Source: Microbacterium indicum DSM 19969 (lineage in GTDB: Bacteria > Actinomycetota > Actinomycetes > Actinomycetales > Microbacteriaceae). From it: DNA of 64,000 bases. This document shows, piece by piece, positions 1 through 64,000 of this stretch (position 1 is the stretch's first letter; every line of letters begins with the position of its first letter). The position numbers were made by a program, and so were the translations under genes. The stretch is taken from positions 248,001 to 312,000 of the forward strand of contig NZ_AULR01000002.1 in the NCBI RefSeq assembly GCF_000422385.1, given 5' to 3'. The notes under the pieces are model-generated. The model searched no databases, was not told where the DNA came from, and was given only the letters and a program-made list of their open reading frames with translations.

Positions 1-744
1 GACGAGGTCGGCGCCCGTGATGTCGGGCAGGAAGTTGAGCTCGCGCGAGCGGAGGTCGGTGAGCAGCGCCTTCGCGAGGGGCTCGCCCTTCTCGGTGATG
101 GCGAACTGCGCCGAGGCGCCCTCGGCCTCGACCTGCACGTCGACGAACTCGAGGCGCACGCTGACCGGGGTGTTGAAGTTCTTGATCGTGACGAGGTGCA
201 CGGCGGTGCCCTGCGACCCGACGAACTCGCTCGCGTAGCCGTAGCGGCGCGTGACGAACTCGCTGATCGGGAGCGCGAGGCCCGCGCGGACCTCGACGCG
301 CAGCTCGTGGTCGGGGAGCGCGCCGTTCTGGCGGACGTAGTCGCGCAGCGCCTTCGCGGCGAAGACGCCGAGCACGAGGATCTTGCTGAGCTGCTGGTCG
401 GCCTTGCTCGCGTGGCCGTCGTGCACCTCGAACTCGTCGAACACCGATCCGCGCACGCTGAGCGCCGCGCGGCCGAAGATGCGGCGGTCGCTGTCGGACA
501 CGAGCGGCGACGAGAGCGACGCGTCGAGCCGGTTGTAGAAGTCCTGCTCGGCGTCCTCCATCACCTGCACGGCTTCGCTGTCGTCGATCGGCACCTTGGG
601 CGACTGGCGCGGCGTCGCCACGATGGCGCTCGGCAGATCGATGCGATCGCGCGTCTCGGTGTCGGTGTTGAGGATCATGCCCTTGACGTAGCCGTTGCCG
701 ACATCGATGCCGCCGGTGAGGTGGATGGTGTCCGAGGAGGTCAT
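1..744 (-). CDS. ParM/StbA-like actin-family ATPase (C-terminus beyond window)
   Basis: The frame is open from an ATG at 744 to the window edge, giving 248 N-terminal residues. Residues 11-22 read GGIDVGNGYVKG, the actin-fold phosphate-1 loop as found in ParM/Alp proteins (Asp14, Gly16, Asn17, Gly18). Near residue 155 is a second family-like segment, RAGLALPISEF. ParM-type actins form ATP-driven filaments that push apart DNA bound by a small adaptor; that role is family knowledge, not shown here. The start has a purine-rich AAGGA eight bases upstream and lies 40 bases after a small ribbon-helix-helix gene on the same strand, so the two are probably one operon. The phosphate-2 and adenosine motifs lie outside the window. 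Other actin-like ATPases (MreB, FtsA) are unlikely given the loop sequence and the partner. Confidence 0.8.
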   Translation of the reverse strand, partial: MTSSDTIHLTGGIDVGNGYVKGMILNTDTETRDRIDLPSAIVATPRQSPKVPIDDSEAVQVMEDAEQDFYNRLDASLSSPLVSDSDRRIFGRAALSVRGSVFDEFEVHDGHASKADQQLSKILVLGVFAAKALRDYVRQNGALPDHELRVEVRAGLALPISEFVTRRYGYASEFVGSQGTAVHLVTIKNFNTPVSVRLEFVDVQVEAEGASAQFAITEKGEPLAKALLTDLRSRELNFLPDITGADLV

Positions 745-784
745 GGGGGAGGTCCTTCTTTCCGAGGGGAGGGGGAGGGAGGGG

Positions 785-1201
785 TCAGAGGCCGAGGATG
801 TCGTCGATCGCGGCGGCCGCGGCGCGGGCGTCGGCGCGCGACTGAGAGCCCTTCGGAGCGGCGCTCTTCTTCGGCGGGGCCGCCGGCGCCGTCTCCGGCT
901 CGAGATCGAACGCGAGGTCGGGCTCGAGACGGGCCTCGACCTCGGGGGCAGGATCGGGGTCGACGACGTCGAACGGCTCGTCGGGGTCGCCGGGGAACGT
1001 CTCGGCGATGCGGACGGGGTTCTTCGGCGGGGTCACGGGCCTGTTGGCGACGTCGACGAAGCCCTCGCGGGCGACGGATTCGCGGATCAGGCGGCGGATC
1101 GACTCGGACGACGAGTACTGCGCATCGAGCCATTCGGAGACGGTCGTGTCGGCGGGCGGCACGGTGAGCTGCACCTTGCGTGGGGGCGCCGGGTTGGCCA
1201 C
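785..1201 (-). CDS. Small ribbon-helix-helix protein, putative ParR-like adaptor
   Basis: The protein has 138 residues, starting at a GTG with AAGGAG seven bases upstream. An in-frame upstream ATG at 1249 has no comparable ribosome site. Residues 9-15 (KVQLTVP) can form the beta strand, 21-28 helix A and 32-46 (SESIRRLIRESVARE) helix B of a ribbon-helix-helix DNA-binding fold. Residues 55-110 are Pro/Asp/Glu/Ala-rich and probably disordered. The end (about 124-138, ADARAAAAAIDDILGL) looks helical. ParR proteins share this plan: an N-terminal RHH binds parC and a C-terminal peptide binds ParM. The gene directly precedes the actin-like gene. Plasmid parMRC systems usually have parM before parR; here the order is reversed. 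The function is inferred from architecture and position; I do not recognise the sequence itself. Confidence 0.6.
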   Translation of the reverse strand: MANPAPPRKVQLTVPPADTTVSEWLDAQYSSSESIRRLIRESVAREGFVDVANRPVTPPKNPVRIAETFPGDPDEPFDVVDPDPAPEVEARLEPDLAFDLEPETAPAAPPKKSAAPKGSQSRADARAAAAAIDDILGL

Positions 1202-1263
1202 GTGTTCGCTCCTTCGATCCAGGGGGCGCGACGGCTCGCCGTGGCGCACAGTGCCAAGCTACA

Positions 1264-1959
1264 TCACGCCGTGAGGGGTTCGATCAGACGACTCCCGTTG
1301 TTGCGCACATTGCCCACGGCGCGGTCCACGGGATGCCACGCGAACGACTCCGCGACGCGCGGAGCGTCGTCGATCGCGGTGCCCAGGATGTCGAGCGGCT
1401 CGTCGACGTCGGTGTCGAGCCAGGTGTCGGCGTGATCGGCGTCGAGGAACACCGGCATGCGATCGTGGATCGACCCCAGGTCGCCGACCGACGAGCGGGT
1501 GAGGATCGTGAAGCTCAGGATCCACTCCTCCTCGGGCGACCGCCACCACTCGTACAGGCCGGCGAAGAACATCGGATCCCCCGACGCCGGGTGGATGAAC
1601 ATCGGCACCTTGCCGTTCTCATCGGTCTTCCACTCGTAGTAGCCCGTCGCGGGGATCACGGCGCGGCGCTTCGCGAGGGCCGGGGCGAACATGCGCTTCC
1701 GCGGCAGCTCGTCGGATCGGGCGTTGAAGGCGCGCTGGCCGATCGAGAGGTCCTTCGCCCAGCTCGGCACGAGCCCCCAGCGCGCGGCCTCCACGCGGCG
1801 GGTCGGGGGATCCGTCTTCGACGAGTCGAGGACGATCGCGGCCTGCTGGGTCGGCGCGATGTTGAAGCTCGGCTCCGGGAGGTCGTCGGCGATGAGATCG
1901 GCGCGCAGCTCGCCCACGAGCTCGCCTCCCACATTGGCCACGACGAATCGTCCGCACAT
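1264..1959 (-). CDS. SRAP domain protein (YedK/HMCES family)
   Basis: This 231-residue protein begins MCGRF, so Cys2 becomes the N-terminal residue after Met removal. In this family that Cys forms a thiazolidine link with abasic sites in single-stranded DNA. The other conserved elements are present: FNIAPTQ near residue 32, ATGYYEW near 105 (catalytic Glu) and SIHDRMP near 160 (His). The size matches the family. The start at 1959 is fixed by the need for Cys at position 2; a longer reading frame begins at 2025 but would bury the Cys. A TAAGGT hexamer seven bases before the ATG suggests a leaderless transcript. The protein protects replication forks and is not known to need its neighbours. Confidence 0.93.
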   Translation of the reverse strand: MCGRFVVANVGGELVGELRADLIADDLPEPSFNIAPTQQAAIVLDSSKTDPPTRRVEAARWGLVPSWAKDLSIGQRAFNARSDELPRKRMFAPALAKRRAVIPATGYYEWKTDENGKVPMFIHPASGDPMFFAGLYEWWRSPEEEWILSFTILTRSSVGDLGSIHDRMPVFLDADHADTWLDTDVDEPLDILGTAIDDAPRVAESFAWHPVDRAVGNVRNNGSRLIEPLTA

Positions 1960-1966
1960 GGGATTC

Positions 1967-1972
1967 ACCTTA
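1967..1972 (-). promoter_or_regulatory. -10 box of SRAP gene
   Basis: TAAGGT lies seven bases before the ATG at 1959, the TANNNT placement seen at many starts in this window. AAGG in the same hexamer could instead be a weak ribosome site. Confidence 0.4.
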
Positions 1973-2060
1973 GAACCCCGATGGCGCCGGCTCACCGTGC
2001 CCTGCGATCCGGCTGAGAAGTGCATTCATTCGCATCGGATGGATACCCGGGAGGAAACAC

Positions 2061-2546
2061 ATGACAGCTCTGGACTACGCCCGCACGGCGTCGACCCAGG
2101 TGATCCGGAAGTCGCGCCGCATCGGACGGCGGGTCGCGGGAGCCATCGTCGGCGGTGCGGCGGCGCTGGGCCTCGGCTCGGCGATCGTGCTCTCGGCGCT
2201 CCACGTCTCGCCGCTCGTGATCATCTCGGGCTCCATGGAGCCCGGGTACCCCATCGGCACGATCGTGTACTCGCAGGAGGTCGACGCCTCGACCGTCGAG
2301 GTCGGTGACGTGGTCACGACCGACCGGTTCAACGGCCCGGGCACCGTGACGCATCGCGTGATCCGCATCGAGCAGAGCGAAGACGGACAGACGATCCTCA
2401 CGCTCAAGGGCGACAACAACGACACGCCCGATCGAGAGACCTACACCGTGAGCGAGGTCGGCGTCACGCGGCTCGCGATCCCGTACATCGGTCTGCCGCA
2501 GCTGTGGGTCGAGAACGTGCTCGACATCGATCCGCTGACGGCCTGA
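2061..2546 (+). CDS. Signal peptidase I, SipW/archaeal-type (Ser-His)
   Basis: The protein has 161 residues with a strong GGGAGG upstream of the ATG. Residues 25-47 form one hydrophobic membrane segment. It is followed by SGSMEP with catalytic Ser58, by VTHRV with His98 where bacterial-type enzymes have Lys, and by KGDNND (Asp118). That Ser-His arrangement is the SipW/ER-archaeal class. Cleavage of secretory signal peptides on the outer membrane face is the family role. There is no obvious second membrane helix at the C-terminus and no TasA-like or pilin-like substrate gene beside it, so it is an orphan here. It converges on dnaE2, with one base between the two stop codons. Confidence 0.88.
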   Translation: MTALDYARTASTQVIRKSRRIGRRVAGAIVGGAAALGLGSAIVLSALHVSPLVIISGSMEPGYPIGTIVYSQEVDASTVEVGDVVTTDRFNGPGTVTHRVIRIEQSEDGQTILTLKGDNNDTPDRETYTVSEVGVTRLAIPYIGLPQLWVENVLDIDPLTA

Positions 2547-2547
2547 G

Positions 2548-5500
2548 TCACTGGAAGTCGCGCGAGCGGTGCGGGGTGCCGACGCGCAGATCCTCGAACC
2601 CGTCGGCCAGCAGGTTGATCACGCCCTCCTCCGAACGCTCGAGCATGCCGCGCGCGATGAGGGCGGGGCTGTCGCGGACGACGTGGCGGAACCGCTTCCA
2701 CACGCCCTCGGAGCAGATGACGTTCATGAGCCCGTGCTCGTCCTCGAGGTTCAGGAAGGTCACGCCGGACGCCGTCGCGGGGCGCTGCCGGTGCGTCACG
2801 AGGCCAGCGATCTCGACGCGCCTGCCCACCTCGTGGGTCAGGAGATCGCGCGAGGTGAGCACGCCGCGCGCGTCGAGCGGGCCGCGGAAGTGCGTGAGCG
2901 GATGGTCGTCGGTCGAGATGCCCGTGGCCCAGAGGTCGCCCGCGAGGCGCTCGTAGGCCGACGGATCGGCGAACAGGGGCGGCTGCACCGACTGGGCCGT
3001 TCCCGCGAGGTACTCGGGCCGGTCGTCGGCCGCCGCGCCCGCGAGCCACAGGGCCTCGCGGGTCTCGTGTCCGAGTGACGCGAACGCACCGGCCGTCGCG
3101 AGCGCCTCGAGGTGCGCCTCGGTCGCGCCCGTGCGGCGCACGAGGTCGTTGAGCGACGCGTAGGGCCCGTTCGCCGCGCGCTCGTCGGCGATGCGCCGCG
3201 CCATGCGCGCGCCGACGCCGGTGACGCTCGCGAGCCCCAGCCGCACCGCGAAGCCGCCGTCGCGGCGGTGCGCGGCCGAATCGTCGGGAAGGGAGCGGTC
3301 GAACGGGGGAGGGACGGCCGAGGAGTCGACGGGAGCGTGGTCGCGGAGGCACGCGTCGCGGCCCGTCGGCGCCGTGCGGCCCGGATCGATCGGCTCGAGC
3401 TCCTCCTCGGCGCCCGAGCGGTTGACGTCGGGGCGCAGCACCCGCACGCCGTGGCGGCGCGCGTCGGCCGTGAGCGTCGCGGGCGAGTAGAAGCCCATGG
3501 GCTGCGAGCGCAGGAGCCCCGCGAGGAACGCCGCCGGGTAGTGCAGCTTGATCCACGACGAGGCGTAGACGAGCAGCGCGAACGACAGCGAGTGCGACTC
3601 GGCGAAGCCGAAGTTCGCGAACGCCTGGATCTGGGCGTAGATCCCGTCGGCGACGTCGCGCGGGATCCCGTTGCGCTCCATGCCGGCGAAGAGCTTCTCG
3701 CGGAGGCTGTCGATCCGCTGTTGCCCGCGCTTGGATCCCATCGCGCGGCGCAGGAGGTCGGCGTCCTCTCCCGTGCAGTCGCCGACCGCCATCGCCATCT
3801 GCATGAGCTGCTCCTGGAAGACGGGGATCCCCAGGGTGCGCGCGAGCACGGGCTCGAGCTTCGGGTGCGCGTACGTGACGGGCTCCTGGCCGAGCTTGCG
3901 GCGGACGAACGGGTGCACGGCGCCGCCCTGGATGGGGCCGGGGCGGATGAGCGCGATCTGGATCACGAGGTCGTAGAAGCGGCGCGGCTGCAGGCGGGGG
4001 AGCAGCCCCATCTGCGCGCGTGACTCGACCTGGAACACCCCCACGGCGTCGGCGCGGCACAGCATGTCGTACACGGCGGGCTCCTCGCGCGGCAGGTCGC
4101 GCAGGCCGAAGCGCTCTCCCGTCGACGCCGCGATGAGGTCGAAGCAGTGCTGCAGCGCCGCGAGCATGCCGAGGCCCAGGAGGTCGAACTTCACGAGGCC
4201 CATCCAGGCCGCGTCGTCCTTGTCCCACTGGATCACGGTGCGGCCGGGCATGCGGGCGTGCTCGATCGGCACGACCTCGCCCACGGGGCGGTCGGTGAGC
4301 ACCATGCCGCCCGAGTGGATCCCCAGGTGCCGCGGCGTCGTGAGCAGCTCGGCGGCCTGCTCGATGACCTCGGGCGGGATGTCGTGGTCGGGGCCCGACT
4401 CGAGTGTCGCGCCCCATCGCTCGACCTGCCGCGACCAGGCGTCCTGCTGTCCGGGCGAGTAGCCGAGGGCGCGCGCGACGTCGCGGATCGCGTTCTTCGG
4501 GCGGTACTGGATGACGTTCGCGACCTGCGCCGCGTTCTCGCGGCCGTACGTCTCGTAGACCCACTGGATGATCTCCTCGCGGCGGTCGCTGTCGAAGTCG
4601 ACGTCGATGTCGGGTTCCTCGTCGCGCATGGCCGAGAGGAAGCGCTCGAAGGGCAGCCGGTAGTAGATCGCGTCGACCGCCGTGATGCCGAGCAGGTAGC
4701 AGACGGCGCTGTTCGCGGCGGAGCCCCGGCCCTGGCAGAGGATCCCGCGACGGCGCGCCTCTGTGACGATGCCGTGGACGATGAGGAAGTAGCCCGGGAA
4801 GTCCTTCCGTTCGATGACGTCGAGCTCGTGGGCGATGCGCCGCCTGTCGTCTTCGGCCAGGCGTGGGTAGCGCTCGGGGACGGCGCGCCAGACGAGGTCG
4901 CGCAGGTACGACATGGGGGTGTGCCCCGCGGGCACGCTCTGCTTCGGGAGCGCGGGGCGGGCCGCGCGGAGGGGGAACGAGAGATCGACCGCGAGGTCGG
5001 CGGAGCGCTCGACGGCTCCGGGGAAGCGCGCGAACAGGCGCGCCATCTCGTCGCCCGCGCGCAGGTGCGCCTGCTCGTGCGCCGGCAGCCAGCCGTCGAG
5101 GTCGTCGAGGCTGCGCGTCGCGTGGATCGCCGCGACCGTCTGCGCCATGCGGGCGCGCGACGGCGCCGCGTAGTGCACGCTGTTCGTCGCGACGGTCTCG
5201 AGCCCCGCGCGCCTCGCGAGAAGGGCGAGCGCGTCGTTCCGGTCGTCGTCGCGCGGATCGCCGTGGTGCGTGAGCTCGACGGTGACGCTGTCGCGGCCGA
5301 AGCGTCCGACGAGATCGCCGAGCGCCCGCTCCGCCGCGCTGAGGCGCGCCTCCCGCGGGCCGCCCGAGCGGAGCGCGCGCCCCACGGCTCCCTTGCGGCA
5401 GCCCGTGAGGATCTGCCAGTGCCCGCCCGCGAGACTCGCGAGCTCGTCGCGGTCGTAGAGCGGGCGCCCCTTGTCGCGGCCGCGCAGCTGCGCCGAGGTG

Positions 5501-5973
5501 ATGGCGCGGGAGAGGCGGTGATAGCCCTCCTCTCCGCGCGCGAGCACGACGAGGTGCTCGCCGACGGGATCGGCCTCGCCCTTCTGCGGAGCGGGGAGGT
5601 CGAGCGAGAGCTCGCTGCCGAACACCGTCCTGAGGCGCGTGTGCTCGGCGGCCTCGGCGAGGCGCACGGCGCCGTAGAAGCCGTCGTGGTCGGTGAGGGC
5701 GAGGCCCTCGAGGCCCAGGCGCTCGGCCTCCTCGACGAGCTCCTCGGGGGAGGAAGCGCCGTCGAGGAACGAATACGTCGAGTGGGCGTGCAGCTCGGCG
5801 TAGCGGGTCGCCGACCTCCCTCGCTCGATCGCGGGAGGCTCGTAGGCGCCGCGCTTGCGGCTCCACGCGGGGCTGTCGCCGCCGTCGGCCGCGGCGGGAC
5901 GGCTGTCGGGGTGCCTGCCGCTCAGAGCGCGTTCGAGCTCGTTCCAGGAGATCGGCGGGTTGCGGAACCCCAT
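2548..5973 (-). CDS. dnaE2: Error-prone DNA polymerase DnaE2 (ImuC)
   Basis: This 1141-residue C-family polymerase acts in SOS-induced translesion synthesis. The N-terminal PHP domain starts near residue 58 (ELHAHSTYSF) and contains LTDHDGFYG. The polymerase aspartates are in EPDIDVDFDSD near residue 455. The C-terminus carries an OB-fold region (GRRVEIAGLVTHRQR). The start at 5973 has an excellent AAGGGAGGT seven bases upstream and overlaps the imuB stop by one base (TGATG), showing translational coupling. DnaE2 works with ImuA' and ImuB, both encoded immediately upstream, and is controlled by their shared LexA-type promoter. It should not be confused with replicative DnaE1: the cassette context and length favour DnaE2. 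Confidence 0.95.
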   Translation of the reverse strand: MGFRNPPISWNELERALSGRHPDSRPAAADGGDSPAWSRKRGAYEPPAIERGRSATRYAELHAHSTYSFLDGASSPEELVEEAERLGLEGLALTDHDGFYGAVRLAEAAEHTRLRTVFGSELSLDLPAPQKGEADPVGEHLVVLARGEEGYHRLSRAITSAQLRGRDKGRPLYDRDELASLAGGHWQILTGCRKGAVGRALRSGGPREARLSAAERALGDLVGRFGRDSVTVELTHHGDPRDDDRNDALALLARRAGLETVATNSVHYAAPSRARMAQTVAAIHATRSLDDLDGWLPAHEQAHLRAGDEMARLFARFPGAVERSADLAVDLSFPLRAARPALPKQSVPAGHTPMSYLRDLVWRAVPERYPRLAEDDRRRIAHELDVIERKDFPGYFLIVHGIVTEARRRGILCQGRGSAANSAVCYLLGITAVDAIYYRLPFERFLSAMRDEEPDIDVDFDSDRREEIIQWVYETYGRENAAQVANVIQYRPKNAIRDVARALGYSPGQQDAWSRQVERWGATLESGPDHDIPPEVIEQAAELLTTPRHLGIHSGGMVLTDRPVGEVVPIEHARMPGRTVIQWDKDDAAWMGLVKFDLLGLGMLAALQHCFDLIAASTGERFGLRDLPREEPAVYDMLCRADAVGVFQVESRAQMGLLPRLQPRRFYDLVIQIALIRPGPIQGGAVHPFVRRKLGQEPVTYAHPKLEPVLARTLGIPVFQEQLMQMAMAVGDCTGEDADLLRRAMGSKRGQQRIDSLREKLFAGMERNGIPRDVADGIYAQIQAFANFGFAESHSLSFALLVYASSWIKLHYPAAFLAGLLRSQPMGFYSPATLTADARRHGVRVLRPDVNRSGAEEELEPIDPGRTAPTGRDACLRDHAPVDSSAVPPPFDRSLPDDSAAHRRDGGFAVRLGLASVTGVGARMARRIADERAANGPYASLNDLVRRTGATEAHLEALATAGAFASLGHETREALWLAGAAADDRPEYLAGTAQSVQPPLFADPSAYERLAGDLWATGISTDDHPLTHFRGPLDARGVLTSRDLLTHEVGRRVEIAGLVTHRQRPATASGVTFLNLEDEHGLMNVICSEGVWKRFRHVVRDSPALIARGMLERSEEGVINLLADGFEDLRVGTPHRSRDFQ

Positions 5974-7505
5974 CAGGCGTACCTCCCTTCGAGCCACCAG
6001 CCGTCGCCCTCGCGCACCGCGAGCCACGCGGATCCCGCGTCGTCGACGAGCTGGAAGCGCCACGCGCGGCGTGCGTGCGCGGCGTCCCACCCGCGCTCGA
6101 CGACGGGCCACGGGCCCGCCCACGCCGTGACGGCGCGGGATCCGATCGCGGCCGGCTCGGCCGTGACGAAGCCGCGGTCGTCGATCGCGACCTCGGCGCC
6201 TCCCTCTCCCGTGACGCGCGCGGGGCGCGGCGGGCGGAAGACCTCGGCGGGCAGCGGATCGGGGAGGGATCCGGGCCACGGCTCGTCGCGGCGCCGCTCG
6301 GCCGTGCGCGCGTCGCCCCACGGCACGTCGGTCTCGCGCTCGGCGAGCCACCGGCCGCCCCCGAGCACGGGCGTCACGACGCCCCGGTGGCCGAGCGCCG
6401 CCTGCACGCGCGTCATCGCGTGATGGGCGCGGTCGTCTGGGCCCTGGCCGACGAGCGCGGGCTGGTGCGCGGATCCGTCGTCGACCGCCTCGGGCTCGAG
6501 CCGCACGAGCGCGACCCCGCCGTCGCTCTCGTCGCGCTCGAGCTGCCACCGCACACGGTCGACGACGCTCGCAGCGTCGAAGGTCGCGGGATGCTGCCAG
6601 ACCCGCTCGCTGCGCCCGCCGAGGTCTCCCTCGATCGTGACGCGCACGGCCGTGATCACGAGGCCCTCGGCCGCGACGCCGTCGACGAACGCGTCGGCCG
6701 TCTGCCGCACGGCGAACGCCACCTGGTCGGCGATCTCGAGGGCCGGCTCGAACGCGATCTCGCGCGCGAGCTCGGGAGGAGGGATGCGCGGCACGACGGG
6801 GCGCGAGTCGAGGCCCGCCGCGAGCCGCTGCAGGCGCAGCCCGCGGAAGCCGAGGCGCTCGCGCACGCGCTCGGGATCGAGGCGCGCGACGTCGCCGAGC
6901 GTGCGCACGCCGAGCCGAACGAAGAGCGCCGCGACGTCGTCGTCGCCGAGCGCCTGGACGGGCAGGGGCGCGAGGAAGCGCCCGGCCTCTCCCGGAGGGA
7001 CGACGCTGACCGGCGCGGAGGCCGCGCGCGCCGCCTGCTCGGCCGTGAACACTCCGTCGGCGACGCCCGCCCGCGCGCCCGTGACGCCCTCGGCCTCGAG
7101 GGCGTCGACGAGGGCTCGCGCCGCGGGCTCCTCTCCCCGGTAGAAGCGGGAGGGGCCGCGGGCGCGCAGGGCGGCGAGGCCGGGGCGCAGCGGCTCGATG
7201 CCGGGCGCGAGCTCTTCGAGGGCGGCGAGGACGCGATGGAACGCGCGGGCGTCGCGCTCGTCGTCGGCGCGCACGATGACGAGCCGCGCGCAGGCCGCCT
7301 GCGCGTCGCGCCGCCGCTGGCCGCGCCGCACGCCCTCGGCTCGCGCCGCGGCGCTGCACGCGACGACGCGGTTCGCGTGCATCACGGCGATCGGGGCGTC
7401 GGGGTCGGGGCGCTCGGCCCCGATCTCACGGGCGCGCGTGCGCAGGTGCGCCGTGACGGGCCAGTCGGGCAGCCACAGCACGATGACGCGCTCGGGAGCG
7501 CTCAT
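5973..7505 (-). CDS. imuB: ImuB, Y-family polymerase-like mutasome protein
   Basis: The protein has 510 residues. The N-terminus (VIVLWLPDWPVTAH) aligns with the start of Y-family polymerases, but the metal-binding acidic residue normally at this position is absent, as is typical of ImuB. An HhH-like section is visible near residues 180-230 (LGVRTLGDVARL, RLGFRGLRLQRLAAGL). In the known system ImuB bridges DnaE2, ImuA' and the beta clamp rather than synthesising DNA. The start at 7505 overlaps the imuA' stop by four bases (ATGA), and the stop overlaps dnaE2 by one base. I did not find an unambiguous beta-clamp-binding pentapeptide by eye. Confidence 0.9.
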   Translation of the reverse strand: MSAPERVIVLWLPDWPVTAHLRTRAREIGAERPDPDAPIAVMHANRVVACSAAARAEGVRRGQRRRDAQAACARLVIVRADDERDARAFHRVLAALEELAPGIEPLRPGLAALRARGPSRFYRGEEPAARALVDALEAEGVTGARAGVADGVFTAEQAARAASAPVSVVPPGEAGRFLAPLPVQALGDDDVAALFVRLGVRTLGDVARLDPERVRERLGFRGLRLQRLAAGLDSRPVVPRIPPPELAREIAFEPALEIADQVAFAVRQTADAFVDGVAAEGLVITAVRVTIEGDLGGRSERVWQHPATFDAASVVDRVRWQLERDESDGGVALVRLEPEAVDDGSAHQPALVGQGPDDRAHHAMTRVQAALGHRGVVTPVLGGGRWLAERETDVPWGDARTAERRRDEPWPGSLPDPLPAEVFRPPRPARVTGEGGAEVAIDDRGFVTAEPAAIGSRAVTAWAGPWPVVERGWDAAHARRAWRFQLVDDAGSAWLAVREGDGWWLEGRYA

Positions 7506-8200
7506 GACGCCACCGCCTGCAGGCGCCGCCGCTCGGGCACGGCCTCGACGGATCCGGAGGGGCCGGGGAGCAGGACGCGCACCGTGCGGGGGTGCGGCAT
7601 CTGCCGCCCGCGCGCCGCGATCGTCACGGAGCGCGAGGTGAGGAGCCCGCGCCCGCGGCCGAGGCCGCTCCACTCGGGCGTGTTCATCGCGAGCGATGCC
7701 TCGGCGCCCGGCCAGGGGCCCACGACGAGGAGCGCGCTGCCGCGGTCGCGCAGCCGCGCGTCGAGCCGCTGCACCTCGCCGGACGAGGCGCGGCGCGGCG
7801 GGCGCACGGCGACGAGGGGGAAGACCTCGGCCGCCGACGCCGTCGCCGAGATCCACCGGTCGCCCGGCCGCGGGATCAGCGCGATCCGCTGCGGATCCAC
7901 GCCGTGCCCCGCGCCGGCCTCGGCCGACAGGTCAGGCAGGCCCACAGCCGCGCACCACGACCCCCGCCGGGACGTCTCGCCGAGGAGCGCGAGGACGAGG
8001 CTCGCCGAGTCGGGGAGCGCGTACGCCGCGCCCGGCCGGAGCCCGCCGCCGGGGAAGAGCGGCGCCAGCGCGCTCGGGACCGCGAGTCGGTCGGGCGTCG
8101 CCGTGCGACGCTGCATCTGGCCGATCTGCGTGCGCAGGCGGGTGAGCTGCGCGACCTGATCGGCCCGCAGCGCGCTCTCGCGAAGAGCCGCCATCCCCAT
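7502..8200 (-). CDS. imuA: ImuA' (RecA/SulA-like) mutasome protein
   Basis: The protein has 232 residues and is the first gene of the imuA'-imuB-dnaE2 operon. It has the RecA-like small-domain layout of this family: the segment LFPGGGLRPGAAYAL at about 49-63, strand-like SLVLALLG, and SALLVVGPWPG near 155. A classical Walker A motif is not preserved. Two Met codons are possible, at 8200 and 8194. I chose 8200 because a TAGACT -10 box ends exactly six bases before it, implying a leaderless mRNA. Expression should be damage-inducible, because a LexA-type box fills the promoter spacer. Confidence 0.88.
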   Translation of the reverse strand: MGMAALRESALRADQVAQLTRLRTQIGQMQRRTATPDRLAVPSALAPLFPGGGLRPGAAYALPDSASLVLALLGETSRRGSWCAAVGLPDLSAEAGAGHGVDPQRIALIPRPGDRWISATASAAEVFPLVAVRPPRRASSGEVQRLDARLRDRGSALLVVGPWPGAEASLAMNTPEWSGLGRGRGLLTSRSVTIAARGRQMPHPRTVRVLLPGPSGSVEAVPERRRLQAVAS

Positions 8201-8206
8201 GCCCCC

Positions 8207-8235
8207 AGTCTAGAAAGTATGTTCGATGATGCCAA
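8207..8235 (-). promoter_or_regulatory. imu operon promoter with LexA-type box in the spacer
   Basis: On the minus strand TTGGCA (8230-8235) and TAGACT (8207-8212) are separated by exactly 17 bases, followed by six bases and the imuA' ATG. The spacer holds TCGAACATACTTTCTA (8211-8226), matching the actinobacterial SOS box TCGAAC-N4-GTTCGA at 10 of 12 positions; one half is perfect. LexA bound there would block RNA polymerase directly. Confidence 0.8.
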
Positions 8236-8296
8236 GTGGCAGATCGATCATCTTTCGAACCTCCGACATGCGAAGCGTCGCCCCGCCGATCGCCCG

Positions 8297-8354
8297 TTCG
8301 CGAGTGCGAAACCGCTTCGCGAGTGCACTCGCGAGGCGGGAAGGCACTCGCGAA
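8297..8354. repeat. 58-bp nested palindromic element, copy A
   Basis: The architecture is 11-4-28-4-11. Outer arms are TTCGCGAGTGC (8297-8307) and GCACTCGCGAA (8344-8354). The inner 28-base palindrome (8312-8339) pairs in 13 of 14 positions and contains an 18-base perfect core (8317-8334). Four copies of the TCGCGAGTGC half-site are thus arranged forward, forward, reverse, reverse. The four-base spacers differ from copy B, while the arms are conserved. It lies upstream of the DUF559 remnant. Confidence 0.9.
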
Positions 8355-8388
8355 CCGGGGCCTGTGGAGAACTTCCGACGGCGGCCCC

Positions 8389-9002
8389 GAGGCGGAGAGG
8401 GCCGACGCGTGGGTGCGGATCCGCGCGTATGCGCCCCTCATGCCGCCCGATGCGTTCTTCGTCGGTGCGACGGCCGCCCTGATCGGAGGGGCGCCCCTCC
8501 CGGGGGGCTCCATGCCGAGCTCGACGTCGCGCTCCGGTTCCCGCGCACGCCGCCGCGCAGATCCGGGATCCGCGGGCCTCGCGTCTCGGTGGACGGGCAC
8601 GTGGCCGAGGTCGCGGGTCTGCGCACGTCCGATCCCGCGCTCACGTGGGCGAACCTCCGCCGCTCGCTGTCGCGTGCCAGGACCGGATCCTCGTCTCGCC
8701 CCGAGACGTGGACGCGCCTCATGCTCGTCGACGACGGGCTCCCCGAGCCCGAGATCGACTACGACATCGTCGACGAGAGCGGCCGCTTCGTCGCCTGCGC
8801 CGACCTCGCCTACCCCGAGCGCCGGGTCCTCATCGAGTACGAGGGCGAGGGGCACAGGGAGCGGGCGCAGTTCGAGCGCGACATCGACCGCTATGCACGG
8901 CTGCAGGCGCTCGGCTGGCGCGAGGTCCGGCTGACGGCGCGCCTCGTCTTCCACGACCGGCGTGAGGTGCTGCGGCGCGTCTGGGAGACGGTCGGGCGGT
9001 GA
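8389..9002 (+). pseudogene. DUF559 / Vsr-like nuclease-fold gene, frameshifted
   Basis: Two reading frames together give one protein. The first (about 8389-8505) encodes an N-terminal part with FFVGATAALIGGAPLP, a segment usual in actinobacterial AbiEi-like/DUF559 proteins. The second (about 8505-9002) encodes LHAELDVALRFP, then VDLAYP-like ADLAYPERRVLIEYEGEGH and RYARLQALGWREVRLTA, the DUF559 core with a restriction-endonuclease fold. The switch falls in a run of six G at about 8496-8501; seven G would restore one frame. It is therefore either a true pseudogene or a homopolymer sequencing error. No convincing start codon or ribosome site is visible. It is bracketed exactly by the two 58-bp palindromes. 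Confidence 0.7.
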
Positions 9003-9010
9003 CCCGTCCG

Positions 9011-9068
9011 TTCGCGAGTGCCGTTCCGCCTCGCGAGTGCACTCGCGAGGCGGAAGCGCACTCGCGAA
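9011..9068. repeat. 58-bp nested palindromic element, copy B
   Basis: It has the same 11-4-28-4-11 layout as copy A. Outer arms are TTCGCGAGTGC (9011-9021) and GCACTCGCGAA (9058-9068). The inner 28 bases (9026-9053) are a perfect palindrome, CCGCCTCGCGAGTG plus its complement. It starts eight bases after the DUF559 stop and ends eight bases before the stop of the convergent App1-like gene, so it may also serve as a bidirectional terminator. Confidence 0.9.
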
Positions 9069-9075
9069 GCCGGGA

Positions 9076-10101
9076 TCAGTCCAGCAGGCCCACGTTCTCG
9101 AGGCGCTTCGCGATGCCCGCACCGTCGTCGTCCGTGACCCACGGCACGCCCGCGGCCGAGTGGTCGTCGACCGACGTGCGGCCGCCCGCGAGAACCGCCT
9201 CGGCCGGCGTCAGGCGGCGGATCGCGACGCCCGCGACGGAGGAGGGATGGTCGCGTGTGAACTCGGTGTAGATCTCGTCGTCGTGCTGGCCGTCGTCGCC
9301 GATCAGCAGCCACTCGACGTGCGGGAACTCCTCGGCGAGGCGGCGGAGGTTGCTCTCCTTGTGCTCCCGCCCGCTGCGGAACCACCTGTCGTGCGTCGGG
9401 CCCCAGTCGGTCAGCAGCATCGATCCACGGGGGAACAGGTTGCGGTGCAGGAAGCGGTTGAGCGTCGGCGCGACGTTCCACGCGCCGGTCGAGAGATAGA
9501 CCATCGGCGCGCCGGGGTTCTGCCGCATGAGTCGCTCGAGCAGGACGGCCATGCCGGGGACGGGCTGGCGCGCGTGCTCGGTCACGACGAACGAGTTCCA
9601 CGCCGCGAGCAGCGGGCGCGGGAGCGCCGTGACCATGACGGTGTCGTCGACGTCGCACACGACGCCGAAGCGCACGGCGGGATCCACGACGAAGACGCGC
9701 GCCTCGACGGGCTCGGATCCCGAGGTCGAGACCTCGTAGGTCTGCCAGCCCGGCTCGAGCGCGGCGGGCAGCACGACGTCGACGACGCCGCCGCGGTCGG
9801 CCACGACGTCGTGCGTCTGCCCCGAGACCGTCACCGTCACGGTCGTGTAGGCGACGGGGATCCCGAGGAACGCCCGGAAGCCGCGCACGCCCGCGCGCTT
9901 CTCCTTCGCCTTCGGCAGGATCAGCACGCGCCCGAGGACGCGGATCCACCCGTCGCCGCCGTAGGCCGGGAACGGCACGATCTGCGGCACGAGGCCCCGG
10001 CGACGGGCGCGGCGCTCGCGCCACGCGTGGAAGCGACGCTCGATACGGGCGACCCAGTGGATCCTCGGGGACTCGTCGCTGCGGACGGAACGGGAAGGCA
10101 T
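9076..10101 (-). CDS. App1-like phosphatidate phosphatase family protein (DUF2183)
   Basis: The protein has 341 residues. The haloacid-dehalogenase-type motif GVVCDVDDTVMVT near residue 157 supplies the two catalytic aspartates. Later family elements are VYLSTGAWN and LLIGDDGQHDDEIY near residue 280. Yeast App1 dephosphorylates phosphatidate; the bacterial members are annotated only by similarity, so the substrate is unproven. Residues 30-140 form the N-terminal beta-rich part. There is no clear signal peptide. The start at 10101 is the only Met before the conserved part and lies five bases after the dedA stop, so the two membrane-lipid-related genes probably share a transcript. Confidence 0.85.
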   Translation of the reverse strand: MPSRSVRSDESPRIHWVARIERRFHAWRERRARRRGLVPQIVPFPAYGGDGWIRVLGRVLILPKAKEKRAGVRGFRAFLGIPVAYTTVTVTVSGQTHDVVADRGGVVDVVLPAALEPGWQTYEVSTSGSEPVEARVFVVDPAVRFGVVCDVDDTVMVTALPRPLLAAWNSFVVTEHARQPVPGMAVLLERLMRQNPGAPMVYLSTGAWNVAPTLNRFLHRNLFPRGSMLLTDWGPTHDRWFRSGREHKESNLRRLAEEFPHVEWLLIGDDGQHDDEIYTEFTRDHPSSVAGVAIRRLTPAEAVLAGGRTSVDDHSAAGVPWVTDDDGAGIAKRLENVGLLD

Positions 10102-10106
10102 CGCGC

Positions 10107-10748
10107 TCAGTCTTTCATGTGGCGCTTCTCGCGCCACTCGATGACCTTCTTTCCGAGGAAGATCGCCAGGAGGCCGATCGCGATGATCGCGATGAAGACG
10201 TATCCCGCGTAGTGCGCGCTGTCGGCGAGCTCGCGGTAGCTCTGGGCGGCGCCCGCCGCGATCGCGATGTAGATGCCCGACCAGAGGACGCATGCGGGCG
10301 CCGTCCAGGCGAGGAACCGCTTGAGCGAGTACCCCGACATCCCGACCGTGAGCGGGACGATCGAGTGCATGACGGGGAGGAAGCGCGAGAGGAAGATCGC
10401 GATCCCGCCGCGCCTGCGGAGATAGGTCTCGGCGCGATCCCAGTTGCGCGCCCCGATGCGCCGGCCGAGCCAGGAGGTGCGCAGGTGCGGGCCCGCCCAT
10501 CGGCCGAGGAGGTATCCGAGGGTCTCGCCGGTCATCGCGCCGACGACGACGCACGCTCCGAGGACGATGCCGTCGGCGAGCCCCGTGACGCCCATCGCGC
10601 TCACGATGACGATCGTGTCCCCCGGAACGACGAGGCCGATGAGAACGCTGGTCTCCAGGAGGATCGCGACCCCCGCGATGAGATCGCGCAGCCACGGATC
10701 CACGCTCTGCACCACGTCGAGGATCGTGGTCAGAACATCGTTGATCAT
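10107..10748 (-). CDS. DedA family membrane protein
   Basis: The protein has 213 residues with several membrane segments (about 20-45, 55-78, 135-165, 175-200). Family signatures are present: PGDTIVI near residue 42, the Gly-rich GAMTGETLGYLLGRWAG and the re-entrant SRFLPVMHSIVPLTVGM near residue 125. DedA proteins are linked to undecaprenyl-phosphate or phospholipid recycling and membrane homeostasis; the exact substrate cannot be read from the sequence. The gene starts the pair with the App1-like phosphatase. TAGGCT sits six bases before the ATG, suggesting leaderless transcription, divergent from leuS. Confidence 0.9.
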   Translation of the reverse strand: MINDVLTTILDVVQSVDPWLRDLIAGVAILLETSVLIGLVVPGDTIVIVSAMGVTGLADGIVLGACVVVGAMTGETLGYLLGRWAGPHLRTSWLGRRIGARNWDRAETYLRRRGGIAIFLSRFLPVMHSIVPLTVGMSGYSLKRFLAWTAPACVLWSGIYIAIAAGAAQSYRELADSAHYAGYVFIAIIAIGLLAIFLGKKVIEWREKRHMKD

Positions 10749-10754
10749 CGCGTC

Positions 10755-10760
10755 AGCCTA
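10755..10760 (-). promoter_or_regulatory. -10 box of dedA
   Basis: TAGGCT lies six bases before the dedA ATG (10748). No good -35 hexamer is visible 16-18 bases further upstream. Confidence 0.5.
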
Positions 10761-10846
10761 CGCGGCGGTAATCTGGGATCTCCCGATCTTCCGCGCAGGC
10801 GCTTCGTCGTGCGCGCGCACCGCTGAATCGATAGGCACCCATCGAC

Positions 10847-13414
10847 GTGACACAGAACATCGCCCCCGAGACCCCCGCGAACGACGCCGCCATCGACGTG
10901 CACGCCATCCAGGCGAAGTGGCAGTCCTACTGGGCCGAGAACGACACCTTCGTCGCCGGCGGCGAGAACGACACGCGCCCGCGCAAGTACGTCCTCGCGA
11001 TGTTCCCGTACCCGTCGGGCGACATGCACATGGGTCACGCCGAGAACTACCTCTACAGCGACATCGTCGCGCGGTTCTGGCGCCACCGCGGCTATAACGT
11101 CCTGCACCCCGTCGGGTGGGACTCCTTCGGCCTGCCCGCCGAGAACGCGGCGATCCAGCGCGGTGCCGACCCCCGCGAGTGGACCTACGCGAACATCGAC
11201 CAGCAGAAGGCGAGCCTTCACAACTACGGCGTCTCGTTCGACTGGTCGCGCGTCCTGCACACGTCCGACCCCGACTACTACGGCTGGAACCAGTGGCTGT
11301 TCCAGCAGATGTACGACAGGGGCCTCGCGTACCGCAAGGAGAGCCCCGTCAACTGGTGCCCCAACGACCTGACGGTGCTCGCCAACGAGCAGGTCGTCGA
11401 CGGGCTGTGCGAGCGCTGCGGCGCCGTCGTCGAGAAGAAGAAGCTCACGCAGTGGTTCTTCAAGATCACCGAGTACGCCGACCGCCTCCTCGACGACCTC
11501 AACCAGCTCGAGGGCGAGTGGCCCACGAAGGTGCTGCAGATGCAGCGCAACTGGATCGGCCGCTCGGTCGGCGCCGACATCGACTTCGCGGTCGAGGGCC
11601 GCGAAGAGAAGGTCACGGTCTTCTCGACGCGCCCCGACACGCTGCACGGCGCGACCTTCATGGTCGTCGCTCCCGACAGCGACCTCGCCGCCGAGCTGGC
11701 AGTGGGATCCGACGCCGAGACGCGCATGCGCTTCCAGGACTACCTGGAGAAGACGCAGAAGCAGACCGACATCGAGCGCCAGTCGGCCGACCGCGAGAAG
11801 ACCGGCGTCCCGCTCGGCCGCTTCGCGATCAACCCCGTCAACGGCGAGCGGCTGCCGATCTGGGCCGCCGACTACGTGCTCGCCGGCTACGGCCACGGCG
11901 CCGTCATGGCCGTGCCCGCCCACGACCAGCGCGACCTCGACTTCGCGCTGAAGTTCGACCTCCCCGTCAAGATCGTCGTCGACACGACGGCGCCCATCAC
12001 GGGAGCGATCCCCGTGATCGAGTTCGACGAGGCCGGCGACCCGATCGACCCCACCCCGCTGCCCGCCCCCGTCGAGACGGGCGAGGCGCTCACGGGCGAG
12101 GGCCGTCTCGTGAACTCGGGCGAGCTCAACGGCATGTCGAAGCGCAACGCGATCTCGCGCATGATCGAGATCCTCGAGGCCTCGGGCACCGGGCGCCGAG
12201 CGAAGCAGTACCGCCTGCGCGACTGGCTGATCTCGCGACAGCGCTTCTGGGGCACCCCGATCCCCATGATCCACACGGAGGACGGCCGGATCGAGAAGGT
12301 CCCCGCCGACCAGCTCCCCGTGACGCTGCCGCAGGCGAAGGACCTCGACCTCAAGCCGAAGGGCAAGTCGCCCCTCGGCGCCGCCGCCGGATGGGTCGAG
12401 ACGACCGATCCCGTGACGGGCGAGAAGGCGCTGCGCGACCCCGACACGATGGACACGTTCGTCGACTCGTCCTGGTACTACATGCGCTTCCTGTCGCCGG
12501 GGAGCACCGACGCGCCCTTCGACCCGAAGGACGCGCAGCGCTGGGCTCCGGTCGACACCTACATCGGCGGCGTCGAGCACGCGATCCTGCACCTGCTCTA
12601 CGCGCGCTTCATCACGAAGGTCCTCTTCGACATGGGCCTCGTCGACTTCACCGAGCCCTTCTCGAGCCTCATCAACCAGGGCATGGTCCTGCTCGACGGC
12701 TCGAAGATGTCGAAGTCGAAGGGAAACCTCGTGCAGGTCACCGACGAGATCGCGGCGCACGGATCCGATGCGGTTCGCGTCGCCCTCGCGTTCGCGGGCC
12801 CCGTCGAGGACGACAAGGACTGGAAGGACGTCTCGACCGCGGGCGCGACGAAGTTCCTCGCCCGCGCCCTGCGTGCGGCCGGCGAGGTCACGAGCGAGAC
12901 GGGCGTCAAGTGGGCCGACGGCGACACAGCCCTGCGCCGCGTGACGCACCGCCTCATCGCCGACGCCCCCGGCCTCGTCGAGCAGACGAAGTTCAACGTC
13001 GTGGTCGCGCGCCTCATGGAGCTCGTCAACGCGGTCCGCAAGACGATCGACCAGGGTCCCGGTGCGGGCGACCCGGCCGTGCGCGAGGCGCTCGAGGTCG
13101 CGGCGATGGTCCTCGACCTCTTCGCGCCGCACACTGCCGAGGAGATGTGGGCGGCGCTCGGGTACGAGCCGTCTATCAGCCAGGTCGCGTGGCGCGAGGC
13201 CGACCCGACCCTGCTGGTCGAGGAGGAGGTCACGGCCGTCGTGCAGGTCAACGGCAAGGTGCGCGCGCAGCTGCAGGTCTCGGCGAAGATCGGGGCCGAC
13301 GAGCTCGAGCGCCTCGCGCGCGCCGACGAGAAGGTGCTGCGCGCCGTCGGCGACAAGGAGATCGTCAAGGCGATCGTCCGTGCGCCCAAGGTCGTGAGCC
13401 TCGTCGTGAAGTGA
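10847..13414 (+). CDS. leuS: Leucyl-tRNA synthetase
   Basis: This 855-residue class I aminoacyl-tRNA synthetase charges tRNA-Leu. The HIGH-type motif is in [15 protein letters not shown] (about 53-67) and the KMSKS motif in [11 protein letters not shown] (about 618-628). The inserted CP1 editing domain (about 220-420) includes [17 protein letters not shown]. Zinc-site-like cysteines are in NWCPNDL and CERCGAV. The length matches bacterial LeuRS. The start is GTG at 10847. There is no T-box leader in the 98 bases separating it from divergent dedA. It converges on comEC with 17 bases between the stops and no hairpin. Confidence 0.97.
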
Positions 13415-13431
13415 CGCGGCGGCGGCGCGGG

Positions 13432-15675
13432 TCATCGTTCGCGCCAGATCGTGAGGTCCGGGCTCGTGCTGATCAGCACGAGCCCGTCTTCGTCTGAGCG
13501 GGCGACCGACGCGCCCGCCTGGGCGAGCACGGCGAGGGTGTCGGGGTTCGGGTGCCCGTAGTCGTTCTCGCCGACCCCGATGAGGGCGACCTCGGGCGCC
13601 ACCTCGAGGTACAGCCGCGGAAGCTGGTCGCGGCTGCCGTGGTGCGAGACCTTCACGACGTCGTAGGCGCCGCCGAGCTCGGGCTCGAGAAAGCTCTGCG
13701 ACGCCTCGGACAGATCGCCGAGCAGCAGGGTGCGCGGGATCCCTCCGCCCGCGACGTCGAGCACGAGGCTCGTGTCGTTCCCGGGTTCGAAGGCCCGGGA
13801 TCCGGCTCGCGGCCACAGCAGGCGCCACGCGGCCGTTCCGAGCGCGCCCGACATTCCCGCCGATCCCTCGACGACGCGGTCGGCGCCGAGCCCCTCGAGC
13901 ACCTCGGGGTCGTCGTCGGGGTCCGCCGGGCCGTGGATCACGGTGCCGACACGGCCCGCGAGCGCCTCGGCCCCGCCGACGTGATCGGCGTCGAAGTGGG
14001 TCACGAAGGCGATGTCGACGTGCGAGACGCCGAGCCGGTCGAGGCAGGCGGCGAGCGCTGCGGGCTCCGGCCCCGTGTCGACGAGGGCGGTCGCACCCGC
14101 TGAGCGCAGCAGGACGGCGTCGCCCTGGCCGACATCGCACAGCGCGATGGACCAGTCGCGCGGCGCGGTGAGGGGCCCCGCGACGCTCGTGACGGCGACG
14201 GATCCCGCGGCGACGCCGAGGACGAGCGCGAGGACCGCCGCCGAGGCCCGGCGCACGGCGCGGCCGGCGGAAGACGGCGGGACGCGCACGATCAGGGCGA
14301 CGGCGCAGACCCCGAGCGCGGCGAGCGCGAGGAAGCCGAGTGCGCCGCCCGCCCACCCGAGGTCCGCCGCCGGCAGGCCCGCGAAGACCTGGGCGGTCTG
14401 CGCGACCCATGCCGACGGCAGCCAGGCGAGCGCCGCCGCCCCGAGTGCGAGGGGCGGGAAGGGCTGAGCGAGGCAGGCGACGAGGCCGAGGACTGTGGCG
14501 GCCGGGGCCGCGGGACCCGCGATCATGTTGGCGACGACGCCGTAGAGAGCGACCTGCGGCGCGAAGAGGACGATGATGGGCGCGCACACGACCTGGGCCG
14601 CGAGCGGCACCGCGATCCCGAGCGCGACGGCGCGCGGCATCCACCGCCCGAGCCCATCCGCGAGCGGCTGGGCGAGCAGCAGGAGCGCACCCGTCGCGGC
14701 GGCCGACAGCAGGAAGCCGTAGTCGGTCGCGAGCCAGGGATCGGCGACGACGAGCGACGCGACGGCGAGGCTCAGCACCGCGACCCCCGCGCCCTGGCGG
14801 CCGAGGAGCACGGCGAGCATCGCGACCGCCGCCATCGCGCCGGCCCGGATGACGCTCGCCTCGGGGGTCACGAGTACGACGAATCCGGCGAGAGCGGCGA
14901 GCGAGACGCCGAGCCGCACGCTGCGGCGCGCGCCGCACGCGGCGCAGGCCCCGAACGCGATGCCGACGACGAGCGCGCAGTTCGCTCCGGAGACCGCCGT
15001 CAGGTGCGAGAGCGACGACGCCTTCATCGCGGCGTCGAGGTCGAGCCCCACCCCGCTCGTCTCGCCGACCGAGAGGCCGGGGAGCAGACCCGCACCCGGG
15101 GCGGGGAGCCCGCGCACGACGTCGCCGACGAAGCCGCGTCGGAGGGTGCTCGCGGCGCCGTACACGTGAGGCGGCGGGTCGCGCACGCGCACGTCGTCGG
15201 CGAAGACGATCGCGACCGACGCGTCGCCGGGCCCCGTGGGGCGCGCGCCGCCGTCGACCTCGACCCGCGCCCCGAGGTCGAGCCCCGCGACGGGGCCGTC
15301 GGCAGGCCAGAGCACCGTGACCGTCGCTCCCGTGGCGACGGCGGTGCCGGTGAAGCGCAGCTGTCCGGACCCTGGTTCGACCTTCGTCGTGACGTCGACG
15401 ACGAGGCCCGCGGCGACGCCGTCGAGCTCGTCGGCCGCGGCGTCTCGCGCGGGCTGCAGGATCGCGACGTGCCCCGTGACGAGCGCGGCCCCGGCGCAGG
15501 CGACGAGGACGAGGGCCGCGACGGGCGCGCGTCGAGCGGCCGCGAGGCACGAGACGGCCGCCGCCCACAGCCCCGCGGAGATGCCGCCGGCGGCGTGGGG
15601 GAGGAGGACCGCGGCGAGCGCCGCCGCCCACACCGCGAGCGCGACGGGCAGGAGGCGCAGATCGCGGGAGGTCAT
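13432..15675 (-). CDS. comEC: ComEC/Rec2 DNA-uptake channel
   Basis: The protein has 747 residues. An N-terminal set of membrane segments is followed by an OB-like domain (about 90-165), the Competence domain with many membrane helices (about 200-460), and a C-terminal metallo-beta-lactamase-like domain. That domain contains THFDADHVGG near residue 558 and VSHHGSRDQ near 680. In competent bacteria ComEC forms the inner-membrane channel for single-stranded DNA. The start overlaps the comEA stop by four bases, so the two are translated together. No pilus or comF-type genes are in the window, so transformability is not established. Confidence 0.93.
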   Translation of the reverse strand: MTSRDLRLLPVALAVWAAALAAVLLPHAAGGISAGLWAAAVSCLAAARRAPVAALVLVACAGAALVTGHVAILQPARDAAADELDGVAAGLVVDVTTKVEPGSGQLRFTGTAVATGATVTVLWPADGPVAGLDLGARVEVDGGARPTGPGDASVAIVFADDVRVRDPPPHVYGAASTLRRGFVGDVVRGLPAPGAGLLPGLSVGETSGVGLDLDAAMKASSLSHLTAVSGANCALVVGIAFGACAACGARRSVRLGVSLAALAGFVVLVTPEASVIRAGAMAAVAMLAVLLGRQGAGVAVLSLAVASLVVADPWLATDYGFLLSAAATGALLLLAQPLADGLGRWMPRAVALGIAVPLAAQVVCAPIIVLFAPQVALYGVVANMIAGPAAPAATVLGLVACLAQPFPPLALGAAALAWLPSAWVAQTAQVFAGLPAADLGWAGGALGFLALAALGVCAVALIVRVPPSSAGRAVRRASAAVLALVLGVAAGSVAVTSVAGPLTAPRDWSIALCDVGQGDAVLLRSAGATALVDTGPEPAALAACLDRLGVSHVDIAFVTHFDADHVGGAEALAGRVGTVIHGPADPDDDPEVLEGLGADRVVEGSAGMSGALGTAAWRLLWPRAGSRAFEPGNDTSLVLDVAGGGIPRTLLLGDLSEASQSFLEPELGGAYDVVKVSHHGSRDQLPRLYLEVAPEVALIGVGENDYGHPNPDTLAVLAQAGASVARSDEDGLVLISTSPDLTIWRER

Positions 15676-16289
15676 ACCGTCACGAGCGGGCGCAGGGACT
15701 CGAGCACCTTGGGCCCGATGCCCGAGACCGACAGGAGGTCGTCGACCGTCGCGAAGGGGCCGGCCGTGGTGCGCTGGTCGATGATCCTCTGCGCAAGGGC
15801 GGGGCCGATCCCGGGGAGCTCCTCGAGCGCCGCGGCGTCGGCGGTGTTGATGCTGACGGGCGCGGCCGGCGCGGGATCCCCGCCCGAGGCGGCGGGCGCG
15901 GCGGGCGCCTCGCCCTCGGCCGGCACGACGAGCTGCTCGCCGTCGGTCACGAGACGGGCGAGGTTGACCGTGTCGGTCGCGGCGTCGTCGGCGAGCCCTC
16001 CCGCCGCCGAAACCGCGTCGACGACACGAGCCCCCGTGCCCAGCACGTAGAGCCCGGGAGACGCGACGGCTCCCGACACGTGGACGTAGAGCTCACCCGC
16101 GAGGTCGGCGGCGGGGGCGGAGGCCGCGGGGGAGTCCGCCCCCGCGATGACCTCGACGGGCGCCGTCGCGCCGCGCCAGATGCCGATCGCGACCGTGATC
16201 GCGAGCGCGAGGAGGCCGAGCGCGATCGCCGCTCCGACGCCGAGGCGGAACCGCGGCGACCGGCGTTCGTACTCCTCGAGCTCGGCCAT
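15672..16289 (-). CDS. comEA: ComEA helix-hairpin-helix DNA receptor
   Basis: The protein has 205 residues, with an N-terminal cytoplasmic stretch, one membrane helix (about 18-40), an SLBB domain (about 65-125, YVHVSGAVASPGLYVL) and two helix-hairpin-helix motifs (about 140-205, INTADAAALEELPGIGPALA and LLSVSGIGPKVLE). It binds incoming double-stranded DNA outside the membrane and passes it to ComEC, encoded next in the operon. TAGCGT six bases before the ATG points to a leaderless mRNA. It is divergent from holA. Confidence 0.94.
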   Translation of the reverse strand: MAELEEYERRSPRFRLGVGAAIALGLLALAITVAIGIWRGATAPVEVIAGADSPAASAPAADLAGELYVHVSGAVASPGLYVLGTGARVVDAVSAAGGLADDAATDTVNLARLVTDGEQLVVPAEGEAPAAPAASGGDPAPAAPVSINTADAAALEELPGIGPALAQRIIDQRTTAGPFATVDDLLSVSGIGPKVLESLRPLVTV

Positions 16290-16295
16290 GGCGCG

Positions 16296-16301
16296 ACGCT
16301 A
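16296..16301 (-). promoter_or_regulatory. -10 box of comEA
   Basis: TAGCGT lies six bases before the comEA ATG at 16289, so transcription should begin at or next to the start codon. Confidence 0.5.
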
Positions 16302-16413
16302 CGGCCGTCCGGTCGTCGACCGCCCCGCGGCGGCGCGCGATCATCGGACAACCGGGCGGAATCGGGGCCTGTGGACGCGCTGACCCCGGCGCCGACACGC
16401 CCGACCGCGGCCC

Positions 16414-16436
16414 GTGTCAGTGGCGCTCACTACCCT
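16414..16436 (+). promoter_or_regulatory. PafBC-type (RecA-NDp) promoter of holA
   Basis: GTGTCAGTG (16414-16422), eight bases, then TACCCT (16431-16436) and six bases to the holA ATG. This matches the mycobacterial RecA-NDp/PafBC consensus TTGTCRGTG-N8-TANNNT except for the first base. Such promoters respond to DNA damage independently of LexA. Confidence 0.7.
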
Positions 16437-16442
16437 GGAGAC

Positions 16443-17477
16443 ATGGCCTCTCCCCGTCGCACGAAGAGCGCGCCCGCGTCGGCGATCCCGCAGCTGTCGT
16501 GGCGATCGCCGCAGCCCGCGCCGATCGTCCTGATCTCGGGGCCCGAGGAGGTGTGCGCCGAGCGGGCGGGTGCCTCGGTGCGCGAGCAGCTCAAGGCGGC
16601 CGATCCGACGGTCGAGATCACCGACCTGCGTGCAGACGACTATGCGCCGGGCACCCTCCTGGCCGTGACGTCTCCGTCTCTCTTCGGCGAGCCGCGGCTC
16701 GTCCGCGTCGAGGCGGTCGAGAAGTGCTCCGACGCCTTCCTGCAGGAGGCCATCGCCTACCTCGAGGCGCCGCAGGACGGCGCGACCCTCGTGCTGCGGC
16801 ACACGGGCGCGACGGTGCGGGGCAAGAAGCTGCTCGACGCGATCCGCTCCGGCTCAGGCGGCGGCGTCGAGATCGCCTGTCCCGCGATCAAGAACGACCG
16901 CGACAAGGCCGACTTCGCGGCGGCCGAGTTCCGCCAGGCCGATCGCCGCATCGATCCCGGGGCGCTGCGGGCGCTCGTGCAGGCGTTCTCGGGCGACGTC
17001 ACCGAGCTCGCCTCCGCCTGCCAGCAGCTGCTGCAGGACGTCGAGGGCGAGATCACCGAGAAGATCGTCGAGCGCTACTACGGGGGCCGCGTCGAGACGA
17101 CGGCGTTCGAGGTCGCCGACACGGCGATCGCCGGCGACTACGGGCGGGCGCTCGTCTCGTTGCGCCACGCGCTCGACTCGGGCGCCGACCCGGTTCCGCT
17201 CGTCGCCGCGTTCGCGATGAAGCTCCGCACGATGGCGCGCGTGGGCAGCAGGCGCGGCGGCACGCGGCAGGTGGCGCAGGAGCTGAAGATGCCCGACTGG
17301 CAGGTCGAGCGAGCGCGCCGCGATCTGCAGAACGGTTGGACCGAGCGCTCGCTCGGCCTCGCGATCCAGGCCGTCGCGCGGGCCGACGGCGAGGTCAAGG
17401 GCGCGTCGCGCGACCCCGTCTTCGCACTCGAGCGCATGGTCTCGGTCATCGCGACGCGCGCGCCCTTCGGGGCGTAG
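16443..17477 (+). CDS. holA: DNA polymerase III delta subunit
   Basis: The protein has 344 residues. Delta is the clamp-loader subunit that opens the beta clamp. The N-terminal domain (about 25-160) has PIVLISGPEE and SPSLFGEPRLVRVE, a conserved family segment. The C-terminal collar domain follows (about 235-335: DYGRALVSLRHALDSG, PVPLVAAFAMKLRTM). The length is normal. The start at 16443 is supported by TACCCT six bases upstream. The promoter looks damage-responsive, which would raise clamp-loader supply under DNA stress. The gene converges on rpsT across a strong bidirectional terminator. Confidence 0.93.
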   Translation: MASPRRTKSAPASAIPQLSWRSPQPAPIVLISGPEEVCAERAGASVREQLKAADPTVEITDLRADDYAPGTLLAVTSPSLFGEPRLVRVEAVEKCSDAFLQEAIAYLEAPQDGATLVLRHTGATVRGKKLLDAIRSGSGGGVEIACPAIKNDRDKADFAAAEFRQADRRIDPGALRALVQAFSGDVTELASACQQLLQDVEGEITEKIVERYYGGRVETTAFEVADTAIAGDYGRALVSLRHALDSGADPVPLVAAFAMKLRTMARVGSRRGGTRQVAQELKMPDWQVERARRDLQNGWTERSLGLAIQAVARADGEVKGASRDPVFALERMVSVIATRAPFGA

Positions 17478-17493
17478 CGCCGGCGCATACGAC

Positions 17494-17525
17494 GAAGGCC
17501 CCGCACCGTGAGGTGCGGGGCCTTC
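17494..17525. terminator. Bidirectional terminator, holA / rpsT
   Basis: A perfect 14-bp stem, GAAGGCCCCGCACC with its complement, around a GTGA loop, placed between two convergent stop codons. Confidence 0.9.
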
Positions 17526-17543
17526 GAGCAGGAGATCAGCCGA

Positions 17544-17804
17544 TCAGAGAGCGGCGATCTTCGCGGCCAGCGCCGACTTGCGGTTCGCGGCCTGGTTCTT
17601 GTGGATGACGCCCTTGCCGGCGGCCTTGTCGAGCTTCTTCGCGGCCTTGGCGAAGGCGGTCTCGGCGGCGGCCTTGTCGGCCGTCGCGATGGCCTCGCGC
17701 GTCTTGCGGACGAGCGTCTTCAGCTCGCTCTTGACAACGCGGTTGCGCTCGCGAGCCTTCTCGTTGGTCTTGATGCGCTTGATCTGCGACTTGATGTTTG
17801 CCAC
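17544..17804 (-). CDS. rpsT: Ribosomal protein bS20
   Basis: The protein has 86 residues and is lysine/arginine-rich and helical ([20 protein letters not shown] near the start; [17 protein letters not shown] near the end), the S20 signature. It binds 16S rRNA in the small subunit. The start is GTG at 17804, giving VANIKSQ; the frame extends upstream, but that part is not S20-like. The transcript probably has a leader: TACTGT at 17850-17855 and TAGCAT at 17910-17915 are both possible minus-strand -10 boxes. Termination is at the shared hairpin after the stop. Confidence 0.96.
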
Positions 17805-17912
17805 GTCGGTGAGACTTTCGTTCAGGTGTGCTTCGGATGTTGTCGGCGCACAGTAGAGGGGCTGTCGCTCGACGGTGTGCGGTGTGGGCCGCACGCAAGC
17901 CAAGGACCAATG

Positions 17913-18653
17913 CTACCAGGTCGCCCCCGCGCGAACCGTAGCGACGGCCAGGTCGATCACGGCGTTCGCGACGCGGGGCCGCATCGCCGTCACGAGGTGC
18001 GTCGCGCGGGGCACGACGACGAGCTCTGCGCGCGGCACCAGGCGCGTGAAGGCGCGCTCGTTGAGGCGCAGCTGGTCGAACTCGCCGTTCGCGAACCACA
18101 CGGGCATCGCGCGCTTCTGGATCCGGGCGAGCGGCCGCACGAGGTCGAGGCCCGCGAGGCTCGCGAGCGCCTGGTCCTCGGCGGCGAGCGCATACCCGCC
18201 CGCGGCGAAGACGTCGCGCGACTCGACGGGCAGCTGGGCGGCGAGAGCGAGGCGCACGACCCCCATGCCCTGCCCGGGGAGGCGCTGCACGCCGCGGGAG
18301 AGGATCCGGTAGGCGGCGAGCCCCGGCCCGCGGGGGAACGCCGTACACGAGAACGCGACGAACGCCGCGACGGGGGGAGCACATCCGGCCCTCCCCACGT
18401 AGGCGGTCGTGAGGAGGCCGCCCATCGAGTGCCCGACGAGGACGACAGGCCCCGCGGAGGCCGCCGACGCGACGGCCCGGTCGATCGAGGCGAGCGCCTC
18501 GTCGAGCGCCCACTCCTCGTCGATGCGGGATCCGTGCCCCGGCAGGTCGATCGCGTGCACCGCGACCCCCGCGTCCTGCAGGTGCTCGACCTGCGGCCGC
18601 CACATCGTCGCCGACGTGCGGATCCCGTGCACGAGGACGACCTGGGGATCCAT
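17913..18653 (-). CDS. Alpha/beta-fold hydrolase
   Basis: This 246-residue enzyme has an alpha/beta-hydrolase fold. The oxyanion segment is VLVHGIRTSA near residue 7. The nucleophile elbow GHSMGG has Ser near residue 75. NGEFDQL near 195 is the likely acid, and ATHLV near 222 the likely histidine. No signal peptide is visible, so it is probably cytoplasmic. The substrate cannot be told; esterase or lactonase activity would be typical. TACGCT six bases before the ATG suggests its own leaderless promoter, and a hairpin separates it from the opp operon. Confidence 0.85.
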   Translation of the reverse strand: MDPQVVLVHGIRTSATMWRPQVEHLQDAGVAVHAIDLPGHGSRIDEEWALDEALASIDRAVASAASAGPVVLVGHSMGGLLTTAYVGRAGCAPPVAAFVAFSCTAFPRGPGLAAYRILSRGVQRLPGQGMGVVRLALAAQLPVESRDVFAAGGYALAAEDQALASLAGLDLVRPLARIQKRAMPVWFANGEFDQLRLNERAFTRLVPRAELVVVPRATHLVTAMRPRVANAVIDLAVATVRAGATW

Positions 18654-18659
18654 GCCGCG

Positions 18660-18665
18660 AGCGTA
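18660..18665 (-). promoter_or_regulatory. -10 box of hydrolase gene
   Basis: TACGCT lies six bases before the ATG at 18653. Confidence 0.45.
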
Positions 18666-18675
18666 CCGCGCACGG

Positions 18676-18712
18676 CGAAGCGGCCGGCCCCGTGAGGGGA
18701 CCGACCGCTTCG
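18676..18712 (-). terminator. Terminator of the opp operon
   Basis: CGAAGCGG and CCGCTTCG arms close an imperfect stem around a GTGA loop, with two internal mismatches. It lies 20 bases after the oppA stop. Confidence 0.75.
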
Positions 18713-18731
18713 GAGAGGCGTCAGTGAGACG

Positions 18732-20432
18732 TCACTCGGCCATCCAGCCGAAGTCCTCGACGGGGTGCACACCGAACATGTCGAGGCCCGTATAGACCTC
18801 GGGCGAGAGGTTCGCCAGGCCCGTCTTGACGGTCCAGATCTCGGGGCCCGCGTAGAGCGGGAGGATGCCCCAGGTCTCCGACATGATCTCGGACTCGAGC
18901 TCCATGCCCGCGGCGGTCTGCTCGTCCTCCGTGGGAAGGGCGGCGACCTCGCTGATCTTGTCGTCGATCTCCGCGGTACCGGTGCTCGAGAGGTTGAGGC
19001 TCGAGTCGCTGCCGTAGATCTGGTTCATGTAGGCCACGCCGTAGGGGTCACCCGACGTGAACGCCAGCATCACGACGTCCCAGTCCTTGGTGCTGAGGAC
19101 GGTCGCGAAGTCGGCCGACGCGCGGGCGTCGATCTCGAGGTCGACGCCGATCGCCTTCATCTGCTGCTGGATCACGCGGGCGCGCGCCTCGACGATGGGG
19201 TCGTCGCCGAAGATCGGCATGCGGACCGAGAGCGCCTCGCCGTCCTTCTCACGGATGCCGCTGTCTTCGTTCAGGGTCCATCCGGCGCCATCGAGCAGCT
19301 CGTTCGCGGCGTCCGGGTCGTACTTCCAGCCCGAGGCCGAGAGCGCGTCGACGTAACCGTCCTGGAACGGGTACAGGTTGAACGAGCCCGCGGGCTCCTC
19401 CGTGTAGTTGAGCCCGTCCCACATCACCTCGGTGATCTGCTCGCGATCGATGCCCATCATCATGGCCTCGCGGACATCGAGGTCCGAGAGCTGCGGACGC
19501 TCGGCGTTGATCTCGAACAGGTTGTTCGCGGCGCGCTGCGAGCGGTAGGTCGTGACGTCGTCCATGTCGGCGACCTGCGCGAGACGGTCGGCGGAGGAAG
19601 TCCGGACCGCGTCGACCTCGCCGTTCAGGAAGGCGTTCATGGCCGCGACGTCGTCCATCTGTCGGAACGTCATGGAGTCGAGCAGGGGCTCGTCGCCCCA
19701 CCAGTTCTCGTTCGGGACGAAGGTGATCACGCCCTTGTCGAAGTCGGCGGTCTCGACCGTGTAGGGCCCCGAGCCCCACTCGGGGTGCAGCTGCGAGACA
19801 TACGCGTTGTTGAACGTGTCCGCGTCGGAGACAGCGGGGTTGAGGATGTTCCAGAAGAGGCCCTCGACCCACGGGTACTCGTCCTCGAAGGTGACGATCG
19901 CCGTCTTCTCGGTGTCGCCCATCTCGACCGACTCGATCTTCTCGTAGCCGTCGGTCGACGACGGGATGTAGTCGCCTTCGCCGCGCAGGGCCTCCCACGT
20001 CGTGCGGATCGACTCCCACGTGATCGGGGACCCGTCGTTCCAGATCGCGTCGTCGGTGAAGGTGAAGGTGAGGACGCGCTTTCCGTCGACGACCTCGTTC
20101 GACCACTCGTCGAGGTAGTCGTCGTTCTTGTACGCCTCGCCCTCGGGCGTCATGTAGACGAGGGTCGGGTTGTACCAGGCCCAGATCTTCGCCCCGTTGG
20201 CGGCGCCGTCGCCCTGCATCGGGTTCTCCTGGGCGGGGAAGTCGGTGAGCGGCCACACGACGTCGCCGCCCTGCTGGAGTGCGTCGCGGTCCTGCGGGTT
20301 GTAGTCGGCGCCCGTGACGGTCTGCGCCTCTCCGGCCTCGTCGGAGCTGCCTCCGCCTGCGCAGGCGGAGAGGATCATCGCCGCGCTGGCAACGAGTGCC
20401 GCGGCTCCGATCCAGCGTGTCTTCTTCAGCAT
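18732..20432 (-). CDS. ABC transporter substrate-binding lipoprotein, family 5 (peptide)
   Basis: The precursor has 566 residues. The signal peptide ends in a lipobox ILSAC with Cys24, so the mature protein is lipid-anchored outside the membrane. The SBP_bac_5 fold is recognisable in DDAIWNDGSPITWESI near residue 130, GSGPYTV near 215 and the DLDVREAMMMGIDRE hinge region near 320. It captures oligopeptides or similar ligands for the permease encoded upstream. The start at 20432 has AAGGAG ten bases upstream. It is the last gene of oppB-oppC-oppDF-oppA, an order unlike the common oppA-first operon. The ligand is not identifiable. Confidence 0.92.
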   Translation of the reverse strand: MLKKTRWIGAAALVASAAMILSACAGGGSSDEAGEAQTVTGADYNPQDRDALQQGGDVVWPLTDFPAQENPMQGDGAANGAKIWAWYNPTLVYMTPEGEAYKNDDYLDEWSNEVVDGKRVLTFTFTDDAIWNDGSPITWESIRTTWEALRGEGDYIPSSTDGYEKIESVEMGDTEKTAIVTFEDEYPWVEGLFWNILNPAVSDADTFNNAYVSQLHPEWGSGPYTVETADFDKGVITFVPNENWWGDEPLLDSMTFRQMDDVAAMNAFLNGEVDAVRTSSADRLAQVADMDDVTTYRSQRAANNLFEINAERPQLSDLDVREAMMMGIDREQITEVMWDGLNYTEEPAGSFNLYPFQDGYVDALSASGWKYDPDAANELLDGAGWTLNEDSGIREKDGEALSVRMPIFGDDPIVEARARVIQQQMKAIGVDLEIDARASADFATVLSTKDWDVVMLAFTSGDPYGVAYMNQIYGSDSSLNLSSTGTAEIDDKISEVAALPTEDEQTAAGMELESEIMSETWGILPLYAGPEIWTVKTGLANLSPEVYTGLDMFGVHPVEDFGWMAE

Positions 20433-20494
20433 GTGAGTGGGACTCCTTTCGCGCGGATGCGCATCTGGGTGAGGGGTGCTGTGAGGGGGAGCGT

Positions 20495-22540
20495 TCAGCG
20501 GTGGTGGCACGCGTTCTCGTGCGCACCGTTCTCCCCGCCGAGCCGGGGCGCCTGCTCCGTGCAGATCGCCTGCTTCTCGGCGGTGAGGGTCTGGAAGAGC
20601 GGGCAGCGGCTCACGAAGGCGCAGCCCGTGATCTCGTCGGTCGGGCTCGGCAGGTCACCCGTGAGGAGGATCCGCTCGCGCGAGCGCTCGATGCGCGGAT
20701 CCGGGATCGGGATCGCCGACAGCAGCGCCTGCGTGTAGGGATGCTGCGGGTCGTCGAACACGTCGTCGGTGTCGCCGATCTCGACGAACTCGCCGAGGTA
20801 CATGACGGCGACCCGGTCGGCGAGGTGCCTCACGACCGAGAGGTCGTGCGCCACGACGAGATAGGAGAGGCCGAGGGTCGCCTTGAGCTCGTCGAGCAGG
20901 TTGATGACGCCGGCCTGGATCGACACGTCGAGCGCCGAGACCGGCTCGTCGAGCACGAGCAGCTTGGGGTTGGTCGCGAGCGCGCGGGCGATCCCGATGC
21001 GCTGGCGCTGCCCGCCCGAGAACGCCTGCGGGAACCGGTCGCTGTGCGCGGGGTCGAGGCCGACGAGGCCCATGAGCTCGTCGACGCGCGCGTGCGTCGC
21101 GTCGCGCGAGGTCCCGATCGTCTGGAGGGGCTCGGCGATGATGTCGAACACCGTCATGCGCGGGTCGAGCGCGCCCATCGGATCCTGGAACACGATCTGG
21201 ATGTCGCGGCGCAGCGCGCGCTCCTGGGCGCCCGTGCGGACGTCCGCGACGTCGGTGCCGCCGATGGTGATCCGCCCGTCGTCGTGGGCCGCGAGATCCA
21301 TGATCTCGAGAAGCGTCGTCGTCTTGCCCGATCCCGACTCGCCGACGATCGCCATCGCCTCGCCCTCGCGGATGTCGAAGCTCAGGCCCTTGACGGCGTG
21401 CACGGTGCCGACGCGGCGCTTCACGAGCGCGCCCTTCATGAGGGGGAAGGACTTGCGGAGGTTCTCGACCTCGAGCGTCGGCTTCCGCTCGGAGCGCGGC
21501 ACCTCGACGATGCGCGACTCCGGGATCTCGGGCGGCGCGAACACCGGGGCGCCGCGGAAGGAGCGGTCCGCGATCGCGTCGGCGTGGATGCACGCCGCGC
21601 TGTGGTCGGGCGCGACCTCGACGAGCTCGGGCTCCCGCACGCGGCAGGCCTCGCTCGCGAGCGGGCAGCGATCCGCGAACGCGCACGCGTCGGGCAGGCC
21701 GATGAGCATCGGCGGGTTGCCCGCGATCGGGACGAGCGGCTGCTTCTCCTTCTTGTCGACGCGAGGGATCGCCCCGAGGAGGCCGATCGAGTACGGCATG
21801 CGCGTGTCGTCGAAGAGCTGCTCGACGGGCGCCTGCTCGACGGGGCGGCCCGCGTACATCACGAGGACGTCGTCGGCGATGTTCGCGACCACGCCCATGT
21901 CGTGGGTGATCATGACGACGGCGGCGCCGGTATCGCGCTGGCCGCGGCGGATCACGTCGAGGATCTGCGCCTGGATCGTCACGTCGAGGGCCGTCGTCGG
22001 CTCGTCGGCGATGATGAGCTTCGGCTCGTTGGCGATCGCCATCGCGATGACGACGCGCTGGCGCATGCCGCCCGAGAACTCGTGCGGGAAGGCCCGCATG
22101 CGCGCTTCGGCGTTCGGGATCCCGACGGTCTTCAGCAGCTCGATGCCGCGTTCCCACGCCTTCTGCTTCGTGACGCGGCGGTGCTGCCGGATCGCCTCGA
22201 CGATCTGGTCGCCGATCGTGAACACCGGCGTGAGGGAGGTCAGCGGGTCCTGGAAGATCATCGACAGCCCGTTGCCGCGGATCTGCGACATCTGCTTGTC
22301 GCTCTTGCCGATCAGCTCCTCGCCGTCGAAGACGATGGATCCGCCGACGCGCGCGTAGTCGTCGAGGAGGCCCATGATCGCGAGCGAGGTGACCGACTTG
22401 CCGGAGCCCGACTCGCCGACGATGCCGAGCGATCGCCCGGGCTGGAGATCGAAGCTGACGCCGCGCACCGCGTCGACGCGGCCGGCCTCGCTCGGGAAGG
22501 AGACCGTGAGGTCGCGGACGGAGAGGATCGGTTCGGTCAT
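20495..22540 (-). CDS. Fused dipeptide/oligopeptide ABC ATPase (OppD-OppF)
   Basis: The protein has 681 residues in two complete ABC domains. Domain 1: Walker A GESGSGKS near residue 42, signature FSGGMRQRV near 153, Walker B LIIADEP, and a C-terminal oligopeptide-type Cys cluster (CAFADRCPLASEAC). Domain 2 starts near 353: Walker A GESGSGKT near 403, signature FSGGQRQRI near 510, Walker B LLVLDEP, then CAFVSRCPLF. Both domains keep Lys and the catalytic Glu, so both should hydrolyse ATP. It energises the OppB/OppC permease. The start overlaps the oppC stop by four bases. Confidence 0.94.
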   Translation of the reverse strand: MTEPILSVRDLTVSFPSEAGRVDAVRGVSFDLQPGRSLGIVGESGSGKSVTSLAIMGLLDDYARVGGSIVFDGEELIGKSDKQMSQIRGNGLSMIFQDPLTSLTPVFTIGDQIVEAIRQHRRVTKQKAWERGIELLKTVGIPNAEARMRAFPHEFSGGMRQRVVIAMAIANEPKLIIADEPTTALDVTIQAQILDVIRRGQRDTGAAVVMITHDMGVVANIADDVLVMYAGRPVEQAPVEQLFDDTRMPYSIGLLGAIPRVDKKEKQPLVPIAGNPPMLIGLPDACAFADRCPLASEACRVREPELVEVAPDHSAACIHADAIADRSFRGAPVFAPPEIPESRIVEVPRSERKPTLEVENLRKSFPLMKGALVKRRVGTVHAVKGLSFDIREGEAMAIVGESGSGKTTTLLEIMDLAAHDDGRITIGGTDVADVRTGAQERALRRDIQIVFQDPMGALDPRMTVFDIIAEPLQTIGTSRDATHARVDELMGLVGLDPAHSDRFPQAFSGGQRQRIGIARALATNPKLLVLDEPVSALDVSIQAGVINLLDELKATLGLSYLVVAHDLSVVRHLADRVAVMYLGEFVEIGDTDDVFDDPQHPYTQALLSAIPIPDPRIERSRERILLTGDLPSPTDEITGCAFVSRCPLFQTLTAEKQAICTEQAPRLGGENGAHENACHHR

Positions 22541-23469
22541 GCGCGGCCTCCAGCCGCCGAGTTCGGATCGAGGGCGTCGCGCAGGCCGTCGGCGATGAAC
22601 GCCATCGACACCGTGAGCAGCGTCAGCGCGAGGCCGGGGAAGAGGAACACCCACGGCGCGCTCGTCACCTGCGCCGCGCCCGTCGAGATCAGGGAGCCGA
22701 GCGACACGTCGGGCAGCTTCACGCCGAAGCCGATGAACGAGAGGCTCGTCTCGGACTGCACGGCGCCGACGACGCCGAGGGTGAAGTTGATGACGAGCAG
22801 CGACCCCATGTTGGGCAGGATGTGGCGCAGCACGATCCGGTGCCCGGGGACGCCCATGTAGCGCGCCGCCTGGATGTACTCGCGCTCGCGGATCGACAGC
22901 GAGAGCGTCCACACCGTGCGGGCGAGGAGCATCCAGCCGATGAGGATCAGCATGGCGGCGAGGACGACCCAGCTGCCGCCCGAGCCGTTCGAGATCATGG
23001 CGACGATGAGGAAGCCCGGGATCGCCATCATGAAGTGGATGACGCCGAGGACGATCCGCTGCCAGGCGCCGCCGAAGTACGCGGCGGACGCTCCGAGCAC
23101 GGCCGAGATGATCGTCGTGCCGACGGCGACCGTCACTGCGATGAGGAGCGAGCGGCGGAGGCCGACGACCGTCATCGCGTACAGGTCGTTGCCCGACGTC
23201 GTCGTGCCGAACCAGTGATCCGCGCTCGGCGGGTCGTTGAGCGCGAGGAAGTCGAGCTCGATGTGGTCCCACTTGCCGAAGAGCGACCCGAAGATCGCGA
23301 ACAGGACGAGGAGCGCGAAGATCCCGAGGCCGACGCTGGCCGGGATGTTGCGGAAGAAGCGGCGGCCGTAGAGGCGCATCTTCGACAGCGGGCGGGAGCG
23401 CTCGGGCATCGGCGGCGCCGTCGCGCCCTGCTCGAGGGGATCGGTGAGATCCGAGGAGATGTCCGTCAT
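22537..23469 (-). CDS. ABC transporter permease, OppC/DppC type
   Basis: The protein has 310 residues. An N-terminal cytoplasmic tail of about 40 residues precedes the first membrane helix (about 43-63), followed by a periplasmic-type loop with HWFGTTTSGNDLY and five further helices. The EAA loop that contacts the ATPase reads YIQAARYMGVPGHRIVLRH near residue 205. It forms the peptide channel with the OppB-type protein. It starts one base after the oppB stop and overlaps oppDF by four bases. Confidence 0.93.
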   Translation of the reverse strand: MTDISSDLTDPLEQGATAPPMPERSRPLSKMRLYGRRFFRNIPASVGLGIFALLVLFAIFGSLFGKWDHIELDFLALNDPPSADHWFGTTTSGNDLYAMTVVGLRRSLLIAVTVAVGTTIISAVLGASAAYFGGAWQRIVLGVIHFMMAIPGFLIVAMISNGSGGSWVVLAAMLILIGWMLLARTVWTLSLSIREREYIQAARYMGVPGHRIVLRHILPNMGSLLVINFTLGVVGAVQSETSLSFIGFGVKLPDVSLGSLISTGAAQVTSAPWVFLFPGLALTLLTVSMAFIADGLRDALDPNSAAGGRA

Positions 23470-23470
23470 G

Positions 23471-24454
23471 TCAGCTCACCCGCACCCTGGGATCGAGGAC
23501 GACCACCGCGATGTCGGCGAGGATCGCGCCGATGGCCGTGAGGAAGGCGCCGAACGCGGCGATCGCGACGGTGCCGTGGATGTCGTTGTGCGTCAGCGTC
23601 TGCTGGAAGTACTCGCCGAGGCCGTGCCAGTTGAAGATCAGCTCGCTGAGGATCGCGCCGAGGAAGACCGACGGGATCGTGAAAGCGATCTGCGTCGCGA
23701 CGGGGATCAGAGAGGTGCGCAGGGCGTGCCGGCGGATCGCCTGGCGCTTCGTGAGGCCCTTGGCCCGCGCGGTGCGCACGTAGTCGGCCTTGATGTTGTC
23801 GAGGAGGAGCGAGCGCTGCACGAAGTGCGTCGACGCGTAGCCCACGAGGGTCATCGCGAGCGTCGGCAGCACGAGTCGGTGCAGGACGTCGACCGTCGTC
23901 TCCCAGGCGCCCGAGATCCCGATCCCGGACGGGCCCGTGACGTAGAAGATGTCGATGCCCGTGCCGCGGTTGATCTGCACCGCGATGAGGACGAAGCCGA
24001 GGGCGGCGACGATCGGCGGGATGTTCATCGTGATGATCGAGGTGAACTGGCCGATGCGGTCGCCCGTGCGGTACTGCCGGTTCGCGGTGTACACGCCGAG
24101 CGCGATCCCGAGGACCGCCGAGATGATCGTCGCGCCCGTGACGAACTCGGCCGACACGAGGGCGCGGAACGCCATCTGGCCGTTGACGCTCTGTCCCTCG
24201 GGGCTCACGCCCCAGTTCCAGTGCAGGACGATGTCCGTGATCCAGGTCCACCACCGCTCCGCGAGAGGCACGGTGTCGCTGAGGTTGCGGGGGAGCAGGA
24301 TCGCGGAGATCTCGTCGTGCGTGAGAGGAGGGCGCCGACCGACGTAGTTGCTGCGCGGATCGAGGAAGTTCCACGCGAGGAAGTACACGAGGTTGGTCGC
24401 CACCACGATGATGACGACCCAGGAGAGGACTCGTCGCGTGAGATAGCGGAACAC
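23471..24454 (-). CDS. ABC transporter permease, OppB/DppB type
   Basis: The protein has 327 residues with the usual N-terminal helix (MFRYLTRRVLSWVVIIVVAT), a large external loop (about 30-95) and five further helices. The EAA motif is DYVRTARAKGLTKRQAIRRH near residue 220. It is the first gene of the opp operon and starts at GTG 24454. The ribosome site is weak (AAGAAAG further upstream). The upstream 197 bases, shared with divergent lepA, contain several inverted repeats that could be operator sites. Confidence 0.93.
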   Translation of the reverse strand: MFRYLTRRVLSWVVIIVVATNLVYFLAWNFLDPRSNYVGRRPPLTHDEISAILLPRNLSDTVPLAERWWTWITDIVLHWNWGVSPEGQSVNGQMAFRALVSAEFVTGATIISAVLGIALGVYTANRQYRTGDRIGQFTSIITMNIPPIVAALGFVLIAVQINRGTGIDIFYVTGPSGIGISGAWETTVDVLHRLVLPTLAMTLVGYASTHFVQRSLLLDNIKADYVRTARAKGLTKRQAIRRHALRTSLIPVATQIAFTIPSVFLGAILSELIFNWHGLGEYFQQTLTHNDIHGTVAIAAFGAFLTAIGAILADIAVVVLDPRVRVS

Positions 24455-24484
24455 GGAGGCGTTGCGTCTTTCTTGGATGGGGAA

Positions 24485-24628
24485 AGGTTGTGAGAAAACC
24501 TAACCCTTCCTGGACGCTTCGTCCGTCAATGGCGTGTCGATTGGACGCCCGAGTGATCAGCGACGGGCGTCCGAACCCAGCAGATCCGCGGATCTCGGGC
24601 CCCATGTTGCGGCGATGTGAAATCTCAC
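24485..24628. promoter_or_regulatory. Divergent opp / lepA control region with inverted repeats
   Basis: Three dyads stand out: AGGTT-N7-AACCT (24485-24501), GGACG-CTT-CGTCC (24512-24524) and GGACGCCCG-N12-CGGGCGTCC (24543-24572). A small GTGA-AATC-TCAC dyad lies at 24617-24628. GGACG/CGTCC half-sites occur four times, as expected for a repressor operator. No regulator gene is adjacent. Confidence 0.4.
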
Positions 24629-24636
24629 GGCTCCCG

Positions 24637-24642
24637 TAGAAT
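24637..24642 (+). promoter_or_regulatory. -10 box of lepA
   Basis: TAGAAT lies nine bases before the lepA ATG; the 5' leader would be only a few bases. Confidence 0.45.
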
Positions 24643-24651
24643 GGCCCGGAT

Positions 24652-26499
24652 ATGTCGCCCCGTGCCTCCTCGCCGCTCGCGCCCGCCGCAACGCCCCCCG
24701 AGCGCATCCGCAACTTCTGCATCATCGCCCACATCGACCACGGCAAGTCCACCCTGGCCGACCGCATGCTGCAGCTCACGGGCGTGGTCTCCGACCGCGA
24801 CATGCGCGCGCAGTACCTCGACCGCATGGACATCGAGCGCGAGCGCGGCATCACGGTGAAGAGCCAGGCCGTGCGGATCCCGTGGCAGGCCGGCGGCGAC
24901 ACCTTCGCGCTCAACATGATCGACACGCCGGGCCACGTCGACTTCTCGTACGAGGTGTCGCGGTCGCTCGCCGCGTGCGAGGGCGCGATCCTGCTCGTCG
25001 ACGCCGCCCAGGGCATCGAGGCGCAGACGCTCGCGAACCTGTACCTGGCGCTCGAGAACGACCTCGCGATCATCCCGGTCCTCAACAAGATCGACCTCCC
25101 CGCCGCCGACCCCGAGCGCTTCGCGAAGGAGCTCGCCGACCTCATCGGCGGGTCGCCCGAGGACGTCCTGCGCGTGTCGGGCAAGACGGGCGAGGGCGTC
25201 GAGGAGCTGCTCGACAGGATCGTCGCCGACATCCCCGCGCCCGTCGGCGAGGCCGACGCCCCCGCCCGCGCGATGATCTTCGACTCGGTGTACGACGCCT
25301 ACCGCGGCGTCGTGACGTACGTGCGCATGATCGACGGCAAGCTCGAGCCGCGCCAGCGCGTCCAGATGATGTCGACGCGGGCGCAGCACGAGCTGCTCGA
25401 GATCGGCGTCTCGAACCCCGAGCCTCAGCCATCGCAGGGCCTCGGCGTCGGCGAGGTCGGCTACCTCATCACGGGCGTCAAGGATGTGCGCCAGTCGAAG
25501 GTCGGCGACACCGTGACCGACCATCGCAGGCCCGCGAGCGAGGCGCTTCCGGGCTACGTCGATCCCAAGCCCATGGTGTTCTCGGGCCTCTACCCGATCG
25601 ATGCGAGCGACTACCCGGATCTGCGCGACGCGCTCGACAAGCTCAAGCTCTCGGACGCGGCCCTCGCGTACGAGCCCGAGACGTCGGTCGCGCTCGGCTT
25701 CGGCTTCCGCTGCGGATTCCTCGGGCTCCTGCACCTCGAGATCATCACCGAGCGCCTCGAGCGCGAGTTCGGGCTCGACCTCATCACGACCGCGCCGAGC
25801 GTGATCTACACCGTGACGAGCGAGACCGGAGACGAGATCGTCGTCACGAACCCCAGCGAGTACCCCGACGGAAAGATCGCCGCGGTGTCCGAGCCGGTCG
25901 TCAAGGCGTCGATCCTCGCGCCCAAGGACTACGTCGGAACCGTCATGGATCTCTGCCAGACGCGGCGCGGGTCGCTCCTCGGCATGGACTACCTCTCGGA
26001 GGAGCGGGTCGAGCTCAAGTACACGATGCCGCTCGGCGAGATCGTGTTCGATTTCTTCGACCAGCTCAAGAGCCGCACGCAGGGCTACGCGAGCCTCGAC
26101 TACGAGCCCGCCGGCGTGCAGGAGGCCGACCTCGTGAAGGTCGACATCCTGCTGCAGGGCGAGAGGGTCGACGCGTTCAGCGCGATCGTGCACCGCGATG
26201 CCGCCTACGGCTACGGGACGAAGATGGCCGAGCGCCTGCGCAAGCTCATCCCGCGCCAGCAGTTCGAGGTGCCGATCCAGGCCGCCATCGGCGCCCGCGT
26301 GATCGCGCGCGAGACGATCCGGGCGATCCGCAAGGACGTGCTCGCGAAGTGCTACGGCGGCGACATCAGCCGCAAGCGCAAGCTGCTCGAGAAGCAGAAG
26401 GAGGGCAAGAAGCGCATGAAGATGGTCGGCCGCGTCGAGGTCCCCCAGAATGCGTTCATCGCGGCCCTGTCAGGCGACGTCGAGACCAAGGGCAAGTAG
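24652..26499 (+). CDS. lepA: Elongation factor 4 (LepA) GTPase
   Basis: The protein has 615 residues. GTPase motifs are AHIDHGKST (about 26-34), DTPGHVDF near 88 and NKIDLP near 142. EF-G-like domains II, III and V follow, and the LepA-specific C-terminal domain ends with [20 protein letters not shown]. LepA acts on elongating ribosomes and in 30S biogenesis. The length is normal. The next gene begins 10 bases after the stop, so lepA, the DUF1990 gene and hemW probably form one transcript. Confidence 0.97.
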
Positions 26500-26509
26500 G
26501 GTCGAGGGC

Positions 26510-27151
26510 ATGCGCAGGGCGACCTTCCGAGACCAGACGGTCGACTACGCGGCGGTCGGCGCCTCACAGGCCGCCGACCTGCTGCAGTACCCGCCCGAGA
26601 AGAGCATCCCCGCCGTCGATGCGTGGCGCATCGGCAGCGGCGAGGAGCGCTTCTCGACGGCCGCCGAGACCCTCCTGACGTGGCAGGTTCTGCGCGGGGC
26701 GGGCCTCGAGGTGAGCGACGTGCGGCCGTCCGCGGGCCCCAGCTACACGGGCGTGAGCTTCGACGGCGAGGGCAACGCGGTCGCGCCCTCACGCAGCGAC
26801 GACGACCAGCGCTTCACCGAGGACGGGATCGCCTTCGTGAGCCCCGGATCCACGGCTCACGTGCACGGCCGGATCCCCGGCGCGTCGACCGACGGCGACT
26901 TCCGGGTGATCTTCGTCGCCGAGGAGAAGCGGCGCGTGGCGTTCGCCCTCGGCACCGTCGGGGCGACCCGCGTGAGCGGCGAGGTGCTCTTCGACGTCAC
27001 CTGGCGCGACGACGACGAGGTGTGGTTCGAGGTCCGCGCGTTCGACATCCCGATCTCGCCCGGCTACCGCCTGCTGCGCAGCCGGGTCCGTCGCCGTCGC
27101 CGCGCGCTGAACGCGGCGTATCTGCGGTCGATCTCGCCGCTGTTCCGCTGA
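26510..27151 (+). CDS. DUF1990 family protein
   Basis: The protein has 213 residues. It shows the DUF1990 pattern: an N-terminal RATFRDQTVDYAAVGASQA, a middle RIGSGEERFSTAAETLLTWQ near residue 45, and a C-terminal FALGTVGATRVSGEVLFDV near 150. No catalytic residues are established for this family. It contains no signal peptide or membrane helix. The start at 26510 has GAGGG a few bases upstream. Its stop overlaps the hemW start by one base (TGATG), so it is translationally coupled to hemW. That says nothing firm about its role. Confidence 0.82.
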   Translation: MRRATFRDQTVDYAAVGASQAADLLQYPPEKSIPAVDAWRIGSGEERFSTAAETLLTWQVLRGAGLEVSDVRPSAGPSYTGVSFDGEGNAVAPSRSDDDQRFTEDGIAFVSPGSTAHVHGRIPGASTDGDFRVIFVAEEKRRVAFALGTVGATRVSGEVLFDVTWRDDDEVWFEVRAFDIPISPGYRLLRSRVRRRRRALNAAYLRSISPLFR

Positions 27152-28371
27152 TGGCGGGCGCCCTTCCCCTCGGAGATCCCGCCCCCGCCGACGGCCGCCT
27201 GCCGAGCGTCAGCAGCCCCGTCGCAGACACCGACTTCAGCGTCTACCTGCACGTGCCGTTCTGCCGCGTGCGCTGCGGGTACTGCGACTTCAACACCTAC
27301 ACCGCGACCGAGCTGCGCGGGGCGCGCCAGGATCAGTACGCCGACACCCTGCTCGGCGAGATCGCGCTGTCACGCGAGGTCCTGTCGGAGGCGGGGCCGC
27401 TGCGCCCGGCGCAGACCGTCTTCTTCGGCGGCGGCACCCCGACCCTCCTCCCGGCGGGCGACCTCGCGCGCATGCTCGGCGGCGTCCGCGACGCGTTCGG
27501 CCTCGCGCCGGGGGCCGAGGTCACGGTCGAGGCGAACCCCGACACCGTGACCGATGCCGTCGTCGACGAACTCGCCGCGGCGGGCGTCACGCGCCTGTCG
27601 ATCGGCATGCAGTCGGCGGTGCCGAGCGTCCTCGCGACCCTCGACCGCACGCACACGCCCGCGAACGTCGGCACGGCGGTTGCCGCGGCCAAGCGCGCGG
27701 GCCTCGACGTGTCGGTCGACCTGATCTACGGCGCGCCGGGGGAGACGCTCGAGAACTGGCGGGCCTCGCTTGAGCAGGCGCTCGCATACGAGCCCGACCA
27801 CATCTCGGCGTACGCGCTCATCGTCGAGGGGGGCACGAAGCTCGCGCGGCAGATCCGCAGCGGCGAGTACCCCGAGCCCGACGACGACCTCGAGGCCGAC
27901 ATGTACGAGCTCGCCGACGATCTTCTCGCGGCTGGGGGGTACGACTGGTATGAGGTGTCGAACTGGGCGCGCGGCGACGAGCACCGCTCGCGGCACAACC
28001 TGTCGTACTGGCGCGGGTACGACTGGTGGGGCTACGGTCCCGGGGCGCACAGCCACGTGAACGGTCTGCGCTGGTGGAACGTGAAGCACCCGGCGGCCTA
28101 CGCCCAGCGCCTCTCGCTCGGCCAGTCGCCGGCGGCGGGCCGGGAGTCGCCCGACCGGGAGGCGCGCGACCTCGAGCGCGTGCTGCTCGAGACGCGGATC
28201 CGCGAGGGCATGGCGATCGCCGACCTCCCGACGGCCGGCGCCCGCACGGCGGTCGCGGGCCTCGTCGCCGGCGGCCTCATCGAGGGCCCCGCCGCGATCC
28301 GCGGTCGCGTCGTGCTGACGCGCACGGGCCGGCTGCTCGCCGACGCCGTCGTGCGCGCCCTCACGGCCTGA
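27151..28371 (+). CDS. hemW: HemW, radical SAM haem chaperone (HemN-like)
   Basis: The protein has 406 residues. The radical SAM cluster motif is Cys38-x3-Cys42-x2-Cys45 (CRVRCGYC). FFGGGTPTLL near residue 90 binds SAM, and HNLSYWRGYDWWGYGPGAHS near 280 is the HemW/HemN signature. Proteins of this subgroup lack the N-terminal Cys found in true HemN and act in haem insertion rather than coproporphyrinogen oxidation. That distinction is from family knowledge. The gene is coupled to DUF1990 by a one-base overlap and precedes hrcA, as in many Gram-positive bacteria. Confidence 0.92.
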   Translation: MAGALPLGDPAPADGRLPSVSSPVADTDFSVYLHVPFCRVRCGYCDFNTYTATELRGARQDQYADTLLGEIALSREVLSEAGPLRPAQTVFFGGGTPTLLPAGDLARMLGGVRDAFGLAPGAEVTVEANPDTVTDAVVDELAAAGVTRLSIGMQSAVPSVLATLDRTHTPANVGTAVAAAKRAGLDVSVDLIYGAPGETLENWRASLEQALAYEPDHISAYALIVEGGTKLARQIRSGEYPEPDDDLEADMYELADDLLAAGGYDWYEVSNWARGDEHRSRHNLSYWRGYDWWGYGPGAHSHVNGLRWWNVKHPAAYAQRLSLGQSPAAGRESPDREARDLERVLLETRIREGMAIADLPTAGARTAVAGLVAGGLIEGPAAIRGRVVLTRTGRLLADAVVRALTA

Positions 28372-28386
28372 TCGGCCGGGCCCGGG

Positions 28387-28392
28387 TAGAAT
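28387..28392 (+). promoter_or_regulatory. -10 box of hrcA
   Basis: TAGAAT directly abuts the CIRCE element, so HrcA bound downstream would cover the transcription start. Confidence 0.6.
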
Positions 28393-28418
28393 TGGCACTC
28401 ACGGATACGGAGTGCCAG
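28392..28418 (+). promoter_or_regulatory. CIRCE operator
   Basis: TTGGCACTC-N9-GAGTGCCAG, matching the HrcA operator TTAGCACTC-N9-GAGTGCTAA with a symmetric change in each arm. It lies 15 bases before the hrcA ATG and indicates heat-shock autoregulation of hrcA-dnaJ-rsmE. Confidence 0.92.
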
Positions 28419-28433
28419 TCGGGAGGTGCGCAC

Positions 28434-29471
28434 ATGGTCACGGAACGCGGTCTGCGGGTCCTGCAGGCGATCGTCCAGGACTACGTCGACACGCACGAGC
28501 CCGTCGGCAGCAAGGCGATCGTCGACCGCCACTCCTTCGGCGTCTCGGCGGCCACGATCCGCAACGACATGGCGCTCCTCGAGGACGAGGAGCTGATCGC
28601 CCAGCCGCACACCTCGTCGGGCCGCGTGCCGACCGACAAGGGGTACCGCGCCTTCGTCGACCACCTCGCCGACCTGCGCCCGCTCTCGGGGGCGCAGCGC
28701 TCGGCGATCGCGACGTTCCTCGCCGATCCGGCCGACCTCGACGACCTGCTCGGCCGCACGGTGCGGCTCCTGACGCAGCTGACGGGCCAGGTCGCGCTCG
28801 TCCAGTACCCGTCGTTCGCGCGAGCCGTGATCACGCACGTCCAGTTCGTGCCCCTCGACGCACGGCGCGTCCTCGCGATCATCGTGACCGATACGGGGCG
28901 CGTCTCGCAGCGGATCACGGCGGTGCCCGAGCCGATCGACGAGACCGATCTCGAGGCCGTGCGCCTGAGGCTTCTTCCGCTCCTCATCGGCAAGCCGGTC
29001 GGCGGGGCGGCAGAGCTCCTCGCGGCGGCCGGCGCGGCGGCGGCGGATCCGCTGACTGCGACGGAGCGGGCGACGCGGGAGATCGCGGGAGCGATCGCCG
29101 AGGAGCTCGAGGAGTTCCGGCAGAACCGCCTCGTCATGGCGGGGACCGCGACGCTCGCGCGACGCGAGGACGACTTCCGCGGCAGCATCCACCCGCTCCT
29201 CGAGGCGATCGAGGAGCAGGTCACGCTGCTGCAGCTGATGAGCGAGATGGCGGCCGACGACAACCGTCTCGCGACGAGCATCGGCCGGGAGAACGCGGCC
29301 TTCGGCCTCAGCGAGGCCTCGTTCGTCGCGAGCGAGTACGACGCCGCCGTCGGAACGGCGCGCATGGGCCTCATGGGCCCCACGCGCATGGACTACGCGC
29401 GCAACCTCTCGGCGGCGCGGGCCGTGGCCCGCTACCTCACGAGGATGCTCGACGAAGACGAGAACCGCTGA
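28434..29471 (+). CDS. hrcA: Heat-inducible transcription repressor HrcA
   Basis: The protein has 345 residues. The N-terminal winged helix (about 1-75) includes EPVGSKAIVDRHSFGVSAAT and HTSSGRVPTDKGYR, the HrcA signature. A GAF-like dimerisation region follows. It represses chaperone genes by binding CIRCE, one copy of which lies just upstream. The ATG at 28434 follows GGGAGG at about ten bases. It is followed by dnaJ, and the two very likely share the CIRCE-controlled transcript. Confidence 0.96.
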   Translation: MVTERGLRVLQAIVQDYVDTHEPVGSKAIVDRHSFGVSAATIRNDMALLEDEELIAQPHTSSGRVPTDKGYRAFVDHLADLRPLSGAQRSAIATFLADPADLDDLLGRTVRLLTQLTGQVALVQYPSFARAVITHVQFVPLDARRVLAIIVTDTGRVSQRITAVPEPIDETDLEAVRLRLLPLLIGKPVGGAAELLAAAGAAAADPLTATERATREIAGAIAEELEEFRQNRLVMAGTATLARREDDFRGSIHPLLEAIEEQVTLLQLMSEMAADDNRLATSIGRENAAFGLSEASFVASEYDAAVGTARMGLMGPTRMDYARNLSAARAVARYLTRMLDEDENR

Positions 29472-29525
29472 CCCGAACCGGGGCCGGCGGAGGAGAACAC
29501 GCAGAACACCTGCGGGAAGGCGAAC

Positions 29526-30641
29526 GTGGCTGACCACTACGACGTTCTGGGCGTCTCGCGCGAGGCGAGCGCCGACGAGATCAAGAAGGCGTACCGCAAG
29601 CTCGCGCGCCAGCTGCACCCCGACGTGAACCCGAGCCCCGAGGCGGCCGAGAAGTTCAAGGACGTGACGCACGCGTACGAGGTGCTGAGCGATGCCGAGC
29701 AGCGCCGGCGCTACGACATGGGCGGCGACGAACAGGGCGCGGGCTTCGGCGGGTTCGGCGGATTCGGCGACGTGTTCGAGGCGTTCTTCGGCGCCGGGTC
29801 GGGAGGCGGCGGATCGCGCGGCGGCCGGCCGCGGTCGCGCCGAGAGCGCGGGCAGGACGCCCTCGTGCGCCTGACGCTCGAGCTCGGCGACGTCGTGTTC
29901 GGCACCCACCGCGACGTCGAGATCGACACCGCCGTGCTGTGCGAGACGTGCGGCGGATCCTGCTGCGCGCCCGGGACCCAGCCCGTCACCTGCGACATCT
30001 GCGGCGGGTCCGGCCACGTGCAGCGCCAGGTGCGCAGCCTCCTCGGCAACGTCGTCACGCAGCAGCCGTGCGGCGCGTGCCAGGGCTACGGGACGACGAT
30101 CCCCAACCCCTGCGCCGCGTGCAACGGCCAGGGGCGCGTGCGCTCGCGTCGCACCGTCGGCCTCGACATCCCCGCTGGCGTCGAGAACGGCCTGCGCCTC
30201 CAGCTGCCCGGTTCGGGCGAGGTCGGTCCCGCGGGCGGCCCCAACGGCGACCTCTACGTCGAGGTGTCGGTCGAGCCGCACGCGGTCTTCAGCCGCGAGG
30301 GCGACGACCTGCTCGCGACGCTCGAGGTGTCGATGACCGACGCGATCCTCGGCACGTCGACGTCGATCGACGGCCTCGACGGCGCCGTCGACCTCGAGGT
30401 GCGCCCCGGCGTGCAGTCGGGCGACGTCCTGAAGATCGACGGCCGCGGCATCACGGGCCTGCGCTCGTCGAAGCGCGGCGACCTCCGCGTCGGCGTGCAG
30501 GTCGTGACGCCGACGAAGGTCGACCAGCGGACCCGGCAGCTCGTCGAGGAGCTCGCGAAGCGCACCAAGGCTCCCGAGCCGCGCCTCGCCGAGCACCACC
30601 AGGGCATGTTCTCGAAGCTCCGCGACCGCTTCTTCGGCTGA
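29526..30641 (+). CDS. dnaJ: Chaperone DnaJ (DnaJ2 type)
   Basis: The protein has 371 residues. The J domain (about 3-70) carries LHPDVNP with the HPD triad. A Gly/Phe-rich stretch follows (about 74-95). Four zinc-finger Cys repeats lie at about 139-205 ([31 protein letters not shown]). The first repeat has Cys where Gly is usual, as I recall from related actinobacterial DnaJ2 proteins. It stimulates DnaK ATPase and delivers unfolded substrates. The start is GTG at 29526. It belongs to the hrcA operon rather than a dnaK operon. Confidence 0.95.
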
Positions 30642-30643
30642 TC

Positions 30644-31366
30644 GTGGCGCTCCATTTCGTCGACGCCTCGGCGGGCCCGGCCCAGCCGGGCGACGTCGTC
30701 GTCCTCACGGGATCCGAGGCGCATCACGCCGCCGCGGTCCGGCGCGTGCGCGTCGGCGAGGAGGTCACCCTGACCGACGGCCGCGGGGCGTGGCTCGCGG
30801 GGTCCATCGAGGCCGCCGAGAAGTCGCGGGTCGATATCCGCGTCTCGTCGCGCGAGGAGCGGGCCGCCGCGGCTCCGCGGGTCCTCCTCGCGCAGGCTCT
30901 CGCGAAGGGCGATCGCGACGAGCTCGCGGTCCAGGCCGCGACCGAGCTGGGTGTCGACGGCGTCGTGCCGTGGCAGGCCGCGCGGAGCGTCTCGCGCTGG
31001 CAGGGACCCAAGGCCGAGAAGGGCCGCGAGCGCTGGGCCTCGATCGTCCGCGAGGCCGCGAAGCAGGCGCTGCGCGCGTGGATCCCGGAGGTCGAGCAGG
31101 TGCACACGACGGCTCAGCTCGCTGGTCGTGCCGAACGGATCCTCCTGCTCGACCCGTGGACCGACTCCCCGCTGAGCGCGATCGCACCCGACGAACGCGA
31201 CGTCCTGCTCGTGGTCGGCCCCGAGGGCGGCATCGCGCCGGAGGAGCTCGCGGCGCTCGAGGCGGCGGGCGCCGAGCGCGTACGCCTCGGCGACAGCGTG
31301 CTGCGCACCTCGACGGCGGGCCCCGCCGCGCTCGCGCTCGTCAACCGCGCGCTCGGCCGCTGGTGA
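30644..31366 (+). CDS. rsmE: 16S rRNA (uracil1498-N3)-methyltransferase RsmE
   Basis: The protein has 240 residues, a SPOUT-fold methyltransferase. A PUA-like N-terminal part ([17 protein letters not shown]) is followed by the trefoil-knot SAM site VVGPEGGIAPEE near residue 187 and LGDSVLRTSTAGPAAL near 213. It methylates U1498 of 16S rRNA. The start is GTG at 30644, three bases after the dnaJ stop. The dnaJ-rsmE adjacency is widespread in Gram-positive bacteria. Confidence 0.94.
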   Translation: MALHFVDASAGPAQPGDVVVLTGSEAHHAAAVRRVRVGEEVTLTDGRGAWLAGSIEAAEKSRVDIRVSSREERAAAAPRVLLAQALAKGDRDELAVQAATELGVDGVVPWQAARSVSRWQGPKAEKGRERWASIVREAAKQALRAWIPEVEQVHTTAQLAGRAERILLLDPWTDSPLSAIAPDERDVLLVVGPEGGIAPEELAALEAAGAERVRLGDSVLRTSTAGPAALALVNRALGRW

Positions 31367-31381
31367 CGGGCCTCGCGAACA

Positions 31382-31387
31382 TAGACT
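31382..31387 (+). promoter_or_regulatory. -10 box of the HIT-PhoH-ybeY-CorC-era operon
   Basis: TAGACT lies seven bases before the HIT gene ATG. It would head a five-gene overlapping operon. Confidence 0.5.
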
Positions 31388-31394
31388 GGACCGC

Positions 31395-31757
31395 ATGAGC
31401 GAGCCCTCCGTCTTCACGCGCATCCTGTCCGGCGAGATCCCGGGCGAGATCGTCGCGCAGACCGACCGCGTCTTCGCGATCGCCGACATCAGCCCGCAGG
31501 CCCCGCTGCACGTCCTCGTGATCCCGAAGACCGAGGAGTACGAGAACGTCGCGCAGCTCGCCGCGGGCGACCCTGCGCTGCTCGCCGAGGTGATCGGCCT
31601 CGCGCAGCGTGTCGCCGCCGAGCGGGCTCCCGAGGGCGCGACCCCCGGTGAGTTCCGCCTCATCTTCAACACCGGCCCGTCCGCGGGCCAGACCGTCTTC
31701 CACGTGCACGCCCACGTGCTCGCGGGATCCCTCGAGGAGAAGAGCCTCATTGGCTGA
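31395..31757 (+). CDS. HIT family nucleotide hydrolase
   Basis: The protein has 120 residues. The histidine triad HVHAHV is at about 103-108, with FNTGPSAGQTVFHVH before it. HIT proteins cleave nucleoside phosphoramidates or dinucleotides; the physiological substrate is not predictable. The N-terminus FTRILSGEIPGEIV is typical of the Hint branch. It is the first gene of an operon with PhoH, and the two genes overlap by eight bases. Confidence 0.92.
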   Translation: MSEPSVFTRILSGEIPGEIVAQTDRVFAIADISPQAPLHVLVIPKTEEYENVAQLAAGDPALLAEVIGLAQRVAAERAPEGATPGEFRLIFNTGPSAGQTVFHVHAHVLAGSLEEKSLIG

Positions 31758-32817
31758 AGCCCAGAGTTCCCTCACCGTCCACGCCGACGGGGTCGCCATG
31801 GTGCGCCTCCTCGGGCCGCAGGACCGCCTGCTGCGCATGGTGGAGCGCCAGCACCCCGACGTCGACGTGCTCGTGCGCGGCAACGAGATCACCCTGACGG
31901 GCGACGAGCCGGCGCTCGGCGCCGCCAAGGCGCTCGTCGACGAGCTGCTCGAGATGACGCGCAACGGCGTCGAGCTCGGCGAAGCCGACGTGGCGCAGTC
32001 CGATCGCGTCCTCCAGACCTCGAACGAGCGCCCGAGCGCGGCGTTCGGCGAGCCCATCCTCCAGAGCCGCGGCAAGGTCATCCGCGCGAAGACGCTCGGG
32101 CAGCGCGACTACGTCGACGCGATCGACCTCAACACGATCGTGTTCGGCATCGGTCCCGCCGGAACCGGCAAGACCTACCTCGCGATGGCGAAGGCCGTGC
32201 AGGCGCTGCAGCGCCGCGAGGTCAACCGGATCATCCTGACGCGCCCCGCCGTGGAAGCGGGGGAGCGGCTCGGCTTCCTGCCCGGAACGCTGACCGACAA
32301 GATCGATCCCTATCTGCGCCCCCTCTACGACGCGCTGAACGAGATGATGGATCCCGAGCTCGTCCCGAAGCTCATGGCGTCGGGGACGATCGAGGTCGCC
32401 CCGCTCGCGTACATGCGCGGGCGCACGCTCAACGACTCGTTCGTCGTGCTCGACGAGGCGCAGAACACGACGCCCGAGCAGATGAAGATGTTCCTCACGC
32501 GCCTGGGCTTCGGCACGCGCATGGTCGTGACGGGCGACATCACACAGGTCGACCTGCCGGGCGGCACGAGCGGCCTGCGGGTCGTGAGCCGCATCCTCCA
32601 GAACGTCGACGACATCCACTTCGCGCAGCTGACGAGCGACGACGTGGTGCGCCACACCCTCGTGGGCCGCATCGTCGACGCGTACAGCGAGTACGACGAG
32701 CAGCGCACCGCCCGCCGCGCCGAGCTCGACGAGGCGCACGAGTTCGCGAACCGCGCAGAACGACGACGCGGCATGACGCCGCGCGACCGCCAACCCAAGC
32801 GAGGAGCCCGCTCGTGA
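31750..32817 (+). CDS. PhoH-family P-loop ATPase
   Basis: The protein has 355 residues from a TTG at 31750, which overlaps the end of the HIT gene; GAGGAG lies about ten bases upstream. The next possible start, an ATG at 31798, would trim 16 residues. Walker A is GPAGTGKTYLA near residue 136, and the Walker B region is FVVLDEAQNTT near 232. The KH-like N-terminal part and PhoH core are complete. In many bacteria it neighbours ybeY, as here, and is thought to take part in RNA or ribosome metabolism. Confidence 0.93.
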   Translation: MAEAQSSLTVHADGVAMVRLLGPQDRLLRMVERQHPDVDVLVRGNEITLTGDEPALGAAKALVDELLEMTRNGVELGEADVAQSDRVLQTSNERPSAAFGEPILQSRGKVIRAKTLGQRDYVDAIDLNTIVFGIGPAGTGKTYLAMAKAVQALQRREVNRIILTRPAVEAGERLGFLPGTLTDKIDPYLRPLYDALNEMMDPELVPKLMASGTIEVAPLAYMRGRTLNDSFVVLDEAQNTTPEQMKMFLTRLGFGTRMVVTGDITQVDLPGGTSGLRVVSRILQNVDDIHFAQLTSDDVVRHTLVGRIVDAYSEYDEQRTARRAELDEAHEFANRAERRRGMTPRDRQPKRGARS

Positions 32818-33281
32818 TCGACATCAACAACGAATCCGGCGTCGACGTCGACGAGGCCGCGATCCTGCGCCTCGTGCAGCACGACCTCGCCGAGCTGCAC
32901 GTCTCGCCCGACGCCGACCTCGCGGTCCTTCTCGTCGACGAGGCTGCGATGAGCGAGCTGCACGTGCAGTGGATGGACGAGCCGGGCCCGACCGACGTCC
33001 TGAGCTTCCCGATGGACGAGCTGCGGCCCGGATCCGCCGAGGCTCCGACCCCCGCGGGCCTCCTCGGCGACATCGTCGTGTGCCCGCAGGTCGCCGAGCG
33101 CCAGGCCGAGACGGCCGGTCACGGCCTCATGGACGAGATGTTCCTCCTGACGACGCACGGCCTGCTCCACGTGCTCGGATACGACCACGCGCTTCCCGAG
33201 GAGGAGCGCCAGATGTTCGGCCTGCAGCGCGAGCTGCTGAGCGGCTTCGCGACGGCGGAGCGCCGGCGCCGACGCGCATGA
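32814..33281 (+). CDS. ybeY: Endoribonuclease YbeY
   Basis: The protein has 155 residues. The metal-binding signature HGLLHVLGYDH (about 115-125) supplies three histidines. GPTDVLSFPMDE near residue 58 is the other conserved segment. YbeY acts in 16S rRNA 3'-end maturation and ribosome quality control. The start is GTG at 32814, overlapping the PhoH stop by four bases; the gene's own stop overlaps the CorC-type gene by four bases, so translation is coupled throughout. Confidence 0.95.
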   Translation: MIDINNESGVDVDEAAILRLVQHDLAELHVSPDADLAVLLVDEAAMSELHVQWMDEPGPTDVLSFPMDELRPGSAEAPTPAGLLGDIVVCPQVAERQAETAGHGLMDEMFLLTTHGLLHVLGYDHALPEEERQMFGLQRELLSGFATAERRRRRA

Positions 33282-34666
33282 TCGAGGCCTTCCTCCTCGT
33301 CGCGGCCCTGCTCCTCATCGTCGCGGCCGGGCTCCTCTCGGCGATCGACGCGGCGCTCGCCGTGACCTCGACGGCGGAGCTCATCGACCTCGCGTCGGAG
33401 GGGCGCAGCGCGCGGGCGCTCGCGCAGATCGCCGACGACCGCGACGCGCACGACAACGCCACGACGCTGCTCCGGGTGATGTGCGAGGTCGCCGCGACGG
33501 TGTTCGCGGCGGTCGCCTTCGTGCTCCTGACCGACAGCCGCCTGTGGGGCGCGATCATCGCGATCGCCGTCATGGCGCTCGTCGTCTACACCGTCGTCGC
33601 CTCCGCGACGCTCGCGGTCGGCCGCCGGCACGCCGAGGGCCTCCTCGCCGCCGCAGCGCCCTCCGTGCACGCGGCGCGGGTCGTCCTCGGCCCCGTCGCG
33701 GGCGGGCTCACGCGGATCGGATCCGTCGTGATCCCCGGCGCCCGCAGGCGCGGTTTCGAGTCGGAGGATCAGCTGCTGTCGATCGTCGACGAGGCCGCGT
33801 CGAACGACCTCATCGAGGACGACGACCGCGAGCTCATCCACTCGGTGTTCGACTTCACCGACCAGGTGGTCCGCGGCGTCATGGTGCCGCGCACCGAGAT
33901 GGTGACGGTCGAGGCGACGGCGACGCTCCCCGACGCGCTCGAGGAGCTGCTCTCGAGCGGGCTCTCGCGCGTCCCCGTGATCGACGGAGACGTCGACGAC
34001 GTCGTCGGCGTGCTCTACCTGAAGGACATCGTTCAGCACACGTTCCGCGAGTCGCCCGGGTGGCGCGACGCCCCCGTCCGCGCCTACGCGCGGCCCGCGG
34101 TCTTCGTCCCCGAGCAGATGCGCGCCGAGACCCTGCTGCAGCAGATGAAGGCCGACCAGGTGCACGTGTGCCTCGTCGTCGACGAGTACGGCGGCATCGC
34201 GGGCCTCGTCACGATGGAGGATCTGCTCGAGGAGCTCGTGGGCGAGATCGCCGACGAGTACGACCCGCGTTCGACTGAGATCGTCGAGCTCGCCGACGGC
34301 AGCTACCGCGTCAGCGCGGGCCTCGCGCTCGACGAAGTCGGCGATCTCTTCGGCATCGACATCGAGGACGAGGACGTCGACTCGATCGGCGGCCTGCTCG
34401 CGAAGTTGCTGGGCCACGTCCCGCAGCCCGGCGAGAAGGTCGAGGCCGAGGGCCTCGTCCTCACGGGCGGCACGTCGCGCGGCCGCGGACGCGGGATCGC
34501 GACGGTGTTCGTCGATCGCGGCGCCGCGATGCGCGCCGTCGCCGAGGTGGAGCACGAGCGCCCCGCGACGGGCTCCCTGTCGACCGCGCCCCGCGTCGAC
34601 GCCGTCCCGGATCCCGGCGCGGCGAAGAAGAAGAAAAAGAAGAGGAAGCCCCGAGCCGATGACTGA
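33278..34666 (+). CDS. CBS/CorC-domain membrane protein (hemolysin C family)
   Basis: The protein has 462 residues. The DUF21/CNNM-like membrane domain (about 1-130) has four hydrophobic segments. Two CBS domains follow (about 200-320: [35 protein letters not shown]), then a CorC/HlyC FAD-like domain (about 335-425). The extreme C-terminus is a run of lysines. Relatives are implicated in magnesium or cobalt handling; the name hemolysin is historical. The gene overlaps ybeY by four bases and era by eight bases, as commonly seen in this operon. Confidence 0.9.
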
Positions 34667-35558
34667 CACCACCCGCAGCGGATTCGTGACCTTCGTCGGC
34701 CGCCCCAACGTCGGCAAGTCGACCCTCATGAACGCGCTGGTCGGCGAGAAGGTCGCGATCACGAGCGAGAAGCCGCAGACGACGCGCAAGGCGATCCGCG
34801 GCATCCTCAACCGCCCCGAGGGGCAGCTCATCGTCGTCGACACGCCGGGCGTGCACCGCCCGCGCACGCTCCTCGGCCAGCGCCTCAACGACCTCGTCGA
34901 GACGGTCCTCGGCGACGTCGACGTCATCGCCTTCTGCGCGCCGGCCGACGAGAAGGTCGGCCCGGGCGACCGCCGCATCGCCGCGTCGCTCGACGGGTAC
35001 GCCCGCGCGAAGAAGGTGGCCCTCGTGACCAAGACCGACGCCGCGAGCCGCGACGAGGTCATGGAGCGCCTCATGGAGGTCGACAGCCTGCGCGACGACT
35101 GGGCGGCCGTCATCCCGCTCTCGAGCGAGACGGGGGAGCAGCTCGACGTGCTCGCGCACGAGCTGCTCGAGCTCATGCCCGAGGGTCCCGCGCTCTACCC
35201 CGAGGGGATCGTCACCGACGAGTCGCTCGAGGACCGGATCGCCGAGGCGATCCGCGAGGCCGCCCTCGAGGGCGTGCGCGACGAGCTGCCCCACTCGATC
35301 GCCGTCCAGGTGCAGGACGTCGCGGCCCGCGAGGAGGACCCCGAGCTGACCGACGTCTACGCCGACATCGTCGTGGAGCGCGACAGCCAGAAGGCGATCA
35401 TCATCGGCCGCAAGGGATCGCGCCTCGCCGACGTCGGGAAGCGCGCGCGGCTCGAGATCGAGCCGCTCGTCGGCACCCGCGTCTTCCTGTCGCTGCACGT
35501 GCGCGTCGCCAAGGAGTGGCAGCGCGACCCGAAGCAGCTCGGCCGGCTCGGCTTCTGA
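34659..35558 (+). CDS. era: GTPase Era
   Basis: The protein has 299 residues. The G domain has GRPNVGKST near residue 10, the switch TTRKAIRG, DTPGVHRPR near 60 and TKTDAASR near 123. The C-terminal KH domain (about 210-290) contains KAIIIGRKGSRLADVGKRAR, the RNA-binding GxxG loop region. Era binds the 3' end of 16S rRNA during 30S maturation and works with YbeY, encoded two genes upstream. The ATG lies inside the end of the preceding gene. A strong hairpin follows the stop. Confidence 0.96.
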   Translation: MTDTTRSGFVTFVGRPNVGKSTLMNALVGEKVAITSEKPQTTRKAIRGILNRPEGQLIVVDTPGVHRPRTLLGQRLNDLVETVLGDVDVIAFCAPADEKVGPGDRRIAASLDGYARAKKVALVTKTDAASRDEVMERLMEVDSLRDDWAAVIPLSSETGEQLDVLAHELLELMPEGPALYPEGIVTDESLEDRIAEAIREAALEGVRDELPHSIAVQVQDVAAREEDPELTDVYADIVVERDSQKAIIIGRKGSRLADVGKRARLEIEPLVGTRVFLSLHVRVAKEWQRDPKQLGRLGF

Positions 35559-35561
35559 GCG

Positions 35562-35597
35562 GCCTCGGGGCCCGGGCGCGTGTCCGGGCCCCGAGGC
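35562..35597. terminator. Bidirectional terminator, era / leuA
   Basis: A 14-bp perfect stem, GCCTCGGGGCCCGG and its complement, with an eight-base loop between two convergent stops. Confidence 0.92.
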
Positions 35598-35598
35598 G

Positions 35599-37554
<1,956 letters not shown>

Positions 37555-38205
37555 TCATCCGGATGCGTGGTCGTTCGCGAGGCGCACGGCCTGGGCCCGG
37601 TCGCGCAGGTCGAGCTTCGCGAAGAGGTTGTTGATGTGGGTCTTGACCGTCGCGACGCTGACGAAGAGGCGCTCGGCGATCTCGCCGTTGTTGAGTCCCT
37701 CGCCGATGAGGCGGAGGACCTCGGCCTCGCGCGGCGTGAGCGAGCCGAGGCGCCCGTCCGGCGGCGAGGCCGGCGCGAGGCCTCCGATGACGCGCCGGGC
37801 GACCGTCGGGGCGAACGTCGCCTGTCCGCGCGAGACCGATCGGATCGCCGCGGCGATGTCCTCGCGCGACGCGTCCTTCGTGAGGTAGCCGCGGGCCCCG
37901 GCCCGCAGGGCCACGGCGATCGAGGCGTCGTCGTCGAACGTGGTGAGGACGAGGACCGCGACGTCGGGCGCGTCGCGGGCGATCTCGGCCGTCGCACCCG
38001 CGCCGTCGAGGACCGGCATGCGCAGGTCCATGAGCACGACGTCGGGGCGCTCGCGCACGGCGAGCGATGCGGCCTCGCGCCCGTCGCGCGCCGACCCGAC
38101 GACAGCGACGCCGGGCATCCGGCCGAGGACCGTCACGAGGCCGTCGCGCACGATCTCCTGGTCGTCGGCGACCACGACCCGGATCGGCCGCTCCTCAGGA
38201 TCCAT
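37555..38205 (-). CDS. LuxR-type response regulator (NarL family)
   Basis: The protein has 216 residues. The receiver domain (about 7-122) has VVVADDQ near the start, phosphoacceptor Asp60 in [15 protein letters not shown] near 88 and Lys in YLTKDAS near 110. The LuxR helix-turn-helix (about 147-210) reads [21 protein letters not shown] chose ATG 38205, with AGGA eight bases upstream; ATG 38214 is the alternative. It overlaps the end of the kinase gene. It is the output partner of that kinase. Target genes are unknown. Confidence 0.93.
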
Positions 38206-39370
38206 GGACACCATCCTGCCCCGCTGGCCAGGCAGCCGAGACGACCCAGCGCCCGGCGTTGTCGGGCCCGAACGCGAGGGAGCCGCCGACCTCCGCCATG
38301 CGGGCGGCCATGCCCTGTGCGCCGAAGCCGGATCCCGACGCCGCGATCCCGGGCGCCGAGCGCGCCGCCGCGCTGATCACCTCGAGGCGGACCCGCCCCG
38401 GTTCGTACGCGAGCGTGGCCGCGCACCGTGCGCCCGCGGCGTGCTTGGCGATGTTCGTGACGGCCTCGCGCGCGACGGCGGCGAGCGCCCCCGCGACGGG
38501 GGCGGGAACGGCGCGGACCGCGCCCGCGACGTCGAAGTCGATGCCCGCCTCCGCCGCGACGGTCCCGCGCATGACGGCCCCGACCGCCGTCGCGGCGTCG
38601 GTCGAGGAGCCGTCGGCGCGGAGCTCGCGGACCGCCGCCCGCGCCTCCGCGAGGCCGTCCGCGGCGAGAGCTCGCGCCCCCGCGATGCGCCGCGCGACGT
38701 CGTCCCGCGGCGCCGCGCCCTCGATCTCGGCCTGGGCTGCGTCGAGCTGCACGACGAGGCCCCCGAGCGAATGGGCGAGGACGTCGTGCATGTCGCGGGC
38801 GATCCGGGCGCGCTCCTCGAGAGCGGAGCTGCGCGCGGTCTCCTCGACGAGCTCCCGGGTGCGCGCGACGAGCGCGCGATCCGCCTCGCGCTGGCTCCGC
38901 CGCGTGCGGCCCGCGTAGGCAGCGGTCGCGATCCCGGCCAGGACGAGCGCGCTGTACAGGGCGCCGAGCGCGACGGGCTCGGATCCCCACGGCGCCGCGA
39001 TCGCGACGGCGGCGGGAGCCGCGACCGCGAGCGCGGCGGTCCGGAGGCGGATCCCGGGGCTCGCGACGAGGATCGCGATCGACGTGCCGACGAGCGCCCA
39101 GCCGGCCGATGGCGTGAGGTGGTTGAGCGCCGCTCCGCAGAGGCCCGCGGCGACGAGGAGCCCGACGTGGAGGCGGGGGCGCCTGACGGGGTCGGCGAAG
39201 CCGTCCGCGAGGAGCGCGGCGGAGCCCAGCGCGGCGAGCGTCGGGACGAGCGGCCCGCTCGACGCGATGCGGTCGCTGAGCACGGATGCGACGACGAGCA
39301 CGGTCACGACGCGCACCGCGACCCGCGCGGCGGATGACCGGCGCGGGTCGCGGTGCGCGTTCGTCTCCAC
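38195..39370 (-). CDS. Sensor histidine kinase (HisKA_3 type)
   Basis: The protein has 391 residues. The N-terminal half (about 15-165) contains five to six membrane segments with no large outer domain, so it probably senses something in or at the membrane. The dimerisation domain has phosphoacceptor His near 195 in [14 protein letters not shown]. The ATPase domain follows, with [10 protein letters not shown] near 305 and [11 protein letters not shown] near 350. The start is GTG 39370, two bases after the stop of the upstream membrane protein gene. It is paired with the LuxR-type regulator. The stimulus is unknown. Confidence 0.92.
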
Positions 39371-39372
39371 GG

Positions 39373-39885
39373 TCAGCGAGCGTACTGCGCGGCGGGCTCG
39401 GGCTCGGGCACGGCGCGGCGGACGCGGAGCGCGATGACGACGCCCTGCGTGCCCTTCGCGACGCCGAGCATGAGGAGGATCAGCGCGATCGATCCGGCGA
39501 GGTGCGCTCCGATGAGGTGCGCGACGCCGTCGAGGCCCAGCCGGATCGCGATCATCCCGAACCAGATCCCGAGGCCAGCGGGGCGCAGCCGGGTCGCGAG
39601 CGCGCCGTCGTGCGGGGCGATCTCGACGCAGCGCCCCATCCAGAGCCCCGCGCCGACCGCGAGCGCGAGCTGCACCACGATGAGGACGACGTCGAGCGCG
39701 CCGGCCGTCGACACGAGGGCCCCGGCGCCGGCCGCCGCGCCGAGGCACACGCCGCACACGAGGAGGAAGAGCGGGAGGATCACGAGCTTGCGGGGGACGA
39801 AGCGCCGCCAGGCGAGCTGTCGGAAGGAGATGACGAGGATGGCGACGACGCTGATGGCGACGGAGATGAGGGTCTGTGCGTTCAT
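39373..39885 (-). CDS. Small membrane protein, DUF1453/CcdC-like
   Basis: The protein has 170 residues with about five hydrophobic segments (roughly 5-22, 33-55, 62-82, 105-122, 128-150) and a short polar tail ([15 protein letters not shown]). The layout resembles DUF1453/CcdC-like proteins, but I do not identify a conserved catalytic motif. The start has GGGAGA just upstream. It is the first gene of a three-gene operon with the histidine kinase and response regulator, two bases from the kinase start. It may be the sensory accessory or a target of that system. Confidence 0.7.
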
Positions 39886-39974
39886 GTCTCCCAGTCTTCG
39901 GAGCGCCGGCCCGCGGGCCCACCACCCGCGGGTGGAGACGGGGTGGAGATCCGCCGACGCGCAGGAACGCGGCC

Positions 39975-39980
39975 TAATCT
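39975..39980 (+). promoter_or_regulatory. -10 box of recO-uppS
   Basis: TAATCT lies six bases before the recO GTG, in line with leaderless transcription. Confidence 0.5.
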
Positions 39981-39986
39981 GGGGAG

Positions 39987-40718
39987 GTGCCCACCTATCG
40001 CGACGACGCCGTTGTGCTGCGCACGCAGAAGCTGGGCGAGGCCGACCGGATCCTCACGCTGCTGACCCGCCAGCACGGATCCGTCCGGGCCGTGGCGAAG
40101 GGCGTGCGCCGCACCTCGAGCAGGTTCGGCGCGCGCGTCGAGCCGTTCATGGCCGTCGACGCCCAGTTCTACATCGGCCGATCGCTCGACATCGTCCAGC
40201 AGGTCGACCAGGTCGGCACGTACGGCGCCGACATCGTGCGCGACTACGCGGCCTACTCGGCGGCGAGCGCGATGGCCGAGGCGGCCGAGAGGATCGTGGG
40301 CGAGGGCGACGCGCAGCCGCAGCAGTTCTTCCTGCTCGTCGGGGCGCTGCGCTCGCTCGCCCGCGGAGAGCACGCGCCGCAGGCGACCCGCGACTCGTAC
40401 CTCCTCCGCGCGCTCGCGATCGCCGGCTGGTCGCTGCAGCTCGACGCCTGCGCGCGGTGCGGCGAGGCGGGTCCGCACGAGCGGTTCTCGGCGCAGCTCG
40501 GCGGCGTCGTGTGCGCGCACTGCGCGCCTGCGGGCACGCCGCGTGTCTCGGCCGACACGATCGAGCTCGTCGGATCCCTGCTCGCGGGCGAGTGGGCGGT
40601 CGTCGACGCGGCGACGGATCAGGACCTCGACCGCGCGGGCGCGCTCGTCGCCGCCTACGCGCAGTTCCACCTCGAGCGCACGTTCCGCTCGCTCGGCTCG
40701 AACGGAAGGCGACCATGA
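39987..40718 (+). CDS. recO: DNA repair protein RecO
   Basis: The protein has 243 residues. The N-terminal OB fold (about 1-80) has [19 protein letters not shown] and a Lys/Arg-rich surface ([13 protein letters not shown]). A zinc-ribbon-like site follows, with Cys pairs in CARCGEAG and CAHCAPAG near residues 155-180. RecO helps load RecA on SSB-coated gaps. The start is GTG 39987. Its stop overlaps the uppS start by four bases, the usual actinobacterial arrangement. Confidence 0.95.
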
Positions 40719-41515
40719 GCCCCAAGCCCTACACGCACCCCGACGCCGTGCCGTTCAAGCCGCTCGACTGGACGGGGCTCGAGCCGCCGCGCTTCGCCGG
40801 GCCCGTCCCGAACCACGTCGCGGTCGTGATGGACGGCAATGGCCGCTGGGCCAACAAGCAGGGCCTGCCGCGCACCGAGGGGCACCGGGTCGGCGTCGAC
40901 GCGATGCTCGACGTGATCGCCGGGGCCGTGCAGGCGGGCGTCAAGCACCTCTCGGTCTACGCGTTCTCGACGGAGAACTGGAAGCGTTCGCCCGCCGAGG
41001 TGCGCTTCCTCATGGGGTTCAACCGCGAGGTCCTCCATCGGCACCGCGATCAGCTCAACGAGTGGGGGGTGCGCGTGCGCTGGGCTGGGCGACGCCCGAA
41101 GCTCTGGGGATCCGTCATCAAGGACCTCGAGGCGGCTGAGCGGCTGACGCGCGAGAACACGACGATGACGCTGCAGATGTGCATCAACTACGGCGGGCGC
41201 TGGGAGGTCGTCGATGCGATGCGCGAGATGGCCGAGGAGGTCGCGGCCGGTCGGCTCCGGCCGTCGGCGATCAGCGAGAAGACGATCGCCAGGCACCTCT
41301 ACGTGCCGAACCTGCCGGACGTCGATCTCTTCATCCGATCGGGCGGGGAGCAGCGCACGAGCAACTTCATGCTGTGGGAGTCGGCGTACGCGGAGATGGT
41401 GTTCGACGACGCCCTGTGGCCCGAGTTCACGCGCGAGAACCTCTGGCGCGCGATCCAGCTGTTCCACGCGCGCGACCGCCGCTACGGCGGGGCGGTCGAC
41501 AAGCCGACCGCCTGA
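40715..41515 (+). CDS. uppS: Isoprenyl transferase (undecaprenyl/decaprenyl diphosphate synthase)
   Basis: This 266-residue cis-prenyltransferase builds the polyprenyl carrier for cell-wall synthesis. The catalytic segment [12 protein letters not shown] has Asp40. Other signatures are [12 protein letters not shown] near 87, and [20 protein letters not shown] near 207 with YAEMVFDD after it. The product chain length cannot be told from motifs alone. The gene overlaps recO by four bases. Confidence 0.95.
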
Positions 41516-41518
41516 CGC

Positions 41519-42016
41519 TCAGCGGGGGAGGTTCGCCTCGATCGCGCCGACGATCGCCGCGTCATCGGGCTTCGTCGTGGGGCGGAAGCGCTGGACCTCG
41601 CCCGTCGGGAGGACGAGGAACTTCTCGAAGTTCCACGCGACGGGACCCGCGAGCCCCATCTGGTCCTTCGACTTCTTGAGCGCCTTGTAGAGCGGGGCGG
41701 CGTGCGCGCCGTTCACGCGGATCTTGTCCTGGATCGGGAAGCTCACGCCCCACGTCGTCGAGCAGTACTCGAGGATCTCGTCCATCGACCCCGGCTCCTG
41801 GCCCATGAACTGGTTGCACGGGAACCCGACGACCGTGAGGCCGCGATCGCCGTAGGTGCGCTGCAGCTCCTCGAGCTGCTCGTACTGCGGGGTGAGCCCG
41901 CACTTCGAGGCCACGTTCACGACGAGCACGACGCCGTCGCCGAACTCGGCGAGGGTCTTCTCGGCCCCGTCGGCCGCGGCGAAGGGGATGGATCGGATGT
42001 CGGCGTCAGCGCTCAT
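41519..42016 (-). CDS. Glutathione peroxidase-family thiol peroxidase
   Basis: The protein has 165 residues. The peroxidatic residue is Cys39 in VNVASKCGLT, not selenocysteine. The tetrad partners Gln (FPCNQFMGQEP near 73) and Trp (WNFEKFL near 129) are present. Cys in FPCNQ could be the resolving residue. Actinobacteria of this group lack glutathione in general, so the electron donor is more likely thioredoxin; that is family knowledge. TACCCT six bases before the ATG suggests a leaderless mRNA. It converges on uppS with three bases between the stops. Confidence 0.92.
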   Translation of the reverse strand: MSADADIRSIPFAAADGAEKTLAEFGDGVVLVVNVASKCGLTPQYEQLEELQRTYGDRGLTVVGFPCNQFMGQEPGSMDEILEYCSTTWGVSFPIQDKIRVNGAHAAPLYKALKKSKDQMGLAGPVAWNFEKFLVLPTGEVQRFRPTTKPDDAAIVGAIEANLPR

Positions 42017-42022
42017 ATCCAC

Positions 42023-42028
42023 AGGGTA
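42023..42028 (-). promoter_or_regulatory. -10 box of the peroxidase gene
   Basis: TACCCT lies six bases before the ATG at 42016. Confidence 0.5.
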
Positions 42029-42073
42029 GGGCCGCGCGGCGACCGCCCGGCTCGGATCTGGAAGAATGGGCGG

Positions 42074-43246
42074 GTGACGATCGCCCCTCCCGAGAACCCG
42101 ACGCAGCTGCGCCCCGCGCCCCTGCGCATCGGAGGCATCGAGGTCGACGTCCCCGTGATCCTCGCCCCCATGGCCGGCGTCACCAACATGGCGTTCCGCC
42201 GCCTGTGCCGCGAGTACGGGGCCGGCCTCTACGTGACCGAGATGATCACGACGCGAGCGCTCGTCGAGCGCAACGCCGTGACGATGAAGCTCATCGAGCA
42301 CCACCCGTCCGAGACGCCGCGCTCGATCCAGCTCTACGGCGTCGACCCGCACTACACGGCCGAGGCGGCCCGCATCATCGCGGGCGAGGGCCATGCCGAC
42401 CACATCGACCTGAACTTCGGCTGCCCCGTCCCCAAGGTCACCCGCAAGGGCGGGGGATCCGCCCTGCCCTGGAAGCTCGACCTCTTTCGCGACATCGTGG
42501 GGGGCGCCGTCGACGCGGCGGGCGATGTGCCCGTCACGGTCAAGATGCGCAAGGGCATCGACGACGACCACCTCACCTACCTCGACGCGGGCCGCATCGC
42601 CGAGGAGGTCGGCGCAGCCGCCGTGACGCTCCACGCGCGCACGCTGCAGGAGTCGTACTCGGGCGTCGCCGACTGGTCGGCGATCGCCGCCCTCAAGGAG
42701 CACGTGACGTCGATCCCCGTGCTCGGCAACGGCGACATCTGGAGCGCGGACGACGCCGTGCGCATGATGACCGAGACGGGCGCCGACGGCGTCGTCGTGG
42801 GCCGCGGCTGCCTCGGGCGCCCGTGGCTCTTCGGCGAGCTGGCGCGTGCCTTCGGCGGCGAGGCCCCCGAGGTCGACGCGACGCTCGCCTTCGTCGCCGA
42901 CGCGTTCCGGCGCCACGCCGAGCTGCTCGTCGAGTTCTACGACGACGAGGGCCGCGGCTGCCGCGACATCCGCAAGCACGCCGCGTGGTACTTCAAGGGG
43001 TACCCCGTCGGCGGCGAGATGCGCGGCGCGTTCGCGAAGGTCGATTCGCTCGCCGAGATCGACGACCTCATCGCGCAGCTCGACCTCGACGAGCCGTTCC
43101 CCGGCGACGCCGTCGGCGGGCCGCGGGGGCGCGCGGGCCACCCGCGGCGTCCCGTGCTGCCGCAGGGATGGCTCGCGTCGCGCGCGCTCGACGACGCGCA
43201 GACGGCCGACCTGCAGGAAGCGGAGCTGGACACCAGTGGGGGCTGA
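42074..43246 (+). CDS. dusB: tRNA-dihydrouridine synthase
   Basis: The protein has 390 residues. The FMN barrel has VILAPMAGVTNMAFR near residue 30, the catalytic Cys117 in DLNFGCPVPKVTRK, KMRKGIDDDH near 158, HARTLQ near 190 and GNGDIWSADDA near 218. It reduces uridines to dihydrouridine in tRNA D-loops. The length and motifs fit the DusB-like bacterial group. The start is GTG 42074. The last 11 bases overlap the dGTPase gene. Confidence 0.93.
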   Translation: MTIAPPENPTQLRPAPLRIGGIEVDVPVILAPMAGVTNMAFRRLCREYGAGLYVTEMITTRALVERNAVTMKLIEHHPSETPRSIQLYGVDPHYTAEAARIIAGEGHADHIDLNFGCPVPKVTRKGGGSALPWKLDLFRDIVGGAVDAAGDVPVTVKMRKGIDDDHLTYLDAGRIAEEVGAAAVTLHARTLQESYSGVADWSAIAALKEHVTSIPVLGNGDIWSADDAVRMMTETGADGVVVGRGCLGRPWLFGELARAFGGEAPEVDATLAFVADAFRRHAELLVEFYDDEGRGCRDIRKHAAWYFKGYPVGGEMRGAFAKVDSLAEIDDLIAQLDLDEPFPGDAVGGPRGRAGHPRRPVLPQGWLASRALDDAQTADLQEAELDTSGG

Positions 43247-44564
43247 GCAGGAGAGCGCCTACACGGCGTTCGACCGTCAGCGCTTCGTCGTCGAGCGGCA
43301 CCGCTCCGTGCGGGGCGACTTCGCGCGCGACCGCGCCCGCGTGCTGCACTCGGCCGCGCTGCGCCGCCTCGCCGCGAAGACCCAGGTCCTGAGCCCGGCG
43401 AGCGACGCCGACTTCGCGCGCAACCGCCTGACGCACTCGCTCGAGGTGGCCCAGATCGGCCGCGAGATCGCGACGGCCCTCGGCGTCGACGAGGACATCG
43501 TCGACACGGCCTGCCTGAGCCACGACCTCGGGCATCCTCCCTTCGGGCACAACGGCGAGCGCGCGCTCAACGAGTGGGCGTCCGACATCGGCGGCTTCGA
43601 GGGCAACGCCCAGTCGCTCCGGATCCTCACCCGCCTCGAGGCCAAGGTCCTCGCGGGCGACGGCACGTCGGTGGGCCTGAACCTCACCCGTGCGACGCTC
43701 GACGCGACGGCCAAGTACCCGTGGACGGCAGCCGATCCCGTGCCCGACCCGGGCGGGCGCCTGAAGTTCGGCGTCTACCCCGACGACGAGGACGTCTTCG
43801 CCTGGATGCGCGAGGGCGCCCCCGACCGCGTGCGCAGCATCGAGGCCGAGATCATGGATCTCTCCGACGACATCGCCTACTCGGTGCACGACTTCGAGGA
43901 CGCCGTCGTGAACGGCTACGTCGACGTGGCGGAGCTCGCCGACCCCGTCCAGCACCACCCGCTCGTCGGCAAGATCCAGGCGTGGGTCGGCTACGACTAC
44001 GCGCGCGACGAGCTCGCCGACGCGCTGTACCGGCTCACGCGCCAGCCCATGTGGCTCACGACGTTCGACCGCTCGCGCCGCGACCTCGCGCGCCTCAAGA
44101 ACCTCACGAGCGACCTCATCGGGCGCTTCGCCAGCCGGGCCGTCGAGGCGACCCGCGCGGCGTATCCCGCGACGTCGATGGCGCGGTACGGCGCCCACGT
44201 CGTCGTGCCGCGCGAGATCGAGGTCGAGATCGCGGTCCTCAAGGGCATCATGGGCGCGACGATCGTGACGCTCGACACGCGCCGCTCGGTGTACGTCGAG
44301 CAGCGCGCCGTGCTCACCCGCATCGCCGACGCCCTCTGGACGGCCGACACGCTCTGGTCCTCCGGCGCGGATCAGCTCGACCCGGCGTTCGCCGCCGACT
44401 TCGTCGCGGCGCGCACCGAGGCGGATCGCAAGCGCGTCATCGTCGACCAGGTCGCGAGCCTCACGGATCAGACGGCGGTCGCGTGGCACGCCCGCCTCGT
44501 CGGAGACATCGATCCCGCGTCGGTCGGCATCTGGCTGCGCGCCGCCCAGCCGGTGGCGTCGTAA
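43236..44564 (+). CDS. dgt: Deoxyguanosinetriphosphate triphosphohydrolase-like protein
   Basis: The protein has 442 residues. The HD phosphohydrolase motif is [18 protein letters not shown] near residues 91-108, with His in [13 protein letters not shown] near 68 and Asp in [15 protein letters not shown] near 210. It hydrolyses dNTPs to nucleoside and tripolyphosphate, limiting dNTP pools. The start is GTG 43236, inside the end of dusB. The stop shares one base with the dnaG start. The dus-dgt-dnaG order is conserved in actinobacteria. Confidence 0.94.
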
Positions 44565-46408
44565 TGCCGCGCATCCGCCAGGCCGACATCGAAGAGGTCA
44601 AGACCCGCATCAACATCGCCGACATTATCGGCGAGCGCGTCGCCCTCAAGTCGGCGGGCATCGGATCCCTCAAGGGGCTGTGCCCGTTCCACGACGAGAA
44701 GAGCCCGAGCTTCAACGTGCGCCCCGGCCAGGGGTTCTATCACTGCTTCGGGTGCGGCGAGTCGGGCGACGTCTTCACCTTCCTCCGCGAGATGGACCAC
44801 CTGACCTTCGTCGAGGCGGTCGAGAAGGTCGCGGCCCGCATCGGCTTCCAGCTCACCTACGAGGAGGGCGGCGGCCCGGCCCCCGAGACGAGCGGGCGCA
44901 CGCGCCTGTTCGCCGCCAACACCGCCGCGGCCGAGTTCTTCCGCCAGCAGCTGCTGACCCCCGAAGCCGCGCCCGCGCGCGCGTTCCTCGGCGGGCGCGG
45001 CTTCGACCCGGGCGCCGCCGCGCACTTCGGGGTCGGCTACGCGCCCCAGGGATGGGACGGCCTCCTCAAGCACCTCACGGCGCAGGGCTTCCAGCGCGAC
45101 GAGCTCGTCACGGCGGGCCTCCTGTCGACCAACCAGCGCGGCGGCGCGTACGACCGCTTCCGCGGGCGGGTCGTCTGGCCGATCCGCGACGTCACGGGGC
45201 AGACGATCGGCTTCGGCGCGCGCAAGCTCTACGACGACGATCAGGGTCCCAAGTACCTCAACACCCCCGAGACGCCGATCTACAAGAAGAACCAGGTGCT
45301 CTACGGGCTCGACCTCGCGAAGCGCGACATCGCGCGCGGCGATCCCAAGCGCGTCGTGGTGGTCGAGGGCTACACCGACGTCATGGCGGCGCACCTCGCG
45401 GGCGTCACGACGGCCGTCGCGACGTGCGGCACGGCGTTCGGGTCCGAGCACATCACGCTCCTGCGCCGCGTCATGGGCGACGACGACGCCCAGGGCGAGG
45501 TCGTCTTCACCTTCGACGGCGACGAGGCGGGTCAGAAAGCCGCCCTGCGCGCCTTCAGCGAGGCCGACCGCTTCTCGGCGCAGACCTTCGTGGCCGTCGC
45601 GCCCGACGGGCTCGACCCCTGCGACCTCCGGCTGCAGCGGGGCGATGCGGCCGTGCGGGGGCTCCTCGACCACAAGCGTCCGATGTTCGAGTTCGTCATC
45701 GATCGCAAGCTCGCCGGTTTCCCGCTCTCGAGCGTCGAGGGGCGCGTGGGGGCCCTGCGCGCCGCCGCGCCGATCGTCGCCGAGATCCGCGACCGGCTCC
45801 TGCGGCCCGGGTACGAGCGCGTCCTCGCGCAGCGTCTCGGGATGGACCCGACCGACGTGCATCGCGAGGTCGAGCAGGCCGCCCGCGGCGGATCGCGCGC
45901 CGATCGCCGCCGCGAGGGCGCGCCCGAGTCGGTCGCCGCGCCCGCGACGACCCTCGCGACCCTGCCCCGCACGACCGACGTCGCGGTCGAGCGCGACGCG
46001 CTGACGGGGATCCTGCAGTACGGCCACCGCGTCGACCCCGCGCTGCTCCAGCGCGCGCTCTCGTCGACCTTTCGCACGCCGGCGCTCGACCAGGTGCGCC
46101 AGGCGGTCGCGGGCGTCGACCGCACGAAGCAGGGCTGGGGTCAGGCCTCGGTCGACGCGCTCCCGCAGGCGCTCCGGCAGCTCGGGGGAGAGGTGCTCAT
46201 GCGCGACTTCCCCGCCCGCGACGAGGAGCACGCCGCGGTGTCGGCGAACGCGCTGTGCCGTCGCATCGTCGCCCGCTCGCTCCAGGACGAGCAGCGCGAG
46301 CTCGACGGCGCGATCCAGCGCTTCGCTCCCGGCTCCGACGAGTGGCGCGCCGCGAGCGTGCGGCGCCGCGACCTCGAGATCGAGCGACGCCGCCTCACGG
46401 AGGAGTGA
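44564..46408 (+). CDS. dnaG: DNA primase
   Basis: The protein has 614 residues. The N-terminal CHC2 zinc-binding domain has CPFH (Cys40, His43) and CFGCG (Cys61, Cys64). The Toprim catalytic core has [11 protein letters not shown] near 266 and [10 protein letters not shown] near 318. The C-terminal DnaB-interaction domain follows from about 470. It makes RNA primers at the replication fork. The start overlaps the dgt stop by one base, so translation is coupled. Confidence 0.97.
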
Positions 46409-46439
46409 TTTCGGCGCGGCTCGGGGCAGGATGGAACCC

Positions 46440-47246
46440 ATGCGCGTTCCCGAGCTGACCGAATGGGCCCTCCGCCTCGACGACGTGAGCGTGACCCGGG
46501 GGAAGGGATCCCGATCCGTCCGGGCCGTCGACGGCGTCACGGCCGAGGTCCCGTACTCCGGGGCGCTCTGCATCGCGGGCCCCACGGGCTCGGGCCGGTC
46601 CTCGCTCCTCGCCGCGCTGTCGGGCGAGAAGACCGACGCCCGCATCGTGGGCGGATCCGCGCGCGTGTGCGGCGTCGACGCGCGCACGCCGGGCCGCGCG
46701 TGCAGCGTCCTGACCTACCGCGTGGGCTACCTCTCGCAGCAGGCGGGCGTCTCGTTCGACCGCGACCTGACGATCGGCGAGATCATCGCGCTCCCTCTCG
46801 TTTCGCGCGGGGCCGAGATCGACGGGCGACGGCTCGAGGTGCGCGTGTCGAACCTGCTCGACGAGGTGCACCTGCCGCTCGGCGTCGCGAACCGCTTCCC
46901 GCACGAGCTCAGCGCCGGAATGCGTCAGCGCGTCGCGCTCGCGCGGGCCCTCGTCATGGACCCGAAGCTGCTCATCGCCGACGAGCCCCTCGCGGGGATC
47001 GACGTCGAGGTGCGGCACGTCGTGCGCGACGCGATCCTGCGCCGTCGCGACGAGTGGGACATGGCGGCTCTCGTCGCCACGAACGACGTCGTCTTCGCTC
47101 ACGAGATCGGCGCCGACCGGATCGTGCTCCGCGAGGGCGCCGCCGTGGCGCGGGCCACGGCCGAGGGCGACGTGTGGGCGACGCCCGGCGAGGAGGAGGC
47201 TCTCGCCTTCCTCGCCGAGGAGGCGACGCGCCCGAACGTCGCCTGA
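46440..47246 (+). CDS. Orphan ABC-type ATP-binding protein, likely degenerate
   Basis: The protein has 268 residues. The P-loop reads GPTGSGRSS, with Arg in place of the Walker A Lys. The Q-loop is YLSQQ, the signature LSAGMRQRVALARA, and Walker B LLIADEPLAGID with the Glu kept. The H-loop reads ATNDVVF, with Asn instead of His. Lys and His changes usually cripple ATP turnover, so it may bind rather than hydrolyse ATP. No permease or binding protein is adjacent. ATG 46440 is preferred over 46431 because AGGA then has normal spacing. A role cannot be assigned; the fold is clear. Confidence 0.8.
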   Translation: MRVPELTEWALRLDDVSVTRGKGSRSVRAVDGVTAEVPYSGALCIAGPTGSGRSSLLAALSGEKTDARIVGGSARVCGVDARTPGRACSVLTYRVGYLSQQAGVSFDRDLTIGEIIALPLVSRGAEIDGRRLEVRVSNLLDEVHLPLGVANRFPHELSAGMRQRVALARALVMDPKLLIADEPLAGIDVEVRHVVRDAILRRRDEWDMAALVATNDVVFAHEIGADRIVLREGAAVARATAEGDVWATPGEEEALAFLAEEATRPNVA

Positions 47247-47271
47247 TTTTCTCGCCGGCCCGACGGTTTGC

Positions 47272-47277
47272 TAAGCT
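47272..47277 (+). promoter_or_regulatory. -10 box of tRNA-Asn
   Basis: TAAGCT lies 31 bases before the mature 5' end of the tRNA, in an otherwise empty 62-base gap. Confidence 0.4.
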
Positions 47278-47308
47278 GTTCGGGTTGCGCACCGCGCAGC
47301 GAGATCAT

Positions 47309-47381
47309 TCCCCTGTAGCTCAATTGGCAGAGCAGCCGGCTGTTAACCGGCAGGTTATTGGTTCGAGTCCAATCGGGGGAG
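47309..47381 (+). tRNA. tRNA-Asn (GTT)
   Basis: This 73-base cloverleaf has acceptor TCCCCTG/CGGGGGA, anticodon stem GCCGG/CCGGC and anticodon loop CTGTTAA with anticodon GTT. The T arm is ATTGG/CCAAT around TTCGAGT. The 3' CCA is not encoded. Confidence 0.97.
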
Positions 47382-47384
47382 CAC

Positions 47385-47425
47385 GAATCGAAGGCCTCCA
47401 CCAGCGTGGGGGCCTTCGTCGATTC
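47385..47425 (+). terminator. Terminator of tRNA-Asn
   Basis: GAATCG/CGATTC and AAGGCC/GGCCTT plus CCAC/GTGG form a long stem with a three-base bulge and a four-base loop, directly after the tRNA. Confidence 0.8.
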
Positions 47426-47459
47426 CGGAGCGCGACGTTCCCCGATCAGGAGGCCCCGA

Positions 47460-48008
47460 ATGAGCGACGACACCTACACCGTGGCGACCGACGGGGCGTG
47501 CCAGGGGAACCCGGGCCCGACGGGCTGGGCGTGGGTCGGGGAGGACGGCCGCTGGGCGGCCGGATCCATCGTGCAGGGCACGAACAACATCGGCGAGCTC
47601 ACGGCGCTCCTGCGCGCGATCACGGATCACGCCGACGTCGCGCACCTCCGCGTGCAGGCCGACTCGAAGTACGCGATCGACACGTACTCGTCCTGGATGG
47701 ACGCGCACCGGCGCCGCGGTTGGAAGACGGCGTCCAAGCAGCCCACGAAGAACCGGGACCTGCTCGAGAAGCTCATCGAGGCACGCGACGCCCGCCGGGA
47801 GGCCGGGCTGCCCGATGTCGAGCTCGAATGGGTGCGCGGACACAACGGCCATCTGCTCAACGGATGGGCCGACGAGCGTTGCGTCCGCGCCGCGACGCAC
47901 GCCGCGAAGGGCCTCGCGCACGAGTGGTCGACCGACGCCGGCCAGGAACCCGTCGACGTCACGACGGCCGCGCCCTCGGCCGGCGAGGACAGGCCCCGCC
48001 GACGCTGA
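47460..48008 (+). CDS. rnhA: Ribonuclease HI family protein
   Basis: The protein has 182 residues. The four acidic catalytic residues are visible: Asp11 in VATDGACQGNPG, Glu in NNIGELTAL near 47, Asp in QADSKYAID near 68 and Asp in NGWADERCV near 132. It removes RNA from RNA-DNA hybrids. A tail of about 40 residues after the core is Pro/Ala/Arg-rich and probably disordered. AGGAGG six bases before the ATG is a strong ribosome site. Confidence 0.93.
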   Translation: MSDDTYTVATDGACQGNPGPTGWAWVGEDGRWAAGSIVQGTNNIGELTALLRAITDHADVAHLRVQADSKYAIDTYSSWMDAHRRRGWKTASKQPTKNRDLLEKLIEARDARREAGLPDVELEWVRGHNGHLLNGWADERCVRAATHAAKGLAHEWSTDAGQEPVDVTTAAPSAGEDRPRRR

Positions 48009-48144
48009 TGGGAGCGGCCTCGCGCCTGCGAGGTTCCGATGACGCGGATCTGCGGATCCGAAGTCCCGCGTGTACGGCTTGGCGGCGCGGCGGGAACGCG
48101 GGAGAGTACCGGTTCGGCAGCGATTCGACCGAAGGGCTCCTCCC

Positions 48145-49206
48145 GTGGCACACACCGTCTTCCTGCACGTCGGCGCCCCCAAGACGGGCACGACGGCGTT
48201 CCAGGAGCGGCTCGCGCGCAACGCCGCGTCGCTCAGCCGTGCCGGCATCTCGGTGCCGGGCGCCGGGCGACGCGATCCCGCACCGCTCGGGCAGTTCCAC
48301 GCGTGCCTCGACCTCGTGGGCGCCGACTGGGCGGGGCCGGGGTCGGGCGTCGACGGCGCGTGGCGGCGCCTCGTCGAGCAGGTGCACAGCACGCGCGGCA
48401 CGGCGATCATCAGCCACGAGATCTTCGCCTCGGCGACGTCCGATCAGGCTGCGCGGGCTCGACGCGACCTGACGGCCCACGGAGCCGACCTGCACATCGT
48501 CTACTCGGCGCGCGACATGGGCCGACAGATCGCCGCCGGGTGGCAGGAGGAGGTCAAGCAGGGCAAGGAGTGGTCGTTCGCGGAGTACTCGGCGCGGCTG
48601 AGGGCGGGCCTCGGCTTCTTCGCGGTGCCGTTCGACCTCCCGCGTGTGCTCGGCACCTGGGGCTACGGCATCGCCCCCGACCGCATCCACCTCGTGACGG
48701 TGCCGCGGGAGCGCACCGCGGACGAGTTGTGGCTGCGGATGTGCCATGCCCTGCGCGTCGATCCTGACCGCGCGCCGCGCGAAGCCGGCGGATCGAACCC
48801 GTCGATGGGGGCCGCGCAGACGACGATGATGCGGCGCCTCAACCGCCGCCTGGAGCGCTCCGACCGGCCGGGGACCTACGACGGGCTCGTGCGGGTCCTC
48901 ATCGCCGAGGAGACCCTCGCGGGTGCGGGCGACCCGATCGTGCCGTCGGAGGAGATGCTCGACTGGGCCGACGAGCGCTTCGCGGCGTGGGCCGCCTGGA
49001 TCCGCGAGCGCGACATCGACGTCGTGGGCGACGTCGAGGATCTGCGCCCCGTGCGCGCGCCGCAGGTCGCCGACCCCGACCGCCCTGGACCCGACCCGCA
49101 GCTGAACGCCGCGCTCGACGCCCTCGCCTCCGTCGTGCGGGAGGCGGAGCAGCGAGCGCGGCGTCCGGGGCTGCGCGACGTCATCCGCCGCGCTGCGCGC
49201 AGGTGA
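48145..49206 (+). CDS. Sulfotransferase-like P-loop protein
   Basis: The protein has 353 residues. FLHVGAPKTGTTAFQERL near residue 5 is the 5'-phosphosulfate-binding loop of PAPS-dependent sulfotransferases. HIVYSARDMGRQIAAGWQ near 113 resembles the 3'-phosphate-binding segment. It lacks a signal peptide, so it is probably cytoplasmic. The C-terminal 60 residues are Ala/Arg/Asp-rich. The acceptor substrate is unknown, and there is no PAPS-synthesis gene nearby. GTG 48145 is chosen because it directly precedes the conserved first strand. The ribosome site is weak. Confidence 0.72.
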   Translation: MAHTVFLHVGAPKTGTTAFQERLARNAASLSRAGISVPGAGRRDPAPLGQFHACLDLVGADWAGPGSGVDGAWRRLVEQVHSTRGTAIISHEIFASATSDQAARARRDLTAHGADLHIVYSARDMGRQIAAGWQEEVKQGKEWSFAEYSARLRAGLGFFAVPFDLPRVLGTWGYGIAPDRIHLVTVPRERTADELWLRMCHALRVDPDRAPREAGGSNPSMGAAQTTMMRRLNRRLERSDRPGTYDGLVRVLIAEETLAGAGDPIVPSEEMLDWADERFAAWAAWIRERDIDVVGDVEDLRPVRAPQVADPDRPGPDPQLNAALDALASVVREAEQRARRPGLRDVIRRAARR

Positions 49207-49212
49207 CCGGGG

Positions 49213-49767
49213 TCAGCGCGCGGCGCCGGCGAGCGAGCCGGTGACGGGGACGACCGTCTGGCCCATGTCGTCCGAGGCCTCGTAGATCAGGCACTGGATC
49301 TGGCGGTCGCCCGTCGACCAGGTCTGCTCGGTGGGGGAGTAGTACGTGTACCAGAGCGACGCCGACTCGTTGAAGTCGATGCCGGCGAAGTCGGCGAACG
49401 CGGCCTGGCACTTCGGGTCGGCGTCCTCCTGGATCGCCGTCTGGCCGGGGAAGTCGTCGCCGAGGTCAAGGTCGTACTCGTAGTAGTACTCGTAGTCGTG
49501 CTCGTCGGAGCAGGGGACGACCTCGATGTCGCTGACCTCGGTGCCGTCGGCGCCGGCCGCGTCGGGCTCCTGGAGGCAGTCGCCGACCTGGATGTCGAAC
49601 ACCGACTCGGTGCCCGACTCGGTGACCTCGCCCGAGTCCTCGTCGCGCTCGGCGCCGCCGATGAGGGACTGGATCGAGGCGCAGCCCGCCAGCGAGCCGC
49701 CGATGAGGAGGGCTCCGGCGACCACGGCGGTGGCGCGAGCGGCGCGGGAGCGAGTGAGGGTGATCAT
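49213..49767 (-). CDS. Septum-formation-family-like lipoprotein
   Basis: The protein has 184 residues. The signal peptide is followed by a lipobox LAGC with Cys29. The mature part has paired cysteines (VGDCLQEP, VPCSDEHDYE, DPKCQAAF, IQCLIYE) in the pattern of the actinobacterial septum-formation family (PF13845). The middle is Asp/Glu/Tyr-rich (EHDYEYYYEYDLDLGDD). It is expected to be anchored on the outer face of the membrane. The function of the family is not well defined, despite its name. It converges on the sulfotransferase-like gene with no terminator between them. Confidence 0.75.
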   Translation of the reverse strand: MITLTRSRAARATAVVAGALLIGGSLAGCASIQSLIGGAERDEDSGEVTESGTESVFDIQVGDCLQEPDAAGADGTEVSDIEVVPCSDEHDYEYYYEYDLDLGDDFPGQTAIQEDADPKCQAAFADFAGIDFNESASLWYTYYSPTEQTWSTGDRQIQCLIYEASDDMGQTVVPVTGSLAGAAR

Positions 49768-49873
49768 GAGTGACAGTCCGTTCTGGCGATGTGGATCAGG
49801 CAGGGGGACGCGCGCATCGCATCTCCCCGCTCAAGACATTAGGGGAACGGGGTGCCCTCCCGGTACCGGGCCG

Positions 49874-50440
49874 TCAGCCCTCGAGGTCGTCGACGCCGGG
49901 CATCCAGCTCACGCCGGGCTTGCCCCACCCGCGCTTCTTCGAGATCTTCTGCGCCGTCTTCCAGTCGCCGTCGGAGATCCGATCGATGTACACGATCCCG
50001 TCGAGGTGGTCGAATTCGTGCTGCATGATCCGCGCGCGCCACCCGTCGACCTCGATGCGCACGGGCTCACCCCGCAGGTCGATCCCCGTCACGATGACGC
50101 GGTCGCTGCGGCGCAGCGCGAACCGCTCGCCGGGGAACGAGAGGCAGCCCTCTGCCTCTTCGTCCTCGTCGGGGGCACCGGGCTCGGGGGGAGTCATCCA
50201 CAGCTCGGGGTTGATGATCTCGCCCCGCCAGGGATTCCCCTCGTCGTCCTCGTACGTGTAGGTGTAGATCCGCAGGCCGACGCCCACCTGCGGGGCCGCG
50301 AGCCCCACGCCGGGAGCGGCGTCCATGGTCTCGTACATGTCGGCGACGAGCGTGCGGATCTCGTCGGTGATCTCGTCGACCGGAGCGGCGTGCGCGTGGA
50401 GGACCGGATCCCCCCAGACGCGGATCGGAAGAATGGCCAT
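49874..50440 (-). CDS. def: Peptide deformylase
   Basis: The protein has 188 residues. All three motifs are present: GVGLAAPQ (about 44-51), EGCLSFPG with metal ligand Cys99, and QHEFDHLDG with His141, catalytic Glu142 and His145. It removes the formyl group from nascent proteins. TAGCCT six bases before the ATG indicates a leaderless mRNA, and the gene is divergent from the DMT transporter gene. An acidic insert (EPGAPDEDEEAE) precedes motif 2. Confidence 0.96.
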   Translation of the reverse strand: MAILPIRVWGDPVLHAHAAPVDEITDEIRTLVADMYETMDAAPGVGLAAPQVGVGLRIYTYTYEDDEGNPWRGEIINPELWMTPPEPGAPDEDEEAEGCLSFPGERFALRRSDRVIVTGIDLRGEPVRIEVDGWRARIMQHEFDHLDGIVYIDRISDGDWKTAQKISKKRGWGKPGVSWMPGVDDLEG

Positions 50441-50446
50441 TCCGCA

Positions 50447-50452
50447 AGGCTA
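50447..50452 (-). promoter_or_regulatory. -10 box of def
   Basis: TAGCCT lies six bases before the def ATG at 50440. Confidence 0.5.
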
Positions 50453-50500
50453 CTGAACGCGGCCCGGCCGCTCCCACCCGCCGCGCGGAGGGCCGTGTCA

Positions 50501-50506
50501 TAGGCT
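50501..50506 (+). promoter_or_regulatory. -10 box of the DMT transporter gene
   Basis: TAGGCT lies six bases before the GTG at 50513. Confidence 0.5.
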
Positions 50507-50512
50507 TGTCGG

Positions 50513-51517
50513 GTGACCTGGGGCCTGCACGCCGTCGCCTCCGCGGCGGTCGAGAGCACGAACGTCTTCGACAACCCGGGGCTGCTCCTCGGCATCCCCC
50601 TGGCCGTCGCGGGCGCCGTGTTCATGTCGCTCGGGGCGCAGTACCAGAGCCGCGGGGTCCGCAAGGTCGAGCGGCTCGCGGGCGGCTCGGGCGCCGGCGG
50701 GCTCGGGGTGTCGCACCTGGTGCGCCTGCTGCGCCGCCCGTCCTGGATCCTCGGGACCCTGCTCATGGGCGCCGCGATCGTGTGCCAGCTCTCGGCGCTC
50801 GCGATCGCTCCGCTCATCGTCGTGCAGCCGCTCGGCGCGATCTCCCTCGTGATCACGACGCTGCTCAACGCGCAGGCGACGGGACACACCCCGACGCGGC
50901 AGTCCGTCACGGCCATCGGCATGTGCGTCGGCGGGATCTTCGTCTTCGTGATCGTCGCGGCGTTCGTCGCGATCGAGAAGCCCCTCGATCAGGTGCAGAT
51001 CCTCACCCTCCTCGTGATCCTCCTCGTGGTGCTCCTCGTCATGGGCGCCGTCTGGCTCTTCGTGCGCGCACGCGCCGGCGCGCTCTTCTACATCTCGTCC
51101 GCCGGGATCCTGTACGGCTTCGTCGCGACGCTCGCGAAGGTCGTGATCAAGCGGATCCAGCAGGGCGACTTCGGCGCCCTCACGATCGCGTCCGGCATCG
51201 CGCTGCTCGCGGCGGCGGCGGCGGGGGCCTACTTCGTGCAGACCGCGTACTCCTCGGGGCCGCCGGACCTCGTGATCGCGGGGCTCACGGTCATCGACCC
51301 GATCGTCGCCGTCCTCATCGGCGCCCTGCTTCTCGACGAGGCGGCGTCGGCGCCGGCCTGGGCGATCGTCGTGTGGATCCTCGTCGGCGCGGTGGCCGCC
51401 GTGGGCGTCGTGTGGCTCGCACGCAGCCACCCGCAGGTGATCCACGAGAGCCAGGAGCTGCCCATCACGCGGGGCGGCTCGGGGCCCGACTCGGGCCCGG
51501 CCGACGAGCCGCGATAG
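50513..51517 (+). CDS. DMT-superfamily membrane transporter (NIPA-like)
   Basis: The protein has 334 residues with about nine membrane helices. The first helix carries GIPLAVAGAVFMSLGAQYQSR, and APLIVVQPLGAISLVIT near residue 100 is typical of the NIPA/EamA-like DMT fold. FVQTAYSSGPPDLVIAGLTV and DPIVAVLIGALLLDE belong to the second repeat. Substrates of bacterial members are mostly unproven; magnesium is one possibility for NIPA relatives. The start is GTG 50513. The C-terminal 30 residues are polar. The gene ends 17 bases before tRNA-Met. Confidence 0.82.
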   Translation: MTWGLHAVASAAVESTNVFDNPGLLLGIPLAVAGAVFMSLGAQYQSRGVRKVERLAGGSGAGGLGVSHLVRLLRRPSWILGTLLMGAAIVCQLSALAIAPLIVVQPLGAISLVITTLLNAQATGHTPTRQSVTAIGMCVGGIFVFVIVAAFVAIEKPLDQVQILTLLVILLVVLLVMGAVWLFVRARAGALFYISSAGILYGFVATLAKVVIKRIQQGDFGALTIASGIALLAAAAAGAYFVQTAYSSGPPDLVIAGLTVIDPIVAVLIGALLLDEAASAPAWAIVVWILVGAVAAVGVVWLARSHPQVIHESQELPITRGGSGPDSGPADEPR

Positions 51518-51534
51518 GCTCGACCGGTACGTAT

Positions 51535-51609
51535 GGGGCGGTAGCCAAGCTGGTCAAGGCAGCGAGCTCATAACTCGACGATCCGCGGGTTCGAGTCCCG
51601 CCCGCCCTA
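51535..51609 (+). tRNA. tRNA-Met (CAT)
   Basis: This 75-base cloverleaf has acceptor GGGGCGG/CCGCCCT and anticodon loop CTCATAA with anticodon CAT. The T arm is GCGGG/CCCGC around TTCGAGT. Position 1 can pair (G-U), so it looks like an elongator rather than initiator tRNA, although a CAT anticodon could also be tRNA-Ile2. CCA is not encoded. Confidence 0.92.
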
Positions 51610-51761
51610 CGACGACGCGACACGCCGCATCGCGCGAAGAACACGCTTGTGATTCGGGCGTGTCTGCGACAGACTGAGCGTGAAAGCCGAATAGTTCTGC
51701 CGCCAGCAGATCACCCGTTCAGGCGCGGAGGGGAAGCCGCACCTGACGAAACGGAGAGATC

Positions 51762-52268
51762 ATGGCGACACCCAGCGCGCGCGGAGTGGTCTTCATCCAC
51801 TCGGCGCCGAAAGCATTGTGCCCCCACCTCGAGTGGGCAGTCGGGCGCTCGATCGGGCGTGCCGTCAACTTCGACTGGCAGAACCAGCCCGCGCTCCCGG
51901 GAGCGCGCCGCGCCGAGTTCTCGTGGGACGGCCCCGCCGGCACGGGCGCCGCGATCGCGACCGCCATCCGCGGCTGGGAGCACCTGCGCTTCGAGGTCAC
52001 GGAGGATCCGACGCCCGGCAGCACGGGCGGTCGCTGGATGCACACGCCCGACCTCGGGATCCACTTCTCGCAGATCGACGCGGCGGGCAGCATCGTCGTC
52101 GGCGAGGAGCGCGTCCGCGCCGCGATCGCCCTCGCCGACCCGTTCGAGATGCGCCGTGAGCTCGACGTCGCCCTCGGCACGGCCTGGGACGACGAGCTCG
52201 AGATCTTCCGCACGGCGGGCGACGCGATCGCCTCTCCGGTCGTGTGGCTGCAGCACCGCGCCGGCTGA
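51762..52268 (+). CDS. DUF3145 family protein
   Basis: The protein has 168 residues. It shows the DUF3145 pattern of actinobacteria: GVVFIHSAPKALCPHLEWAV at about 8-27, NFDWQNQPALPGARRAEFSW near 36, and VGEERVRAAIA near 112. No catalytic motif is known, and there is no signal peptide or membrane helix. The family is nearly restricted to actinobacteria and usually sits among housekeeping genes, as here. The ATG has GGAGAG five bases upstream. The 152 bases between tRNA-Met and this gene hold nothing I can name. Confidence 0.85.
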   Translation: MATPSARGVVFIHSAPKALCPHLEWAVGRSIGRAVNFDWQNQPALPGARRAEFSWDGPAGTGAAIATAIRGWEHLRFEVTEDPTPGSTGGRWMHTPDLGIHFSQIDAAGSIVVGEERVRAAIALADPFEMRRELDVALGTAWDDELEIFRTAGDAIASPVVWLQHRAG

Positions 52269-52289
52269 CGCCGCCGCGCACACAGACGA

Positions 52290-52325
52290 CCGCGCCCTCT
52301 CGGAGAAGACTCCGGGAGGGCGCGG
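52290..52325 (+). terminator. Terminator after DUF3145 gene
   Basis: CCGCGCCCTC pairs with GAGGGCGCGG, and the inner CGGAG with CTCCG, around an AAGA loop: a stem of about 16 bp. Confidence 0.9.
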
Positions 52326-52352
52326 TGACGTCCTCCGCGAGAGGATGGATCC

Positions 52353-53504
52353 ATGCCCCGCCCCGACGAACTCGACGCGATCACCCTCGACGACCTGCGC
52401 GCGACCCGCGCCACCAAGTGGAACGACCCCGACGTCCCGATCGGGGCGTTCGTGGCCGAGATGGACTTCGGGATCGCCCCCGAGATCCGGGCGGCGCTGC
52501 ACGAGGCGGTCGACGCGCCCGTACACGGCTACATGCCGCCGCACATCGACCGCGAGCTGCGCGAGGCGACGGCCGAGCACCTGAACGCGCGCGGCTGGGG
52601 AGCACAGCCCGAGGACGTCTTCCCGATGCCCGACGTGATCACGGCGTTCGAGCTCGCGATCGAGCTCTTCTCCCGTCCGGGTTCGAAGGTCATCGTCCCG
52701 ACGCCGTCGTACATGCCGTTCCTGTTCGTCCCGCCCGAACTGGGACGCGAGGTGATCGAGGTCCCGCTCGTCGACGACGCGGGCGTCGCCCGCCTCGACC
52801 TCGACGCGATCCAGGCGGCGTTCGACGCCGGGGGACAGGTCCTCGTGCTCTGCAACCCCTTCAACCCCGTGGGCCGCGTCTTCACCCGCGACGAGCTCGT
52901 CGCGATCAGCGAGGTCGTCGCGAGGAACGACGGTCGGGTCTTCGCCGACGAGATCTGGGCGCCGCTCGTCTTCGAGGGCGAGATGGTGTCGTACGCGACG
53001 GTGTCGGATGCCGCGGCGTCGCACACCGTGACGGCGCTCTCGGCCTCGAAGGCCTGGAACCTGCCCGGCCTGAAGTGCGCCCAGCTGGTCGTCTCGAACC
53101 TCCACGACCGCGCCGTGATGGACGAGAAGGGCGGACTGGCCGGCCACGGCACCGCGAACCTCGGCGCCATCGCGAACGCCGTCGCGTACCGCGAGGGCGG
53201 TGCGTGGCTCGCCGACGTGCGCGCCTACCTCGACGGCAGCAGGACCGAGCTCGCGGCGCTCGTCGCCGACCGGCTGCCCGGCGTGCGGTTCACGGCTCCC
53301 CAGGGCACCTACGTCGGCTGGCTCGACTTCCGCGGCACGGGGATCGAGGATCCCGCGGCGTTCTTCCGCGAGAACGCGGGCGTCGGACTCACCGACGGTG
53401 CCGCGTGCGGGGCCGCGGGAAGCGGCTTCGTGCGACTCATCTTCGCGACGCCCCGCCCGGTGCTGCGCGAGATGGTGGACCGCATGGCGCGCGCGATGGC
53501 GTGA
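52353..53504 (+). CDS. PLP-dependent MalY/PatB-type C-S lyase
   Basis: The protein has 383 residues with fold-type I aminotransferase features. The N-terminal KWNDPDVPIGAFVAEMDFG is the MalY/PatB signature. CNPFNPVGRVFTRDEL near residue 168 and FADEIWAPLVF near 195 bind the cofactor. The Schiff-base Lys lies in SASKAWNLPGLK near 231. The likely reaction is cystathionine beta-lyase or a related C-S cleavage; a purely aminotransferase role is less likely. The ATG has GAGAGGA upstream. A strong terminator follows. Confidence 0.88.
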   Translation: MPRPDELDAITLDDLRATRATKWNDPDVPIGAFVAEMDFGIAPEIRAALHEAVDAPVHGYMPPHIDRELREATAEHLNARGWGAQPEDVFPMPDVITAFELAIELFSRPGSKVIVPTPSYMPFLFVPPELGREVIEVPLVDDAGVARLDLDAIQAAFDAGGQVLVLCNPFNPVGRVFTRDELVAISEVVARNDGRVFADEIWAPLVFEGEMVSYATVSDAAASHTVTALSASKAWNLPGLKCAQLVVSNLHDRAVMDEKGGLAGHGTANLGAIANAVAYREGGAWLADVRAYLDGSRTELAALVADRLPGVRFTAPQGTYVGWLDFRGTGIEDPAAFFRENAGVGLTDGAACGAAGSGFVRLIFATPRPVLREMVDRMARAMA

Positions 53505-53509
53505 CACGC

Positions 53510-53546
53510 AGAGGGGGCCGGGGAGCGATGCTCCCCGGCCCCCTCT
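53510..53546. terminator. Bidirectional terminator, C-S lyase / fabF
   Basis: A perfect 17-bp stem (AGAGGGGGCCGGGGAGC and complement) with a GAT loop between two convergent stops. Confidence 0.95.
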
Positions 53547-53553
53547 GACTCGA

Positions 53554-54795
53554 TCAGTCCTCGTAGGTGGCGAACGCCGCGACGGCGTTGTGGCCTCCGA
53601 AGCCGAACGAGTTGCTGATCGCGAGCTGCGGCCCCTCGGGCAGCGCCTGCGGCTGCTTCGACGCGAGGAACGGGGTCTCCGGGTCCTGGTTGTCGAGGTT
53701 GAGCGTCGGCGGCGCCTGGCGGTCGCGCATCGCGAGGATCGTGAACACCGACTCGAGCGCGCCGGTGCCGCCGAGCAGGTGGCCCGTCGCCGACTTCGTC
53801 GCGCTGGCCGGGATCTCGCGCACGCGGTCGCCGAAGACGGCCTCCAGAGCCGTGAACTCGGCGGGGTCGCCGACGGGGGTCGACGTCGCGTGGGCGTTGA
53901 TGTGGGTGACCTCGTCGGGCGTGCGGCCCGCCTGGTCGAGCGCCTGGCGCACCGCGCGGGCGGCGCCCTGACCCGTCGGGTCGTTGGCCGTGATGTGGTG
54001 CGCGTCGGCCGTGACGCCGGCGCCGACGAACTCGGCGTAGATCTTCGCGCCGCGCGCCTTGGCGTGCTCCTCGGTCTCGAGGACGAGCACGGCGGCGCCC
54101 TCGCCCATGACGAAGCCGTCGCGGTCGACGTCCCACGGCCGCGAGGCGGATGCGGGGTCGTCGTTGCGGCGCGACAGGGCGTGCATCGAGGCGAAGGACG
54201 CGACGGTGATCGGGTGGATCGCCGACTCGGTGCCGCCGGCGATGACGATGTCGGCCTCGCCCTTCTGCAGGTGCTCGTACGCGCTCGCGAGCGACTCGAC
54301 GCTCGAGGCGCAGGCCGAGGCGACGGTGCGGGCGAAGGCCCGGGCGTGGAAGTGCAGCGACAGGAAGCCAGCGGCCGAGTTCGGCATGAGCATCGGAACC
54401 GTCATCGGCATGACGCGCCGGGGCCCCTTCGCTCGGAGGGTGTCCCAGGCGTCGAGCAGCGTCCAGACGCCGCCGATGCCCGTCGCGAAGTCGACGCCGA
54501 GGCGCTCGGGGTCCACGTCGGGCGAGCCGGCGTCCTCCCACGCCTCCATGGCCGCGACGAGCGCGAACTGGGTCGAGATGTCGAGCCGCTTCGCCGTCGG
54601 GCGGTCGAGGATCGTGTCGGGGCGGACGATCGCCTCTCCGGCGAAGGTCACGGGGAGCGCGAGCTCCTCGACCCACTCGTGCTCGAGCGGGCGGATGCCC
54701 GAGACGCCTGCCATGAGGTTCGTCCAGTTGTCGGCGACGTTTCCGCCCAATGCGGAAGTCGCGCCCATACCTGTCACGACGATGCGTGTGGTCAT
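53554..54795 (-). CDS. fabF: Beta-ketoacyl-ACP synthase II
   Basis: This 413-residue thiolase-fold condensing enzyme is the last gene of the FAS-II cluster. Catalytic residues are Cys162 in TVASACASSVES, His in INAHATSTPVGD near 298 and His in SFGFGGHNAV near 400. It elongates acyl-ACP with malonyl-ACP carried by AcpP, encoded just upstream. The gap to acpP is 81 bases. The terminator after it closes the transcript. Confidence 0.96.
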   Translation of the reverse strand: MTTRIVVTGMGATSALGGNVADNWTNLMAGVSGIRPLEHEWVEELALPVTFAGEAIVRPDTILDRPTAKRLDISTQFALVAAMEAWEDAGSPDVDPERLGVDFATGIGGVWTLLDAWDTLRAKGPRRVMPMTVPMLMPNSAAGFLSLHFHARAFARTVASACASSVESLASAYEHLQKGEADIVIAGGTESAIHPITVASFASMHALSRRNDDPASASRPWDVDRDGFVMGEGAAVLVLETEEHAKARGAKIYAEFVGAGVTADAHHITANDPTGQGAARAVRQALDQAGRTPDEVTHINAHATSTPVGDPAEFTALEAVFGDRVREIPASATKSATGHLLGGTGALESVFTILAMRDRQAPPTLNLDNQDPETPFLASKQPQALPEGPQLAISNSFGFGGHNAVAAFATYED

Positions 54796-54876
54796 GCGTG
54801 GTTTCCCTGTTCCCGTGATGATGTGTGGAGAGCGTCGTGGGCGCCGCGCCGTGAGGCTGCGGCGCCCACGCGACGA

Positions 54877-55122
54877 TCAGGAGTTCGACGTGATGAAGTC
54901 GACGGCGTCCTTCACCGTCTTGAGGTTCTTGACCTCGTCGTCGGGGATCGTGACGCCGAACTTCTCCTCGGCGTTGACGACGATCGTCATCATCGAGATC
55001 GAGTCGATGTCGAGGTCGTCCGTGAAGGACTTCTCGAGGGCGACCTCGCCCGCGTCGATGCCGGTCTCGTCGGTGATGAGCTCGGCCAGGCCCGCGAGGA
55101 CCTCATCGGTGTTGAGTGCCAT
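54877..55122 (-). CDS. acpP: Acyl carrier protein
   Basis: This 81-residue acidic four-helix protein has the phosphopantetheine attachment serine, Ser41, in DLDIDSISMMTIV. It carries growing acyl chains for FabD, FabH and FabF. GGAGAAGA upstream of the ATG is a good ribosome site, as expected for an abundant protein. It lies between fabH and fabF, the usual actinobacterial order. Confidence 0.97.
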   Translation of the reverse strand: MALNTDEVLAGLAELITDETGIDAGEVALEKSFTDDLDIDSISMMTIVVNAEEKFGVTIPDDEVKNLKTVKDAVDFITSNS

Positions 55123-55201
55123 GGAATCTTCTCCTTGTAGTGGCGTGGGGGTTCGGGAGGTCGGGAAACCGTCCCTCAGTCTAGGGGCGAAGCCCCCGGA
55201 A

Positions 55202-56203
55202 TCACGGCAGGACGACGACCTGCGCGGCGTAGACGAGGCCTGCGCCGAATCCGATCTGCAGCGAGAGGCCGCCCGACAGCTCGGGGTGCTCCTCGAGCAG
55301 GCGGTGCGTCGCGAGCGGGATCGAGCCCGCCGACGTGTTGCCTGTCGTCTCGATGTCGCGCGCGATCACGACGGACTCGGGGAGGCCGAGCTGCTTCGCG
55401 AACTCGTCGATGATGCGGCCGTTGGCCTGGTGAGGGACGAAAGCGGCGAGGTCTGCGGGCTCGATACCCGCCTCCTCGAGGGTCTTCCGCGCGACCTTGA
55501 CCATGTCGGTCACGGCCCAGCGGTACACGCTCGGGCCCTCCTGGCGCAGCGTCGGCCACTCGTGCTCGCCGTCGCGGAACTCCGTGAGGGTCGCGTTCAT
55601 GCCGACGAGGGCGGCCTTCGACCCGTCGGATCCCCACTGGGTCGCCGACACGCCGGGGACGTCGCTCGGACCCACGACCGCGGCGCCCGCGCCGTCGGCG
55701 AGGAGGAACGAGATCGAGCGATCGGTCGGGTCGATGATGTCGCTGAGCTTCTCGGCGCCGACGACGACCGCGTACTTCGCGGCTCCCGCGCGGATGAGCG
55801 CGTCGGCCTGGGCGATGCCGTAGCAGTAGCCCGCGCACGCGGCGTTGAGGTCGTACGCCGCGGCGGGCGTCGCGCCGATCGCGTCGGCGACGATCGCGGC
55901 GGCCGACGGCGTCTGCTTCGGGTTGCTGATGGTCGCGATCAGGACCGCGCCGATCTCGGCCGGGTCGATGCCCGCCTTCGCGACGGCCTCGCGCGCAGCC
56001 TCGGTCGCGAGCGTGATCGCGGTGGTCTCCTTGTTCGCGCGGACGCGGGTGATCATGCCCGTGCGCTGGCGGATCCACTCGTCGCTCGAGTCGATGGGGC
56101 CGACGATGTCGTCGTTCGGGACGACGTTCTCGCCGCGCGCGGCGCCCATCGCGAGGATGCGCGTGTGTGCGACGGTGGGAGCTTCTCTCAGAGCAGCGGT
56201 CAT
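55202..56203 (-). CDS. fabH: Beta-ketoacyl-ACP synthase III
   Basis: This 333-residue enzyme starts fatty acid synthesis by condensing an acyl-CoA primer with malonyl-ACP. The catalytic triad is Cys123 in NAACAGYCYGIAQ, His in FVPHQANGRI near 262 and Asn in ETTGNTSAGS near 292. In this bacterial group FabH usually prefers branched primers, giving iso/anteiso lipids; that is group knowledge. The start has GGAGAGA upstream. It follows fabD by 25 bases. Confidence 0.96.
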   Translation of the reverse strand: MTAALREAPTVAHTRILAMGAARGENVVPNDDIVGPIDSSDEWIRQRTGMITRVRANKETTAITLATEAAREAVAKAGIDPAEIGAVLIATISNPKQTPSAAAIVADAIGATPAAAYDLNAACAGYCYGIAQADALIRAGAAKYAVVVGAEKLSDIIDPTDRSISFLLADGAGAAVVGPSDVPGVSATQWGSDGSKAALVGMNATLTEFRDGEHEWPTLRQEGPSVYRWAVTDMVKVARKTLEEAGIEPADLAAFVPHQANGRIIDEFAKQLGLPESVVIARDIETTGNTSAGSIPLATHRLLEEHPELSGGLSLQIGFGAGLVYAAQVVVLP

Positions 56204-56228
56204 TCTTCTCTCCTGCGGCGTTCCGATG

Positions 56229-57161
56229 TCAGTTCTGGGAACCGGCGAGGAGGTCGCGAGCAGCGGCCAGGTCGTCGGGGGTCTTGAGGGCGACGGCCGG
56301 CGTGCCGCGCATGCCGCGCTTGGCGAGGCCCGCGAGGGTGCCTCCCGGCAGGAACTCGACGAGGCCCGCGGCGCCGGCGCCGGCGAACGACTCCATCGAC
56401 AGGTCCCAGCGCACGGGGTTCTGCACCTGGCGGACGATGAGCTCGAGGGCGAGGGCGCCCGTCGCGACCGTCTGACCGTCGCTGTTCGACCAGAGGGCGA
56501 TCCGCGGGTCGCCGACGTCGGCGATCGCGTCGACGGCGGCCTGCAGCGCGCCGACGGCCGGTGCCATGTAGCTCGTGTGGAACGCGCCGGCGACCTGCAG
56601 CGGGATGACCCGCGCGCCGCGCGGGGCGTTCTCGCCGAGGGCCGCGAGCGCGTCGGTCGCGCCCGCGGCGACGATCTGGCCCTTCGAGTTGAAGTTCGCG
56701 GGCTCGAGGCCCGCGGCGGCGATCGCGTCGAGGACCTGCTCCTCGACGCCGCCCACGACGGCGCTCATGCCCGTCGGGGTGACGGCCGCCGCGTCGGCCA
56801 TCGCGCGTCCGCGCGCTCCGACGAGGCGCATGCCGTCGATGTCCGAGATGACGCCCGCCGCGACGAGCGCCGCGACCTCGCCGACCGAGTGGCCCGCCGC
56901 GCCGCCGAACAGCGCGCGCTCGTCGTCGCTCAGCGCGAACCACGACACGAGGCTCGCGGCGACGATGAGGGGCTGGGCGACCCGGGTGTCGCGGATCGCG
57001 TCGGCGTCCCATGTCGTGCCGGCGGCGACCAGATCGACTTCAGCGGCGTCGGCGTAGCGCTCGAGGCGGTCGCGGGCCCCGTCGGTCTCGAGCCAGGGTG
57101 CGAGGAATCCGGGGGTCTGAGAACCCTGCCCGGGGAATGCGGCGACGATCACTCGATCCAT
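56229..57161 (-). CDS. fabD: Malonyl-CoA:ACP transacylase
   Basis: The protein has 310 residues. FPGQGSQTPGF at about 9-19 and the nucleophile Ser92 in AGHSVGEVAAL mark the acyltransferase fold. The active-site His is in GAFHTSYM near 198. It loads malonyl onto AcpP. I start at ATG 57161, directly before the conserved MDRVIVAAFPGQG; GTGGGAAG upstream is the likely ribosome site. An inverted repeat lies 50-71 bases upstream, where a regulator could act. Confidence 0.95.
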   Translation of the reverse strand: MDRVIVAAFPGQGSQTPGFLAPWLETDGARDRLERYADAAEVDLVAAGTTWDADAIRDTRVAQPLIVAASLVSWFALSDDERALFGGAAGHSVGEVAALVAAGVISDIDGMRLVGARGRAMADAAAVTPTGMSAVVGGVEEQVLDAIAAAGLEPANFNSKGQIVAAGATDALAALGENAPRGARVIPLQVAGAFHTSYMAPAVGALQAAVDAIADVGDPRIALWSNSDGQTVATGALALELIVRQVQNPVRWDLSMESFAGAGAAGLVEFLPGGTLAGLAKRGMRGTPAVALKTPDDLAAARDLLAGSQN

Positions 57162-57210
57162 TCTTCCCACCGTTCGCGCGACCGGGCTGGCACCGTGCTC
57201 ACAAGATTGC

Positions 57211-57232
57211 CGGGATCGGTTGTCGGATCCCG
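57211..57232. promoter_or_regulatory. Inverted repeat upstream of fabD
   Basis: CGGGATC-N8-GATCCCG in the 75-base gap between the PucR-type regulator and fabD. It could be the operator of that regulator or a short terminator for its gene. Confidence 0.4.
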
Positions 57233-57236
57233 CCAA

Positions 57237-58490
57237 TCACCGCCCCCGATCGGCGCGTCGCGCGACGCCGCGTCGCCGTGAGACCTCGTTCGTGCCGATG
57301 GATCCGAGGATCAGCGCCGTCTGGAGGATCAGCGCCTCGCGCGGCCCCGTGGCGTCCCAGCCGATGACGTCGCTGACGCGCTTCAGGCGGTAGCGGACGG
57401 TGTTGGGATGCACGAACAGGTCGCGCGCCGTCGCCTCGAGGGAGCGGCCGTTGTCGAGGTAGCTCCACAGCGTCGTGATGAGGTCGGTCGAATGTCCCTC
57501 GAGCGGGCGGTAGATGCGCTCGACGAGGGTGCGCTTCGCGAAGGCGTCGCCCGCGAGAGCCCGCTCGGGCAGGAGGTCGTCGGCCTCGACGGGGCGCGGT
57601 GCCGCGCGCCACGCCGCCGCGACGGCGAAGCCCGCGAGGGCCGCACGCGCGCTGACGCTCGCGTCGACGAGCGCGGGGACCGTCGGGCCGAGGACGAGGT
57701 GCCCGTCGCCGAAGTGGGGCTCGAGCGCCTGCGCGATCTCGCGGAAGGTCAGGGACTCGGCGGGCTCGGCGCCGCGCTGATCGTCGGCGGCGACGGCGCG
57801 GCCGATCACGAGGACGAGCCGCGATCCCTGCACGCCGATGAGGACGTCGACGCCGAGCTTGCGCGCGCGGCGCCGCACCTGGTCGACGTCGAACGCCGGG
57901 GGCGTCGTGCCGACGAGTACGCTGACCTCGCCGTGGCCGTGCCAGCCGAGGGCCGCGATGCGGCTCGGAAGCTCGTCGTCGGTCTCGCCCGTGAGGATGG
58001 TGTCGACGACGAGCGCCTCGAGCCGCGCGTCCCAGAGACCGCGCGATTCGGCGGCGCGGGCGTAGACGTCGGCGGCCGTGAAGGCGACGTCGCGCGAGTA
58101 GAGGAGGATCGCCTCGCGCAGGTGCTCGCCGCGGTCGCGGACCTTCTCCTCGGTGACCTCGACCGTGACGCGGACGAGCTGCAGGGTCTGCTGCAGGCTC
58201 ACGCTGCGCAGCAGCTCGCGGGGCGCCGCGGCGAAGATGTCGGCGGCGATGGTCGGCGGGGCCTCGGGGTGCTCGTACCAGTCGATGAACGAGCTGATGC
58301 CCGACTGGGCGACGAGCCCGACGGCCGAGCGCCGCGCGGGAGGCATCTCGGCGTACCAGGGGAGCGTCTCCTCGAGACGGTGCAGGGTCGCGGTCGCGAT
58401 GTCGCCTGAGATGCGGCGCAGCCACGCGAGGGTCGACTGCTTGTCGAGCGCCGAGCGCGCGCCGGGGGCGGGGGAGGAGTCAGGTGTCAT
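57237..58490 (-). CDS. PucR-type regulator of fatty acid synthesis (FasR-like)
   Basis: The protein has 417 residues. The C-terminal PucR helix-turn-helix (about 335-395) reads SLEATARDLFVHPNTVRYRLKR. A GGDEF-like CdaR region occupies the middle. The gene directly precedes fabD-fabH-acpP-fabF on the same strand, the arrangement of Streptomyces FasR, which activates the fab promoter. That role is inferred from position and family. The start at ATG 58490 has no strong ribosome site. It lies downstream of aceE, separated by a strong hairpin. Confidence 0.85.
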   Translation of the reverse strand: MTPDSSPAPGARSALDKQSTLAWLRRISGDIATATLHRLEETLPWYAEMPPARRSAVGLVAQSGISSFIDWYEHPEAPPTIAADIFAAAPRELLRSVSLQQTLQLVRVTVEVTEEKVRDRGEHLREAILLYSRDVAFTAADVYARAAESRGLWDARLEALVVDTILTGETDDELPSRIAALGWHGHGEVSVLVGTTPPAFDVDQVRRRARKLGVDVLIGVQGSRLVLVIGRAVAADDQRGAEPAESLTFREIAQALEPHFGDGHLVLGPTVPALVDASVSARAALAGFAVAAAWRAAPRPVEADDLLPERALAGDAFAKRTLVERIYRPLEGHSTDLITTLWSYLDNGRSLEATARDLFVHPNTVRYRLKRVSDVIGWDATGPREALILQTALILGSIGTNEVSRRRGVARRADRGR

Positions 58491-58511
58491 GTTCTCGTGG
58501 AGGTGCGCAAG

Positions 58512-58541
58512 AGGGCGGGATCCCCGTGGGGATCCCGCCCT
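58512..58541 (-). terminator. Terminator of aceE
   Basis: AGGGCGGGATCCCC and its complement form a 14-bp perfect stem with a tight loop, 10 bases after the aceE stop. Confidence 0.9.
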
Positions 58542-58551
58542 GAGCGATGGG

Positions 58552-61287
58552 TCAGGCGTCGCCGCCCGCGTTGCCGGAGGTTCCGGCGTTGACGTCGTGC
58601 AGGCGGTACTTCTCGATCGCCTGCCCGACGACCTGGCGGTCGACCTTGCCCTGATCGGCGAGCATCTGCAGCGCCTTCACGACCATCGACGGGCCGTCGA
58701 TGTGGAAGAAGCGGCGAGCCGCTGCGCGCGTGTCGCTGAAGCCGAACCCGTCGGCGCCGAGCGTGCCGTAGGGCCCGGGGACCCAGGCGCGGATCTGGTC
58801 CTGGACGGCCTCCATGTAGTCGCTCGTCGCGACGAAGGGCTGGCCCTCGGCGTGGCGGAGCTTCTCGGTCACATAAGCCGTGCGGGGCTCGTCGGCGGGG
58901 TGCAGGAAGTTGTGCTCGTCGGCGGCGAGGCCGTCGCGGCGCAGCTCGTTCCAGCTCGTGACCGACCAGACGTCGGCGACGACGCCCCAGTCGCTCTTCA
59001 GCAGCTCCTGGGCCTCGAGCGCCCACGGCACGCCGACGCCAGACGCGAGCAGCTGCACGCGGTGGCCGTCGCCCGATCCCTCGGAGACGCGGTGGATGCC
59101 CTTGACGATGCCCTCGACGTCGACGCCCTCGGGCTCGGCCGGCTGCTTCATCGGCTCGTTGTAGACCGTGAGGTAGTACATGACGTCGGGGTCGGGGTGC
59201 GATCCGCCGTACATGCGCTCGATGCCCGACTCGACGATGTGCGCGACCTCATAGCCGAACGCGGGGTCGTAGGTGACCGTCGCGGGGTTGGTCGACGACA
59301 GGATCGGCGAGTGGCCGTCCATGTGCTGCGTGCCCTCGCCCGTGAGCGTCGTGCGGCCGGCCGTGGCGCCGATGATGAAGCCCTTGGCCATCTGGTCGCC
59401 GGCGGCCCAGAACGCGTCGCCCGTGCGCTGGTACCCGAACATCGAGTAGAAGATGTAGACCGGGATCAGCGTCTGACCGTGCGTCGCGTACGAGGTGCCC
59501 GCCGCGGTGAAGGCCGCGGCCGCTCCGGCCTCGTTGATGCCGACGTGGATGATCTGGCCCGCGGGGCTCTCCTTGTAGGCGAGGAGCAGGTCGCGGTCGA
59601 CCGAGAGATAGTTCTGGCCGTTGGGGTTGTAGATCTTCGCCGACGGGAAGTACGAGTCCATGCCGAAGGTGCGGGCCTCGTCCGGGATGATCGGGACGAT
59701 CCGCTCTCCGAAGCCCTTGACGCGCATGATGTCCTTCAGCATGCGCACGAAGGCCATCGTCGTGGCGACCTCCTGGTTGCCCGACCCCTTCTTCGGCAGC
59801 GCGTAGGCCTTCGCGTCGGGCAGGGTGAGCTCGGCGCCGACGTTCGTGGTGCGGCGCTCGGGCAGGAATCCGCCCAGGGCGCGGCGGCGCTCGAGCATGT
59901 ACTGGATCGTCTCGTCCTGCTCGCCGGGGTGGTAGTACGGCGGCTGGTACGGGTTCTCCTCGAGCTGCGCGTCGGTCACCGGGATGTCCATGGTGTCGCG
60001 GAACAGCTTGAGGTCGTCGAGGGTCATCTTCTTCATCTGGTGGGTCGCGTTGCGGCCCTCGAAGTGCGGCCCGAGGCCGTATCCCTTGATCGTGTGCGCG
60101 AGGATCACGGTGGGCTGCCCCTTGTGCTCCGTCGCCGCCTTGTACGCCGCGTAGACCTTGCGGTAGTCGTGGCCGCCGCGCTGCAGAGCCCAGACCTGGT
60201 CGTCGGTGTAGTCCTTGACGAGCTCGAGGGCGCGCGGGTCGCGGCCGAAGAAGTTCTCGCGGACGAAGGCGCCGTCCTCGGTCTTGAACGTCTGGAAGTC
60301 GCCGTCGGGCGTCGTGTTCATGAGGTCGAGCAGCGCGCCCTCGGTGTCGCGAGCGAGCAGGTCGTCCCAGCCGCGGCCCCAGATGAGCTTGATGACGTTC
60401 CATCCGGCACCGCGGAAGTAGCTCTCGAGCTCCTGGATGATCTTGCCGTTGCCGCGGACCGGCCCGTCGAGGCGCTGCAGGTTGCAGTTGATCACGAAGG
60501 TCAGGTTGTCGAGGCCCTCGTTGGCCGCGACCTGGAGCTGGCCGCGCGACTCGATCTCGTCCATCTCGCCGTCGCCCAGGAAGGCCCAGACGTGCGAGTC
60601 GGCGACCGGCTTGATGCCGCGCGCCTCGAGGTACTTGTTCGACATCGCCTGATAGATCGCGTTGATCGGGCCGAGGCCCATCGACACGGTCGGGAACTGC
60701 CAGAAGTCGGGCAGCATGCGGGGGTGCGGGTACGAGGGGAGGCCGTGCGGCGCGCCCGACTTCTCCTGGCGGAACGCGTCGAGCTGCTGCTCGGTCAGGC
60801 GCCCCTCGAGGTACGCGCGGGCGTACATGCCGGGGGAGGCGTGGCCCTGGTAGAAGATCTGGTCGCCGCCCGAGGCGTCGTCCTGTCCGCGGAAGAAGTG
60901 GTTGTGGCCGACCTCGTACAGCGACGCCGCCGAGGCGTAGGTCGAGATGTGGCCGCCGACGCCGATGCCGGGGCGCTGCGCGCGGTGCACCGTGATCGCG
61001 GCGTTCCACCGGATCCAGTGGCGGTAGCGGCGCTCGAGCTCCTCGTCGCCGGGGAAGCTCGGCTCGTCCTCCGCCGAGATCGTGTTGACGTAGTCGGTGG
61101 TCGGAACCATCGGAACGTTCAGACGGCGCTCCTTCGAGCGCTTCAGCAGGCTCAGCATCACCTCGCGGCTGCGCTGCGTGCCCTTCGCGTCGATCAGCTG
61201 ATCGAGCGACTCCTGCCATTCCGCGGTCTCTGCGGGGTCGCTGTCGACGGCGCCCTGCGAGTACGGATCCTGATCGTGAACTGCCAC
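58552..61287 (-). CDS. aceE: Pyruvate dehydrogenase E1 component (homodimeric type)
   Basis: This 911-residue thiamine-diphosphate enzyme decarboxylates pyruvate for the PDH complex and so feeds acetyl-CoA to the neighbouring fatty acid genes. The ThDP motif [14 protein letters not shown] near residue 228 ends in the usual Asn-containing segment [29 protein letters not shown] near 110 and [15 protein letters not shown] near 510 are typical AceE blocks. The start is GTG 61287, with AAAGGT seven bases upstream; a longer frame upstream is not AceE-like. Confidence 0.97.
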
Positions 61288-61437
61288 CAGGTGACCTTTC
61301 GTCGTGCGGGCAGATCGTGCCCGGCTCGTGCGAGGGGGCGCGTGACGGAGCCTCGGGTCGTTCCTGGGCCGCGCGCGTCCGCTCCCCACCCTACCGACAC
61401 TCGGGCGGGGACACGCGCCGCGTAGACTCGGGAGAAC

Positions 61438-61510
61438 GGGCCTTTAGCTCAGCTGGCAGAGCGACTGGTTTACACCCAGTAGGTCGTCGGTTCGATCCCG
61501 GCAGGGCCCA
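61438..61510 (+). tRNA. tRNA-Val (TAC)
   Basis: This 73-base cloverleaf has acceptor GGGCCTT/AGGGCCC, anticodon stem ACTGG/CCAGT and anticodon loop TTTACAC with anticodon TAC. The T arm closes around TTCGATC. CCA is not encoded. TAGACT at 61423-61428 is its likely -10 box. Confidence 0.96.
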
Positions 61511-61511
61511 C

Positions 61512-62243
61512 GTGAAAGCCACTCCCGCCGATCAGCGCCTGCTTCTCGACCTCGCCGAGCTCGACGTGCGCACAGCGCGCGCCGATGCCGCCCGCCGCAA
61601 CCCGCCGCAGATCGCGCGCGTCCGCGAGCTCGTCGCCCAGCGCGACACGCAGGGCAGGGAGCTCCTCGCCCGCTCGAACGCGCGCGACGACGTGAAGGCC
61701 GAGCTCGCACGCGTCGAGAGCGACATCGACATCGCGCGCAAGCGCAGCGCCCGCGACGCCGACCGGCTCTCGCAGACGGCCGTGGCGCGAGACGCGCGCG
61801 CGCTCGAGCAGGAGATCGAAGCGCTCGCGGTCCGCGTCGACGGGCTCGAGACCACGCAGCTCGAGCTCATGGAGCGCCTGCAGGACGCGGAGGAGGCCGT
61901 CGCCGAGCAGCAGCAGCTCGTCGCCCGCACATCGGACGAGGGGCAGCGGCTGAGCGCCGAGGGCAAGGACGCCGTCGCCCGGGCGACCGCCGAGCTCGAC
62001 TCCGCGCAGCGCGACCGCGCGGCCGTCGCCGAGCGCGTGTCGGCGGGGCTCCTCGCCGAATACGAGCGGATCGGCGCGCGCACCACGGCGGCCGGCCTCC
62101 TCCAGCAGGCGACCTGCGGGGCGTGCCGCGTCATGCTCTCTCCGAGCGACATCGCCCGGATCCGCGAGGCCGCGTCCGACGACGTCGTCACCTGCCCCGA
62201 GTGCGGCGCGATCCTCATCCGCACCGAGGAGTCCGGGCTGTGA
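61512..62243 (+). CDS. Zinc-ribbon coiled-coil protein (C4-type, CdsZ-like)
   Basis: The protein has 243 residues. Residues 10-185 are heptad-rich and Ala/Arg/Glu-rich, forming a long coiled-coil hairpin. The C-terminal zinc ribbon has CGACRVM and CPECGAIL. Relatives are found across bacteria, and some have been linked to RNA or nucleic acid processing; a specific role is not proven. The GTG at 61512 begins two bases after the mature tRNA-Val end, so its ribosome site (AGGG) lies inside the tRNA. It is followed nine bases later by the polymerase gene, suggesting one transcript. Confidence 0.85.
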   Translation: MKATPADQRLLLDLAELDVRTARADAARRNPPQIARVRELVAQRDTQGRELLARSNARDDVKAELARVESDIDIARKRSARDADRLSQTAVARDARALEQEIEALAVRVDGLETTQLELMERLQDAEEAVAEQQQLVARTSDEGQRLSAEGKDAVARATAELDSAQRDRAAVAERVSAGLLAEYERIGARTTAAGLLQQATCGACRVMLSPSDIARIREAASDDVVTCPECGAILIRTEESGL

Positions 62244-62252
62244 CGCGGGCCG

Positions 62253-63983
62253 GTGCCGCCCGGCGCTGACGCTCCGGCGTCGCCCTGGTCCGACGTCGAG
62301 CGCATCGCGGTCGGCCGGTCGGCCGGCGGCGACATCGTCGTCATCGGGCTGGACCACGGATCTGAGGTCGCCCGCAGGCCGCTGACGGCGGCCGAGTTCC
62401 CCGCATGGGTCGCACAGCGCGAGCACGAGGCGGGTCCACGCGGCGTGCGCTGGGTGTGGCCCAGCACGGCGGCGTGGTATCCGCGCCTCCTCGACGCGGG
62501 CGTGCGCGTCACGAAGGCGCACGACCTGCGGCTGTGCCACGCGATCCTGCGCGACGCCGTACCCGCCGCGACGGCGCTCGTCGCGGCGACCGCGTGGGAT
62601 GCCCCCGACGCCGAGGAGGGGTCCTCGCCCGGCGCGCTCTTCGACCTCGATCCCGGGCCCGCCGCGCATCGCGATGACCTCGACGGCGTCCTGGCGGAGA
62701 TCGCCCGCCAGGACGACGCCGCCGCGCGCGCCGTCGACCCCGCGCGGATGCGGCTGCTGCTCGCGGCGGAGTCGGCCGGATCCCTCGTCGCCGCCGAGAT
62801 GCGCGCCGCGGGTGTGCCCTGGAGCGCCGAGCGCCACGCTCGGATCCTCGAGGAGACGCTGGGCCGCCGCCGCGGAGACGGCACGCCCGAGCGCATGGCC
62901 GAGCTCGCGGCAGAGGTCCGGGTCCGGCTCGGGGATCCGTCGCTCGCGATCGACTCGCCCGCGCGCCTCCTCGCGGCGCTGCGCCGCGCCGGGATCCGCG
63001 TGACGTCGACGAGCCGCTGGGAGCTGCGCGACGTCGACCATCCCGCGATCGCGCCCCTCCTCGCGTACAAGAAGCTCGCGCGCCTCCTGACGGCGAACGG
63101 CTGGGCGTGGCTCGATGAGTGGGTGCACGACGGCCGGTTCCGCCCCCTCTACCTCCCGGGCGGCGTCGTGACGGGGCGCTGGGCGACCTCCGGCGGCGGC
63201 GCCCTGCAGCTTCCGCGGCGTCTCCGCGAGGCCCTCCGGGCCGACGACGGGTGGAGGATCGTGAGCGCCGACGTCGCGCAGCTCGAGCCGCGCGTCCTCG
63301 CCGCGATGGCGCGCGACACGCGGATGGCCGACGCGGCGCGCGGGCGCGATCTGTACGAGGGGATCGTCGCGACCGGCGCCGTCGCGCACCGATCCGAGGC
63401 GAAGGTCGCGATGCTCGGCGCGATGTACGGCGCGACGACGGGCGATGCGGGACGCCTCGTGCCGCGGCTGCGGCGGGCGTTCCCCGCGGCCATGGCCGCC
63501 GTCGACGGCGCCGCCGCGACGGGGGAGGCCGGAGGAGTCGTCTCGACCTGGCTCGGCAGAACCTCTCCGGGCGTGGACCCGGGGTGGGCGGCCGCCGCGC
63601 GCTCCGCGGGGGCGAGCGCGGAAGCCGAACGACGCGTCCGAGCGGCGCGGCGCGACCGCGGCCGGTTCACCCGGAACTTCATCGTGCAGGGGACCGCCGC
63701 CGAGTGGGCCCTCGCCTGGCTCGCCGACCTCCGGCTCCGCCTCGCGGCGCTTCCGCCGACCGAGGGACCCGCGGCCGCGGCGTCGGGCCCCGCGTTCGCG
63801 CGCCGGGCGCACATCGCCTACTTCCTGCACGACGAGGTCATCGTCCACGCCCCCGCCGACCGGGCGGACGAGGCGGCGCAGGCGATCCGCGACGCCTCGG
63901 CTTCGGCCGGGCGGCTGCTCTTCGGATCCTTCCCGCTCGACTTCCGACTCGACCTCGCGATCCGCGACGACGCGGCGAAGTGA
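62253..63983 (+). CDS. Family A DNA polymerase (PolA-like, degenerate exonuclease part)
   Basis: The protein has 576 residues. The polymerase motifs are readable: motif A SADVAQLEPRVLAAMA near 342 (canonical DYSQIELR changed at two positions, with Asp, Gln and Glu kept), motif B HRSEAKVAMLGAMYG near 383, and motif C FLHDEVIVHAP near 527. No 5' nuclease domain is present. The N-terminal 150 residues occupy the place of a 3'-5' exonuclease, but I find no DxE metal motif. Related actinobacterial proteins are annotated as bifunctional exonuclease/polymerase. A main PolA is expected elsewhere in the genome. The start is GTG 62253. Confidence 0.88.
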   Translation: MPPGADAPASPWSDVERIAVGRSAGGDIVVIGLDHGSEVARRPLTAAEFPAWVAQREHEAGPRGVRWVWPSTAAWYPRLLDAGVRVTKAHDLRLCHAILRDAVPAATALVAATAWDAPDAEEGSSPGALFDLDPGPAAHRDDLDGVLAEIARQDDAAARAVDPARMRLLLAAESAGSLVAAEMRAAGVPWSAERHARILEETLGRRRGDGTPERMAELAAEVRVRLGDPSLAIDSPARLLAALRRAGIRVTSTSRWELRDVDHPAIAPLLAYKKLARLLTANGWAWLDEWVHDGRFRPLYLPGGVVTGRWATSGGGALQLPRRLREALRADDGWRIVSADVAQLEPRVLAAMARDTRMADAARGRDLYEGIVATGAVAHRSEAKVAMLGAMYGATTGDAGRLVPRLRRAFPAAMAAVDGAAATGEAGGVVSTWLGRTSPGVDPGWAAAARSAGASAEAERRVRAARRDRGRFTRNFIVQGTAAEWALAWLADLRLRLAALPPTEGPAAAASGPAFARRAHIAYFLHDEVIVHAPADRADEAAQAIRDASASAGRLLFGSFPLDFRLDLAIRDDAAK

Positions 63984-64000
63984 ACCGGGCTCCCAGGCCG

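Follow-up and report, generated by a model that had tools for sequence, protein, structure and literature searches.

Genetic organization of the imuA'-app1 locus

Within the window, by which the whole 64,000-nt stretch of Microbacterium indicum DSM 19969 DNA under analysis is meant, the remnant of a nuclease gene is located between imuA' and a gene specifying an App1-like phosphatidate phosphatase, and is bracketed by two 58-bp nested palindromes with an 11-4-28-4-11 layout, an arrangement already reported in a preliminary description of this DNA and present as reported (Table 1). The assignment of this gap to imuA' and app1 is sustained by Pfam on the App1 side; the name ImuA' is that of the preliminary description and is backed by the conserved neighborhood, as ImuA' orthologs adjoin the unit in Microbacterium suaedae, Microbacterium sp. 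G2-8, genome G148, and a MAG.

Table 1. Coordinates of the features at the imuA'-app1 locus (window positions)
Feature	Position	Strand	Properties and basis
ImuA' gene (name from the preliminary description), left neighbor	7502..8200	-	ORF; adjoins IMS-family gene; orthologs beside the unit in relatives
Palindrome copy 1	8297..8354	.	58 bp, 11-4-28-4-11; dyad weakly extended to 8293-8358; sequence, fold z -6.95
AbiEi-like/Vsr-like nuclease gene remnant	8377..9002	+	tblastn pieces 8377-8508 and 8490-8996; alignment to ortholog
DUF559 nuclease core, still readable	8802..8990	+	Pfam DUF559, residues 193-255 of the ORF starting at 8226
Palindrome copy 2	9011..9068	.	58 bp, layout as copy 1; 27/29 positions paired; fold z -8.10
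App1-like phosphatidate phosphatase gene, right neighbor	9076..10104	-	PF09949, E 2.7e-48

The outer arms of the palindromes, TTCGCGAGTGC and GCACTCGCGAA, pair by eye at 11/11 positions in both copies, and the 28-nt core pairs at 13/14 positions in copy 1 and at 14/14 in copy 2. The further claim of a repeated half-site, in which the arms are kept and the spacers vary, holds for the arms and for the half-site, the TCGCGAGTGC unit being found four times in each copy; the 4-nt spacers pair (by eye) at 0/4 and 2/4 positions. A repeat search independently returned copy 2 as 29-nt arms with 93% complementarity and the two copies together as a 70-nt direct repeat (84%), and upon folding as single-stranded DNA none of 200 shuffled sequences was as stable as either copy. 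A third copy, which the preliminary description had not noticed, is indeed absent from the 64-kb window, and the pattern TCGCGAGTGCN{5,14}TCGCGAGTGCACTCGCGA, with its fixed parts matched exactly, retrieved only the two known copies from the 2.81-Mb genome. The exact window palindrome occurs in 1 of 295 genus genomes, namely its own, and in none of the 294 others. Two miRNA-family matches were obtained, to copy 2 only and far under the gathering scores, and were taken as hairpin artefacts.

The gene between the palindromes had been described as a DUF559 remnant, a designation which is confirmed both by Pfam, with matches to DUF559 (E 2.4e-4; above the family cut-off) and MTES_1575 (E 1.7e-6; below the cut-off), and by its degradation relative to the intact ortholog of M. 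suaedae, compared to which the N-terminal module and a central block are lost and the frame changes near position 8500. The enzyme of the window unit is thus dead, and only its two palindromes are still regular; since the gene is broken, these palindromes are probably relics. The longest mechanically called ORF (8226-9002) begins ahead of palindrome 1 and continues across it in frame, and automated annotation might therefore mistake the palindrome for coding sequence.

Matched palindromes flank nuclease genes across actinobacteria

Relatives of this DUF559/MTES_1575 nuclease were identified in 139 of 149 genus genomes and in 114 of 149 order genomes. The genus set comprises the window genome (G000) and, among others, Microbacterium kyungheense (G065), Microbacterium jejuense (G028), M. 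suaedae (G043), and Frigoribacterium sp. JB110 (G026). Sixty loci of 20 kb were assessed, two from the window genome and 58 from other genus genomes, the latter being drawn from the top of the list of relatives (with some short-contig hits skipped) and, therefore, resembling the nuclease of the window. Palindromes with a score of at least 15 reach a density of 8.7 per 10 kb immediately upstream and 8.5 immediately downstream of the nuclease gene, with all other bins lying between 0 and 2.8. The gene was bracketed by a matched repeat pair at 40 of the 60 loci at a score of at least 16, compared to 27 of 704 control intervals of the same geometry in those loci, and at 30 of the 60 loci at a score of at least 20, compared to 8 of 704, which represents a 17-fold and a 44-fold enrichment, respectively. 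Four of the eight controls reaching the higher score (L053, L055, L056, and L066; near gene-oriented position 15200) represent one region approximately 5 kb downstream of a single shared nuclease site in four species, which carries a strong repeat pair. Earlier controls gave a concordant result, with pairs at 41 of 61 loci (the window included) against 2 of 57 shifted positions and 1.7% of 297 cross-locus comparisons.

The association extends beyond the genus. At the order level, pairs were found at 21 of 25 loci, and at 20 of the 24 outside the genus, a count made without a control set of its own; these 25 were read out of 30 returned loci, with L183, L186, L187, L188, and L211 omitted as in-genus or own-genome loci and the in-genus locus L184 kept. 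Among named actinobacterial loci selected by protein alone (the best 80 of 241), pairs were present at 52 of 80, compared to 1 of 73 controls, or at 48 of 74 upon removal of six genes already contained in the first set. The paired loci include those of Arthrobacter, Cryobacterium, Herbiconiux, Leifsonia, Agromyces, and Curtobacterium (3/11), and among these 80 loci no flanking pairs were seen in Pseudoclavibacter (0/4) or Frondihabitans (0/2). A pair above the threshold was absent from 20 of the 60 genus-set loci and from 28 of the 80 named loci. In the window genome itself, all five PF04480 loci, i.e., the window, L102, L103, L005 (18.5), and L006 (22.5), possess matched flanking repeats with a pair score of at least 16, and a further relative, more distant and located on contig C18, scores 15.5, just below this threshold. 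The preliminary description had suggested that a link between such palindromes and nuclease genes be examined against chance, and these counts place the link well beyond it.

Palindrome arms are locus specific and kept around a variable center

The anatomy of the repeats was established from 36 loci with clear palindromes on both sides whose two copies are at least 55% identical. The palindromes are particular to each locus and consist of two conserved arms, each of approximately 20 nt, on either side of a free center. Identity between the two flanking copies amounts to 0.78 to 0.99 in the outer 20 nt and to 0.39 to 0.52 in the inner part, and pairing within a copy declines from the arms to the center in parallel with this between-copy identity. 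With regard to the state of individual pairs, 659 were unchanged, 36 had undergone double changes that keep the pairing, 202 were broken in one copy, and 143 were unpaired in both. As judged from sequence comparison, kept outer arms combined with variable inner positions represent the pattern that two recognition arms around an unconstrained center would leave.

The relationship between arm sequence and protein sequence was assessed for the 88 of 134 distinct loci which possess a clear palindrome and a sufficiently long protein, yielding 3828 pairs that are not independent of each other. Arm similarity correlated with N-terminal identity when C-terminal identity was accounted for (partial Mantel 0.147, p 0.001, the lowest value attainable with 1000 permutations), and the reciprocal comparison with the C-terminal nuclease domain, given the N-terminal identity, returned 0.030 (p 0.19). 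For the 861 pairs located at different sites, the corresponding values were 0.110 (p 0.021) for the N-terminal domain and 0.061 (p 0.11) for the C-terminal domain, and an earlier test of different sites with 41 loci had given p 0.064. Arms are shared by 3 of 9 different-site pairs with 50 to 60% N-terminal identity, by 0 of 1 above 60%, and by 1 of 851 below 50%. Arm similarity, therefore, appears to follow the N-terminal half of the protein more than its nuclease half, with a weaker signal, and thin evidence, between different chromosomal sites. The window remnant and the nuclease of Frigoribacterium sp. JB110, which are 67% identical over the nuclease domain, are located at different sites and have similar arms. 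Flanks are shared by 119 of 820 locus pairs; most of the nuclease genes occupy few fixed sites at which they descend vertically, so that movement, where it takes place, would be rare.

The nuclease is predicted to combine an AbiEi-like module with a Vsr-like domain

The M. kyungheense protein was modeled over 318 residues with a mean pLDDT of 92.5. For its C-terminal domain, the best structural match is the homing endonuclease I-Bth0305I (3r3p; Z 9.8 over 95 residues, rmsd 2.5), followed by an endonuclease-like protein of Neisseria (3hrl; Z 9.1) and by Vsr (1cw0; Z 8.3). Sequence profiles point weakly to the same nuclease fold (3r3p; E 0.049), and residues E217, E261, H267, and D277 are invariant in the nuclease alignment. 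The N-terminal half resembles AbiEi in a structurally loose manner (6y8q; Z 7.7, 176 residues, rmsd 6.4). Foldseek alone returned no match at E 0.001 for this model, and Pfam assigned the nucleases to MTES_1575/DUF559, with a weak AbiEi_4 match in L102 only and one weak DUF6302 hit. The model thus suggests an AbiEi-like module, for which the match is weak, fused to a Vsr/I-Bth0305I-like nuclease. I-Bth0305I is reported to dimerize on its target, which is nearly 60 bp long (PMC3943268).

Such a predicted fold is what would be expected of a restriction-like nuclease active in defense, for which the palindrome would mark self or a target, and the MTES_1575 restriction endonuclease domain has been described in giant proteins for which an attack on invading DNA was proposed (PMC3710099). 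PADLOC, however, returned no match for the M. kyungheense nuclease (L230) or for the window ORF and gave a weak AbiEi match for L102 only, and we consider a role in defense to be very unlikely.

The AbiEi-like half raises the further possibility of autoregulation, or of a toxin-antitoxin-like arrangement, in which the palindromes would be operators or hairpin RNAs for the AbiEi-like domain, nothing would move, and lone copies would be accidental or would regulate other genes. AbiEi antitoxins are reported to bind promoter palindromes and repress (PMC11062541), approximately 60 nt separate the end of the upstream palindrome from the chosen start in L055, and the tracking of the N-terminal domain by the arms is as such a role would have it. 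The copy downstream of the gene, the up to 12 dispersed copies, the tandem copies, and the opposite orientations (see below) are left unexplained by this reading, which is accordingly regarded as unlikely, if still deserving attention.

One palindrome family is dispersed through several genomes

A related palindrome of approximately 60 bp, GACTTGNCGTATATG...ATATACGNCAAGTC, has 20 exact occurrences, distributed over 7 of 295 genomes, and the reversed-pattern control has none. By BLAST, 11 sites were identified in M. kyungheense, 11 in M. jejuense, and 12 in G226, with fewer in G052, G101, G137, and G049; at E 0.01, none was retrieved from 4 of 11 genomes, two of which (G113 and G156) are represented by one exact-pattern site. 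Of the 11 sites in M. kyungheense, and likewise in M. jejuense, 9 are lone copies and the other two flank the nuclease. Domain-only queries detected a nuclease within 1.5 kb at 8 of the 33 loci read around copies of this family, representing three places seen repeatedly, and none at the other 25. The copies are near-identical sequences at unrelated sites, with flanks that are unrelated by eye. Copies scattered without nuclease genes had been named in the preliminary description as evidence against its reading; such copies exist for this one family and cut against a strict view in which palindromes occur only at nucleases. For the palindrome of the window itself, no lone copy was found.

The excess of lone copies over nuclease-flanking ones would be in keeping with REP- or MITE-like palindromes mobilized by another agent, for which the nuclease would be a frequent neighbor or landing site, as would the presence of palindromes around an unrelated gene in L159 (described below). 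Neither the 17-fold and 44-fold enrichment of pairs at nuclease genes nor the finding that arm sequence follows the N-terminal domain of the nuclease is accommodated by such an agent, rendering this explanation improbable. Long ORFs with high GC3 end approximately 45 to 80 nt before a lone palindrome at L152, L214, L215, and L225, as might be anticipated if the palindromes were transcription terminators or structural hairpins at gene ends; no terminator-like site was detected in window positions 8150-9200, however, and terminators would not be expected to possess locus-specific arms or to recur as near-identical sequence at unrelated sites. Such a function is considered highly improbable.

An intergenic site with a lone palindrome was read in 14 relatives. 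G028 and G226 carry the dispersed-family palindrome there, and G052 carries one from another family; gaps of 13 to 83 nt are present in G095, G017, G012, G087, G045, G074, and G101, and other sequence (141 to 378 nt) in G062, G049, G068, and G019. At this site in M. kyungheense (L313), the gap is filled by unrelated tandem short repeats of the type GGGCATGGTCGCG.

Nuclease sites are polymorphic and the unit occurs in both orientations

The chromosomal site of the M. kyungheense nuclease was located in 99 of 99 genomes, and its state was read in the best 30 of these. The nuclease is present in 7 of 30 (L153, L154, L156, L157, L171, L175, and L176, with domain-only queries in agreement), a direct junction of 34 to 86 nt without a palindrome in 7 (L161, L163, L165, L166, L167, L178, and L180), a lone palindrome of other families in 2 (L155 and L158), palindromes around another gene in one (L159), and content fitting none of these classes in 13. 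In L159 (G095), the other gene is alpha/beta-hydrolase-like, with one palindrome copy on one side and two on the other; G017 (L158) has a lone copy of the same family, and in L160 and L177 the hydrolase gene is present without such palindromes.

At the imuA'-app1 site, the unit is present in the window, M. suaedae (L047), Microbacterium sp. G2-8 (L260), and G148 (L044), and a MAG contig displays the imuA' side (L247, identical to L017); as the loci other than the window were found through the nuclease, they say nothing about the frequency of the unit at this site. In G057, imuA' and app1 are 1.6 kb apart with another gene between them, and neither a nuclease nor a GAGTGC palindrome is present. 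A search for sites in relatives that lack the unit, as proposed in the preliminary description, thus had a positive outcome, with seven of the 30 M. kyungheense-type sites being empty and G057 providing one case at imuA'-app1, with the other gene in between. Among app1 loci read with 1.5-kb flanks, imuA' was adjacent in 1 of 30, the window's own, and in M. suaedae it lies farther off (as seen in L047); with 4.8-kb flanks, imuA' was found in 1 of 39 other genomes (G057) and not in the other 38. A scan of genome contigs for App1 gave no confirmed relative.

The nuclease gene runs opposite to imuA' in the window, L044, and L247 and in the same direction in L047 and L260. The palindromes are self-complementary and can act as inverted repeats, so that cutting of the palindromes or recombination between them would be expected to invert the intervening segment; alternatively, the two orientations may stem from independent insertions. 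A search for plasmid or phage carriage found relatives in 4 of 72,556 plasmid records (Arthrobacter and Nonomuraea replicons of 0.75 to 11.9 Mb) and in 0 of 50,697 phages, and the notion that the unit is cargo of such elements was rejected.

Proposed partnership of the nuclease and its palindrome

We propose, with a probability of about 0.58, that the window unit derives by decay from a partnership widespread among actinobacteria, in which a two-domain nuclease and its cognate palindrome of approximately 58 bp form either a REP/RAYT-like or a site-specific selfish nuclease element. A protein dimer would bind the two arms of approximately 20 nt through one N-terminal module per arm, thereby placing the nuclease domains over the free center, in or near which cutting would occur. 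The two flanking palindromes would then be the ends of the gene's unit, and lone palindromes elsewhere would be further sites of the same enzyme, spread, maintained, or left behind through its activity. The preliminary description raised two possibilities, a mobile or selfish unit ending in palindromes and a REP-like element associated with a nuclease gene. Its interpretation is supported in that palindromes accompany nuclease genes systematically and a related family is dispersed in the manner of REPs, and we infer movement from these patterns. The main weakness of the proposal is that both flanking palindromes are whole, as a result of which an enzyme cutting them would cut its own locus; cutting must, therefore, be regulated, be limited to a special form of DNA, or be part of the movement itself.

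In a more specific scenario, which we regard as conceivable but unlikely, the unit would be a cut-and-paste cassette moving through its own palindromes. The nuclease dimer would cut the free center of both flanking palindromes, releasing a gene that bears half-palindromes at its ends and leaving a chromosome that closes into a lone palindrome; the released fragment could then enter any cut lone palindrome in either orientation, thereby rebuilding two whole palindromes. Such a cycle would account for the paired flanks, the conserved arms around free centers, the lone palindromes, the sites without a unit, and the opposite orientations at imuA'-app1.

Relationship to known repeat and nuclease systems

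The proposed pair of two-domain nuclease and cognate palindrome is close in architecture to REP/RAYT systems (PMC2817692, PMC3733652), in which a gene is likewise bracketed by palindromic repeats that are also dispersed between genes, and orthologous genes stay in place while the flanking repeats diverge and keep their palindromicity. Protein and repeat are described as diverging together in REP/RAYT systems, as they appear to do here (partial Mantel and different-site tests above). The enzyme, in contrast, is an IS200/IS605-like Y1 transposase in REP/RAYT systems and, according to Pfam and the model, probably an AbiEi-like module with a Vsr-like nuclease here. Of the REP heads, GTAG was seen in 0 of 142 and CGTC in 4 of 142 palindromes within the first 6 nt of either end, and the repeats, at approximately 58 bp, are longer than REPs. 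REP copy numbers are usually given as more than 100, with fewer for some families, whereas at most 12 copies were found here (one family, 11 genomes). According to PMC3733652, GTAG REPs occur in Proteobacteria, Cyanobacteria, Chloroflexi, and the PVC group, and the five phyla given for CGTC REPs do not include Actinobacteria. The present pairs were found in Actinomycetales-type genomes, which neither list names.

The fold of the catalytic domain is common to the EDxHD homing endonuclease I-Bth0305I and to Vsr (Z scores above), and the reported target of the dimeric I-Bth0305I is comparable in length to the 58-bp window palindromes. Unlike I-Bth0305I, the present enzyme is predicted to carry an N-terminal AbiEi-like module and is encoded by a free-standing gene. 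An intron inserted by homing splits its own target, whereas both palindromes flanking the nuclease gene are whole, provided that the palindrome is indeed the target. AbiEi, a type IV antitoxin that binds palindromes, is loosely matched by the N-terminal half, but here the putative AbiEi-like half is fused to a nuclease and the palindromes are present on both sides of the gene.

In the open-licence literature, we found neither a link between DUF559 or MTES_1575 and palindromes nor a described role for DUF559/MTES_1575 nuclease relatives. The bracketing of the gene, the arms changing with the N-terminal half, and the scattered copies of one family point to a hitherto undescribed partnership of repeat and enzyme that resembles known mobile palindromes while employing an unrelated enzyme. 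A cognate palindrome for each nuclease provides a testable substrate for the common DUF559/MTES_1575 relatives. If correct, the proposal would represent a second, independently built partnership of the REP-transposase type, in a group absent from the phyla listed for GTAG and CGTC REPs (PMC3733652), and would provide an extensive natural collection in which DNA-binding domains are matched to recognition arms of approximately 20 nt.

Individual loci with additional palindrome copies

Two kinds of arrangement with more than two palindrome copies were observed. In the window genome, L102 contains three copies of another 57-bp palindrome inside 1.7 kb, a family with no copy outside this locus in that genome. 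The segment L102:9130-10860 (G000:C2:206534-208246) reads palindrome, nuclease, palindrome, a gene that by eye is SAM methyltransferase-like, and palindrome, and the outer two copies have approximately 20 nt in common beyond the palindrome. In M. suaedae (L047:11501-11790) and the MAG (L247:3922-4242), degenerate GAGTGC palindromes are arranged in tandem beside the nuclease with a spacing of approximately 105 to 125 bp, and the M. suaedae array adjoins an ORF which, by eye, appears to be 2'-5' RNA-ligase-like.
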